Below are positions 1-64,000 of a stretch of 64,000 nucleotides of DNA, piece after piece (position 1 is the stretch's first letter; each line of letters opens with the position of its first letter). The DNA comes from Isoetes taiwanensis. Lineage: Eukaryota; Streptophyta; Lycopodiopsida; Isoetales; Isoetaceae. Position numbers and translations under genes: made by a program. The notes beneath the pieces were generated by a model. It had not been told where the DNA came from, searched no databases, and saw only the letters and a list, made by a program, of their open reading frames with translations. The stretch covers positions 620,001 through 684,000 of the forward strand of contig JAJEKV010000103.1 of NCBI GenBank assembly GCA_021234155.1, given 5' to 3'.

Positions 1-420
1 GTATTAATGGCCACAAAAAAATGCAAAGTGTATTAATGGTCGTAATAAATGCAAAGTGCACAAATCACGCCATAAATGCGATGAATGCAACGTGTCATCC
101 TACGGTAATGCTCATATCTTCCTCCGCCATAAATGCTCATAAATGCCTCAAATGAAATTAATGCCCGCAATAAATGCTTTATAATCAATGAATGCACACA
201 ATATTCGAGGTTATTAATGGTCGCAATAAATGCTTTACAATCAATGAATGCACAATCGTATTAATGTCATGTAATCACGCCAACATCAATGAAATATTCG
301 AGGTTACCGCAATAAATGCTTTATATAATCAATGAATGCAAAAATGAATGCAAAGAAGGTTATTAAGGGGGTCAATAAATGCCGCAATAAATGCTTTATA
401 AGTAATAAATGCACACAAGT
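1..420. repeat. Degenerate ATAAATGC/AATGAATGC repeat array
   Basis: The first 420 bases are built from imperfect copies of short words such as ATAAATGC, AATGAATGC and CGCAATAAATGC. A longer unit reading roughly CGCAATAAATGCTTTATAATC followed by AATGAATGCACA recurs near 168, 227, 310 and 390. The array is cut by the window edge, so its full size is unknown. No coding sequence is supported; the short minus-strand reading frame across it is a by-product of the repeats. Confidence 0.75.
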
Positions 421-610
421 ACACGTGCCATGTTTTAAGAATTTTGAAGGAACAAAATGAAGGAGAACAGAAATTGGACACTCAATTACATAGGAAGGAA
501 AATGGGGAGGTATGCAATTTGTTGTTGGACCAGCCAGAGGGTACATTTGCTAGGTAGAAGTTTTTCATCACTTCTTTAATCAGGAGATGCAAATTGTTTC
601 AGCAGCATAG

Positions 611-692
611 TTAAACAATTTGAGCCAAGTGGCCTTTTTGGGGAAAACAGGGTTAAACAATTTGAGCCAAGTGGCCTTTTTGGGAAAAACAG
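611..692. repeat. 42-bp tandem duplication
   Basis: Two near-identical copies of a unit beginning TTAAACAATTTGAGCCAAGT start at 611 and 653. The copies differ by a base or two, so the duplication is fairly recent. No gene is seen around it. Confidence 0.85.
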
Positions 693-2100
693 ACTGAGTG
701 GCATTTCTTTGTAGCAGAAAAAACCAGAGCTTCTGTTTGCTGCTTTCCATGATACGGAATTGCATCACGTGAAGAAAGCCTGTGGTCTGGTTCATTCATT
801 GCCATTGCCCTATGCTCGATGCACACAACTTTGTAGTCTAGTTTGTACATATTAGAGCCTTTGCCATTCCACATGCTCATAACAATAGGATAAAGTGTTG
901 TCACATGAGGGGTTGCCTAGAATGACTAGAAGTTGGTATATCCACATTTTCAAGTGCTCTCATCTGTAAACATAGATGAGAATCTAACATCTAGCTTTTG
1001 TCACGAGACACGACTTCATTTCCACCCTACCATTTTTCCATGTATTTTTATCAACCATATTGTTATTACCATGCTTTTATGAAGGCAACTTGAATGAGGG
1101 CCATGCCAGTAGCTTCCCGCAACACTTCTTTTCATTGCCTTGTATTCGAAAAATGTATGGGATAGTCCGACATATAAGAATGTCTACACGACCTTCAACT
1201 GCACCTTCAACTGCGTCATTTGTCATTCCACTATTTTAATTGTGTCAACCATACTTTTCTCGCGCGTGCTTACACCTATTGACCTCGGGCCACTTTTTGA
1301 TTGATATCTCGGCCTAGCTTGGTGGTTCAATCCTGTGCGGTAGGCATCTTCCTGGTACATGCCTCTCAAAAAAGCGTGCGCACCTGGGACATGACATGGC
1401 TGACACTAGTGGGGACCACACCGTTAGGAGTTTAACCTCCTCCTCCTACCAACCTTGAGGCCTCAGTCGGTTCTTTGCCAACACATATCATTTATGTATA
1501 TCAAATTATTGAAAGGATTTTCTCTGTACAATTAAAATACTTACCTTACAAATGGACCATTGTTTGTCCATCATAGGACATGTCTAGTGGTAAAGAAAAT
1601 AGATATCACTTTTATTTCACGGTTTAGAAAAGTAACATCAAATCAAAACTACAAATATTAATCTTCAACATTGTCCCAACCAAATGTTGCATTAATTTTC
1701 TTAGTTCACACAAGCGACTGCATGTGCCTAGTATTAGATGATACATTTTGCCAGTGGCACCCATTATTTCTCATTCATATTCTTCAGTTGCCAGATAATT
1801 CCAAAATTATTACACACATAGAAAGCTAAATATCTCAGTTTTATAGCTTCCTATCATTCATTGGGATTCAAGAAGATCTTCCATGGTCAGAACAACCACC
1901 GACCGTGGCCTAATATGCTCGATTTACATCCAATCAGTAGGGAGATTTTTGAAGTCTAATAGGAGGAGGACAAGAACCTCTCTCTTTCACTGCCAGAAGT
2001 GGTAAAGTTTCATGAAACACGAATGCAAATTGTTGTATCGTTAGATCTCATTCCTTTATAGCAATTTCTTCACTGCCTTTGCATGAACCATAGCTTGCTT
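693..2100. other. Unassigned AT-rich DNA
   Basis: I see no convincing exon, RNA gene or element here. The reading frames are short, lack recognisable motifs and are interrupted on both strands. The right end may contain the 3' untranslated end of the minus-strand LINE that follows, but no poly(T) tract marks its boundary. Confidence 0.5.
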
Positions 2101-2120
2101 AAGTTGGACAAACCTATCTG

Positions 2121-2700
2121 CTAGCTCTTGTTTTGGTAGATTTGAATCTTCCTCATTAGAGTTTGCAACTTCACCCATCCCTCATTCAGGTCCTCTTTTT
2201 GCCTCACCTCCTCCTCCCTCAATACCAGGATAACATCATCAGATAAGGTTAGATTCAGTATAAAGAAGTCATAAATCCCCTGATATTTTCCAATTCTATT
2301 CCAAGTTGGGTCTGCTTTTTTCCTTTTGTGTAACTTATGTGCCACAGCTGCTATTTGCAGTTCATCAAGGAAGATTTTTTTAAGCCACCATGACCAACCT
2401 GTTTCCGTATTTCCAAATTATCCAACTGCTTGTCCTAGTTGTGTTCATCATCCGATTATCAGCACCAATGAAATCTAATAGGATGGTCTCATCAGGGGCC
2501 CCTTGTTTTATTTGGGAGGCCCAGCTCCATAATTCCATTACCCAAGGGCATATGAACACATAATTAGAAGTCCCTTCCTTCCCACAAAGAGGACATCAGT
2601 TAGATACCGCCCCATCATACTTAGACTTTCTCAGGTTAGTAGGGAGACTCTGGAAATGCCATTGATGAATTTTGTTAAATGGATTGTGTACCTCTGATAT
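2121..2700 (-). pseudogene. LINE zf-RVT zinc-binding C-terminus
   Basis: The minus strand reads PFNKIHQWHFQSLPTNL, then a stop, then CPLCGKEGTSNYVFICPWVMELW. This is the zf-RVT pattern (CPLC, then a cysteine about 13 residues on, then W) at the C-terminus of plant LINE ORF2 proteins. The in-frame stop directly before CPLC most likely replaced a tryptophan codon. It belongs to the same element as the reverse transcriptase to its right. Confidence 0.8.
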
Positions 2701-2720
2701 GTCGAGATTGTTAATTGAAT

Positions 2721-3440
2721 AAACAATAAACATATTGGGATTGTTAATGCTTAAGCTGTTAACATAAAACAAAAGTACAATTAGATCATACAGAGGGGTT
2801 CAAGCAAGCAGTTGACGTATAAAGTCGGGAGGGTTTATATATATAGCGATAGCGATATTCAAATACCGTACAGTAGGGGGTGTTTTAACTACAAGATAAC
2901 GTATACATGGGGTTTTCCGTATACATGGGGTTTTCCTTCTACCCTATACATGCAGGTGGCATATCCCTCAATAAGAAGGTGAATCCCGCGGGGAACTTCA
3001 GGTGGTTGGCCATACACTAAACCAGAAGCAAAAACTTGGTAACAAGATTCAACAAGATTTAACCTAATTCCATTTAACAAGGTGCAATAATAGCATTTTC
3101 TAAACTATAAACAGAATCCTCGCAACAAAATTAAGGGTGCTATGAAAGCTTTTTTAATCTCAAAATAAATATAATATATAGCTACGCATCCATAAAACTA
3201 AAGCATCCAAGATATTAAAATCCAGGCTCCCGTGTGGCCAGTCCCTCACCGTACGATACGTTTTGCCTTCCCTGCCAAGGCTAATTCCCCCATTCATGTA
3301 AGAAAAATCTTAAAAAAAATTGTACTTTTCCCTTATGTATACTAACGGAGGTACCGTAAAATTGGACCCCTCCCAGCCATGCACGTGGTTTGTGAAGGTC
3401 TTCTAAGTGCCCCCCTTGATTTTATTAGGCGTGGTAGATA
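2721..3440. other. Segment interrupting the LINE
   Basis: This stretch separates two parts of one LINE ORF2 and has no LINE similarity that I can see, so it is probably a later insertion or rearrangement. It contains a small tandem repeat of CGTATACATGGGGTTTTC at about 2900-2934. A 63-codon minus-strand frame covers 2889-3080 but has no recognisable motif. I found no clean target-site duplication or terminal inverted repeats at its edges. Confidence 0.4.
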
Positions 3441-4377
3441 GGCCACCCTTTGGCACAAATTCCTATAGTTTTCTCCTCTTTATGATACATAATGCTTTAT
3501 AGACTCCCTTAACCGAGTAATTCTCCTTATTCTGCAGCAGCCATTGATTGGAGTTCTGACTAAGCTCCTCATATATTCCTACCCTTGCCATTACCTTCTG
3601 GTATATTCTTCTGTCAATATCAGATCCTTTGGTCACCCTTTTTATCTCCTCCCATGATTTCCACCTGTTATCAATCCTTAAATCCTCTATTTTCTGTATA
3701 CCAGTCTTAACCCATTGCATATACTTCTATGGATGTTGTAGAGCCAAACAACCTTTCTCTTCTGGGGCAAAGTCTAGATGCTAGAAAAAGTTCAGATCTT
3801 TGCACCTTGCATCTAGCATAGGAGGTCGGAAACATAGGGATGCCTCATTCCAGACTTGGAGCATTCTTCGAATTATAACCGAAAAACCTTTTGGAGGTGA
3901 GACTTGAAAGAAGGCAGAATCTCGGAGATTATGCTTTATGGTATGACTGCCCATAGGGAGGGATTCTTGGATCCAGTGCCTTACAAGTTTCAGGGCAGGT
4001 GATGGATTAGAGGTATAAATTGCCCTCCATATCATCTTGGCTACCATGAATAAACAGGTCCTTACATCCAAGGCCACCTTCCTTTTTTGACTTTGTTATA
4101 TCTGCCTAGGCGACTTTATGAGTACCTTGCTAAATAAATTTGCGGATAGAACTCTCAATTTGAATATATGATGCTTTGTCACCCACTATAGTAGATGAAA
4201 AGTACACATGGGTGCTTCCAATTACAGCATTAGCAATCTCTATTCTGCTAACCAAAGATAAAGATCCAGAATATACTGAAAGTTTCTTTTTGATATGGAA
4301 TACTATTGGTTCCCATAGCCCCTATAGAGATCTATTTAAGGCTAAGGGAATACCCAGAATAGTGGTAGTAGCCTAAC

Positions 4378-5076
4378 TATTAAGAATCTTAATCCCTTGC
4401 ATGTCTTTCAGATGAGTATCAATGATTATAGCACTCTTATTTTTATTCAAGACCACCTTAGTCAGTCCCAAACTTCTCCATTGCCTTGAGAAAATTCTCC
4501 AAACTATTGTCATCACTTTTAAGAAAAGCAAATGTATCATCTGCATATTGCATGATGGTGAAAGTACCATAGTCCTTAGGCAGCTCAAGACTAATAATGT
4601 CCTTACTATTCCTCCATCTAGGTGATCTACCTTGTTACAACTTCTGCCACAATAAAAAATAAATATGGGGCTAGGGGACAGCCTTGCCTCACTCCCCTTC
4701 TACATTGGAACAATTTTGTGGGGGAACCATTAATTACTAAGGCCGATGATGCTGTGGAGTTGAAGCTCCATATTTTCTTATATACCTCCTCAAAAAACCC
4801 CAGGTGCTGCATGGCTCTCTCCAGAAATTGCCAACTTATGGTATCATATGCTCTCTTGAAATCCAATTTTAGAAGCAAAACAGTTACCGCCTCCGACATA
4901 GCATTCCAAAGGTAGTAGTCCCTCGGCTGACTCCATATCCAGAATGTTCCCTTTTGGAAGAAAAGCTGATTGGCATGGGTTGATAGTCTGCATCAGAATA
5001 TGTTTCAACCTGTTGGCTAGAATTTTTGCCATCACTTTGTATGTTGTATTGGTTAAGGAGATTGGCGGTCTCTAAA
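4378..5076 (-). pseudogene. LINE reverse transcriptase fragment
   Basis: This is the polymerase part of the LINE ORF2. In order it shows the RPPISLTNTTYKVMAKILAN block, QSAFLPKGNILD, LDFKRAYDTISWQFLE, GVRQGCPLAPYLF and the QYADDTFAF catalytic motif, each typical of plant non-LTR reverse transcriptases. The blocks lie in at least two reading frames, so one or more frameshifts separate them. The upstream endonuclease domain is absent because of truncation. It once copied the LINE RNA at a nicked target; in its present state it cannot encode an active enzyme. Confidence 0.88.
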
Positions 5077-5740
5077 AAAACCTAGGCAGGCAGCACCATG
5101 CGATATGTCTCAATTAGGATATCCTTCATTTAGCCACAGGCTTTTAGGGCTATGATTTAAAGATGATAGTTATTAATTCAAGACCAAAGCTCAACTCGGG
5201 GGGTGCACCTAATGTAAAGTCTAAATGGCATGTGCGTGCATAGGGTTAAGAGAAGTTATCCCTTATACAAAAATTTTCTAAGAAAATATACCTCACATTT
5301 CATATACCCCTACCATATTTCTCTTATATATATATGGAATTCAAGTAAGAAAATATCCCCCCCTCCAAAAAAAAAAAAAAAATCCCCCTCCGTATAATCA
5401 CATGTTTTCTACGGTTTTTACTGAGTGCACATGTCTTAATTTTGAGGATATTCTAGCATGGTCTAAGCAAGAAATTTATGACAAGTTCAAATGAAAATCA
5501 CACTCTTTACGTGGACTTCACAAATTAGGATGTAAATGGTCACATAGATAAATGATTACGTTTGCAAATGCTTTTTACAAAGTTTTGGTTGGGAGAAAAA
5601 TGTTCTAATTAAAAATAAAATTTTTATGAGAGTTTTTTTTTACCAAACCATTGTATATAATATCTAGGTCACTAAAACTAGATAAAGAAGAGAAGCACTA
5701 GAAAGAGAATGTCAAAGTTGTTTTCACGCTCAAACTTGAG
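5077..5740. other. Unassigned AT-rich DNA
   Basis: No gene or recognisable element is seen. A run of about 16 A residues lies near 5368-5383, without a convincing retroelement body next to it. Confidence 0.45.
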
Positions 5741-6100
5741 CTATAGAGGTCAGATTCACATGATCTTGGGCTTTTTGGAAAGCTGATGTAGAGAGCTTTC
5801 CATATGATTTGACCCAGATCTATCAAGACAGGTACCTGCTTTTTGTACGTTTTAATCCGGATGCCTTTTTGCAAAGTGCAAATTTAATGGTAATATGTTT
5901 TTTATCACAACTTTTGAATCTAAATTCTGTTTTATCTGTTTTTTATTGCGTTCGAAAGCTCTCTTGGGGATCTTTCTGATGATGTATGATATGCTCATAT
6001 TTGATTGACTTTTCTAGGTCAAAATAGCAAATTTCTGAGCAGATTTGGTAGGGTTTCACACCTGATTATAACACGATTTGCACAGTAGCAAATCATACTC
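5741..6100 (+). other. Remnant resembling a LINE 5' leader
   Basis: The segment contains GTCAGATTCA, then GGAAAGCT, nine bases, and AGCTTTCC (5777-5801). The same arrangement occurs in the 5' leader of the ORF1 element at 12.2 kb, with an identical 8-bp stem and a 9-base loop. A second, weaker version (GCGTTCGAAAGCT, then GATCTTTC) follows near 5950-5980. No ORF1 follows, so this may be an orphan 5' end or an unrelated element with a similar leader. Confidence 0.4.
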
Positions 6101-6325
6101 CGTGTCCAGTTGATCATTCTGGTTATATCTTTTATCCTGTATCATTATAGTGCAGTAAGCTTTTATGAAGATATTGAAGAGATGATATTATCATGGCCAC
6201 ATATTGTATCGGAAAAAAAATTGAAACTTTTATTTTTGGTGTGTTATGAGATTTGTGCTATATTTGATGGTTTATATGTTATTCATGAACTTGCCAATGT
6301 CTTTTGAATTTTTAGCACGCCAGCC

Positions 6326-6612
6326 TAACCAAGCTTACCGCCTTTCTTGCAATTCTAGACTATCCACGTATCACCTCCACCTCACCAAAAAATGATGTGA
6401 CATTACTTTCTACCGTTAGATCTTAATTTTGCGCATCTACTGGCCATGAAATTAGAAAAAACCCAAATTAACCAAGCTTACCGCCTTTCTTGCAATTCTA
6501 GACTATCCACGTATCACCTCCACCTCACCAAAAAAATGATGTGACATTACTTTCTACCGTTAGATCTTAATTTTTGCAGATCTACGGCTTGCGAAATTAG
6601 AAAAAAACCCAA
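6326..6612. repeat. 143-bp tandem duplication
   Basis: Two copies begin at 6326 and 6469 with TAACCAAGCTTACCGCC and end at AAAAAACCCAAA. They are almost identical apart from a few substitutions and A-run length changes. Each copy contains CTATCCACGTATCACC and TAGATCTTAATTTT, and related sequence recurs near 25.4 kb, so the duplicated unit probably contains a small dispersed repeat. Confidence 0.9.
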
Positions 6613-7284
6613 AATCTCCCACGGAGATGCCAAAGGACGTCGCCAAGGCTCCTACCTCACCAGGGATCTTCGAGTACCGTAAGGCAGAGGTGAAGCGGGC
6701 AACATATAGGCCTGGTGAAGAACCATATAAAGCATCTGTTCCAGTTTCTGGGTGCTGGCCTCCGGCTCCAAATTCTGTCGCCCGGTCCCCTGTAAAGCTT
6801 TTTTGATGATGCCCCGCACCCATCATCTCCTTCTCTTTCTTCGATGGAGCACCAAAGCCAAGGCCATCTAATGTACCTCTAAGTGGAACTGCTTGTGGGG
6901 AAATAGGGAGGACCAGCTTGCAATGTGCAAGGGAAAATCTGGCCAACCCACGCACGCAAGCGACTCTTGAAGGGGAAAGGTTTAACAATAACAATGACTA
7001 TTGTACTCCTCGACCGGCGACCATTCCCACAAAATGAGCAGCGAGAATGATAGTAATAGTGTTTGAAAGTCATGGCGACACCTTTTACATGCGGACATTT
7101 CATATCCAAGTTTTTTCAAAGAACTATGATGCATCCGTATGTTCTCCGGCCTTCCTCTTATGTAAAAGATGGTAAGTTCAATTCATAGACAATACGATTA
7201 CCTAATCCATCGAAAGAAAACTTCCTCATCTTTCGATTAGGCGACACATTTCACAAACGAAAATATGTACCCCCTCAAGATGAA
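6613..7284. other. Unassigned, locally GC-richer segment
   Basis: This stretch is richer in G and C than its neighbours. It has open frames on both strands, including a 59-codon plus-strand frame (6627-6806) directly after the tandem duplication and a longer overlapping minus-strand frame. Neither shows a domain I recognise, so I do not call a gene, although a lost exon is possible. Confidence 0.35.
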
Positions 7285-7404
7285 GATTTCGATGGTGTGA
7301 CTTGCAATAATGCAAGTAAGTCCAAAATTACCCATTTCCTCCGAGATTTCGATGGTGTGACTTGCAATAATGCAAGCAAGTCCAAAAATTCTCTTCAACA
7401 TATG
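7285..7404 (+). pseudogene. LRR N-terminal cap fragment, 60-bp tandem duplication
   Basis: The plus strand reads DFDGVTCNNASKSKITH and then almost the same words again, from two copies 60 bp apart (7285 and 7345). The pattern GVTCN resembles the conserved end of the plant LRR N-terminal domain, which normally directly precedes the first repeat. It lies about 0.5 kb upstream of an LRR array and is probably a duplicated, displaced piece of the same ancestral gene. Confidence 0.5.
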
Positions 7405-7593
7405 GGCATTTCGATTGCCATAATGGTATGGGAACTACACAAACTCCTAGTTTTATTACGGTCTTGCTTTCTAATGAAATCGGATGTTTCAGATTGTCAA
7501 AGCCATTACAACCAAATTCATTCAAGGCCATTTCAATATGATTTCCAGCGAGCTGGCCTCAAGCAGATAAATCAAATAATATGTTAGTCCTAT

Positions 7594-7913
7594 GCAATGG
7601 GCAAGTTTGTGAATATCGCGTGCGGTGTACATGCATTTCCTTGATCATGGCAAATATATTTTACTTCCAGCCTTCAAATCCACAGCCTAACAGGAGGGTG
7701 TAAAAATAGGTATTGCTTCCTGGAAATTTTAGTTTGAATAATTTGCACAAAGTCGTTTTCTGCCTGTGGTCTTTTTCTCTTGGTATCCCACTGTATATAA
7801 TCTGCTTGAAATGGCCACTCCAAGTCTTCTAAGCGACAGAAGTGTTCTGTGCAATGGGCAAGTTTGTGAATATCGTGCAGTGTACATGCGTTTCCTTCAG
7901 TCATGGCAAATAT
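7594..7913. repeat. Imperfect direct repeat upstream of the LRR array
   Basis: The words TGCAATGGGCAAGTTTGTGA and a following stretch ending CATGGCAAATAT occur at about 7594-7654 and again at about 7850-7913, with a few substitutions and a small length difference. The second copy runs directly into the LRR coding sequence, so the start of that gene has been duplicated. Confidence 0.75.
7745..7842. repeat. 98-bp direct repeat, left copy
   Basis: This 98-bp block, beginning GCACAAAGTCG and ending GCGACAGAAG, appears again at 10802-10899. I find no mismatch between the copies. Together they bracket the LRR array and its displaced N-terminal piece. On the minus strand the block is open and reads as plausible protein (LEDLEWPFQADYIQWDT), so it may be an exon fragment of an unknown gene. 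Confidence 0.92.
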
Positions 7914-9399
7914 TTGGATCTGTCAGAGCTTCAGGTCCTTTATTTGGATCTGAATGCAAATCTATCAGGTCCAATTCCTGAGTCTCTTCGTAGACTTCAT
8001 AATCTTCAGGAACTCAGATTGGGCGACTCAAAACTTTCTGGTTTCATTCCTTCGAGCTTGAGTAATTTGGTAAGCCTTGAAAGCATCTCAATCACGAACT
8101 TGCCCAGTCTAACAGGATATTTACCAGATTTTGGAAGGCTAACTAAGCTACAAACTTGTTCTATTGAAGGTACAGGAATAAGGGGTACCATTCCAGTTTC
8201 CATTGGTAAGGCAACTCAGTTATATTCTTTATCTTTTGCAAGGAACAAGCTTTCTGGTGCAATCCCTTCTTCAATTGGAGATCTATATAACCTGACAGAG
8301 CTCTATCTTACAAGCAACCAACTCGATGGTAAGATACCTCAAGTCTTAGGAAGGCTACGGAGTCTTAGCCGCCTATACTTGAACTTCAACAACTTGTCCG
8401 GTGCTATACCATCAGGATTTTCGAATCTCCATAAGCTGACAAATCTTGGTATTGCTTCCAATAAATTATCAGGATCCATTCCTGCAGAGTTTGGGGGCAT
8501 GATCAATCTCACACAACCGGATCTCTCGGACAATCTTCTATCGGCAAAGATCCCACCATCATTGGGCAAGTTATTTAATGTCTACATACCGAATATCTCA
8601 AACAATCAACTATCCGACAGCTTCCCTTTGTCACTTTGTAATTTACCAATCCTTGAGGTCTCAAATAATCATTAATCGATCTTCATCCTGCGGGAACTCC
8701 AAAGAAAGCACTCGTTCGAGCTTATAAACCTTTATTTGTCTTCAAACAATCTTAGTGGCACTATTCCTCTGTGGGGCTTTCGCGAACAAAGTCAGCTTTT
8801 CGTCCTTGATCTCTCAAATAACAACATAACAGAAGCATTCCTTGGTGGACCTTGACAAACTCTTTGCCTATGCTTTGGGATGTCAACCTATCCCACAATT
8901 ACTTGTCGTTAAGTATGCCATTTCTGCGCCCTCATACAATACCTTTGACGTACATGCTAATTAGTTGACTGGATCTATCAATTTCAATTTTTCAAGAGAT
9001 CCAAGAATACTTAATACGCAGCTTTTGTGTATCGATGGATTTTTCTCGAGAACTTGTTTCTATGGGATAAATATTGCCGGACTAGAAATGCTCGCATTGG
9101 GGCCGGATTTCTTTGCGTCATTCACATACATGTCACTAGCCAGAAATAAGATCGAGGGAAAACTGCCATCTTTTATTGGTAATAGATTGAGCAAGTTTGA
9201 AACATTGGATTTGTCAATAAATCGCTTTTCAGGAAACATACCGGAAGTTTTCTCAATTTGTCGAGTCAAGAGTTTCAATGTATCCAACAATTTACTATAT
9301 GGTAAGATTCCTCAAGGTGGATTACTCACTAGCTTTCCTGTGTCAGCATTTGCAAACAACAAGGGACTTTGTGGGATGCCTCTTCCCCAGTGCATATAA
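7842..9399 (+). pseudogene. LRR receptor-like / DRT100-type protein, disrupted
   Basis: From 7842 to 8675 one open frame encodes about ten 24-residue plant extracellular LRRs of the form LxxLxLxxNxLSGxIPxxLGxL, for example LSFARNKLSGAIPSSIGDL. A stop at 8673-8675 ends it. Further LRR sequence (LYLSSNNLSGTIP, VLDLSNNNITE) follows in the same area but is broken by stops and frame changes. A second open part at 8965-9399 finishes with SINRFSGNIP and ANNKGLCGMPLPQC, the usual C-terminal cap of secreted LRR proteins. No transmembrane segment or kinase follows, so the ancestor was probably a secreted PGIP/DRT100-like LRR protein or a receptor-like protein. The start at 7842 is arbitrary, because the signal peptide and N-terminal cap are missing here and found as pieces elsewhere. 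Confidence 0.8.
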
Positions 9400-10194
9400 T
9401 TTGTCCACCGGTATAAAAGAGAGGTATAAAAGAGAACTTGGGACGCAATGAGCAGAATTGAAGACCATTGTGACTTCCTGCATGAAGACTATTGAAGCAT
9501 ATTTGGTATTGAGATGCAATTTGCAACTGAATTGATTGTTCTTAAAGATAGGACTAAAGTTATACGTTGAAAAGGACCATATTATCCAAAGGCTGAGGTT
9601 TGGAATTCAACAAGTCAATTAGTAAACTATTTTAAAAAGCTGTCTTTTTTCATTTTACCACACACAATAAACAGCAGCATTTGTAATACCTACCGTTATC
9701 TTTCTTTATATATTACAAATTGTTACCAACAAGTTTCAATGCCCGGTTCTGAGACTTTGAAGCAATCTGAGGTTTGATTTGGACATTTTGCAGGAAGAAA
9801 CGTCATATGGTTTTGGGTTGTTACCGATCACACTATTTCATGTCTCGCAACCTATTACAGTATATTAATTGATGTTTTTGCATCTTAACAAAAGCTTGAT
9901 GTACCCCCAAGTGAGATTTCTACATTCCCGTTGCCATCTTTTCCTAAAACTCCCAGGTTTGTGGATTATTGCTCGTTTTTTATCAGCTGACTGGAATGTA
10001 TGACGGTCATGAACTTTATGGAACTTATGTAAGTTTCTTTCTCAAACTGAAGTTTCAATGAGGCTTCTTAATAAGTGGGCTTCAATAGAAATTAATGATT
10101 TCTACTTCCTGCTCATGGTTGAAACTTAAATTGTTATACATTCCGAGTTCAGTTTCCAGAACAGCAGGATATCAATGATTATTCTAGCTGTAAG
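9400..10194. other. Unassigned DNA downstream of the LRR array
   Basis: No coding sequence is recognised. The stretch CAGTTTCCAGAACAGCAGGA near 10150 is repeated in altered form near 10197, another local duplication within this rearranged locus. Confidence 0.45.
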
Positions 10195-10408
10195 TTGTTT
10201 CCAGAACAACAGGATATCAAATTGATTAATCTTGCTGTAATTCTCTTTCTAATTTATTTTTGCAAAAACTTTGCTTTGCTGCTGTCAGGCGAACAAGCAT
10301 TGCTATTCGATCTACGTGAAAATCTCTCGAGGGAAAGGCTCTGCGATAGACTAACTCGGGTGACAGACTGGAAAGGCTATGCAATAGACTAACTTGGGTG
10401 ACAGACTA
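10195..10408 (+). pseudogene. Displaced LRR N-terminal domain with 38-bp tandem duplication
   Basis: A 65-codon frame contains a hydrophobic stretch (LINLAVILFLIYF) followed by GEQALLFDLRENL and VTDWKG. This resembles the signal peptide plus LRRNT_2 domain (ALLxFKxxL then W) that starts plant LRR proteins. A 38-bp tandem duplication (units from 10332 and 10370) repeats the last part and introduces a stop. It lies about 0.8 kb downstream of the LRR C-terminal cap, so the ancestral gene order has been scrambled or a second gene copy has decayed. Confidence 0.5.
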
Positions 10409-10801
10409 TCTTGCATTGCAGAAGGAAGGTGCAAACTGTGATTCTTAATGTATACGCACATCGAAACTAGACTACTGGATGTTTTTTCAGGCCTCACAAA
10501 GAGCTTTTCTAAGCAAATGTACTTAAGAATGTTCTCACGGCCCAGAACCATATGATTATCTGTAGCAAAGGAGTGCACATGTGCTCTTGCATAAATGTCT
10601 ATTCATATCTTGCAAACTCCATGCAGGTTGTCTTCGGCACAGTAGTCAACATATGCAAGTCTAATAATAACAGTATAGTATTAGAAACTGGAATGACAAA
10701 CTGCAACCATCAGTTTCTTTAAATCCCACTTGCACTTGGGACTTTAACTATAATGGCATGAACATTTGTATCAAGGAAAGCAACTGAAGTACACAACTGA
10801 A
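10409..10801. other. Unassigned DNA
   Basis: No exon or element is recognised. Confidence 0.4.
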
Positions 10802-10899
10802 GCACAAAGTCGTTTTCTGCCTGTGGTCTTTTTCTCTTGGTATCCCACTGTATATAATCTGCTTGAAATGGCCACTCCAAGTCTTCTAAGCGACAGAAG
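10802..10899. repeat. 98-bp direct repeat, right copy
   Basis: Identical, as far as I can read, to 7745-7842. The spacing between copies is 3057 bp. See the left copy for its coding potential. Confidence 0.92.
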
Positions 10900-12115
10900 A
10901 TGACTGATTTGTCTTGGAACTTCTTAAATGCTATTGTGAGAGCAAAATTGAGTTGTTTTTCGTTGAGTTATAAATTTCAATAGTTTTATCACTCTAGCTA
11001 TAACAATGATGGTTGCGGATCTGGCACTTCTGACTGTAAATGACGGACAACACCAGTTTCTTGCCACTGTCAGTTCCTTCGCTCTTAAGTTCGATACGTT
11101 ATAAAAGGCATTATTATTGTATGACATATGAGCATGTTATAATTTATACTCGGAGAACAAAAGTAATCATACCATCCAGATGAGATGCGGCATGACAAGC
11201 ATACAATCCAGAACTCTTTCTAGATTCTAAAAGAGCGTAAGATAAAAACCAAACAACATATGCACTTCAATGAACTGTAACAGTCAACCTACCAAGACAT
11301 TGTAGTTGAACTATATATGTTCTAGCATATGAAGGAACATTATTTATTCATGAGCTTACTCTAATATAAATCTTCTATCGTTTTCTCCACACTTTCAGAT
11401 ATTAGATAATAGATATTCTTGTCTGTAAACTAAAATGCAGCCACTATGTGGTTTTATACACTTGGAAGCTAGCAATCTCATCAAGCAAGTTATGTTTGAA
11501 ATCTCGGACAATGGTTATTTCAAGCAGAGCTATGATTTGAAGCCCTGTCATCTTGAGGGTAGCAAAACTACATGCATATTATCTGAAAAAATAGACAATC
11601 AAGATAGAATTACATATCTGTCCAAGACATATGCTAGCGTGCTAGCACTACAAATGTCTCCCATATCAAAAGAAGTTGCCAATTTATCAAAAACAATATG
11701 GCTTTTGGGTCGTCCTTGAGTGCAGATTCTAAACATTGTTGTGTAGCCAGTGCCACAATAAGTTGGTGCGCATATGCTTCTTGTACAGCCCCAGCACCTG
11801 CTCCTGTTTTCAAGCTTCCATTACCTGAGGATAACGACATTTATGGACAAGGACAATATGTTTGCTTTGAATAAAGAGGAGCAAAAATATACATTTGTTT
11901 CCTACTTGCCCAGTAACAAGAGACCTATGCAAGGGCAGCTACATCTAGATAAAAGTTACATATATGCCAAGAAAGCCTCAAATAAGAGTGCCTTGTTTGG
12001 CACTTGTGATAGTTTCTAGCTCGATCTTGCTCAACCACAGCCTCTGGTGTGCCTTTTTGCTAGTTATTGTTATTTCAAACCAAAAAACATCATCTACCAT
12101 AATATCTCCCATAAC
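10900..12115. other. Unassigned DNA before the ORF1 element
   Basis: Short frames exist on both strands (for example 11435-11719 plus and 11634-11840 minus), but none has a recognisable domain or supported splice structure. Confidence 0.4.
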
Positions 12116-12119
12116 AAAA

Positions 12120-12129
12120 ACGCGTGAAA
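12120..12129. repeat. Target-site duplication, left
   Basis: ACGCGTGAAA, matched at 14165-14174 directly after the poly(A) tail. The preceding A residues could extend the match to 14 bases. Confidence 0.85.
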
Positions 12130-12201
12130 GGTAGGATCTCGACGCGGTTTGCTTCATAACTTCTGGCTCGGGTGTCAGATTCAGGTGTTTTTTAGTGCGT
12201 T

Positions 12202-12226
12202 GGAAAGCTAGAGATGTGAGCTTTCC
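12202..12226 (+). promoter_or_regulatory. Conserved hairpin in the element's 5' leader
   Basis: GGAAAGCT, a nine-base loop and AGCTTTCC form a perfect 8-bp stem. The same stem and loop size occur at 5777-5801, and a slightly decayed version lies at 38024-38046 in the leader of a related element. A role in internal promotion, RNA packaging or translation is possible but not shown. Confidence 0.55.
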
Positions 12227-12289
12227 ATTGGTGTATAGTTCATACAGTTTTGCTCTGTCTATCTGGGCCGGATTTGGAGTTTACAGATT

Positions 12290-13939
12290 TTGGCTACCAT
12301 GGCAAACCCTAGTTCACCAGCTTCGGAAACACGTTCATCAGCCAAAAAAGTGATAGGTGGTGCTTCTGCTTCTTTTGTGCATGATATGAATTCTCCTTTG
12401 CCGCTTCCTAATTTACCCAATAATTCTCGCCTCAATCCTCTTGCTTTTGACCCTTCTCTTCTTGATATGAGTACAAGCTTCCAGCACTTTCCCCCTCTTT
12501 CTAAATCTGCACTTTTGTCTACTTCTCAAGTAGAGACCACTGTAAATACTTCTACTATTGTTTCTGCTTCCTGTTTGTCTACTACCGAGTGTGTATGCGC
12601 TCTTACGCTCCTTGGGGTTCTTCCGATGTCAGGCTAGCTGGGGCCGTCTACACGATTTAACGATTGGATCAAACGTGATTTGGCATCCAGTGTGCAATCT
12701 GCTCGTGTGTCTGCTGCATTGAATATGATGGTACAGAATAACAAGAAAGAAGTGAGCTCGTATCTAAATAAGTTACAAGCACAAGATGATCGTATGGATG
12801 TTCAGTTGCCTCCTGAGGGTGTATTCTATGAGACACAGCAGTGTTCAAATGCCTTTACACAGGCTGGCCTACCGGTTGTCGAAATTGATCATAATGCTCA
12901 TTTGCAGTGTGTTCAAAACCTTGTGTCTCATGCAGTTGTTTGCCATTTCACTGGACAGTTTTTGGATCTCAGGAGAGTTGGATTCTGGCTAAAACATCAC
13001 CTTCAGAGACTGGGTCTTCCTCACTATGCGTCTCTAAAAGTTTTGGATAAAGATAATAATTTCTTCCTGGTCATGTTTGACTCTTCACTTGCAGTTGACA
13101 GGCTTGTGGAGCGTGGTGTTGATCCTCTTTGGGGACATTATCTTCTATATCAGGTGTATTCTCCTGGATTCTTGCCAAGTAAGTCTGGTGCATTGCGCAT
13201 GCCTTGTTGGCTTGCCTTAGAGGATTTTCCACTAGAACTGCAAGTGTCTGATTTTATGATTGCTATTGCCAATAGATTGGGTATGCATCTTGCCCATTCT
13301 ATTGTTAATGGTCCTCGAATTTGTGTATCTCTTCCTACTTGTGTTTCTATTCCTCAGTCAGTAGTGGTCAAAAGTGGCCGACTTTTTTTCAAGTACAAAC
13401 TACGTCTGCTTAATGGACCTGAGCTTGCCAAGATGTTTCCCAATGTTACTTACAGGTCTAGGCATACTTTTGTCTCTACCTCTCCAATTGCTCCTATCCC
13501 CTGTCACATAGCAGCCACTTCACTCGAATGTCGTGTTGTATCATCTTCTTCCTCACCTGCCTCTGCACTAGTTAATCCGCCAGTATTACCAGCTCGTGTG
13601 CCTTCTTCTCTAGCTATTTCTGCACCATCGCCTTCTTCGAGTGTATCTCCATCTCAGTCTATATCAGTAGACCCTCTTAATGAGGATCAACTCTCTCGTC
13701 TTCTAGACATTGCTCACAAGCAAGAATTATTGGAAGAAGGATGGTCTACTCCATGCTTGAAGAAGCTTGCACGTCGCAAAAATAGCTCGGCTCCTCAATC
13801 TGCGTTAGTTCAATCTGTAGCTCCAGTATCTGCTACGATTGTTACAGTGGATGTCCCTGATTCAGTGGTATTGAGACATCAGGGAGCAGATCAAGTTGCT
13901 GTTAATGATTCTATGGATGTGGAAGTTCGACCTGGTTAA
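12290..13939 (+). CDS. LINE ORF1 protein, DUF4283-like, one in-frame amber codon
   Basis: One frame of 549 codons is interrupted only by TAG at 12635-12637; after the amber, the open frame from the ATG at 12680 encodes 419 residues. The N-terminal part is rich in Ser, Pro and Leu. The middle (about 12860-13330) matches the general pattern of DUF4283 domains in plant L1-type ORF1 proteins: LVSHAVVCHFTGQFLD, GFWLKHHLQRLGLP, NNFFLVMFDSS, then MPCWLALEDFPLELQ and IAIANRLGMHLA. The C-terminal third is Ser/Pro/Ala/Val-rich and low in complexity. I see no CCHC zinc knuckle, which many relatives carry. Such proteins bind the element's RNA and form the particle used for reverse transcription. The amber may be a recent mutation or, less likely, a programmed stop. 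Confidence 0.75.
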
Positions 13940-14139
13940 AGTAACTTGTCTATAAATATGATTATATATTATTCTTCTCTTTGTAGGAGAAGAAAATAGT
14001 GTGAACTGCATTATACTGTCATGCTTAGATGGGTGGCCCTGCTCAGTTGGATATGATTGTCCACTGGGTTTTTTATTCCTGTCTCTGCATTGTATTATGT
14101 ATTATGATGGAGTGTTATTAATAAAGTATGACGTCCTTC

Positions 14140-14164
14140 AAAAAAAAAAAAAAAAAAAAAAAAA
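14140..14164 (+). other. Poly(A) tail of the ORF1 element
   Basis: An uninterrupted run of about 25 A residues follows AATAAAGTATGACGTCCTTC, which includes an AATAAA polyadenylation-type signal. Confidence 0.9.
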
Positions 14165-14174
14165 ACGCGTGAAA
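14165..14174. repeat. Target-site duplication, right
   Basis: ACGCGTGAAA directly after the poly(A) tail, matching 12120-12129. Confidence 0.85.
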
Positions 14175-16263
14175 ACTCTACTCATAATACATTTGTCAAT
14201 CTAATGAAAAGTTTAGCACTTTGACACATTTCAAGTGCTTTAATTTTATTCCAATCTTTGTGGTACATGTGGAAGCCGAATAGAGCCCTATCAGATAGAC
14301 TCTTTCATCTTGAGTGCCAATGTGGGTGAATCTTAGGTGCATTCTTTAGCCATGTTTGTTGCTTCTTGATCACTATATTCATTCCATATTTTTTTTGTCC
14401 ATAATTTTGTGTAGAGTTGATCTTTGTGAAAAAAAATATATACCTAAGTTGTTAGTGTAATTTCTTCCTATGGGAGTTCCAACTACATGGGTCATAAGTT
14501 GTAGCGGCAATACCAATGGCAACATTGATGGCAATTTCAACTACATGGACCATAAGTTGTAGTAGGCAATACCAATGGCAACATCTGGATTGCATGGTAA
14601 ACCCACTTTCAATGTAAATCACTTTTTGTATTCCTAATTTATAAACATCTTCAAAGCAATGGTGTACTTGTTGGACATAAGCACATAATCTGCATCATTA
14701 TCAAGATCCAAATTAGCAATTGTGCTAAAACATTATCTTGCAACTTAATGTGCATTCTATAAGCACTAAAAAGATGTTACACAGATCAGGTTAGAAAGAA
14801 TTTTCTTCAAGGTCATCTGCTTGATAACTTTTGTCGACGGCCTAATATTATGTGCTTTCATAGAGTTGCATAAAATGGGCATGTAGCACAAAATCGGTTG
14901 ATTCAATTCTGCAAAAAGTATTTACCTCATCTTATGAGCCCTCCCAGTGTGCTTTTTGGCTCCTTATCTCGTACTGCAACTGGCAAGTATTCAGAAGCAT
15001 GTGTTATTAAGGGCAGTCGATGCATCAATTAGCAGATGTAATGAGCATGTTGAATTTGGCTTACCACAACTCTCTTCGCCCAAGGAAACATAATGCAAAT
15101 CATGCAGTAAGATAGGATTAACTGCATGCATCATAACCTTGACCAATTGTACGAACTTGAAGTTGGAAGCATAAAGAGCAAATCATGGTACTTAGAAAAA
15201 GCATACGTTATTGGAAACAACATAAGCAACCTTAAACTCAGTAATGATCAACGACGTAGCTATCAAATGCATCAAAAGAAACATATTTGGACAGTCATAG
15301 AAAAACCCATACAAGTAGACTACATTAGAAGAAGCATTAAGATTCTCTTTTCCATATGAGTTGCAATGTTGTCATTTCCAGGTCTGACGTTCCTTTGTTG
15401 ATCTTGGAAAAGTAATTTATCTGCAAACACCAACAACTTTTGCACCTATAACAACTTAAAGATCCAACATGTGAATCTTAAAGATGCATACAAATTGAAA
15501 TCTCAAACGAAGTCCAAAAGCATCTAGGCCAAACACTGCACTAGTGGACCTCTTAAAAAAACAAAGGAACAAGCTAAATTAACATAGCTAGTATAAAAAG
15601 AATGATCATCTTATGCAATGCCTTACTCGGAACAAAATGGTCAATATAAAGAAAAGGGTAAGTTAATAAAAGAACATATACATAACTATTTGATATCCCT
15701 TAACATGTTCTGGTAGTCTAGAACTCTTAACTTGTGATGGTCGTCCTGTAAAACTGAGGTTATAGATTCCACCTTCACGAATCCAAACCTTGATAGTCCT
15801 TCAACTGCTTCTGCCTTAGCTATAGAATCCAGTGGGATGGAAATGTTCTACAGTATTTGGTTTACTGCATTTCTCCAAGACATCAAAGTAAATATGCATG
15901 TTCCACTCTGGCCATTGATGACCTGCAAGTTATGATGCAATTCAAACATCAAGTATTATGTCCAGATTTGAAATGTACCCATGTCACTGCTGCCCAGGTA
16001 TACTTGCTAGGTTATCTAATATTAGCAAACGCTTGATTAGCCTAAAATAAGGATTCACAATAGGGAAATCAGCCTTGCGAGAATAACTTATGGAACTTAA
16101 CTATAGAATAGAACCTGACTTATGGGATTAACTAAAACCTGACTGTAGTTGAGTGCCATGGTATGTAATATAGTGAGAAGACTATATGTTACAGTCCCAT
16201 GGCACTCAAATTGGAACCTCTCCGTCAAGAACAGTCCCAATGCCACTGCTCTGCCTGCCAAAC
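14175..16263. other. Unassigned DNA with a 58-bp tandem duplication
   Basis: No gene is recognised. AACTACATGG and following sequence including ACCAATGGCAACAT occur twice, from 14481 and 14539. The rest is AT-rich with only short frames. Confidence 0.45.
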
Positions 16264-16938
16264 TCACTGCCCACTTACCAATTGAAGACTTGCTAAATCT
16301 ATACTGAAATCAACACTTGCACCTGCCTCGAAATGGGTTCCATTATTGTTCATATATATTGTACGTTTTAAATTATTGGGAAAGCATGATTCTCTTCCAC
16401 TCACATGGACCATTTGATTCAGCCTTGCATAGGAGAATTGAGGAGTCCTTGCTTGAACCATCCAAATAGTTGAAGGCATAGTTGAGTTGCTCAGACTGAG
16501 ATAGGTTGAGTAGGCTATCCGAGAGATCGTTGTTCTGCACACTCAGATCCGTCAAATGTTACAGAAATTGGAACCTCTCCGTCAAGAATATTGGATAAAG
16601 ATGAAATTGTTCAAGGTATGTTAGTTGACCTATATCCCTAGAAATTAGTCCGACTAGTAAATTATTATCCATATACACATGTCTAAGACTTCGTAGTTTA
16701 CCAAGAGACACAGATATTGTGCCGCTCGGTTTGTGGTGTCCAGGTACAAATACTGCAGGTTAGTCAAATTAGAAAAGTCTTTAGAAACATCTCCTACAAG
16801 ACCAAGTTGGTACAAGGGTTCAAATAACCGAGATAGAAGGGAGGGAGGGAGGGAGGGAGGGAGGGAGGGAGGGAGGGAGAGAGATATGGGAAAAAAAATA
16901 TGATCTTTCGAGGAGTGATCCAATATAAGAGTATGCAA
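16264..16938 (-). pseudogene. LRR gene fragment
   Basis: Read on the minus strand, 16800-16600 gives DFSNLTNLQYLYLDTTN, then after a frame change SGTISVSLGKLRSLRHVYMD and DIGQLTYLEQFHL, which fit plant 24-residue LRRs. LTDLSVQNNDLSDSLLNLS follows at about 16555-16490. Several frame changes show decay. A GGGA microsatellite lies at its upstream edge. It may come from an LRR receptor-like gene, but no kinase or other domain is seen to identify the subfamily. Confidence 0.55.
16838..16883. repeat. (GGGA)n microsatellite
   Basis: About ten uninterrupted GGGA tetramers ending in GAGAGA. Confidence 0.95.
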
Positions 16939-18430
16939 TCAGAATATAGTAACAAAAACATACTGAATATACAATTTTTTTCCACGCCAGGATCCATATC
17001 GGAGAAATTGCTTTAGATTCTTCAATAATCTCTTTGATGCAGATTGACGAATTAAAGCATTAACAGAATGCATAAGAGAGATTTTCATGAGATAGCTCGC
17101 CAGGCAATCTCCAAAGCTATTTGAACCCATTTGAATAAAGAGGATTGTATGATTTGTCTTATCTTGTATAATGCCATGCTGATACTTCATCTTCTTATTT
17201 GCAGAGCAATTCCACTATGCATGGTAAAGGAATATACAGGAAGGAGATGAGGGCTTTGAGGTACATAAATGCGTCAAGCTTCATGATTTGGAGAAATGGG
17301 ATGAGGGCTTTGAGTTGCAGTATGGGGGGCGATATAAGACTTTAGAAGCGTTAAGAATGTTGCGGGACTTGAAGACGTATATGGCGAGATAGGCAAATTA
17401 AGTTTGGCTAATGTGGGGCTTCACGTGGTTACCTTAGAATTGCACGAGATGGTGCACCTCGAGTTAGGCAAGCCTACTTAGAAAAAAAAAAAAAAAAGCA
17501 CATCACATCACATCTGGTGACACCTATGGTGATAAGTGCATATATGCTTTGCTACGGCCAAATAATTATAGGAGGAGGATTGCTAACACAAAATAGAGAC
17601 CTAATGGGCATGAGACGCATTCACCAAGACGATAGGGAAACTCTTAACATACAATAGAGACCTAAATGGGTAGGCGACGGACACACCCACAAGAACACAA
17701 TTTAAAATTTTTACATTTAACATGAACCTTACGTTTGACTTAATTGGCAATGCTAGTAAATGCTAGATTGCATGGCAAAGAATACATCTTTTTGGAAAAA
17801 GAATAAGCAAAAGACTTTTTTATTATTTAGAACTTATGGATGTTATCCATCCATTCTTTATCAATGATCTTCATTAGATATTACCTTGACTGTTGTGCTC
17901 TGGTTTTTGTTGCTATTATCACGTTATAAGTTGTAGAAAATTGACAGATATCTTGAAGACAAGTTGTTGTAGAAGAGGAACACTTGTTGAAAAAATAGGA
18001 TTTGCAAGATACATGGTTGAAGAAGATTTCAACGTGCTTATATAAATAGGTCAAGATGACCTATAGGTTATTTGAACCTAGGTTATCTTAGGTGGCTCTT
18101 TTTTAAGACTCAAGGGTCTTATAATGGAAGTAAATTATAATTAACATTTTGAAGGTGGTTGATTCAGTTGGAGTCAAAAACCTATTCAAAAGGCCGGTCA
18201 CTCGGCCCGGAACTATAAGAGAGGGGTCCGGCGATGCAGCCAGGACCGCCATGTTTAAATCAAGCAGAATGCATTCTTTATGTAACTGGTTCCATTGGAT
18301 TGAATAGAGATCAACTGATCGAGCTTGGGCTCTCAGGGTTTTACAATCTACTGTGCTATAGTGTTTGGGTCATAGCCAAATGAACAGGATCAAATGCAAG
18401 GTCATTAAAACAAATGTGTGTTGCTATAGA
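16939..18430. other. Unassigned DNA
   Basis: No exon is supported. A run of about 16 A residues at 17481-17496 could be an old retroelement tail, but no body is recognisable next to it. Confidence 0.4.
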
Positions 18431-18450
18431 GATATATTGAATAGCATATC

Positions 18451-18750
18451 ATCAAGCAACCAATATATGTGGATGACATGGATCTTTTAGCCTATACCCT
18501 AGGGAGTATGCAACAGCATCTGGATGTCTTGAGCACTTTTTGCCATACCATTGAAATGCGGGTAGATTTGGCCAACACCAAAGTTCTCTTTGTGTCATTC
18601 TCAAGGCAACAAAGGCAGCCTTGCTTTATTTACCAAGGTCAAGATGTGGACGTAGATGTGGATATGTATATCAATCTACGAGTTCCGGCAGGCTGGAAGG
18701 CTTTCTATGCAATGCAGAACAACTGTCATAGAGTAGAGCGTTATGACTGA
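18451..18750 (+). pseudogene. Reverse transcriptase fragment (YVDD motif)
   Basis: The frame encodes YVDDMDLLAYTLGSMQQHL and LANTKVLFVSF, matching motif C and the following conserved block of LINE reverse transcriptases (YxDDxxLLA, then N-TKxxxF). The upstream fingers and palm are absent and there is no start codon context; it is a relic. Confidence 0.75.
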
Positions 18751-19470
18751 ACACATCAATCGCATTTGTTGAAGGTGTTGGTGGGGCCAGTACGTCTGTA
18801 TGGAGTGGATGTATGGGGCCAATGATATCACTTACCACTTAGGACTTGGAATGGGTACATATGGCCATTCTGACTGAAGCACTTGGAGTTAAGTCCATGG
18901 TTCCATATCAAATTCTTTTGCAACAAGTTGGCTTTTTGCCTCCATAAAGAGCTGCTCTGGAATGTCATAACATCTACTATCAGAAAGTAGTCAAAATGGG
19001 AGACTCCTGCCTTTTAAAGCTCATCTACAGAATAGCCATAGGTCCTAGTCATCTTAAAGCTTGTTTGAAGGAGAAACGAGCCATTTGAATCTCCGATGGA
19101 ATGTGCAGAACATGGGTATATACAGGTGCACAATCACATCAAACAATATCTAGGCACGTGTTTCTTCAGTAAGCTTTGGGATAATAGTGCTTTGGAGTTA
19201 GAAGACCTCCCATTACAAAAGCTAGATTAATCCTGCACTACATTTACCCATGAAAAAGTGTAGAAAGATTGCATCCCATTGATATAAAAGCACACGACAT
19301 CAGAATTGAGACAAACAAACAGACAAATGGGCCCAGGAAATGCGAGAAAATAGGGTCTGATAATGCTGTCAGTTGGGACTTATTGAAGATGAGGGCCATA
19401 CCCTTCAGCATTGCCCAACACTTTCTTTTGCGCAGGCACGATATGACGGGTTGATCACACTTGTTCAGGG

Positions 19471-20172
19471 TGTTGGTGAAGCCGGTACTTCTGTATGGAA
19501 TGGAAGTATGAAGGCCAGTGATATCACTTGCCACTTGGGAGGATTTGGAACGGCTATATAAGGTCTTTTTGGTTCGAGCACTTAGAGTCATATCCACAAT
19601 CCCATATCAAATTCTTCTACAAGAGATTGATATTTTGCCTCTGCAAAGAGCTGCTCTTGAATATCACATCATACACAATCAAAACATGGTTAGCATAAGA
19701 GATTCTCGCCTTCCTAACCTTGCCTACACTAGCCATGGTTCCACAACGTCTTAAAGCCTATTAGAAGGAGAAACTAGCCATTTTTTCCTCCAAATAGAAT
19801 GTGCAGGAACATGGGTGCATAGGGGTGCAGAACAATAAGATCCACAATCGCATTAAACATTATCTTGACACATGTTTTTTGATTGGGATAACAGTGCTTT
19901 GGAATTAACAGAAACCTCCCACTACAAAAGACAGATTAATCCTATGCTTATAAGGTGGCCACAATGATACTTGTCAACACCTTTGCCAATGGAAAAGTGT
20001 AGAGCAATTGCATCCATTCGTACAGAGTACATTACCTCATAATTGAGACAGTTAAAGCAAGAAAACAACGTCTACTAATGCTATTAAACGGGACTTATTG
20101 AAGATGAGAGCCACACCCTTTACCATTGCCCAACATCCTCACATATAAGGGCACAATATGATGGGTTGGTTA
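19471..20172 (+). pseudogene. Second tandem copy of the LINE C-terminal region
   Basis: One frame (19518-19754) reads DLERLYKVFLVRALRVIST and PYQILLQEIDILPLQRAALE, a pattern typical of the region after the reverse transcriptase in some plant LINEs. The corresponding bases in copy A (from 18776) are clearly homologous, with many substitutions. Both copies end with nearly the same words around the CACGATATGACGGGTTG position, so the duplication covers the same 0.7-kb unit. Confidence 0.7.
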
Positions 20173-20175
20173 CAT

Positions 20176-20988
20176 CTAACCAACCATTACACGTGATGAT
20201 GAACACAACTGCGTTGGAATACTACCATCTTACATCTAGGAGATAATAGACATGAGGGCTCAATTGTGTCCTAGATCACTACATTGACAGGAACAAATGT
20301 CAAAATGTACAATTCATCAGCAGACCTATTATTGCTAAAATTTTCCCCTTTCCTTATGGTCTGACTCTGGCTATTAAATGTTTCTAGATGATTTGCTGCT
20401 CGTGTAGTGCTTATGACATAATCCACGACATTTTCATACCATGATTGACATTCATGACTTTATAATTCAAATTTAGATCAGGCTACAGATGTGACCAAAT
20501 GATGCTAATTTCCAAGAAAATTTATAACCGCCAGTCAGGTTCTCTGCCTGGTAGCTCTACACAATAAAAGTACATCGTTTGTGCCCAAACTTTGTGTGAG
20601 CAAGTGTCCTAATCCCTTTGCAGATATATCATGACATGACAATGAATTTGGCACCCAAAGAACACGGAGGATCAAATCATCCAATTATTTATCATTCTGT
20701 ACAAATTTATGTAAGTTGTTTCTTGGAGGATGTAGATAATTCAAATCTGCATTGGAACTCTTGCAAACGGTCTATGGTTAATGACATCAATATAGCACGA
20801 AGAACAGACTGATCGAATTTACGGTCGGTTGCTTCGTGAATCCTTTGTATCTACAAAGATTGTCAGAATCTGTGTACTTTCCCACCAAACTAGTCTAGAA
20901 AGTTCTTGAGCAAACTCGACCTGTTCCTCCAATCAATGCCTTAAAACTCTAATGTTACAATGTGTCTTCATTCAATCTGCCGCCCAAA
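20176..20988. other. Unassigned DNA
   Basis: No coding or repeat structure is recognised. Confidence 0.4.
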
Positions 20989-21175
20989 TTCTAGTACGAA
21001 AAGCATCGGCGACTATAGTTCAATGGACTAAACACCCTATCTAGTGAGGCTTGTATACAACTCAAATAATAAACAAAGAGAATTTTCTAGTACAAAAAGC
21101 ATCAGTGGCTGTAGTTCAATGGACGAAACATCCTATTTAGCGAGGCTTGTAAACAGCTCAACTAATCAACAAAGA
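20989..21175. repeat. 96-bp tandem duplication
   Basis: Units starting at about 20989 and 21085 share CTAGTAC, AAAAGCATC, GTAGTTCAATGGAC-like and GCGAGGCTTGTA-like words with roughly 80-85 percent identity. Confidence 0.8.
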
Positions 21176-22364
21176 GATCAACGGATTTGCACAAACTATT
21201 AATCTTTGCCTGCTGATAAAACAAAATATGCTAGCTATCAAGAAATTTTAGCAAATTTTATTCTCTCCGCTCTAAAGAAATCCAAAGAAAAAGCAAATTC
21301 CTAAAGAAGTCCAACTATTCATGTCTGAAAACAGTGCCTCTTTTTTCTAGATATAAATTGTACATTCTCCAATCCTAGTACTCAGTTTGCACAAATATTA
21401 AACTACCAACTCCTTTGAAAATCATCTCCATGTCCTCTATTATACATTTGTATCCTTAAGTCGTGCTCCTTTTGCATGATTAACTTCGAACTGCATCTGT
21501 AAAAAGAAAATGGTGGATAACTAAAACATGGTGAAAGAAGATGCTTACAAGTTTGAACATATTCCAGCAACACAAGCAATTCAGTTGGGGCACTGATATA
21601 GCTATACAAACCCTAACAAATAGAAAAAAACAACTGCAACTTCTTGGAGAATTGAACTCCAAACCCAACCCAAGCATCTAAACATTGCTTGAATACCTCC
21701 AAGTCTCTACTTTCCAAAGACACTTTTGAAAGGTGCAGTATACACAGTTTGATGACAGCAGATAAGGTGTGCTGATGGGTCTACTATTAAGGCAGTACAA
21801 ACAGTAGAAAGCCAATTCTTTGAAGCCACTAGTTTTATAGTTTCGAATTTCCTAGTAATGCTTCATCTCAAAAGTTTTATGAAAGGCTTTATGCATGAAC
21901 ATCCTTCTTAGTATTTGGACAGTTTCCACTCATCAAGGGCCCAATATAGGCAATGTTTTGTTTACTTACACCACATAGTGGCTATCTTAATTCCTGGTTT
22001 TTATTATTTATCATCATGGATTATGGATGAGCAAGGGGTGCGTGCCTTCACTCTTAGCTCCTAAGGGATACTTGTTTGACTTCTGTCTTGTTCTTTTGGT
22101 AGTCTGTATGTATCGAAACACTATATCCTACATATCATGTGCCCAAGCAGGCATATGGATGTAATGCAATTCATTCAAAGTGAAATCCCATTTAATGCAT
22201 TCACTTCATCAGCATACCATTATACCTTCTCAATCCTTTATCATGTTCCTCTTTACCAGAATGAGCCATAAGGGGCAAGAGCGTCGAGATACCTTTATAC
22301 CACCTCTAAAGAATTTTTTGAAATTAAATACATGAAATCGGCTTTACCAAATAGGAATGCTTGA
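21176..22364. other. Possible 3' region of the IFT43-like gene
   Basis: A possible minus-strand exon (about 21552-21598, acceptor in TATATCAG, donor in CTTGTAAGC) could read APTELLVLLEYVQT, but its phase cannot be joined with confidence to the upstream exons. The rest has no recognised feature. Confidence 0.3.
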
Positions 22365-25300
22365 TCACCAAGGTAAGGAACAAGAGCTTACCTCTGCAAG
22401 CAAGGACTTTTCATCCCAGTGTATATCATCTTCAACAACCTGAAACACAAGAATAATTTCCTTACTGTGATCCAAAGATATAAACAACTAATTGCCTCCC
22501 TATATTCATCCCCTTAGTTCTTATTCTTTAGCAGATGGGATTCCATGTTCAATCCAACTTGGCCATAAAAGGTAAGAACTTAATAACAAGTATAAATAAC
22601 AAAATGCAAAAACTGAACAAACTGAATAAATGATAGTACACCTTCCGAAATATAATTTTGAAGGGCATACAGATGAACAACAAAGAAACTAATCAAACAT
22701 ACCTTCCAAGCTGGCAAAAGAGCTGATATTAGTGGTCTCAAGTCAATCCCAGACTCCTGTATGAGATTATAAGTAAGTTCTCCAAGTTAAGAGCATTCTT
22801 CTGTGTAAAGGTGGAAATGTATTATGTATTTAGCTTACAGCTATTGGTAATGGATAAGGCAAACTGCTATCAAGCTCCTTCTTAGTTGGAAGCCTTTGAT
22901 TAAACTGGTCATTTGTTGCACTCTGAAAAACCACAATCACTGCCGAGTTGGACCACTATTATGACGTCACTAAAGCTAAGCAGCTCCCCATACCAATTAT
23001 GGATGCATGTAGAGTTGATTGGTACATGTTAATATGCAAAAATAAACTCACTTCAACTGACATGCCAAACTAAATATTAAACAAGAAGGTGAATGAACTA
23101 CTATAAAAGTAAAATAAAACAATCTTTGAAGCCATCACCATATTTTACAGCAATAAATGCTATTCTTCACCTATCAAGTTAATCAAATTTATTTTCACTG
23201 GCAAAGTTGTGGATGAGAAGGGCTACTTGTGCACGAGAACAGCTTTGACTTGATACTTGCCTCAGTATATATTTCTTCTGCAATGATCTCGATCTCAGGC
23301 ATCCTTTTAGCTTCTACATCGCAAACAGAAAGTTGTATGTAGCTTTAGGCATAAATTGGACATTCCAAAGTTTACTACAATAAAGGACATGGTTGCTACA
23401 CATTTATACACTCTTCCAATTATAAATCTGTTCTGACAAGAACTTAACATGATACCCTCTTCCACCATGCATCCGGAGTGGTCGGAGCCCTGCCGTCTAG
23501 GCCTGCACAATGGAGTAGTACTTGAAGATTGCGATAAGAATATAAGGTATAAATTCATAAATAACATAAGACAAACCTTGGGATACTTGTTGCCGGACTT
23601 CTCGGCATGATGCCAATCTTCTCTGGTGGTGTTTCTGAATCCCATCCCACTTTTGAAAATGTGCGTGGAATCTTTTGCATGTAAAACAACCATGTTCCAT
23701 CATCAATTATCAAGATGACTGACTCAGAGATAACGAAAAACGGAAAACCATTCATTCATGCACCATAACTATGCTCAAAATAGCACAAGATGAAAAAAAA
23801 AAAGAAAAAGGGATGAGAATTAATATCCAAATTCAAAACATGCCAAGATTGTTAAAAAAGAAATTGCGTAAAAGTGGCATAGTAGAACCCAATGGTTGGT
23901 CTACTTGGCAATCCCATAAACACGTTTCCTATTATAGCTTCGTTAGACTGGTTTTCGCCCACATGAGGACACACCTCCATTAGAGCCGGTTCACATGCAA
24001 CCATCATCGAGAGCGGGGCTGTTTTACACAGTGCAAATTGGCGTTGCCGGACGATGGTGGGCGTAAAAGGGCTAGAGAAAGAAGATTCCTGCAACCAGCA
24101 GAAATTCCGTTAAGTATTTTGACGAAAAATCAACGAACAAATCTAGCCACGTTGCAAACATCTAGTTGGCCACATAAGCAATCTAAAATAATGAGAATTA
24201 AAAATTTTCCACGTCAAGACATGTTTTAAAGTAAACTGAACTAGCAAAGAAGCACAACAGAAAGTTTTGAGTCTGCAATGTGAAGCTACCAGATGTAATA
24301 AAATCAACACTAAATGCACCTGTCATATTTTGTATAACAAACAACAAATGCATCTGATACCAATTATATAATTTTAAAATATAGCATGCCTTATGTCATA
24401 TATTGCTACACCCCCCACGTCTCCCACCCGATGGTAGCCAGTGGGTTTTGAACCCTGATGGGGATCACCAAAATCCAAGACCTTACACTAAACCACCACA
24501 ACGATGGGCATGTCACGTGTCATTGTCATATATCATATACTAGTAGAAGTGTTGCTATACATCATGGTTGCATCACGTGTCATTTTTATATGTTACATAC
24601 TTCTAGAAGTGTTGCTCTATATCATGGTTGTGTCATGTATTATATAATAATAGAAGTGCTATTATGGTTGTGCCATGTGTCATATAATACTAGAAGTATT
24701 GTCCTCTCCTCTTTTGTTTTAACTACTAGTAGGTAGGCTAAGTTTCCTTATTTTCTCTACGTGAATGGTGCAATGAGGAATTCTAGGTCATTGATTTACG
24801 AGCATGAAAGCTATTAACATCGATAAACATCTATAGACTCAATTTCCAAAAAACATTTCTATTTCCCTAATTCTATTTAGAATATTGCAAGCCACATTGC
24901 AAGAATAAGACACAAGTACCTTATGGCTCATTCCCTTTTCCTGCAGGAGGTAATTTCAAATAATGCTTCTATAGGACAACTATGTTTCACTAGGCTTAGA
25001 TATTAGAAGTTGTCACAGTTAGTGTAGCGTGCAGTCCAACTCATAAAAGCCCATAGCTATTTTTTATTTCTCATTGTATCTTATCTTATGGCAGATCCAT
25101 TTTTCATGTGCTATAAGAGACGAGAAGGCATTTTCAAATAAAGCTCTATGCTTGGATGTTAGATGTTGTCGTGATACGAACTTCAGCTCCAATGCTCGTA
25201 CAAATAAATATTGACAAGTCTAACTAGCCTATTTTGAGATCCCCACAACTTGCACTTTTCTTGAACCTTTGAAGCTAGTCCCAATATGCTAGTCTATTCA

Positions 25301-27307
25301 TAGAATTTTTGCAAACCCCCAAACACACAAACCCCACCTCCCCTTTTCTTTTCTTTCTTTAGTGCAACAACCCTATCTTGAGTGCCACCTTATCTGAAAG
25401 CCTAGGCTATCTACGTGTCCTAAAATTTAATGTGGACGTTCACCTGGTCCTTAGATCTTGATCTAGGCAAAGGGAAGGTTGAGAAAACACGCACCGTGTC
25501 ACACAGGTCGCTCCTTTCAAATTGTTAACAATTACTTCTTTCTTCGAACCATTAGAAACTAATTCACTCTAACCGACCAAACATAGAAACAATTTCAACA
25601 GAGCAACAAAGCAGCTCAAACCCTCCCAAAAATACCGAGCAACAAAGCAACTCAAACCCTCCCAAAAATACCATGTTCCATACAATACGACCCAACAATC
25701 ATATTCCAGACCATTGCTTGAGATGCCTGACTCAATACGAAAGAAATTGGATGCACTTAATGCCATAGGGGCAACTTCATTTATGGTTTAGGAATCATGA
25801 CACAGCATTGTTTGCAACAATTGTATTCAACAATTGTATTCAGTCACATTTTGCTAAGATGATTGTTAAGAATGCTGCAATACTAAAGCTTTCAAGTCAA
25901 GTGCAATACTAGAGCTTTCGAGTCAAGTTCTACTGGCGAGTTAAGAATGCTGCAATACTAGAGCTTTCAAGTCGAGTGCAATTCTAGAGCTTTCAAGTCA
26001 AGTTCTACTAGCAGGTTGACTAATACTTTTTATTTATTCTCGTTTGTTATGGTATCTTAGGATATAAGTTACGAGATCGAGCATGGAGAACCATGTATGA
26101 ATCACTGACAAGTAGAATATGTTCTAGTATGGTGGCATATCAAAATATGGAATGTCCTTGCATCCCATTTGTAACCAAAGTGCCATCAGACCATCACATG
26201 GAGAATACGATTCTCTTACACCGTACAAGAGGTACGCAGTTCCTTGATTTTCTTAATCTGCTAATTACTCCAAAGGTAAAAGACCTCTAGAATGACCTAT
26301 GATTGATATGAAAAGCTGAAGTCTGAAATCATTATACTTGGCATTTGAAAGTGCATATTAGAAAGCTCTGATTCCATAAACCTAAAATTTACTATAAATA
26401 AGTGACAAAGATTCACTATGTACACTGTTTGTAGAGTTGATTAAACAGATTAAAAAAAGGGATTGGAGAATTGAACCCCAGGCCCCAAAAGACATATTTT
26501 TTCCTTAGTCTAGGAAGTCGATAAATTTCCCTTCAAAAAGAGGGTGTGGCTTGTTTAAAATAGAACTTTTAGGTTCTAGATCGACCTATACAAGCATTAA
26601 AGTCTCCAACAAGATTCTTGTAATGATTTCATGAAATGATTTGACACCCCAAAATTTAAATAACAAACTGTAATGCCCAGGTTATGAGAGATCAAACAGA
26701 ATACTTGACGAAGAATTCTAGAAAGGAAGGGGGTTCTTATTTGCCACAGTTTGCAGTTCGAGACACAGAGAGTATGCAATCTTATTTCTGGATAATCCTT
26801 TGAGCTGGAAACAGAGCCACTAAACCAATAGATCACACAGCCTAATATCATTCATGATCTTAATTTATTGAAACAAGCCCGACTTTCATAAGCAGCACAC
26901 ATCTTGCCGTCCTGAAGATGATGTTAATCGCCTGAATCCTTTTTTTATTTGTTTATCATAGAACTCCAACTAATTCATAAGAATTGTTTCTTATCTGCCC
27001 AGAATTCATCAAACATATGATTCAAGGTGCATTTTTCTCATGACACACAAAACACCCCAAGGATTCAGCCCAACTGACCAAATCAGGCCCTATTGGTATT
27101 TTACTTCATCTATTTGCCATGCTCTGCTTAAAAGTGAAAGAATGCATCTGCAATGATCTGCTAGTGGTCTAAAGAGATAATCTTGTAACATAGAATCAAA
27201 ATAATGATAACCTTCATCAATTAAACCACTACAACAATGAATTCATACTTCTTACTCTTAAGTTTTCGTAAACTTTCAGCAATAGCAGGTCGCTCCATGC
27301 TCAAGTT
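22365..27307 (-). CDS. IFT43: Intraflagellar transport protein 43-like, spliced
   Basis: Six minus-strand exons join in phase with no stop: 23577-23671, 23456-23502, 23261-23313, 22839-22922, 22703-22756 and 22392-22439. Two more upstream exons fit the phase: 27256-27307 with a start ATG at 27298-27296 (MERPAIAESLRKLK) and 24029-24072. The C-terminal half contains MPEIEIIAEEI, then SSLPYPLPIAESGIDLRPLI, then LLPAWKVVEDDIHWDEKSLL. This matches the shape of the conserved IFT43 domain: an acidic lead-in, then IDL--L---L-P, then EDD--WD---L--E. IFT43 is a small subunit of the IFT-A complex, which carries cargo back along the axoneme and brings membrane proteins into cilia. The protein may end by read-through of the last exon (EVSSCSLPW, stop at 22365-22367) or in a further exon. 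About 157-165 residues are predicted, somewhat shorter than animal IFT43. Confidence 0.65.
23261..23313 (-). other. IFT43: IFT43-like exon with GC donor
   Basis: This exon encodes KRMPEIEIIAEEIYTE and ends ACTGAG followed by GCAAGT, a non-canonical GC donor with otherwise consensus sequence. The following intron ends in TTTTTCAG before the exon at 22922, giving a GC-AG intron. The frame is kept across the junction, which supports the call. Confidence 0.65.
24400..24510 (-). mobile_element. Probable tRNA-derived SINE in an IFT43 intron
   Basis: The minus strand has a box-A-like TGGTTTAGTGTA (24495-24484) and, about 30 bases on, a box-B-like GGTTCAAAACC (24454-24444). The spacing and order match a tRNA-type RNA polymerase III promoter. 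The sequence is not a functional tRNA: I find no acceptor stem pairing. I could not fix the 3' end or a target-site duplication. Confidence 0.45.
24498..24710. repeat. About 65-bp tandem repeat, three to four degenerate units
   Basis: The units share CATCATGGTTG, CACGTGTCAT-like words and ACTAGTAGAAGTGTTGCT-like words, repeated with decay. The array directly abuts the SINE-like sequence. Confidence 0.7.
25380..25480. repeat. Dispersed short repeat related to the 6.3-kb duplication
   Basis: The words CTAGGCTATCTACGTGTCC and CTTAGATCTTGATCTAGG appear in the same order as similar words at 6340-6440 and 6483-6580. The family is probably a small non-autonomous element, but I see no clear termini. 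Confidence 0.35.
25601..25672. repeat. 36-bp tandem duplication
   Basis: GAGCAACAAAGCAGCTCAAA and following bases occur twice, from 25601 and 25637, with one difference. Confidence 0.9.
25862..26015. repeat. Nested tandem duplication with AGAGCTTTCAAGTC units
   Basis: A unit of about 75 bp is duplicated (from 25866 and about 25942), and each copy contains a shorter internal repeat of GCAATACTAGAGCTTTC. Confidence 0.75.
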
Positions 27308-28240
27308 CTGCAAGAAAGCAGTATGCATTGTCATAACTCCAAACGAGACAAGCTAAAGTCAAATGTAAATAATCTTTAGACATCTCCCCCACAAAGCATT
27401 GAAGTTCTCATTGCATTGTTGGACTGCATGGCCAAGAGGCCGTTTCTCTCGACCGTTTCTGTACTATTGAGTGGCAGCTTATCCTCTCTGCCCACTAGAA
27501 TCCAGCATCTCAGTCTCATCTACATAAATCTGTACCATTGCTCGTAGTAAACCGTGTGTGCAAGCATATCACCATATCTGGGACTGTATGTAGTTGTACT
27601 ATGCACTTCTACTGGGCCCTCAATTTTTGTTGTTTTCATCACATACTCATGGTTATTTAAAAGAAATTTTATAAAGCTGCTAGTAGATGTGGTACTAGAA
27701 TTTCAACTTAAGTCATGTATTGGTTTCAATGGCCAACTTAAGTAATGACAGGAAAACACAAGTGGTTCGAACCAGCAATTGAACTAAAATTCTCTGGAAA
27801 TTTTTTGAGTAGCTTCTGCTTGACAGGTTCATACACACCCAATTAGTTAGTCAAGTTCAATTGCCTCCAAGCATAGGATGTAAGGCCCCTCTGAACCCCT
27901 GATAGAATAGCACTTCCCTGTGCCATCTATGATCCTTTACTTCCTACCAAGTTCTGAAGGGCATAAATAACTTCACTTAGGGTCCTCCTTCTCTGTGCCT
28001 CCTTCCCCTTGCATTCATGGTTAAATATTTGCTAAAAATATGATGCATTCGCAGAGCTGCTTGTCATAAGCACCAAAACTTCATGCAGATGTGGATGTTC
28101 TTAGCAGTCATAACATTTGTTTGCTTTGTTTAATAAGTTGTCTAAAATATTATGATTCTTACAGTCTGGCTTTTGATACAAAGTAAAATAGAGTTTTTTA
28201 TGGAAATTTATAACCTGTAAATAAACAAGAAAGCACTTAC

Positions 28241-28317
28241 GGTAGAACTCCAGCAACGTTTCCATTTCAACCGAATAAAGACCCTTAAGAGATAATCCTT
28301 CCACCCAATTGAGCTGC
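28241..28317 (-). other. Candidate upstream exon of the IFT43-like gene
   Basis: Bounded by an acceptor in TTTTTGCAG and a consensus donor (ACC then GTAAGTGC) on the minus strand. One frame reads QLNWVEGLSLKGLYSVEMET. If the start ATG is at 27298, this would be a 5' untranslated exon; it could also hold an alternative start (METLLEFY), but that frame hits a stop in the next exon. Confidence 0.4.
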
Positions 28318-28689
28318 CTGCAAAAACCTACATATGCGTAACGCGATATCGTCTATAAGCGTAATAAGAAACCTTCAAACAAGTATCTTAAAAATGGAAG
28401 TTACAATAAGAACGAACTAGATAGTTAGGCATTACCCACCAAACAAAATACGAAGAAAGTTGGCAGACAAGACTGCAGCAGGTTACGGCAGGCCGACGGT
28501 CCACTGCAGGACTTTCTTGAAGTTGGAAGCGACGAGACTTTCTTGAAAGGACACAAGCAACTAATTTTTAACATCATCCAACTAAATCACACTAAGCCTA
28601 AACCGAGAAAATAATTTCAAACAAACAAATTAAATAACGCCAAATGGATAGTTAACTGTTCCAAAAAGGAATTGTCAATTCTATTGCAT

Positions 28690-28930
28690 CTGTACTCCTT
28701 GGGAAGCTTAGTCAACAGTTTAGAGGAGCCCTATGCAGAGGTATCCTATTATACTGAGCATATGCACAGCCCTAAACATGACAAATATATTCTGATGCAA
28801 TTGCCTGGAATTGGGGAGCCGCCAAACTATAATACTCCATCTAGCCACTAGTTTTGAGAATGCCTATCTCTAGCCACTAGTTTAGAGGATGCCTATACAG
28901 AGGTAACCCTGTTATACTGAGTATAATCAC
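28690..28930. repeat. Diverged tandem duplication
   Basis: Words around AGTTTAGAGGAGCCCTATGC and TATACTGAGCATAT recur about 165 bp downstream with substitutions. Confidence 0.6.
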
Positions 28931-29599
28931 AGACCCTCTAATCCAAGAAAAGATAGGAGGCTTACAAAGCAATATGCAGAGTCATAACCTCAAAAACGAA
29001 CCAAGAATTGATCTTATGCCCCAGCACATATACGTTCTTTACCAGTTTGCAACATTAGATGCTGATAATAATTGATTAAGATAAGCCTAGGAAGGAAATA
29101 AGGAGCGATGAGTAGCCACATTGGAGATACAGAATGCTGCATTTTCATATAGAATTTTTGGTTCTGCAACACATCAGCAGCAAGGTACGCAGATCAAAAT
29201 GTGGATTGACTACCATTATTGTCCTACATCATAGCAAAGGGGGACGTTTTGGTCCTTAGACTGGCAGCTGGCAACTTAGAGACATACAGACTGGCATACC
29301 TTTGCGTTAACGAATTAAAAGAGTCATAGACTGTATAATTGCCATATAAAGGCTAGCACCAGAGAAATTATCACTCAGGCCCTGTTCATCAGATAAAACT
29401 TTTAATCATGTCATGCAGAGGTTTTTACTAAAGAATGCATTGCACATGCCTTTGCAGCTAGAACTGACGCCACCACATCTAAACATCAACTTGCACAGAT
29501 TACAGAGCAAAATCTGGCAAATAGACATGTTGGTCAATGCCAAAGTGAGAACCCGAAATGCAAATGGCATGACAGGGTAACTCACGTCTCAAATGCCAG

Positions 29600-30055
29600 G
29601 ACGTCATTATTCTGTGATGCCGGAAACTATGATCTTGAATATGATCTTGATTAAGGCTGGGCAAAGCTACGATAAATAGGAGCTAGAAAAACCCTAATTT
29701 ACCTTTGTGAATCATCTTCTGACCTAACCTAGGCGACGGTCTAAAACGGCCATTGAATTTTGAAAACAGTCTATTCTAGATCATGATCAAATGGCTTAAG
29801 CCACATCCAACTCAAATTATCCTGTGATGCCGGGAACTATGATCTTGAATATGATCTTAATTAAGGCTGAAATAGAGCTACGATAAATAGAGCTAACAAA
29901 ACCCTGATTTATTTTTGCAAAGCATCATAAGGCGTCGATACATACCTTTGTGGAGCATCTTCTGCTCTAACCAAAGCGACGGTCCAGAACGGCCTTCGAA
30001 TTTTGAAGGACCGAATTTTGCAGAGTATGATCAAATGGCTTAATAAGCCATAACT
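29600..30055 (-). repeat. Duplicated upstream region with paired first-exon-like sequences
   Basis: A block of about 210 bp beginning TGTGATGCCGG is present twice, from 29613 and 29823. In each copy the minus strand holds an ATG followed a few codons later by AAAG and a consensus-like donor (GTAAAT in one, GTATGT in the other). This is what a duplicated promoter plus first exon would look like for the minus-strand gene. Transcription from here is inference. Confidence 0.55.
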
Positions 30056-30069
30056 AAGACGGATTTTTT

Positions 30070-30138
30070 GACACGTAGATAGGCTAGGCTATCTACGTCA
30101 CGTGTCACATTGTGAATAGCCTAGCCTATCCACGTGTC
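30070..30138. repeat. 23-bp inverted repeat
   Basis: GACACGTAGATAGGCTAGGC (start of the 30070-30092 arm) is the reverse complement of the 30116-30138 arm with one mismatch. The left arm also overlaps a smaller palindrome, ACGTAGATAG with CTATCTACGT. It shares words with the repeat family at 6.3 and 25.4 kb. Confidence 0.8.
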
Positions 30139-31858
30139 GGGCCACTTGTGGTCAGGCTGTTACGCTAAAAAAAAAGAAAAGAAAACGTTGCTCAATAAAG
30201 AGCCATCCAAATTTGAAGTCCTTTGCTTGTGCCTTTATTACCAAAGCTATGGGGTAAACTATTGCCACAATTAGCAACACTGAAAAAGAGGACATACAAG
30301 GGGAACTCCTAGTATTATATTACTTACATTCTATGAATAGACCTCCAAATCTGAAGGAAAAGAATGTGAGGAATCATAAATCTAGTTAATTTCAAAGTGG
30401 TCCAAAACCTTCCTTTTTTTAAGAAGTAGATAGAAGTCTTCTTAGAAATGGCCACCTCATGAGCATAGAAAAATGGGCATGGCAGACACCCAAGGCACGC
30501 GCCATGAACTACTATATAGGCACATATTCATGCCTCCAACACATATCTTAATGCATGGTCATGACTAATGTTAGGATTATTGGAACACGGGCTCTGCGAT
30601 CGATGAAATTTGCCTAATATATTACATGTATGTGGTAAGATGTTGACTTATGAAACATAAAACTTAGTAAACTTAGTAACAAATTTTAAGGGAGCCAAGG
30701 CGGCATCATTCAAGGCATAAGATAACATAAACAAGGCTAAAGTCCATGAGGCAAGGCTGGGAGATGCTGGGACGGAAGGGGAGCCATGTGGAGGGTGAGG
30801 ACCCACTAAGGACAGGCCCAAATCTAAGGTAGGGAAAGAAATGTCCGAAATGCTGAGAGCAGGCAAGACAGGGATGTAAGGGGGAAAAGACTGAACTTTT
30901 GGGGGACTTTTAAGAGTAGAGAGGGTGACACTTTTGAGACACTCAAGACACATGCTATAGGAAGATGCCAGGGTCCACAAAAGCCTAAAATACGGCCCTA
31001 AAGGGGAGCTTGATGCCCCACATGGCATTCAAAATGTTGAAAAAGATCCTTTGCTCACCTTAGCAAGTGGTTCCTTTCATGCATCTTCCTAGCTTCTTTT
31101 GCACCCCTTGCCTCTTACTTCATTAGCACTACTCCAAGCTGGTCCTCGTCTCTATTCTATTTATTGGGTGCCTCCCTTGCTTCCCCTCTTCCAATTCCTT
31201 CCACTACATTGCTCATACTGCAAGAGTCGACTTCAACTTCAACCTCCACCTCGATTTCGGCTCTCGCGCATATAATTTTGGTTCTTGCTCTTGTCCAGAT
31301 GATGTCTTATGTTTCTTGTGTGCATGCTTGATGATTTGCTTTGCAACTTTGCTTGCTATTTAAGCTTAAGTCTTCTTTGTGATTGGTTCACACTTTTGGT
31401 TTGGTCCCAACAATCATGTCAAAAGATATTGCTTTAGGGTGAAGCTTTGGCTTAGAAATGATATTCCTAGGCAATCTCTCTGAGAACATGCGTGGATTCA
31501 GGCTCCAAGACGGAATTGCGGGTCACGGGTGGAAGTAAAATACCGTGGAGACGACTGGAGCTAGCATACATACAGGGTCTAGAGGCATAAACCAACAAAA
31601 ATAACCTCAAGGTAAATGGATGTTAGAGGAAGGCACACACTTTATGCAATGTGTCCTCCTTTGAAGTTTAATTGAGGGTGTAAATTTACAGAAGGTACAA
31701 TTATGAATTGCCTATTGTAGCAGGTGTTGAAGTGCTCCAGGCCTAGTTAAATCTATGCACTCAAATAGTAAGTATTGGATCAAATATGGTGCAAAGTGAT
31801 ATATTTGTTTGCAGAAATAAAACAAAAATGCTGTTATTTTCTTGCAGTGTCACCCCTC
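30139..31858. other. Intergenic DNA and presumed NAC promoter region
   Basis: A 126-codon minus-strand frame (30648-31028) has no recognisable domain and looks like chance. An acceptor-like TTTTCTTGCAG at 31837-31847, just before the NAC start, suggests that the NAC gene has an intron in its 5' untranslated region. I see no certain TATA box. Confidence 0.4.
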
Positions 31859-33140
31859 ATGCACAGGCACTCTCTGGTACCTCCGGGTTTCAGATTCCAT
31901 CCAACTGATCAAGAATTAGTCGGATATTATCTGCAAAAAAAGGTAGCCTCCAAAAGAATTGATCTGGACGTTATCAGAGAGATAGATCTGTACAAAATGG
32001 AGCCGTGGGATTTACAGGGTAAGAATTTGGCTTCAAATTAGCCGATGTTACAGAGTTTTATGTGCAATTCTCGTTTTTACTTGTTTTTGTGCAGAAAGAT
32101 GTATGACGGGATCTCCTGAACAGACAGACTGGTATTTTTTTAGCCACAAAGACAAGAAATACCCGACTGGGACTAGAACAAATCGGGCTACTGCTGCAGG
32201 TTTTTGGAAGGCCACTGGTAGAGATAAGGCCATTCGAACTACTTACAAGGTTATAGGAATGAGAAAAACCTTGGTTTTCTATAAAGGCAGAGCTCCCAAT
32301 GGTCAGAAAACCGACTGGATTATGCATGAATATAGACTCGAAGATGATGAGAACAATAGCGGTTCACTTGTAAGTATAAAGCATAGTTTCATTAAATTAA
32401 AAAAAAAAAAATACTTTTCCTCCCTTTTTTTCCCCTTTTCCCTCAACATTTTTAAACATAGCAATACCCCTAAAAAGTCTGGAATCATGTTCATGAAATT
32501 TCATCTCTACTCTTTACCTTGTTTGCACTCTAACACAACTACTCAATTCCCATTTCCCTTTCTACAGGAAGATGGCTGGGTTGTTTGCCGCGTGTTTCGC
32601 AAGAGCAATACCCAACGAACCCAAGATGACATCTCAAGTTGCAGAGAAACCCAACAAGCATTAATGTTCGACTTGCCATCAAATAGAAATTCTTATGCTT
32701 CTTCTTCAGATAAAACCAAAATGGTTCACTCATTTGCTTACAAGCAAATGGCTCCTCAAACAGCAGATGGTTGTGGCACATCACATGATGTTTTCTTACA
32801 GCTACCTGATTTGGAAAGTCCCAAGGTCCATTCTTCCCTTGCTCATTTTGGCACCAAAGATGTCCCTTCCAGTAATAGCAGTAACATGAGGAACAACAAC
32901 TGCCCTTCTCCTTTCTCGCTTACTACTACCGAATTTGAAGTTCCTGAGGTTAAATCAGTGGTTACGCAAGAAATGCATGACTGGAGAATGGATAACACAC
33001 AAAGAAATTCAAGGTTCCAAAATGTAGATCCCACCAATAATGACCAATTTGGTGATCTTGGTCTCATACTTCGATTCAACAAAGAGAGACCTAATTATTC
33101 ATCCAATTCTGACATCCAGTTTTGGAATGCCCCCAGATGA
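31859..33140 (+). CDS. NAC transcription factor, VND/NST/SMB-like
   Basis: Three exons, 31859-32018, 32095-32369 and 32568-33140, join in phase into 335 residues. The NAC DNA-binding domain is complete: [16 protein letters not shown] (residues 6-21), [16 protein letters not shown] (38-53), [20 protein letters not shown] (65-84), [10 protein letters not shown] (91-100), [16 protein letters not shown] (108-123) and [11 protein letters not shown] (147-157). DLQERC and the [13 protein letters not shown] block are typical of the VNS group, which switches on secondary wall, water-conducting cell and root-cap programmes. The C-terminal half is Ser/Asn/Gln-rich and unlike the domain, as expected for an activation region, and ends QFWNAPR. 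The exon positions match the usual NAC structure. All splice sites are GT-AG. The ATG chosen is the first one after the acceptor-like site at 31847. Confidence 0.93.
32370..32567 (+). other. NAC intron 2, open in frame
   Basis: The intron is 198 nt, a multiple of three, and has no stop in the reading frame of the flanking exons. Retention would insert 66 residues between the main NAC domain and the WVVCRVF motif. The junctions (CTT then GTAAGT; TTTCTACAG then GAA) are good consensus sites, so splicing is expected to be efficient. Confidence 0.8.
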
Positions 33141-34048
33141 CAATTTCGATGAAAATAAAATTGAAATGTACTAATATTTATTGTATATCATACAACCATT
33201 CATATTCATTGTTAATAACAAAAATGATTTAATAATTTAGCCATTGAGTTCTCTTTACTAGAGGCAGTAAACTTATTTGTAGAGATGTAGATATTTTAGT
33301 GTTTTTTTTTTTTCTATGAAAGGGAACCTATTAATAACTCAAGAAGGAAACCTTAAATAGCAAGCATAAAATCTCAAGGCAAACTAGTAAAGGATCACTA
33401 CGAGCAAGCTGATGTTTCTAGAGTTAGAATCTAATCTAACTGTCGTAGCCTTAGGTAGCAGCTCAAAATTGACACACACACAACAACCACTAAACCATGT
33501 CGGCATAGGTGTGATGCAAGAATTTTGCATTATTCTTAAAACTCATACACCTGTAAGGATCAATCAGCAATGTTGTGTTGATGCTAAATTCAGGATACTT
33601 CTCAAATTTAATAGTTTTTTGATGTGGCAAGAAGTTCCGTTATTCACTTTCAAAGAATCCACCATTGTGACGTTCCAGTATAACATACGATCCGAATACT
33701 TATATTATACTGTCACGTCACACGTACATGTCATCATGACAAGTACTGGCGAGACGTAAAGGGTTGCATCTAGGGGGCAACTTCGTAAGTTGTGCATGTG
33801 AATTAAACATATACAACTAAAAGGCCCTTGCCAAGTGGCAATAAACCATTGGATCCCTTTTTAACCTAACCCTAGAAGTTAACATATAAGGGCTTTCCTT
33901 AAACCCTAAACCTTTCTTCTTTCGCATTTAGGGTTTCTTTGAGCCATTCCTGCCAAGCCAAGACCCTAGTTCGCATTGCCCGGCTCCAAAAAGCCGCATT
34001 TGCACAACAGATCTTCCAGCAGCAGTCGCCTTCAGCCTGAACGAAGGC
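33141..34048. other. Intergenic DNA
   Basis: AATAAA-like words at 33155-33160 could serve as the NAC polyadenylation signal. A 115-codon frame at 33412-33759 shows no known motif. Near 33884-33960 there is a TATA-like CATATAAGG followed by AAACCCTAAACC and TTTAGGGTTTC, words often found near plant gene starts. Confidence 0.4.
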
Positions 34049-35165
34049 ATGGATGCATTCCGAGGAGCAGGAGCGAGTCAGGGATCAGGTAAATGGTCAT
34101 TCTGTTGTGCAATGCCGCATTTTAGTCCGGCAATGAGTTGGTTTAGCATGTTAGTTCAGCCTTAGAGGCTTTATAGATTCCGAGATCACAAGCTCTAACC
34201 AAGGAACTTAACTCTAGATGTTTAAGTAGATAGGTTAGATGTTATTCTACATTTCAGTTCTTGATGATGATGGTGATTCCACTTTGTGTCATTCTATGTA
34301 TTGGGAAGGGGGGTAGAGACCCTAAAAGCCTCTGTAGCAGATGATCCTAGATAGCCTCATTAATTCCCAATTAATGCGGCCCGTGTACAGGAGCCCGCCT
34401 GGTTGTGGATGGCGGGGCTAGACCGATGGAAAGGGGGACTTGTCCCATCATAGATTGATCTCTCTAGTGTGTAAAGCCTACCAGGGATCTTAGTGGGCTA
34501 GGCTTAATGGTTTGCCACTGCGTGTGGGCAAGGCATGAGCTCGACACCCCTTGCGTCACCTTCAATGGGGTTTAAGTCGAATACGGGCAGTGGCCCTCTA
34601 GCCGCCTGTAATGGGCATGCATGCTGGAGGGCAGGCGACCCTCCTCCTGCCTCATCGGGATTGGGGAGATGCAACCCAGTAGTAGCCCTCTTGGCTATGC
34701 ACCCGGCAGGCTACGTCCCCGGTCCCAATACTTTTCAACCTACTCTGCAAAGTGTGCACGGGAGGGGCAGATGGAGTGGACTAACCAACAGCCATGTTCT
34801 TATGCCAGCCCAATCCAATTGCCATGAATTCGGTTTGCATTGACTTCTAGAGACCCAAGCCGTCAGTCAATCCCCCGTGAGTCTGAGCCTTGGGTAGGAT
34901 TCCCCTTTGTTGTTGTTATTTATGTTGATGTTATTGTTCATGTTATGTTGTGGTGTACTCACCCTTCGAGGTGAGTTGTTTGATGTGTTGATGTTATGTG
35001 CTCATGTTTATTCGCATTTCCGCAGCTAGGTCGACCCGAAGGGAGACGGGGCAAATGACCCATCCACTCTTCCCTTGCTGGCTCAGTCCTTGGGATTGGT
35101 GTCAGGTGGATGGCCCCTGCCAGTTTGGCTGTCAGGGGGATGAACTCCGCCTTCTGATACGATGA
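34049..35165 (+). CDS. Weak two-exon small-protein candidate
   Basis: Exon 1 (34049-34088, MDAFRGAGASQGS) ends in a good donor (TCAG then GTAAAT). A strong acceptor (CATTTCCGCAG at 35015-35025) opens exon 2 (35026-35165), and the phase is kept, giving 59 residues with RSTRRETGQMTHP near the junction. The upstream TATA-like and AAACCCTA words support transcription. I recognise no domain. The intervening 0.94 kb is unusually GC-rich. It could equally be a noncoding RNA or part of an LTR retrotransposon leader. Confidence 0.22.
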
Positions 35166-35211
35166 GAGCATCGTAGAGGAAGTAGGATCCACTTGAAAAG
35201 GAACTTATCCA

Positions 35212-36041
35212 CTAAGGCTGAGGCATGAAAGACCTGAGGTAGTTGACCACTGAGTGATTGGAAGAGCATATGTCGACAGCAAAGTGTTCGGTTACGAAAT
35301 TCATGAACTGCACTACCCCTGGCCTGACAGCAAGCACCACTTTTCTTGAAGGATGAAGTTGAACACCTTCCACCACATCAGGTACTGCTTTAGTCTTTTT
35401 GAAAACCTTGTATAGGAAGTCTTCAGACTCAATAACCAAAAGTTTCTTGCCAAGAGCACTAGCACAGTGCAGTGACAACAATTAGAGAAATTATACTAGT
35501 ACAACTATAGAAAGAAACATAGTAGAATCACCTTACTTTCCTAGTTACTGATTTGGATGGAGCTCGTTTGCTGCAGGAACCCTGTTTGAAATTATTCTTA
35601 GAAGGAGATTTTAAAATTGATGTCAAATTAGTTTCTTCCTCTGTGATTGATTTCTCTAGAATATTTGTAGGTTTGGCCAATTCAGAAACATAATCATCTA
35701 TTCTCTTCAATTCTATTTCACATTCTTCTTGTATTATTTGGACATCATTATCTTCAATTCTGCCATAGACTTTGAAATATCCAAACTTGGGGCTGAGTCA
35801 TTCAAATTATCAAGCTAAATAAGTACATGTTGTAGACAAAGCCAAATTAGTTATACTTCACAAGAATAACTTACTCTTCAATCTTTTACAACTGTTAGTT
35901 TGTTGACCATTGTCTCTCTTCAAGTTTGGGATTGTGGAAGATAATAAAGTGCAATCTTCAATGGAGTGTATAATTATATCAGGCTCCTCCAAATCAGCAG
36001 GCGTGCTTAATGACGGATCTTGACGCTTTTCAATGGACTAT
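35212..36041 (-). pseudogene. FCP1/NIF-type phosphatase domain gene, likely broken
   Basis: The minus strand shows exon-like pieces: about 36041-35874 (DLEEPDIIIHSIEDC to CKRLK, ended by GTAAGT), about 35805-35530 (VQIIQEECEIELKRIDDYVS to SKRAPSKSVTRK) and 35481-35212. The last reads KKLLVIESEDFLYKV, then VVLAVRPGVVQFMNFVTEHF, then VDICSSNHSVVNYL. This follows the FCP1/NLI-interacting-factor domain, where the pattern is K-LLVLDLDG-L, then a RPG---F--F---F-V-I-SS block. The catalytic DxDG/T aspartates are replaced (ESED), and the domain stops early after FMPQP. The middle piece needs a frameshift to join. Such proteins dephosphorylate serine, as in RNA polymerase II C-terminal domain phosphatases; this copy should be inactive. 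Confidence 0.5.
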
Positions 36042-37980
36042 ACTGCACTGTAATTGGGGCTAGATTCCGTTGCAAATCTACATGGAAGTCCAATGGACCT
36101 AAACCAATTATGAGGCATCTAGTTCTCACAAGAGGGACAAATCTCTTTAAGAAGTACATAAACGATTGATTCAAAAAGTTACAGCACTGGTTATGGAAAG
36201 GGAAGGAGGTTTATGCTATTTGTATGCTTGTAAATGGCTTGTCTTGGAAAGCAGTACCGAATGTCCATCTTATTATTGAAGGATAGATTATCTAACATTG
36301 TAATCCTATAGATTCTTTTTTTTATAGAGGGTAGTGGGATTGGGGTAGGAATTTAATAGACTATGAGTGATCACAATATAGCTATTATGTTCAAGCTAGG
36401 TAAAGGAGCCATTCTTTTCGAACTGGACTCTGCACTCTTAAAAGATCATAGATAATCATAAAACTTTGGTGAAATGGGTCAAAACATTTCATCACTTAAT
36501 TTGGAACGGGCAAGGTTGTATAACAAATAATCCCTTATCTCAGGAAACACTCAAGAAGCATTTACATAGAGGAAACATTTAAACAGTTGTTAACCTCTGT
36601 TATATGCATCACATGCCGTATTTTGAAGGAGGCAAAGATAATATACCATTCGAATTTCTTAAGAATTATGTCTAAGGGAGAGAGATGACATTGTTGCTTG
36701 GGCATTTCATTGTCTAATTAGTGTTTATCACTGTTTTTAAGCTTTGGAAGAGATGGCATGTGCAATGGTGGAAATTGGCATGTCTAAAAAATTTGCACTT
36801 TGCAGTGTGAATGATCTTTTATTCTAAAGATATTTTTCAAGTGGGCAAATATGTTGGTCAAAATTTAGATACTTGTGCTAAGTACATATGATGGTTTTTT
36901 TGTTCAATTTAGGCTAGGATCAAATTGCCACTAAATTTAAGGATATGGGTTTGAGATTCCTAATTGCCTGTTATTTGCAATTTGTTTTCTAGGCTAAAAT
37001 GGAAATACCCCTTGGCCCATTTGAATTATTTGGATATATATATTTCTAATAAGGATCATTACTATATTATTATTACTATGCATAAGCATTTTAAATGTAA
37101 AATTCTTAATGATAAAATTATGAGTCCTTTGATTCTGAAATTACACTAGGATAATCAATGAACACTTTACTTTTTGTTGTTACCACTAATAGCAAACTGG
37201 ATACCATTTGTATCTGCAAAATGGCAATTCTTTCCAAGTTGAGGATGCCTTGTTATATTTATTAAACTAGCAAAATGACACTTTTCAAGTTGAAGATGCC
37301 TTGTTATGTTTATTAAACCAATATCAGTTGCATTGTCTAAAGCACCATTTATTTGAGACAATACCATTTGTAGTTAACTTATGATTTTTAACAAAAGGAA
37401 TTGAAACATTTTAATGTATGGAACAACACTGATTCACAAAAGAAAATATGTAGACAACTTAAAAAAACCTATTTAAGTTACACATACAATAAAAGCTTTG
37501 ACCACATACTTAGAAAAATGGCAAAAATTCACTATTATAAATATACTAATAAACTAAATAAGCAAACTACCATAAAGAATCAAGATGGTGAACTATGATA
37601 AGTAACCAATCATGGTTATTCACACATTAACCCACATAGTAACATTTATAATGGTTTCATTAAAAAGATGATGGAAAAAGTGATAACTATTTTTTTGGGG
37701 GGGAGGGGCTTATGATATATAAAAAATAATGAACCGCCCTCGCCCACATATCATATAGGAGAGTAATAGATCCATCCAAAACAGTTACTAACAATTCTAT
37801 GGTAGCATATTACATGTGAAGCTCAAGTTCTATGTCAACATTTTGGGAAGATGGGGAGGCTTGAGCGAATTTGCATAAACATTCGTAACAGGGCATCTTC
37901 TGGCAATCCAGCATTATATGCTAGAGTTAGATTTTCTTGCTCACAGGCTAGGTTTTGGCATTGCTTCAATCTAGGATATC
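36042..37980. other. Unassigned AT-rich DNA
   Basis: A 54-bp tandem duplication with GCAAAATG and AAGTTGAGGATGCCTTGTTA lies at about 37215-37320. No exon is recognised. Confidence 0.45.
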
Positions 37981-38570
37981 TCCCTTTTCGGAATGTCCGC
38001 TTCGAGCGATTTTTGATGCATTAGAAAGCCAGTGCAGTAAGCTTTCCAATTGTGTATGGCATCAGGTGGTTTTTGCTCTTTGCTCTGTTTCAGTCCCGTA
38101 ACTGGGATCATCTATTTCGACCTCCGTGGTTATCACCGCCAGTATGAAAACATTCTTACAGTTTAGTTTACTGCTTCTATGGTCTCTCCAGGTCTGTGAC
38201 TCAACCCTCTTGCCTATGCCCCTCTCCTAGATTTACAACATTTCCTCCCTCTCATTCTATTTATACTTCATCTCTATCTCATCCTTGTAATGTGCCTATG
38301 CTCCTCTCCTAGATTTGCAACATTTCCCCCCACTCGTTCTATTTATACTTCCTCATCTCTACCTCATCCTTCTAGTGTCTTTGTTAATGCTTCAATCATT
38401 CTTCTCTTGCCCCCTCATCCTCTTTCAGGCCTTCCGCCATCTCCTACTCTCCCTTCTATTCCATGATCTACTCTTAATATTGTTACTCGAGTCTCATAAT
38501 AAATGCTCTTCAGTGACTGGATTAAGTGTGACATGACATTTGGTGTCTGTTCTGTTCGTGTTACTGCGAT

Positions 38571-38951
38571 GTGAATCTCATGATGAAGCATAACAGAAAA
38601 GAGGTTTCCATATATATGAAAGAGTTGCAGTCCCGTGAAGATTGGATGGATGTTCAATTAGCTCAGGATAATGTGTTCTATGAAGCAAAGGTCTTTGCTC
38701 AGGCTGGTGTTTCGATTGTGGAGATAGATCATAGTGCCCACTTGCAAAGTTTGCAAAATCTAGTATCTCATGCGGGAGTATGTTATTTGAATGGTCAGTT
38801 CCTTTATCTCAAAAATATGGGCTTTTGGTTGGAACAACATCTTCAAAGATTAGGATTGCCTCGGAATGAGAATGAGTCTCTGAAAGTTGTGGATAAGCAA
38901 AGCAATTATTTCGTAGTGATGTTCGAGTCCCTTACTATTGTTGCAAACTAG
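38571..38951 (+). pseudogene. Decayed LINE ORF1, DUF4283-like
   Basis: This frame aligns along its length with the ORF1 at 12680-13130: RKEVSIYMKELQSREDWMDV versus KKEVSSYLNKLQAQDDRMDV, and QNLVSHAGVCYLNGQFL versus QNLVSHAVVCHFTGQFL. It then stops at 38949-38951. Homologous sequence continues out of frame to about 39600. It is a dead copy of the same nucleic-acid-binding ORF1 protein. Confidence 0.85.
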
Positions 38952-39676
38952 TGGAACGTGGAATGTATCCACGTAAACATCCCTGGATTTCTGCCTAATA
39001 AGTCCGATGCACGTCATATACCATGTTGGTTTGCATTGAAGGACTTTCCTATTAAGCTGCAGATCCCAGGTCGCCATTGCCAATGGATTAGGACTGCACC
39101 TTGCCCATTCTCTTGTCAGTGGTCCTTGCATTTGTGGATCCCTTCATAATGAGGCCTCTCTACCAAAATCTGCGATTCTTACGAGTGGCCCATTTTTTTT
39201 TTAATATAAATTGTCATTGCTTAACAATCCCGAGCTTGCAAATATGTTCTTGATGCTGAGGCCTTCTCTAAATATCGTGCTGAGAGACCCACCATTCCCA
39301 TCCCTCTTGCTTTTGTCTCTCCTACTTCTACTCCTCATGTTTCCAGCCCTATTTCAACCACTCTGAGACCCACCATTCCCATCCCTCTTGCTTTTGTCTC
39401 TCCTACTTCGACCCATGTTTCCATCCCTACTTCTACCACTTTGCAACTGCCCCTTGCCTTCTGCCCTAGTGCCACATGCACAGCGGCCCATGATTGTCTT
39501 TCTACTACCTAGTGAGATGGTCTTGACATCATTGCACGCATGCAACAGCTCCTTGAAGAAGAATGGTCATTGCTCGCATGAAAAACGTCGCTCGGAGAAT
39601 GAATAACTTTGCACCACTGCCCTCTACATATGCTTCTCCCTGTTGAGCCACCACTCCTCACCAATGTTACCACACT

Positions 39677-39726
39677 TCCAAGCACACTGGACTCACGAGC
39701 ACACTGGACTCACGAGCACACTGGAT
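39677..39726. repeat. 17-bp tandem repeat, three copies
   Basis: AGCACACTGGACTCACG occurs about three times in a row between the ORF1 remains and the ORF2 start. Confidence 0.85.
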
Positions 39727-39910
39727 TGACCAAGTAGATACTAGGTCTCATCCTCCATATTCGATTCGCCTGCACAATGAAGTTATCTCCTCGCCTACAC
39801 AATAAAGATATCTCCTGGAATGTGCGGGGAGTTGCCTTCTCTCTTATAAAAGGAGCAGATTGTCCATGGGCCTGGCTAGGTGGGACTCCAGGTGTGTTCG
39901 CAAGAGCATA

Positions 39911-42700
39911 AGTGCAAAGAAGAGGATGCACATAACGTTAATAAATAGACAATATAATGTTATTGTTGCAAGTATTAGCTAAGGTTGGTGTCCTTACAGC
40001 ATTACAACATGGAGGCAAGAGGGACATAAATTATAACTTCCAAAAGAACCAATATAGGCAGATTGAGGAGTTGGTAGAATACATGGAAATTCAGTTGCTG
40101 GCAGAAAATAAAGCTAGATTCCACCAACTCGTCAATTTTCAATATGAGAAACACAAGCTGAATTGCATTTTCCATCATTCAATGTCATTCAACTTCTATA
40201 TTGTTCGGGCAAAAAGCAAAAAATTAAATTTATTTTACAACCGCATTAGTCTGGTTGCCCTAGTGCTTACTAACTCATGCAACTTAGAACAGAGGTTCAT
40301 CAGTAGCCACCTTCCATAGGAGAGACATGAGATGAATTCCATTTTCCCCCATTCAACTTCTATACCGTTCAGCCAAAAAACAAAAGATTCAACCCAATTC
40401 ACAACTATACTTTAGTCTGGCTGCCTGAGTGATTACTAACTCAGGCAGCAGAACACAAACACTAAACACATTGGCTGGATAACTTAGGTTCACCACTAAA
40501 ATAGCCAACAAATTTCATCTTCAAGTTGCCAACTTGGTCACACTATGGCTAAAATAGAATATCAATTAGCGACCCAACCAATACTCCCCCTACAGTTTTA
40601 GCGTGCTAGATTGTGTCCAGCCAAGTAAAAAGTAAAACTGGATACTCATTTTTTTTCCCTTCTCGTCTCATATCCGAGCAGCAGAAAAGCTAAGATCCTC
40701 TGTCTACAGTTTAGATTTAGATGAGGAAATCTTTGGCAAAAGATTTGAATTGAAGCAACAAATCCATAAGCCGTGCACACATAAACATGAAAACAATTTC
40801 GATATAATCAGCTTAGTATCAGATCAATGTCAAATAGCAAACCTGGCTAGAAGAAATATTTAACAAGCTCCTCATCCCCGTGCCATATATTCCGAACCCT
40901 AGCTTTCCAACTCCGGTGGACGCAATGGTCGATACAAGCGCCCAGTATCAGCCGGCTCTTTGAAAGGTATACGAAAGGAAAAGAATAGGCAAAACTTATC
41001 CATAACAAGAAAATTTTGTGATGCTATTCAATAAATGTTAGCTATACAATTGATGATTGCTTCCCCTTTTTCTTCTCAGTTGTGGATGTTATTCGAGAAT
41101 CTGAAACAATATAGAACTTGTTCAAATATGCAGGACAATATCATGTACAAAAAATTGCAATTTCTTCTCAATGCTTTTAACCAAAGGAAATGTGAAAAAT
41201 TTTATACCCGTTCTGAAGCGGATTCGGACTGCTTGGTACTTTATGAAGACCATCTATTGTTGCTTGCCATGGAACATGAACTGAATGGGGCTTGTTCCAT
41301 TTAAAATTATGAACAACAGTCTGCTCATATGACCTCAAGAGCTTCCTTGCTTGATTAGCCGATGGGTTGTATCTTAGCTTCTTGAATGCATAGCTCATGC
41401 CTTTAAATTGCATCGTAAATTGAAACATCACCAAAACAACTATGAAGACCACAAAACCTATGGTTTTCTTCTTCATCTTTAGCATCTTGCTCATGAAGTC
41501 TGTAGCAAACTTCATATGCTTCAAAAGAGAACCCAACAAGTTAAAAGAAAGGGTGAATTATAGATTGTTTCTTGAGTCATGCTTATGGATGTGTTTATAT
41601 AACTATTTTCATTTGTCAATGCTTCACGAAATTCTAGGCTCTACTTTGAGAAACTCCACGAACTTCCAGTTTGATTATTTATTTGTGTGCTACAACTTCA
41701 TGAAACATTTGTGCTTATAGAGTTACTAAAGTCAAGGCCCATAGCTACATGCAGAGTGTCGACGTCATTGTCTGGTTGGTTAGTTAGTGGGTGTCATTTG
41801 TGGGATTATGTGAAGCATTGTCACGTGACTATATGCTCTGAATGTGTGTTTGCTATGATACACTCGCATGATTTGATTGAGGGGAATATATTGCCAAATT
41901 TCTGGATTTGATTTTTGAAATGAACTATTTGAACAAGGTCTATAAATGTTATAATTCATGGTTGCATTGACTGTTTCCATATTTTTAGTCCATTTACACA
42001 TTGTTTACATGTCAAGACATGTCAACAAGTACATCTATTTACGCATTAGTAAGTACACACAAACGTGTATGTGAGTCATGTTTGTGCGCGTGCATGTCTA
42101 GGGCAAAGGAAGAATTGAATATAGATGTAGTTGTCTATATGTATAAGGTATTCTAAGAAAGAAAAGATCTAAAACTTCACATCTTACTATAAAACACCAT
42201 TAAAACACTATAATAACAATCGAAAAGGGAGAAAATCTTACTGGAATTGAGGAGGTACCTAGAACTAGAGGCATACTAGTTGATCTGCACGATTAGAACC
42301 CTATTATTAGAGATTTGTTTGCCACTACTCCACAAAGATGCCAATGTGTTGAATTTAGCAACCATGCATATATGATTTTTTCAAAAAAGATAGGATTAAG
42401 TAAAGAATCTTCATGTGCTTTGTAATGTAGAACATGTGGCATGGCAATTCGAGGGGCATATTACTGAATTTGTGGATTCAAATAGACCTCACTTGCTTAG
42501 GATTGTACGAGACACATGTGAAGTGCAAGACTAAAACAATTTTAACAACCAAATAGATCTAGCAATCCATCTATTAAGGCATGCTTTGATTATTTTAAGT
42601 AGTAGAAAACATATAAGTAAACCAGCCAAATCAGTAGATGCAAGTTAGTGACTTGAAATCCCAAAGAACAAGACAGGTGATAGATGGTTTGGGTAAGAAT
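39911..42700. other. Unassigned DNA with a diverged tandem duplication
   Basis: About 40158-40293 and 40332-40454 are diverged copies (both contain CATTCAACTTCTATA and TAGTCTGG-TGCC). A minus-strand 120-codon frame (41177-41539) holds one hydrophobic stretch (TIGFVVFIVVLVMFQF) after a lysine-rich segment and could be a membrane protein exon, but I recognise no family. Nothing else stands out. Confidence 0.4.
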
Positions 42701-42714
42701 TGCCACTTAGAGGG

Positions 42715-42845
42715 GTTTTAACATGGCATGGGTATGGTTTTAACATGACATGACCAAGGTTTTACATGGCATGGCATAGGTTTTAACATGACACGTGCAA
42801 TAGGCTTTAACATGGCAAGGTATATATGGCTTTAACATGGCTAGA
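42715..42845. repeat. TTTTAACATGGCATGG minisatellite
   Basis: About five degenerate units of roughly 25-30 bp, each with GGTTTTAACATG or GGCTTTAACATGG followed by an ACATGGCA-like word. Confidence 0.8.
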
Positions 42846-43331
42846 CACCTAATATTTATTAGAACGTGCCATCTAAAATACATCCTCTCATGTTTTTGGT
42901 CTATGCCAAAGTCACATATCAGGAATGCTTTCATGACTTCTTCAGTAACTTAACTAACCATTTGTACTTCATAGAATGTAAAATGGGAAACATGCAAAAA
43001 TACATAATATTACTAAATCATATATTGGGTGACTTCGTCTCTCCTGCTGCCACTTTATCTTCTCCTTTACAGGACACGGAATGGTCTCCCTTTAGCTCTA
43101 GGTGTCTAGTTATCCATTGCCATCAAAGATCTTGAATGCAAAAATGTAACCATTGATAAGCTATATGATGGTATCATGGTTCCCTAATCATGTGAGGAAT
43201 AAATGATTGATGGAGTCACACATACCTCAAGTTACAAAAAGAGACAAGGCTAGAACATTTGCTTTTCAAGATATTGACAAACGCAATGTAAAATAATGGC
43301 CTTCAAAAATATATTCATCAGCACTAATAAC
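42846..43331. other. Unassigned DNA
   Basis: No feature recognised. Confidence 0.4.
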
Positions 43332-43885
43332 ATGGATACATTATAGGAGATAAGTTGGTGAATTCTATGTACAAGGTCTTGGTGCTGCGGACGTCTTGCT
43401 TGCTTCATTGTCCAGGAACAAGCTTGTAGCTATTGCATCAATTCGCACGGGGTCCCACAAAGCACTGGATTGAGACAGTAGATGGGAGCTGGCCATAAAT
43501 TGCCACGAGAAGCGAGACTATGTGCATGTTGCCGCCACACAGGTTATTGAAGATGAAAGCCATACTCTTCCTCGAAGTTGCCCTCGCTTTTGAGATAGTC
43601 CCAAATCATTTTTTGACCTTAGCATTCCATTCCACGCCTCCACAACTTCTCGAGCACCATCCGGTGCATGACTTGGCATTATACATACTTGAGGTTCTAG
43701 ATAAACGTCTGCAATTACTGAGCCCTCAGTAGTCATTATCTTCGCTTGTCTAGTATCATTATTACTGCAAAGGTTTTTCCCTTGAAAACCTTTCGAGGCA
43801 GGGGTTTTTTAATCCTAGTAGTAATGATTGTACTAGCCCATTGTATGGGTCCTATGACCTATTGGTCTCCGTGGACGTTAAAAAA

Positions 43886-43910
43886 TCTATTCTATTCTAT
43901 TCTATTCCTT
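43886..43910. repeat. (TCTAT)5 microsatellite
   Basis: Five uninterrupted TCTAT pentamers. Confidence 0.95.
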
Positions 43911-43959
43911 CATGCAAGTGGCCTTTGGTCATACCTAGGGACCGGCAGAAAGCAGTATG

Positions 43960-44455
43960 AAAATGGGTATGGGATAAACTGCTCCATCCCAAAGTATCTG
44001 TTTAATGGTGATAAGTCATTCATCGTTGTCTGCGCGTTAATATTCTGGTGCACAAATTTCGTCCAGAGGTATCTGGACTTTGTCCCTTATGTGCACAGAG
44101 GGATGAGACAATTGAGCATTGCTTCTTCCTGTATAGAGATATCAGGCATGCTTGATTGTGGCTTCAAAGCCTCTTTCATTGCAATTTGAATAGCCAGCAA
44201 GCGTTATTAGCAGTCTATCCAAATGGTTGGGAAAATTTGGCAAAAAGGGCGTTTCATTTGGCTTCTGCATGGATCATCTGGTCCACATGGAAAAGAAGGA
44301 ATCTTCTCATATTCAAAAGTCTTGCTTGTTCAGATACACAGGTCCTTCTCGATGCCCAACAACGAATTGTCAAAGCATTCAGGTGTTCATCAATAGCTAG
44401 TGAGGTAAAGAGCCGTATTTGGGAGCACTATCTTCAGATTCACATTTACTCATGA
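43960..44455 (+). pseudogene. LINE ORF2 zf-RVT C-terminus
   Basis: The plus strand reads WDKLLHPKVSV, stops, VIHRCLRVNILVHKFRPEVS, then CPLCAQRDETIEHCFFLYRD, a stop in place of W, and LWLQSLFHCNLNSQQ. A further frame (44156-44455) continues with WIIWSTWKRRNLLIF and WEHYLQIHIYS. This is the standard zf-RVT end of a plant L1-type ORF2: W-LL-PKVS, HR-L, CPLC, E---H-FF, then WSTWK-RN. Several stops show decay. It is probably the same LINE lineage as the ORF1 elements because the 3' tail is shared. Confidence 0.78.
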
Positions 44456-44625
44456 GATTTTGCTTGCTCTTCATACTGTTTAGATGTTGTATTTGAGTGG
44501 GGTGGATTTGCTCTGGTGGATATTCTCTCCACTGAGTTTTTAGTCCCCATTGTACTTTGTAACTTTCTCTGGATAATAAAGGCTCAAGTCCTTCAAAAAA
44601 AAAAAAATGGATATATTGTAGGAGA

Positions 44626-47229
44626 AAAAAAAAATGTAGTTCGAGTTATATGTTCACTTTTATTCTAAATATCTTGTTAACATAGGGGCATTGACTAACC
44701 TTCCACATAAATGGGCACGTCTAGAAAGGGGTGACTTTAAATATAATGAAAAAGGCAATCTAGAGAGAACTTGATGGAAAACCAAGAAATTTCATTTCTT
44801 GGAAGAGATACTCAGTTGTTGAAGGGAAGGTGACTACAAAAAAGGTATGAAAGGAAGGACAAATGAAGGCATGCTTATGAAAGGAAAGGTGTGCTAGAAG
44901 GAAAAGAAATAGAGTGGATGTTGTATCAAGGTTGGTCGGTCTAGAAGTAAAAGATGTTGGTCATCTCTTTTATATTTCTCCAAGAGAGTTCAGGAACACA
45001 CATACAATGTAATGTAGAGTTGCATGTAGAGAACAAATATATGTATAATGGCTAAGGTGGAAAGTTTTCATATTTATGACGGAGATTGGGATCATAAGAT
45101 GATGCATTTATGGAGGATGAAATAAAGTGAGGAGAAAAAAAACTATGGAGGACTTCATAAAACTCGCGTGTCTGGAGTTATACGACCTTGAAGCAGATGC
45201 AATCAAAGTTGTATAATGAATCATGTCCTATCTAAGTTTAACAAGGGGTTGCACTTTCCTTATGCATATATACCATCTAAGTGCATTAAAAATATTTTCT
45301 TTAAGATCTATATATATGTCTATTTTTGAAACACATGGTGCTTGTGCACTATGGATTGATGTTGTGTCATTGGAAGTGTGCTAATTCCCAAGACATCACA
45401 TTACCATCAAACCAGTAAGATGATCTTGTGTTCCAATTAAGCACATGCTAACCAAAATGTAAAATAATAGAAATAACATGACATCTGAAATATCCCAAGA
45501 TAGATAGATAGGTAGGTAGGTAGGTAGGTAGGTAAACCATTGAGCCACAAAAGGACTATGGGGCGGTAAAACGAGCAGGACATTAAGACAAAAACAAAAC
45601 AGACAAGGGATCGAGGCGCCGTCATAAAACAAAATGAAATAAAATAAGGGCAAAGCCCCTTTACAGAACTAAACAAACAAACTAGGAAGAAGGCAAGGCT
45701 AACCATAATCAGTCTAAAGATCGGAAGGCCAATGATCCCGTATTATAGATGTGCCTCCTTGGTAAATTGCCCATTTTTTCCTTATCTTGCTTTCTCTCAT
45801 CTTGCCTAGCTCTTCCCCTCTTTTACAGATCTGAAATGGAGTGAGGTGCATCTCTAAAGTGCATTAAGAGATGTCGAGAGCGATCTAGCTGGGCTGCTCC
45901 AACTCTAGCAGAAAATATAATGCCCCCCGTCAGTATATGCACGATACAAATAAAGAAATGTGTGAACTCCTGCATATTCAAGCAATCCTCCCTCTCCACA
46001 ATGCTGATAATGCACAAATTTAAGTCTCATGATGATATGTCATTCGTATTTGTGTGGCAACATGTGAATTGTCATCATCTTACAACAAATGGTCATGGGA
46101 GGTTTGCGTAGACCACCATTGGCTTCGATGCAAGAGGTTGGTCATGCACAATATTATTGGACCTTGCAGTGTATCCATGTGTGTTGCATGGCTCTTGCAC
46201 CAAATGTAGTCTGGAATCGCTAAAACTCGTTAAATAAAAGATAGCTAGCTATTGAAACCAATGACTGGCAATTAGGACCACTGTTGTGTATGTATAAACT
46301 AAACCATCCATTATATCCAGTAATCGTCCTTGATCCGAGTCGGGAAGCAATGGAAACACGGCTTCCTCTACTTTGGCAAAGTTGGCCTCCTTGTCCCCAA
46401 CAAATGGAAGCTCAATTTCACGTTTTTTTTTAATCTCAAATTTTACAAGAGTATGGTCATCATGTGGTGAAGACCGCCCTGCATATTTCTTTGTCGCATG
46501 TATGGATCTTTCTCTATGCATTGAACTCTCTTGAAAGATATTGACATGGGCCTTCATGCTAGAGTACCAACGTCATCCACCATCTGTGGTATTACGCATT
46601 CCCCTCGAGACTCAGAAGCACTTTTAGCTTCCTTTTTTTGGGGGCCTATTGCTCCTTTTGAGCTTGTCGTCGATTTGATTCAAGCAAGGAAGTAATACCA
46701 CTTCAATATCGCTTCTTGGTACCATGATCTGAATGAGAATGAACTTTACCAGAGGGTGAAAGCATGGTGTAGTGGAACACCCTGGGTGTCCCTCCTGTCC
46801 CCCTTAAAAATGTGGTGGGAGATATCAAATTTGTGGTGCGATTTTAAATGTTTGTTTGGCACCTAGTGCATAACTGCCCGGATTCAATCATTTCTTGAAC
46901 TCGCAACAACCCGATTCCTAAACCACCCATTCCAATTTCCACCTAACCGATTCCTAAACCCACCCGCCTTTCCTCAAGCACATGGCTATGGCGCTTAATC
47001 CGGTATGGATCAATCTGTTCATACTTTGAATCATTTAATTTGGAAGCAAATCGCCTAAAATCTCAAAACGAGCACACATTTGGAGAAAGAGAACTCCGTA
47101 ACAAGAACGGGATCATAAAAGACGCCAAAGGAAAAGAAAAAGGGAAGCCAAAGAAGAATTAGCAAAATTGCATCAGCAGAGGGAGGATCCACCGTAACGG
47201 CCTCTATTAGGCGCCGATGGTGTTGAAAT
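44626..47229. other. Unassigned DNA
   Basis: Contains a GATA/GGTA microsatellite (45499-45534). A 102-codon minus-strand frame (46249-46557) reads as plausible protein in its second half (KKREIELPFVGDKEANFAKV) but has no known motif. No other feature is seen. Confidence 0.4.
45499..45534. repeat. (GATA)n(GGTA)n microsatellite
   Basis: Tandem GATA units pass into about six GGTA units. Confidence 0.95.
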
Positions 47230-47400
47230 TATTATCTTCATTTCATAGCACCACAAATGGCTTGGTCCGACAAAGGATAAGAAAGAGGTTTTAACGAGAT
47301 TTCCGAAGATGACACAATGGACAACGTGCTTTGGTGAAGAGCTGAAAGATTTGCAAGCCAAGAGCATTGTGGTCAAGAACCTCGGGCTTCCATTCAACTT

Positions 47401-47976
47401 GTGAAGAAGTCTAACAGCAATGACAATATAGCAGCCAAGAGTAGTTGCCTTGCTATGGCCGTAAGAGGAAGCATTACCGAAAATGCTAATCCTGTCAGTG
47501 CTCAGGGTTTTGGTAAACTGCTGGGTGTTCATCCTAGGAATCTTACCAAAGAAAAATTGAAGAGGGAAGAGATAGATTGCAAAGGAGGGAAATGGATTTT
47601 GTACAAAAGAGTTAGAAGAGCAGATGCAATTCCCAATTCTGTCATAGAACTTGTGCAGCAATTTTGGACTGAAAACAGTAGGGTCTCTCCAAATGCAAAG
47701 GATGTCAAGTTCAGAAGATTGGAACGAAATGTAAGACAAGATCATGCCACTCACTATCTGGAAGAATCACAGGTAATCTGAAATGTTTAATACAAATCCT
47801 CGCTCTACCTTATGTAATCATTGTATATGTTTGATATAAATCTTCACTCTTCAATCTTCACTCTTTAATAGACTAAGGGGAAAGGTATAGTGGCTGGATT
47901 TGGTGGGAGCAGGGTGAAAGTGACACAAAGAAAAATTACATTAGGGATGAACAGAATGGGACAGAGAAACACATGA
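47401..47976 (+). CDS. Unrecognised two-exon protein, possibly transposon-derived
   Basis: The first open frame (47401-47772) ends CACAG and then GTAATC. An acceptor (CTCTTTAATAG at 47861-47871) opens a second exon, 47872-47976, which keeps the frame and ends at a stop. The joined protein is 158 residues. It contains FGKLLGVHPRNL, then KWILYKRVRRADAIPNSVIE, then QQFWTENSRVSPNAKDVKFR and HATHYLEESQ. I associate the FW-(E/T)-SRVSPN-KDV and THYL-SQ pattern with uncharacterised repetitive protein families of seed-free plants, but cannot name a domain. The frame is open upstream of 47401 to a stop near 47340, so the start is uncertain. The long minus-strand frame here is antisense to it. Confidence 0.4.
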
Positions 47977-48108
47977 TGAAACCCACCATTGGAAATCTGT
48001 CACATCCAATGCAAGGTCAATCATTCAAAAGCTGGCTGGGCAGGAAGCATTGGACGGAAAGGATAAATCTAGTTTTGCATGCAGACATTGACTTATCCCA
48101 ATCCAGCT

Positions 48109-48777
48109 ATGGCGGAAGAAGACAGAAGGAGAACACGAGCACAAACAATTTCGCCAGTTCAAATGCAGTCGCATCTGGTAGGACCTATACTGGAGCAAAT
48201 AAACCAGGAACAGAGGCGGATATTAGAGGAGCAGGGCCACCGGAGGATCCATGAATTCCGAGGTATTCTAGGCTTAAAACATAGGTCAATCCCTGATAGG
48301 CTTAAAGAATTAGATGCCAAGGCAGTGATAGGCGGTTCCCTTTCTTTGTAGTAGAATGTGATTTCTATATTACTAATCTTAATATTTGTGATGATGTGCT
48401 ATACAGACGGGCAGAGTAGACTGAATAGGTTTGGTGCTACTGATAGGATGATGGGGAATGCTGAATACTCAGATGAAGAAGAATCTCGGCTTTCTAAGCT
48501 TGAGCAGGTAGAAACTTTTAAGGCACTGAGAAGGGAGATGGTGCATGCCAAAGCCATCAAAAAAGTGCTGAAGCAGCATGAATTGTGGAGGTTCAATAGT
48601 TTGAAGTCTTACTTTCTGAACTTATACCACAAATGGCAGCAAAGGAGGGAGGCCCATGTCCTCCTCTTATTGGACTTCACTAACTACCCTACTACCATGC
48701 TAGACATGTTGCTGAAGATGTTTGGCAGGAATGAGGTCCCTGATTTAACCATGCAGGATGTGGAGGAAATGGTCTAG
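48109..48777 (+). CDS. Unrecognised coiled-coil-rich coding sequence, probably two exons
   Basis: One frame begins MAEEDRRRTRAQTISPVQMQ and continues through ILEQINQEQRRILEEQGHRR to 48351. A second exon candidate starts after an acceptor (GCTATACAG, ending 48406) and runs to the stop at 48777. It contains DEEESRLSKLEQVETFKALR, KAIKKVLKQHELWRF and HVLLLLDFTNYPTTMLDML. The glutamate, lysine and leucine spacing suggests coiled coil. The donor between the two is not clear. It may be the downstream part of the same transcription unit as the frame at 47.4 kb. I recognise no domain. Confidence 0.35.
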
Positions 48778-48995
48778 AACTGAACTTGAAAAAAAGAAAA
48801 ACTTGGTCCAAAAATTTTGCTCATCGATATGTATCTAAGACATCTTTAGATAATTTTGTTAAAAGGCCCATGAATCTGTATTCCATGTGTGCTTATGTAA
48901 TTACTATTCTACCTGGTATGGTAGATTTCCATATGTATTTTTATTATTTGAAATATAAAAACAACGTTTGCATCACCACAGTATCACCACAGTTT

Positions 48996-49311
48996 TCACC
49001 ACAATCAGCCAGGGGCATTGACCATTTTTTGACCCGGTCAGAAAATGGAATGGCTCTCAGATTCCTCACAGTATCTTGACTGATTTTGGTGACAGCAATA
49101 TATCGATCCCAAATTAGGTCCCTGAATTGATATGAGGCCAAAATTCATTAATCTCTGCTTTGTGCAAAGATTCTTGCAAGGCCACTAACTTTTGCTTCAG
49201 GGATTCTGTATTTTTCTTTTCAGTTTCTTTTGAACTCTATTTCTTTTGAATATGGTATAAATACAACCTTTCATCTAGATGTCTCTTTGAATACATCTTT
49301 AGTTTTTTATT
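48996..49311. repeat. Long direct repeat, left copy
   Basis: Shares about 90 percent identity with 50431-50760, beginning TCACCACAATCAG and ending CATCTTTAG-TTTTTATT. On the minus strand both copies contain the protein-like string RDLIWDRYIAVTKISQDTVR followed by NLRAIPFSDRVKKWSMPL, so the repeat carries coding sequence. A poly(A) run follows this copy at 49312-49323. Confidence 0.9.
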
Positions 49312-49449
49312 AAAAAAAAAAAATTCTTTTTGAGAGTAAGAGTTGGTTTTATCATTAATTATAAAGATTCAAGTACAAAGCATCACACATGCTTGAGAAG
49401 ACTGTGTCATGATGAGAAAATTATAGTGAGAGATCACTATAGGAAATAC

Positions 49450-49496
49450 ATAGCATAGCATAGCATAGCATAGCATAGCATAGCATAGCATAGCAT
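49450..49496. repeat. (CATAG)n microsatellite
   Basis: About nine CATAG pentamers in a row. Confidence 0.95.
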
Positions 49497-49525
49497 CACT
49501 ATCTTCAAAATGCCATAGCATAAGC

Positions 49526-50340
49526 TTATGGACCATGAAAAAAGATGGAATTGAAGTAGGTATTGAAGGGCTCAGCAGTCCCAAAGGTATAGCCATTAGC
49601 AGACCAGTCGCCGAGGTAGAGTAGACGGAAATAATCAACATCTCCCAACAGAATAATAAGTGACCCATATAGACTTGCAATCTGTCTATGATTGTAGTAC
49701 ATGGATCTGTATCTAGACAAACCGTCTTTTCTCATTAGGGTCATGATAGTTCCACAAGAACCACCATAAGCAGTGAACCTGGATAACCTCTCTGCAGAAG
49801 ATTGCTGCCCATAATTCTTCACTATCCTTCTTTTGTGGTAGCTTACCAACACGCATCAAATGACATTCCTCTCGAGATGCCATATTGTTCTCAAACACAC
49901 CATCAATTATTGGATCTCGAAAGGGAGAATGTTTGACAAGCTTCGTTTTGCCTTCTCCCCTTAAAAAGTCAAGGTATCCTAGGATCTTCAGAGAATAAAA
50001 TATTAGAATCCACCACATTCAGATTAGAAGCAAACATATCAAATGTCGCATCAGAGCGGATTTCAGCATGAGGATGAGAAACCCCATAAGGAACCGGCAT
50101 TTGTGTAGCAGGATCAATATTATGGTAGCATCCACGATGATCTGGATCAGCAGAAAGGTTGTCCCACATGGGAACTTTATGGCAGATAGGATCCATTGGG
50201 CACTTTTCGTGAAGGAAGGAGGCTGAATCAGAGGAGAGCGATGCAGAGCTCGGGAGATTTGTAAAAGCGTGAAGAAATGCCAAATTTTTAGGGTTTAAAT
50301 GGTGAAAGGAATTGAGAATTGAGAATTTCTCCGACATCAT
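49526..50340 (-). pseudogene. Unrecognised coding sequence between direct repeats
   Basis: Three overlapping minus-strand frames follow one another: 50340-49969 (ILNSFHHLNPKNLAFLHAFT, DPICHKVPMWDNLSADPDHR), 50018-49713 (YLDFLRGEGKTKLVKHSPFR, ASREECHLMRVGKLPQKKD) and 49852-49526 (YGGSCGTIMTLMRKDG, DVDYFRLLYLGDWSANGYTF). Each has natural-looking composition, so this is probably one gene broken by two frameshifts, or one with unusual introns. It lies between two 0.32-kb direct repeats. I do not recognise the family. Confidence 0.4.
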
Positions 50341-50430
50341 TCACCACATCATTCACCACATGTCACCACATGATTCACCACATGTACCATTTGCATCACC
50401 ACATCTATCACCACATGTATCACCACATTG
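50341..50430. repeat. CACCACA-rich short repeat
   Basis: CACCACAT occurs about seven times with short spacers. A smaller group of the same word precedes the left direct repeat at 48970-48999, and a larger one lies at 54.2-54.6 kb. Confidence 0.85.
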
Positions 50431-50760
50431 TCACCACAATCAGTTAGGGGCATTGACCATTTTTTGACCCGGTCAGAAAATGGAATAGCTCTCAGATTCC
50501 TCACAGTATCCTGACTGATTTTGGTGACAACAATATATCGATCCCAAACTAAGTCCCTGAATTGATTTGAGGCAAAATTTCATTAAGCTCTGCTTTCTGC
50601 AAAGATTCTTGCAAGGCCACTAACTTTTGCTTCAGGGATTCTGTGTTTTTTTTCAGTTTGCAAACTTCACGGATTTATGTTGCTGTATTTCTTTTGAATA
50701 TGGTATAAATATAACCTTTTCATCTAGATGTCTCTTTGAATACATCTTTAGCTTTTTATT
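50431..50760. repeat. Long direct repeat, right copy
   Basis: Right partner of 48996-49311; the copies start 1435 bp apart. This copy carries a short extra segment near 50660-50690. Confidence 0.9.
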
Positions 50761-52683
50761 CCAAGATACTTTAATTTACATCAATTTCTTCTGGAGATTT
50801 GAACTCCACCAAAGTGTTGCTCTGGTCAGCCAGAAAAGTCTATTGTATACAATAGTATACAACAATGTACATTAGAATGTCAATGAAAGAATAGGTTACA
50901 AAAATAACCTCTTTGGTTACAATAATACAAATAATAGATTACAAGTTTTGATCTATTGATCTGTCAACCTCAGCTTCATTACTAGAGCAACTGTGCTTCA
51001 CAACATCAATCATCATCCTGCGCGTGTCCAACAGCTCCCCACTAGAAATTGGTACACCCTGCAACAAACATATCAGGCCTCACATTGCATGAGTAATACC
51101 TTCAAATTTACGAACTCACCTTGCATTGGGATAGTATAATAAAAAAAAAAATTGTTTTTTATATTGATTTTATTCGAATAAAGGTGGTATAGGGATTTAT
51201 AATTTACTCCATCTTACTCCCAAGTCTCGCATTACTGCAGCCATAACTTTCTTTACAAAGACACATATAGCAGGACCACACGACCAGCAATCAGACTGAG
51301 TGGAGGAACTTGTAATTCTCTTTGTGGTGCAGCTTTATGGTGCTTGGGAATTTTGTGTTTGCATCATCAACAAAACTCATGACAGTTCTGAGCCCTTGTA
51401 CATTTCTAGGCCGGCAAAATGGTACACATCTTTATCGACATTTAACTGGCTGACCTCCAAGACCTACAATGACATATACTGTCCATTGCTGCTGATAACA
51501 TGCTGGCAGAATGGTACATTTCGAAATTGCAAGTTGAGGGTTCAACAGTTGTCCTTTGAAGCATGCTCATTCGACAGTAATATGTAAATGAGCGGATCCA
51601 TGAAATGGAACCTCTGTTCCATGTCATGCTTGATGCAGAATTGGTGCATACACCTGCCAAAGTCCAAGGTCTGGTAAAACAAGATGCTTTAAAAAACAAC
51701 AGAAGACTTCAAATCTGAGTTGTTTAGATTAAATTACTAACCTCATGAATAAATGGACTATCCTGTCACAGAACCAATCCCTACTTTTCTCCAATATTCT
51801 GATTGAATCTTGATCAAGTACAAAAGGCTCCTGTTGTCCTTTAAACACTTCAAGTGGCAAGTGTTCTGGTCGGACATGCGCTCTTAACACTGCAGTCCTC
51901 ATGCTGGTGGTGTAAGTTTACATTCAGCAAATGGAAGATCATTGAAAACCTTGAGGAACATTGAAATACCCAAGAAATGAACAATTGAAGTAAAACTTTG
52001 TTTATATTAAAAAGTATAGAGAAGTTACATCATATACACAATAATACTATTTCTTCGCTTTAGTTCTATGTTTTTTCATCATATTAATACAAATTTGACT
52101 CTCAGTGTCAAACATATTCAGCATTTTGTTGCTTTCGACACAACTTTGCACATTCTCTGCCTTCACAACCCCCGGCCAATCCTTTAGATCATTCATGAGG
52201 AAATTGCCATCTACTCCGTCGGGGCTCAATTGCTTGAACAGATCACTTGTTTGGCTCATTGAGGTACCCTTTATATCTCTTTGTCATCAATGAGAAGCAC
52301 GTTCTCTTTTTGTGAAATCTGGATATGCGTCCGTAGACCTTTTTGAGTTGCTTCGGATAAATTGGCTTTCCAACGCTAAATAAATTTGTGTTTGTACACC
52401 GATCCCGAGTCCATATGAACTGAATTTGTCCTTGTATTTCATCAATGCTCCCTTAATTATCATTCTCATGTTTTGAGCCCCGCAGCCGGACCAAAGTGCT
52501 ATATGAAAATTCCACCGCATTCAATCTAAGAACTCACCAAAATTCTGGTCTAGTTATTGCAACCTTGGATCTATTAAGTGTGACCATGGTAACACCCTCT
52601 TCTTTGGCAAAGGGTATTTTTGACTCTCACATAGCTTCTACCCAAAACTCCATTGTAGTAAAACAAAGGTGATTGGGCTTAAC
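50761..52683. other. Unassigned DNA with minus-strand coding traces
   Basis: Minus-strand frames at 52520-52287 (ALMKYKDKFSSYGLGIGVQT) and 52259-52047 (LFKQLSPDGVDGNFLMNDLK, ending KKHRTKAKK and a stop) have protein-like composition and may be the 3' exons of the spliced gene to the right. I cannot join them in phase. A possible exon start, NFGEFLD, is followed by a stop. Confidence 0.35.
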
Positions 52684-53337
52684 CTTGTAGTCTTCATGAT
52701 GGACAGAGTTGGTGCGTGGGAAACTTCGCTTTGAGATGTCTTGAGGTGTCTTTGCTTGGAATTACGCTCTTGATTTTTCTCTCGAGACACTTCCACCGTG
52801 AAAAATTGAACAGTCTCTGAACTATATGGGTCAAATTAAAAAGAAGACAGCACAAAAGGTTGGAAGTTACCTTGTGACTTAGATTCACCTATTGATTTGT
52901 TCAGATCATAACCCCGATGCATCCGCCGATTTGGCGATTGGTGTGGAGCATGACTTAATGCATCCTGCGATTTGGCGGATTGTTGTCGAGTTTGAGCTTG
53001 ACTTGATGCACCTACTGATTTGTTGACATCTACTGATTTGTCCGAGTTCCTATCTGCTGATTTGACATCTTCCGATTTGCCCGAGTTTCTATCTGTATCT
53101 AATGCTTTTGAAGGGGTGTGAGTGTCTTGTCCCCCTAGCTGAGCACATTGTACTTCTATATCTACAAAGTAGGATGAAGAAGTAAGCTGCATATCCCAAT
53201 TGCATCAAACAAGACTTGGTTACCTTTGAGAGTAGAAAATAAGTCCTTTTTTTGTGTGCTATATGGACTCACAAAGTCATTGCCACTAGTAGGAACAGTT
53301 AAACCTGAATTAGTAAATGGCACCATGCTCTGCAAAC
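52684..53337 (-). CDS. Unrecognised spliced gene, three phase-consistent exons
   Basis: Minus-strand exons 53337-53224 (LQSMVPFTNSGLTVPTSGND to DLFSTLK), 53161-52871 (IEVQCAQLGGQDTHTPSK to NKSIGESKSQ) and 52816-52684 (TVQFFTVEVSREKNQERNSK to PTLSIMKTT) join without stops; all use GT-AG sites. The encoded part is very rich in Ser, Asp, Lys, Asn and Gln, with an internal repeat of SADRNSDKSVDVNKSV-like units, so it is likely disordered. Upstream, coding-like sequence occurs at 53530-53402, with one frame reading CNHCCIENCCHEFSTAW, and at 53811-53597 (LPLFVLDPLLPDLDKAEDYG). I do not recognise the family; a transposon origin is possible. Confidence 0.5.
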
Positions 53338-53401
53338 CTGGAATTGAATCACAATTGATTGTAACTATGCTTTGGCGTCTCAATATGACAAGGACGCTCA
53401 C

Positions 53402-53811
53402 CTATAAGTGCCTCAGTAGCCTTGAAGTTGCTTTTGATCCTCCCTACTCACACCTAAGGCTTGTACCCATGCTGTAGAAAATTCATGACAGCAATTCTCA
53501 ATGCAACAGTGATTACAAATCCTGCAAAGTGAGACATAAATTTGTTAATGACAATACAAATATACTAAGCACTTCAGGAATTTTGTTATGAAGTACCTCA
53601 AGAGGCTGAGCAGACATGGAAGATGGTATTGGAAACTGCATTCAGCAATCAAAGTTGGTAGTGGTTTCCCCATCCACTGGAGGATCTTGCCACATAATGG
53701 ATAGCCATTACCATAATCTTCAGCCTTATCAAGGTCTGGAAGTAGTGGATCCAAGACAAATAAAGGAAGACGGTCCTTGCAAGACGTAAACCTCTCTAAC
53801 CTTGGTTCCAA
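53402..53811 (-). other. Upstream coding-like segments of the same locus
   Basis: Two stretches look coding on the minus strand. 53811-53597 reads VLDPLLPDLDKAEDYGNGYP and CGKILQWMGKPLP before a donor (TTGAG then GTACTT). 53530-53402 follows an acceptor (TTTGCAG); one of its frames is cysteine-rich but stops, and another (GRIKSNFKATEALI) joins the next exon in phase. A frameshift or alternative acceptor must be assumed. Confidence 0.3.
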
Positions 53812-54164
53812 AGACTTTCAATGTTTGTTGTGTTTTGCTTCCCCGGCCGACAGCCAGATTAAGCTCCTCGATTTTTGTCTACTCAAGGTCTGGTAATAGT
53901 TCCTTGAGCTCAACCTCTGTATCTTGGCATATAGCCCGAATACCGTCTGCACGACTTGGTTTATCCTTCATCATTCCTTCCCATTTTTTTTAATCTTTAT
54001 TCATCTTCTCTGGCCCGAACTCAAGGTGTTGAACCTTCATTTGTAGCACCGCAGTGCTTTGATCACAAGTTTGCAACCTTGCCTTTACACTTAATCATTT
54101 CTCGATCTTGTAGAGTTGATCCATTCTCCCGTTGTCTGTTGAATTCAACCGGAAAGGAATCCAA

Positions 54165-54620
54165 GGTTAGTACCACATGACACAACAGGCACCACTTTAC
54201 ACACCACAAATTCCATAATGACAAACTTTGCACCACAAATGGCGTCAAAGGCACCACATGTGGTGTGGCATGTGGCACCATAATGATGCCACATGCCACG
54301 CCATGCCACACCACACATATGGCACCACAATGCACCCAAAGCACCACATATGGCGGACATCCATTACTTCACCACAAATGGCGTCAAAGACACCACATGT
54401 GGTGCAACATGTGGAACCATAGTGGTGCCACATTAGACACCACATGTGGCACCACAATGCACACAAAGCACCACATCCGGCAGGCATCCACCACCCCATA
54501 TGTGGCACATAGCGTGGTGCAATATTTAACACAGCAGTTGGCACCACATATGGCAGACAATCCACCATTCACAAGTATCACCATATCTAACATCACATAT
54601 GACACTAAGTATAGAAACGT
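54165..54620. repeat. ACCACA/GGCACCA repeat region with perfect palindromes
   Basis: CACCACA and TGGCACCACA words recur about twenty times. CACCACATGTGGTG, a perfect 14-bp palindrome, occurs at 54252-54265 and 54391-54404. GGCATGTGGCA (54267-54277) and TGCCACATGCC (54287-54297) form a perfect 11-bp hairpin with a 9-base loop. Long frames on both strands here only reflect the repeats. Confidence 0.85.
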
Positions 54621-55131
54621 ATGGAAGTCAATTCACTATTCAGATAAGGTACCACGTTTGGTATTATATATGACACTACATATGCTATAAACTATATTAT
54701 TAACATATAATTGGCACCATATGATCGCCTGTAACACATTTGAGCTACATACTACTGCGGAACCAACCAAATTATCCACCACAACTCAAAACTAGTAGCA
54801 CAAATTTCCTACACATAACTTACAACACACCCAAATGAAGAAGAAGTGGTGTACACATTGTTCAAGCTTGCTAGACCTTTTCGGAAAATAACGGTTCCAA
54901 TATTAAATTGCATCATATGGTGGTTCCGTAAGAAGAGGGTTGAAAAGTACCTATTTTTTCGTGATTTTTCCCGAGATTCTTCTTACGACTGAGGAGGCTT
55001 GAATTGTGGCCTAGTCATTTCAAGAGAGGAAGCATCATTTGTGGCATTTTGCTCGCTTCCTCACTATTTGAAATGCTTGCATGCTTCCTCTTACGTTAGG
55101 ACGAGAGAGGCTTGGACCCTTTTTTCTTAAA
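54621..55131. other. Unassigned DNA
   Basis: Declining ACCACA-type words, then AT-rich sequence; no exon recognised. Confidence 0.4.
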
Positions 55132-55514
55132 TCATTTGCGGAAACTCAACCGGTTTATTTCTTTTACCTTTTGTGTGAAGGTAATACGCAATGACCATAT
55201 AGGATGCAGCCAGGCCATGCCTCCCTGTGCACATGTCCTTTGTGAGATTTTCACCAAAAGAGACATATATTCATTATACCTCTCCTTGCTCGATTCTTCA
55301 ACCCGCATGATGAAACAAAACAATATTTTAAACAACAGAGAATCATGGGCATCCCCAATCTAGAATGCAACCCACCCGGTAAGTGGATTTCCTCGATACA
55401 TTTGGCCCCCAAAACGTACTCGATTTCTTCTTGTGTGGCGTAATGCTTTTCTTGTCTGTACATTTCCTTGTAGGTGTATCTCGTGGCATTCAAGTCCGGT
55501 ATGATCGAAGCCAT
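55132..55514 (-). CDS. Unrecognised coding sequence, possible 5' exon(s)
   Basis: From an ATG at 55514 the minus strand reads MASIIPDLNATRYTYKEMYR and ATQEEIEYVLGAKCIEEIHL. A second frame overlaps (55335-55132) with RVEESSKERYNEYMSLLVKI and AWLHPIWSLRITFTQKVKEI. An intron or frameshift lies between them; TTGCATTCTAG near 55360 could be an acceptor. Orientation and position make this a candidate 5' end for the 52.7-53.8 kb gene, with the ACCACA repeat in an intron. Confidence 0.3.
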
Positions 55515-58281
55515 TTCCTGATCAATCTTCTTGCCAGAAATTAGAAATGGTCTTGCCAGATTTAGGGAGCGGGATTAGAGCTTTGGGGGAAAATGAAAAC
55601 AGGCATCATGTAATTAAGAAAAGACAAAATTTTGAATAAGTAATCATGTGTATATTTGAAAAAATAACTGCCTCTCCCACTACAAATTCGGTTTATCCCA
55701 CCACACTTAGCACCCAAAATTGTGGTGCTAAAATGCACGTTTTTGTTCCACTACAACATGCTTTCACCCCAGATCCAAATGCATTATAGCAAATGTCCTA
55801 AAAAGATAGTTCCAATGGGATATTTGATACAAGCGAGAAAGAAAATACCACCCCAAGATTGCTTTCTAGGTGTCATTCTGAATCAAATTATGTTGAATTG
55901 AGCTAGATCTAGCAGGGTGGCTCGTAGGGCAAATATGAGCTTAGAATTAAATTTTGGGACCCAAAATGTACCTAGGAGCCACCTCAAAGAATGTTTTCAT
56001 TTACTAGTATGTTTTAAACTGGAAGGCAAATTTCCAGAGTTTTTCAAATTTTCTCAGCCGTGGATGCTAAAATTCAAGGATTCAACAACCTCAAATAAAA
56101 TTAGATGATGTGGCAGGCCATGTGGATAGGCTAAAATTGCAGCAATTGTTGTAGGGGAGGGGTTGGGCGAGCCTGTAATAACGAAAATTTAAAAAACTAT
56201 AAGTTAGATAATTGGTAGCAAGAGTAGTATTGATTCTTCACCACATGTATACCCCAAAACAATCCCTGCCAAAGGTTCTCGTGAATCCATCCAACCCATC
56301 ACTCAGTAGCTAGCTTTAATCCTTCTTGAATTAGCTTTTATTTATGTTTATGTTTTAATTACAAAACAACATAAATACGAACAATGTCACATTTTTTTAA
56401 AAACTGCAAAAGAAAACAAAGTCATAAACTACATTAATTTTATTTTATTTTTTATTTTAGAAAAGTAATAAACTCACTACAGCTTCTAGAACTACAGAAT
56501 GTGCCAAATATCTCTACCCATAGTACTTCTAAATTTTCCTACAAAAATAAGGCCACATTACAAAAAATTTCTCAGATTTAGATATAATATACAGTACAAA
56601 ACATATTTTAAATCATATCTTTTATACAAACATTTATTTTAAGGATTGGGGATGCCTGAAAATAGATGAACTGACCTGCAGTTGCCATATGAATCTTAAA
56701 TAAATGACATAAAGGGACCCTGCAGTTTAGGTGTTATGACAAGTGTAGAGGCCACAACAGCAAACAGAGATTTATATTCCAACATTTTGCTTTCAGTTGC
56801 AGCTCCATCCTTCTCCAAATCTACAACTAGATTTGTAAGAGTTTCGATTGACCCATCAACATATTCAGATTCTCTGCCTTCACTCTGCACCAATTCCGTT
56901 TGGGAAATTGGAATAATCCTTATAACAAATTTCTTGCTTCTATTATGCAATAATCCAAGTGAAGATTTTCCAAGGTATTTGTACGTCAAATTCAAATTGC
57001 GTCCCCATATGCAAGTTATGGGTCTTGCAGCCTCCATGTCCTGGAAAATTTTAGTTGCTTTCTTGTCCTATCAAACTCAAATTTCAAAACAATAATCAAG
57101 ATGAAGCTAACTCTGAAGAAGCGCCCAGATGGTTGTATCAAAGGACCATGGCTTACAAATTCCATCATTGAAATCATGTCGGTTGGATTTTTTTACCCTT
57201 TTACGGACGTTTTGCAATATTTAACCTAGGGTCATGGAATAGGATCTCTATTCCATGGCAACAAATATGAGCTATAACATGTGCAATTTTAAGTCATGTC
57301 CGGCCAAACCACTATCATCATAACGAATACACTATTGGGGAGCTCGCCCATGCTACATAAGTCCAAAGGCCTCAGGGCACAAGGGACAATAATGTATATT
57401 CTATTCTATTCTATTCTATTCTATTCTATTCTACTCTATTCTATTCTATTCTATTGTGTGGCAGCAAAAAATGTCACGATAAACACATTATATATGGTTG
57501 ATTGGCAGATTGCCACGAACACCTAAACTGTACCTGGATACACCCAACATGGACTTTCTAAAGTTGTCACTGTGTAAGTATTGGGGATTCTAAAGGTTTC
57601 CATTATAACACTTATAAAGTTTTTACTGTATAAGCTAACACTTTGATTGTCAGTGTCACTGTATTAATATGGAGGATTTTGAAGGTTGTCAATGTATATG
57701 TATGGATGATTTTGAAGGTTATCACTATCATCACAACAAGCACACTGTCATGGCAACGAAAAATGCCACAACAAACACATTGTATATGTTCTACCTTCCA
57801 CAGTTGGTTGGACACCAAACTGCCATGAACACATGCATAGCACCTAGATACAGCTAAGACTTCTAACGCTTTGATTTTCTAAGGCTGTCACTATATAAGT
57901 CATTGTAACACTTTGGACTTTTAATTAGTACAAGCATTATAAATACATTATATTCCCTATAAGCATGTGCCCACTTGCCTTAGTCCATAATTGCCCAGCC
58001 AAGCAGGTTTAAAAATGGTAGGTATGATTTAACCTAGACACATATTATGGTAAAGATAATGGCTTATACATTGAAATGAAGGCACATCTCTATGCTCTTA
58101 AGGGTTACAAACTAGCCATGTTCTCCAAAATAAATAGTGCATCACATGCGCTACTTAAATATGTGTGAAAGTAACTAAATGACAAGCATGAATATCATGG
58201 CGTGCAAATCAATATGGCATGCAGAATAGTAAATCAAAACTCTCACCACATTTACATTGAAGCAATGTTCTACACTATGCT
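55515..58281. other. Unassigned AT-rich DNA
   Basis: A 113-codon minus-strand frame (56696-57037) has no recognised motif. An ATTCT microsatellite lies at 57397-57455. A tandem duplication of TATGGAGGATTTTGAAGGTT-like sequence lies at about 57668-57730. Related words near 57480-57540 and 57770-57900 show a further, older duplication. Confidence 0.4.
57397..57455. repeat. (ATTCT)n microsatellite
   Basis: About eleven pentamers with one C substitution (CTACT). The same pentamer forms the tract at 43886-43910. Confidence 0.95.
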
Positions 58282-58357
58282 TTGACCTTTACTGTTCCAT
58301 ATCATCATACACCTTTGCCCGAGTGCCTTTTGTCTTATGATATGGCTTTCTGCTCAA

Positions 58358-59023
58358 TTATCCCAGTGTGCATCCCTCACAAATCCTTGGAGGTTCTTCA
58401 ATCTTTGGCAGACCATCCACAAAAGCCTTTAAAAATTGATGATTGGCATGCCCCAGCCTCTCATGCCAAGTTTGGTTCATGTTTGTGCAGGAGGCATTGA
58501 GTGCTACATAAGACTTTTGACACCAACTTAATTTGTATAAGGCACCTTCTCGTTCACCTTGAGCCAAGATGTTGTGATGCCTATACTTGATGATATACTT
58601 CTTGTCACCAAAGATGGCAGTTAATCCAGCATCATCCATTTTAGAGATGGAAATGAGATTAACTTCCAAACCTGGAACAAATAAGGTTCTTTGGATTTTT
58701 AGTTTCCCAGTTGGAAGCTCCAATGCTACTTCTCCTATCCCTTTGACAATCAGCATGCCTCTGCCTATTTTGAATTTCTTGTTGCCTTGAAGATCTTGCA
58801 GGTTGATTATCAGATCCTTATTGCCAGTCATATAGTTGCTGTCACCAGAGTCCAAGTACCAACAACCTTGGGATAGTTCTGCAACTCGTCCAAAGAACTC
58901 CACATCCTTAAGGTTGCACCATGCATATTCTCTATCCCATATAAATGTGACAAAAAGGTTCACTGCATGTCGAATCCTATATGCAAAAATCACAAGGAAA
59001 CATTTGAGGAAATAGGCCATCAC
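58358..59023 (-). pseudogene. Copia protease and GAG-pre-integrase domain
   Basis: CWYLDSGDSNYMTGNKDLI is the aspartic protease active site (DSG) in its usual Copia setting. LKIQRTLFVPGLEVNLISIS and the GAG-pre-integrase WHERLGHANHQFLKAF with ICEGCTLG follow. The last motif is the first half of the integrase zinc-binding site. The frame then ends at 58358, before the integrase core. Confidence 0.85.
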
Positions 59024-59160
59024 AGAAAAATTGAACTTGTTCTGTTCTTGTTGTTATACCACAAAGGCTCTAGCAACAGAAACCATGGAATCACTGCCAG
59101 AGCTACCATCTGAATCCGACAGTTCATTTGCTTTAGAAGCCCTATGTTCATGGGCATGAC

Positions 59161-59472
59161 TCATTTTCTTCCTAGCATCAAACCTTTCAGTCCTTTGATG
59201 TTTTCGCTTTGTCTATCTGGCTCGGGGCAGTCCTTTGCAAGATGCCCATGCTTGTTACAATTGTAACATTTTCTAGTCTCAGCCCCTTCTTGCCTTCCAA
59301 TGAGTGCCTGCCCTTCTTTGTTGCCTGTTTTTTTACTGCCATCTTGATTTGCTTCTTCCATAAGAATTTGTTGACATGCCAATTCTAGCTCCACGTTCTC
59401 TGAAAACCCAATCAAGTTCTTCACATTATTGTAAGCAATGGGTAAACCCAACAAACAAAAGTGCTCCCACAA
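59161..59472 (-). pseudogene. Copia gag zinc knuckle segment
   Basis: RKCYNCNKHGHLAKDCPEPD contains a perfect CX2CX4HX4C nucleic-acid-binding knuckle. It is out of frame with the gag part upstream, and a stop ends it after MLGRK, so the polyprotein is interrupted. Confidence 0.85.
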
Positions 59473-60000
59473 TCAAATCATTGTCTAATCCTTTTATCTT
59501 GCCTCGCAGTTGCAGAGCAGCTGCTTTAACTTTGGAGATGTATTCTTCAGCTGAGTTGCAATCCTTCAATTTCATTGTGAAATTTACAAAACAAAATAAA
59601 GATTGGCCTACCGTGAAAAGTGCTTTTTCCGATACATTGTGCTCAATTGCTCCCATGCATCCTTTTGCACTATCAGCCGCTTCTATCTGGGCAATAAGAT
59701 TATCATCCAGGTATTTCATAATTTTATTCCTGGTCTTCCAGTCTCTCTGCATCCATCTGAGCAGAGCTTGCTTCTCTGTCTCATTCCCCTTGAGACATGC
59801 ATCTGCCATGGATGGCACTCCCTTCACCACTTGAGCAGCCGTGATTGCTTGAGAGGCAGAAGTCTGAAATGTTAGACCTGGTTTTGGCTCAACCCCTGAA
59901 ACAAGATGCCATAAATCCTCTTCTGCTAGCTTCCCACAAACCTTAATAAACCAATAACATGCATTTCTATGGGTAAGCTTCTCGATCTTGCCCATCGTTG
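59426..60000 (-). pseudogene. Copia gag
   Basis: The frame starting MGKIEKLTHRNACYWF continues KVCGKLAEEDLWHLVSG, ALLRWMQRDWKTRNKIMKYL and LKDCNSAEEYISKVKAAALQ, the usual helical Copia gag (DUF4219/UBN2-type) pattern. It normally forms the virus-like particle that packages the element's RNA. A frame change near 59430 separates it from the zinc knuckle. Confidence 0.8.
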
Positions 60001-60073
60001 CTCGCAACTTCTCACCACAGGAGATCGTGCCACTCTGATAATACCATAATGGAAATACAAAAGGAATGGGCAA

Positions 60074-61083
60074 TCAACTGAGCAACCTTTCATTAAAGTG
60101 ATCATGTTTCTTATACATAGAAGGGCGGTGCCCAAATTAGCAACCAAGTGCCAGTGTATCAGTTGCCTTGATAAACTCCCCGACTTAAAGAAAAACAAAA
60201 GGAAACACAACTAACAAAACTGAATATAATCATATCTCGTTACCAAATTCCAATAATCTGAATCTGAAAATCGATGTAGACATAAATGTAGCAGCACCAT
60301 TCATAAAATCAGTCTGAGAGGTTTTTTCCGTGAAGATCTGGCAACAGCCACTCAAATCGACCTGATCCTTAGGGTTTATTAGGGTTTAGGCATGCATGGC
60401 GGCTAAACCCTATTTTGTTTTTGCATTTTGTATTAAAAAAAACCTACATAAAAGTAGTAACACCAAAATTTGGAAGGTTTATTTTATCGAGAATACCAAA
60501 ATGCCCTTGGTATTTTAAAAAATATCAAAACCGTTACTCCGACTCTGCAGTGATTGATGATATGGGATTCCTTAACAACATGCATCTAGCCGTGTTAAAT
60601 GGTCTTTCCCTTTAATATATTGTCAATCCTTAAATAAATAGACAAGAAGAATATAATATAGGATTTAGACAATCACGTTGCAAAGTTGGAACAATTTTAG
60701 AATCTCCTAACGAAATGTTCCTCGTCAAAATAATTTCATTGATATTTTAGCAGTTTCTTTAAGTATTTTTTTTCCGCTTCTTTTTTGGGTTGCCCCTAGG
60801 GGGGCAAACCCTTGTTTATGTGGGCTTTTGGCATATCCTAGGTATATGCTAGAATATCCCTAGGATATGCTGTGACTGCTCCAAACTTATGATTTGCTGT
60901 AAACTCTCGGTCACTTCTGTTGGTGGGCAGCCGCTCTCGAAACCGGCTAACCGGAGAGGTCTCTTGGGCAAGTATCTTGAGTGTGTATGCAGCTCTCATT
61001 ACGATAAATTGGCGAACTCGAAACTAGGGTTCCGATGTTTAATTTCTGCAAGTAATGTGCAACTATTCATGAATATTTGGCAG
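60074..61083. other. Presumed Copia LTR, then unassigned DNA with inverted repeat
   Basis: The left part probably contains the Copia LTR. At 60831-60842 and 60859-60870, GCATATCCTAGG and CCTAGGATATGC form a perfect 12-bp inverted repeat with a 16-base loop. No exon is recognised. Confidence 0.4.
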
Positions 61084-62876
61084 TGTTGCGAGATCTGAAA
61101 GACAAATATGGGGAAGCACAAAGAAGAGTTGACATCAAGGCCATTGTTTTTGTTGGTAACCTCTATAATTCTTAAATTCTAAGCTGCATTCTGCTTGATC
61201 CTTCAGTATATGTATATATAGATGGACGAAAGCCTTCTGTTGCTGCAATCGAAGGCCTCGCATTAGGTGGTGGGCTGGAGCTTGCAATGGTATAGCTCTC
61301 TTTCTACTGAGAACATACAGGCACAATGACGCTCATAATAAAGGAAGTGGCTGAAGCATTATGTTCTGTGCCTGTGACTCAATTGCAGTGTTGCCATGCT
61401 CGTATTGCAACTTCAAATGCTCAACTAGGTTTGCCGGAGCTACAATTAGGAATTATTCCTGGTCTTGGAGGTAAATATTGATGCCATATGACTTTTTGAG
61501 TTACGGTCTGTATGATACTTGTTAGAGTTTATACCATCTTATTGGTCCCTCTTTAAATGAAATAGGCACTCAGCGTCTTCCACGACACGTGGGCCTTGAG
61601 AAGGCAATTGAGATGTTGCTGGTAAGATGTTGGCAATGCTTATTTGCAGTAGTTAATGACTGACAGAACCAATATTGACTTCTCTTCTTTTACGTAGTAT
61701 AAAATGAGATTAAAGTGTGGCCTGTGTCCCTCGGCTAAATAAAGAGCTGATATAGGAGTTACATGATCAATTATGTAGTGTGCGTGTAGCAATTGTCCAG
61801 CATTAGTGAAGACTATTCCCATTCTCCTTCAAGAGGTAATATAGTTACAGTAGCACTATCAACCAAATAGTCTACTGTGGGGAATTCTTGGGATAGCATA
61901 CTTAAATGCTCTTCCTGAAATGCCAGTTATGCTGCCAACTATTGTCTGCAGACAACAAGATGTTTATCACCTTTCTGCCTTCTTAATATCTTCGTGGCAA
62001 TTACCAAATAATTGGTGTCAAGGTTTGTGTTGCTTACAATCAAATATTCAGTTGGGACTCTTATTCCTAATTTACCAATTGCCATATCAGTGCAGGCATG
62101 TGAAAATGCTTTTTGGATTTAAGTATTTGGGGCTTGTTGAAGCTGTTTGCTGTATTATACTACATGGAAGTGTTTGAGAGATTCTTATTTGCGATTTTTG
62201 AGCGTTTTTTATCAAATGTGGCACCCGTTACTTTGGTACTTGTTTGTGAAAATCTGGCATCTACTCTGTCTGCATTATGCTCTAGGCTATATAATGTATA
62301 TATGGTGACGTGTTTCTGATTCTATTGCGTTTGGTATTTGTCTTTTTTATAGACATCAAAGCCAATCACATCGGAAGAGGGTAGAGAATTTGGTCTGATA
62401 GACCAAATTGTTTTCCATGAGCAGCTTTTGGGTGTTGCACGTCAATGGGCATTAGATATTGTTGAGAATAGGAAGCCATGGATCATTAGCTGCATAAAAT
62501 TGATAGATTGCAGCCACTTGAGAAAGCTCGTGGAATAATACAGCAGGCGCGTATAAGGCAAAGAAAACTACTCCAAATTTGAAGCATCCGCTATGTGCAT
62601 CAACCTTTTTGCTTCTTGTTCATCGCATCTCATGAAGTTTTAACTTATGAGACATCAAAAGCTCTAATACATATGTTTCTTGCTGAAAGGTCAACATCAA
62701 AGGTAGATAAATGGAAATGGTTTGGATTGTAGTTGCTTAAACTTGAAAATCTTTTTAATAATGATTTGAGGAATCCAGGGTGTTGGTGTGATCAAAGGTT
62801 TAAAACCTAGGACTATTAAGACAGTTGGTGTTGTTGGTGGGGGTTTCACGGGTTCAAGTATAGTGGCTGCCCTCCG
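61084..62876 (+). pseudogene. Peroxisomal multifunctional beta-oxidation protein (MFP2/AIM1-like), decayed
   Basis: Exon remains in order: 61084-61155 (DLKDKYGEAQRRVDIKAIVF), 61222-61289 (KPSVAAIEGLALGGGLELAM), 61389-61470 (CCHARIATSNAQLGLPELQL, GIIPGLGG), 61566-61621 (TQRLPRHVGLEKAIEMLL), 62353-62702 (TSKPITSEEGREFGLIDQIV, ARQWALDIVENRKPWI, later ETSKALIHMFLAERS) and about 62779-62876 (KPRTIKTVGVVGGGFTGSSI). This is the enoyl-CoA hydratase domain and the start of the 3-hydroxyacyl-CoA dehydrogenase NAD-binding loop of plant MFP2, which acts in peroxisomal fatty-acid breakdown. The exon carrying the KFSGGFDI-type oxyanion-hole segment is missing between the first two pieces. The fifth piece has frameshifts and deletions. 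The dehydrogenase part after GGGFTG is absent, so the copy cannot encode the full enzyme. Confidence 0.85.
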
Positions 62877-64000
62877 CGTGCATATTTTTAGTTTTTGGAT
62901 TCTTACTTAATTTCGTGTACCTGTTATGCAGAGATTAGATGAGTTCCTGGCATTATTGAGTGTTACTGGAGGTAGCTGGTGCCCACCAATGAGGAAGCTT
63001 CCATTCAGTGTCACTTGTGTAGACGGATATGCCTCACTTCTGTATTATGCATGCATAGATCTTTCAGAGAATGCTGCTGGGGCCATATCTCCTTATTGTA
63101 TTTCATGCTTATTCACAATTACAATCTGCAACAATATGTTGGAAGGGTATTATAGAAGATCTGAGCTACACTTTGCCTTTGAGTTTGAGGGCTTGTTGCT
63201 ACAGAGTTAGTTTCACTGCATGTAATGGTTGCAATGTAAATTAGGTAATACCTATATGGAGGATATCACACAACACATCAAGTCTGAAACAAAGGTGTCT
63301 TTTCCACTGGAGACCAGTGAAACGTGTTTACACACAACCTTCGATGAAGCATGCAAAGTCAGCAGTATCTTTGATGTATTCTGCTTGATTGAGAAGTAGA
63401 ATTTATTGCTAGAGTTGGATTTTGGAATGACTGTACCGAAGTGAAGTTCTAAGGCTTTTAGACTGACTGATAGAATCCATGAGGATGAAGGAACCAGTCC
63501 TGCTGAGGATTATTACAAGTTTGTTTCCATGACACTTCACGTTAATATAGCATCCTTTCCCATGTTAATATAGCATGCTTTCCCACTTCACGTTGGGGCA
63601 TGCAAGTTTGGTCAAAAGACATAAATCATATGGAGTTTTACTCTTCTGTGTCCTCGTGACTTCACTCTATCATGTACAAATACAAACGACTAATGGAGAG
63701 AAAATGGTTTAAGCATTTACCACCTTCACTTACTAATGAAGTGTTGAGCATACTAAAGTGTATTATAGCACACCCTAGAGAAATTTCATTTCACACAGTT
63801 TATCATTGTCACTCCCATATGCCTACAAGATTTTCAGTAAAATTAAATGTTCAAGGCATGTTCAACGCCATTATTCTGGAGCTTGTTTACATTGACTTCA
63901 CAAATGAGTACTGCTTTGGAAGATGTGGAGATTATATCATCTCATTCAGTTGGAGTCAAGACCAGCCCAACCATATTGGCCCGTAGCAGACACAAAAATC
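62877..64000. other. Unassigned DNA to window end
   Basis: Plus-strand frames at 62926-63210 and 63672-63986 have no recognised motif. The remaining domains expected for MFP2 do not appear, so the gene copy is truncated rather than interrupted by a long intron within this window. Confidence 0.4.

Follow-up and report, generated by a model that had tools for sequence, protein, structure and literature searches.

To our knowledge, most non-autonomous retroelements lose all coding capacity. The non-autonomous TR-GAG elements of plants keep their structural gene and have lost their enzymes, a similar idea in another class: they are LTR elements, and their insertion mechanism differs. Among non-LTR elements, HAL1 (half-L1) of mammals is described as non-autonomous, encoding ORF1p only and having several independent origins (PMC5753468), and as a likely user of the full-L1 machinery (PMC4161310). 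HeT-A of Drosophila is described as encoding no reverse transcriptase and as having a Gag that resembles that of a Pol-bearing relative (PMC5537684). For plants, the account of Celine, an L1-type LINE of poplar, reports an ORF1 with DUF4283, a poly(A) tail and duplications of 10–30 bp, and states that DUF4283 is conserved in ORF1 of LINEs from diverse plants (PMC11288735).

Judged by its sequence, the family described here from Isoetes taiwanensis is a non-autonomous derivative of plant L1-type LINEs: it has an ORF1 with DUF4283, target-site duplications, poly(A) tails and LINE-homologous ends, and it has no ORF2. Like HAL1, it is multicopy and encodes ORF1p only; HAL1, however, comes from mammalian L1, whereas the present ORF1 is of the DUF4283 type, the ORF1 and tail match LINEs of the same genome, the 3′ end and the ORF1 seem to be nearest to different LINE lineages, and the end of ORF2 survives as a remnant. 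As in HeT-A, a structural protein is encoded and a reverse transcriptase is not, but HeT-A (partners TART and TAHRE) forms head-to-tail telomeric arrays and serves telomeres, whereas the present copies are dispersed, with distinct flanks and target-site duplications. Celine has the same DUF4283 ORF1, poly(A) tail and target-site duplications in an example of ~6 kb with ORF2, compared with ~2 kb without ORF2 here. An earlier note on this DNA had called an ORF1-retaining family notable; the principle is already known from HAL1 and HeT-A, but our search of the open-licence literature found no ORF1-only LINE family in a plant. The least expected point is the mixed affinity of the family's two ends.

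The window, a stretch of 64,000 nucleotides from an assembly of 1.66 Gb, carries one copy of the family on the plus strand. The element body (12130–14165) lies between two repeats of AAAAACGCGTGAAA, a 14-bp target-site duplication found exactly at the limits claimed in the earlier note (12116–12129 and 14161–14174), with the first As of the 3′ repeat overlapping the poly(A) tail; the tail itself (14140–14165) is 26 A long, not 25 as had been claimed. The 5′ untranslated region (12130–12298) lacks ~21–25 nt of the family 5′ end, and part of it is 70–71% identical over 149 nt to the 5′ region of the LINE copies L051 and L055. The first part of ORF1 (12299–12637) includes a frame-shifted segment and ends in an in-frame TAG (12635–12637); the remainder (12638–13939) has 433 open codons to 13936 and a TAA stop at 13937–13939. 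What had been read as one long DUF4283-like frame does contain the Pfam domain DUF4283 (13031–13285), but the frame is broken at that TAG. The ORF1 core (12653–13465; family codons 121 to ~395, right limit approximate) is the part with the strongest signal of purifying selection. The copy has no ORF2, as had been stated: the ORF1 stop is followed by 200 nt and then by the A run. In these 200 nt, a decayed remnant of an ORF2 3′ end (13957–14030, limits approximate) is alignable with the LINEs that we call type D, and the 3′ untranslated region (14031–14139) has its best match in the type-D 3′ untranslated region, with 81–86% identity over 63 nt in eight loci.

The family to which the window copy belongs numbers a few hundred members in this genome. 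We take this size from pattern counts allowing at most three mismatches, which gave 304 matches genome-wide for the ORF1 end, 274 for the 3′ end and 100 for the 5′ end, and 0 for reversed control patterns; the counts include duplicated loci and are slightly inflated by six pairs with matching flanks. These pairs (L005/L077, L024/L056, L031/L094, L040/L057, L082/L087 and L093/L096) are segmental duplications or uncollapsed haplotypes. The similarity searches scored 40 of 1976 candidates for the element as DNA and 79 of 8537 for ORF1; all 40 places scored in the former match the element closely, and they comprise the window copy and 39 further copies at 87–97% identity. To these 40 copies we added 9 and 20 from 5′-end matches and 3 from the fetch of LINE loci, which makes the 72 copies examined below.

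Lack of ORF2 is common to the copies examined. In 53/72 of them, the ORF1 continues without a break into one common 3′ end; the 5′ end is present in 58/72, and both ends in 33/72. The remaining 19 copies comprise eight that stop inside the 5′ half or middle (L041, L059, L061, L065, L072, L073, L074 and L076), one that stops inside the later part of ORF1 (L038), seven that reach the family 3′ end after a gap or insertion (L032, L039, L042, L045, L047, L053 and L064) and three that stop just past the ORF1 stop (L037, L046 and L048), a run of T interrupting the family's own sequence in L046. A translated search with ORF2 pieces found no sense ORF2 beside ORF1 in the fetched DNA of the 72 copies, which for most loci reached ~120 nt beyond the match; the significant ORF2 matches in L046 and L053, and a weak one in L072, are antisense. 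We also fetched 20 further 3′ ends, drawn from the 100 listed of the 274 matches and unpaired with listed ORF1-end matches: all 20 belong to the family, 17 entering ORF1 and 3 being truncated downstream of it, and none has a sense ORF2 in the DNA fetched. The count of ORF2-less copies with a common structure that the earlier note had proposed as a check thus bears out a family, although not clearly one made by plain internal deletion of ORF2 from one LINE, as it had supposed. At least six copies (L001, L003, L007, L014, L020 and L056) keep an ORF1 frame of 520–555 codons; ORF1 is broken in most copies, as expected of dead copies. One member, L064, is a derivative of ~330 nt that joins the first 100 to the last 220 nt of the family and is flanked by a duplication of its own; we considered it as the start of a SINE-like family and rejected this, its junction occurring once in the genome at up to three mismatches.

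The copies bear the hallmarks of retrotransposition: target-site duplications of variable length, poly(A) tails and 5′ truncation. A common flank word of at least 10 bp occurs in 23/48 copies with usable tail and flanks, compared with 0.6% of mispaired flanks, and at least six As stand directly at the 3′ end in 34/72 copies. Often, ~7–40 nt of copy-specific sequence separate the duplication from the conserved 5′ end; among the 76 flanks compared, we found no extra 5′ nucleotides common to non-duplicate copies of the kind that carried-over flanks would leave. A FastTree phylogeny of 60 copies is star-like, with terminal branches summing to 2.03 and internal branches to 0.16, and it places two main subfamilies on short internal branches. 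The terminal branch of the window copy is 0.023, against a mean of 0.034. With a plant substitution rate of ~6.5e-9 per site per year, ~3–4 million years would have passed since the window copy was inserted; 'recently inserted', as the earlier note had it, is a fair description, but the copy is not an extreme case.

The evidence for selection on ORF1 comes from rare and common variants compared, with CpG sites left out, in 65 of the 72 copies; we dropped L057 as the duplicate of L040, dropped L041, L059, L061, L064, L065 and L074 as too short, and kept the duplicate pair L024/L056. Singletons, which are mostly post-insertion mutations, have an N/S of 609/242 (2.52), close to the neutral expectation of ~2.3 computed with an assumed transition weight. 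The fall of N/S across frequency classes is not smooth: variants in 2–3 copies show no drop relative to singletons (255/91, N/S 2.80, p=0.48), those in 4–7 copies a weak one (62/38, N/S 1.63, p=0.05), and those in eight or more copies a strong one (22/31, N/S 0.71, p=1.7e-5). With 51 copies, an earlier round of this comparison had yielded N/S values of 2.37, 2.04, 1.90 and 0.84 from rare to common. The effect is concentrated in core codons 121–395, with 5/18 for variants in eight or more copies against 288/106 for singletons (p=1.0e-6; a separate count gave 289/107 for the singletons). No depletion was found in the N-terminal part (29/8 in four or more copies vs. 136/57 for singletons, p=0.43), and none that was significant in the C-terminal part (28/20 vs. 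184/78, p=0.13). Read in the two wrong frames, the same columns lose the core effect, and the differences run in the opposite direction (p=0.096 and 0.079). In the core, the depletion of variants in four or more copies appears separately in the subfamily of 41 copies (6/17 vs. 238/106 for singletons, p=5e-5) and in that of 24 copies (7/14 vs. 195/90, p=0.002). Two pairs of intact copies were compared directly, with dN/dS values of 0.35 and 0.36 overall and of 0.23 for the core in each pair. The selection on ORF1 inside the family that the earlier note had wished to see tested is therefore found, both in the common variants depleted of amino-acid changes and in these ratios.

As the depletion lies in the widely shared variants, which spread with source copies, ORF1 remained under purifying selection during the spread of the family, which most likely had no ORF2 by then. 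This order of events, with loss of ORF2 before the selected changes in ORF1, is the most likely one given the common structure of the copies and the failure to find a relative with ORF2 within the family.

The ORF1 protein is likely to bind nucleic acids. Pfam recognizes DUF4283 in the window-copy ORF (E=3e-6) and in the intact copy L007 (E=1e-6); the LINE ORF1 of L049 gives E=0.002, below Pfam's own cut-off. The AlphaFold model of the ORF1 core is of low confidence (mean pLDDT 42), and in it DUF4283 has, again at low confidence, the RRM-like strand order beta-alpha-beta-beta-alpha-beta. The top fold matches of the core model are mostly RRM proteins, 0 of them at E 0.001 or better, and a profile search of solved structures gave no match. 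The RRM-like fold is a hint only, because the model is of low confidence and all its fold matches are weaker than E 0.001.

Among the ORF2-bearing LINEs of this genome we distinguish type A (L049 and L050), type B (L051 and L052) and type D. In types A and B, the end of ORF1 overlaps the start of ORF2. Over 377 columns, the family ORF1 is 65% identical in amino acids to that of L051, 63% to L049, 60% to L052 and 36% to type D, and its core shares 73–75% with the ORF1p of type-A and type-B LINEs. In the ORF1 search, the sole match below 73% was L051, at 62%, and no LINE with a closer ORF1 was found among the 79 of 8537 candidates scored. The type-D LINE was found through its tail, which is the best match of the family 3′ end, and it seems to be very abundant, with 23,236 first-look candidates as a rough figure. 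All eight of the copies fetched, L117–L124, are 5′ truncated, and the type-D 5′ end was absent from the first two loci fetched for it; of five more loci, L127, L128 and L130 reach ORF2 and L127 and L130 also ORF1, L129 gave no match, and L131 has an antisense match only. The type-D ORF1 (L130) is 34–37% identical to that of the other types and the family, and its ORF2 pieces are ~43–83% identical. Both ends of the family are homologous to full-LINE ends, and the ORF1 and the 3′ end are nearest to different LINE types: the final codons of type-D ORF2 can be aligned with the stretch that links the ORF1 stop to the 3′ untranslated region, and over the 3′ end the family shares on average 66% of nucleotides with D, 57% with A and 54% with B. 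In 2000 column bootstraps of the 3′ end, ~200 nt being compared, the family was nearer to D than to both A and B in 97.4%, the 95% interval of the identity difference (−0.0005 to 0.16) just touching zero at its lower end; in 84.6%, the distance to D was smaller for the family than for A and B.

We propose that the window element is quite probably a decayed member of a non-autonomous, ORF1p-only LINE family that uses ORF1p in cis and ORF2p in trans. The element RNA would be made from its own 5′ region and translated into ORF1p, which would coat the same RNA in cis; the endonuclease and reverse transcriptase (ORF2p) would come in trans from a LINE that recognizes the common 3′ tail, most likely the very abundant type D; and copies with a broken ORF1 would cease spreading, so that ORF1 would stay under selection despite loss of the second gene. 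We infer the cis effect of ORF1p solely from this selection, and ~200 nt of 3′ sequence point to type D as the likely partner. In human cells, an Alu transcript made by RNA polymerase II is described as needing ORF1p besides ORF2p, like processed pseudogenes (PMC2666806); an element like the present one would profit from supplying ORF1p itself while obtaining ORF2p by way of a recognized tail.

For the origin of the family, an ORF1 nearest to A and B together with a 3′ end nearest to D suggests that the ORF1 of an A/B-like LINE was joined to a D-like tail. We tentatively see in the family, at close to an even chance, a parasite of two sources, in which one plant LINE lineage gave the ORF1 and 5′ end and another the tail fused to them, with ORF1p acting in cis and ORF2p in trans. 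The chimera is favored but unproven, because the unrooted trees of ORF1 and of the 3′ end agree in their four-group topology (A,B / family,D). The same topology, together with the long type-D ORF1 branch (1.56), makes it possible that ORF2 was deleted in an ancestor of D whose ORF1 then changed fast. Plain internal deletion of ORF2 within one LINE lineage, whether this D ancestor or an unseen lineage that would have an A/B-like ORF1 and a D-like tail, is accordingly a serious contender, which we would nevertheless rate below an even chance: the contrast of 60–65% ORF1 identity to A/B and 36% to D with the opposite ranking of the 3′ end speaks against it, as does the lack of an ORF1 closer than that of L051 among the candidates scored. 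This alternative concerns origin only and is compatible with the proposed working mode, with ORF1p in cis and ORF2p in trans.

Other readings would assign the selection on ORF1 elsewhere. The copies could be processed retrocopies of a LINE ORF1 domesticated as a host gene, with selection acting on that gene and not on a mobile element; the star-like tree fits a few slow sources seeding dead copies, and L1TD1 in mammals is described as a precedent for such domestication (PMC4161310). We consider this unlikely, as the element retains LINE-like 5′ and 3′ sequence, selection is seen separately in two subfamilies, and no intron-split source was found among the 79 of 8537 ORF1 candidates scored. Moreover, the open-ORF1 copies L001, L003, L007, L014, L020, L053 and L056 are all A-tailed (7/7), and six of the seven have a flank word of at least 8 bp, compared with 4.9% of mispaired flanks; with A tails and mostly with flank words, none of them resembles a resident gene. 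A trans role of the family ORF1p, in which it would compete with or help other LINEs and be selected for that effect, is distinctly improbable: the core residues common with A/B LINE ORF1p make mixed complexes conceivable, but a pure trans benefit would presumably not favor copies that carry the gene over broken ones, and it therefore explains the selection poorly. That ORF1 is functionless, the passive baggage of an ordinary deletion derivative, is very improbable indeed; the broken ORF1 of most copies and the neutral look of singletons and of variants in 2–3 copies would fit, whereas amino-acid changes are strongly under-represented among the variants in eight or more copies, an effect seen in no frame but the true one and greatest in the core.

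If the proposed cis use of ORF1p and trans use of ORF2p holds, the two LINE proteins come apart naturally in this family: the RNA itself seems to have to supply ORF1p but need not supply ORF2p. With a plant-type example built on another kind of ORF1, this path to parasitism would look repeatable rather than a quirk of a single lineage, and the cis use of plant ORF1p becomes open to test. Should the two-source parasite be real, nature would itself have supplied evidence, through the selection that persisted on ORF1 once ORF2 was gone, that plant LINE ORF1p acts in cis and that ORF2p can be shared.

The window also contains other LINE sequence. The earlier note had connected the element with a copy at 38–39.9 kb and with a LINE end at 44 kb. 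The former is indeed a related LINE, but a decayed fragment (37939–40002, 71% identical to L049) of a lineage other than that of the 44 kb end; the latter (43906–44607, 87% identical to L052) does share the 3′ tail, weakly (88% over 34 bp and 68% over 124 bp), but is not its closest sharer. The two are fragments of two lineages, not one interrupted element. On the minus strand, positions 4470–5065 hold an antisense reverse-transcriptase fragment of a more distant LINE, with ~41–50% amino-acid identity.
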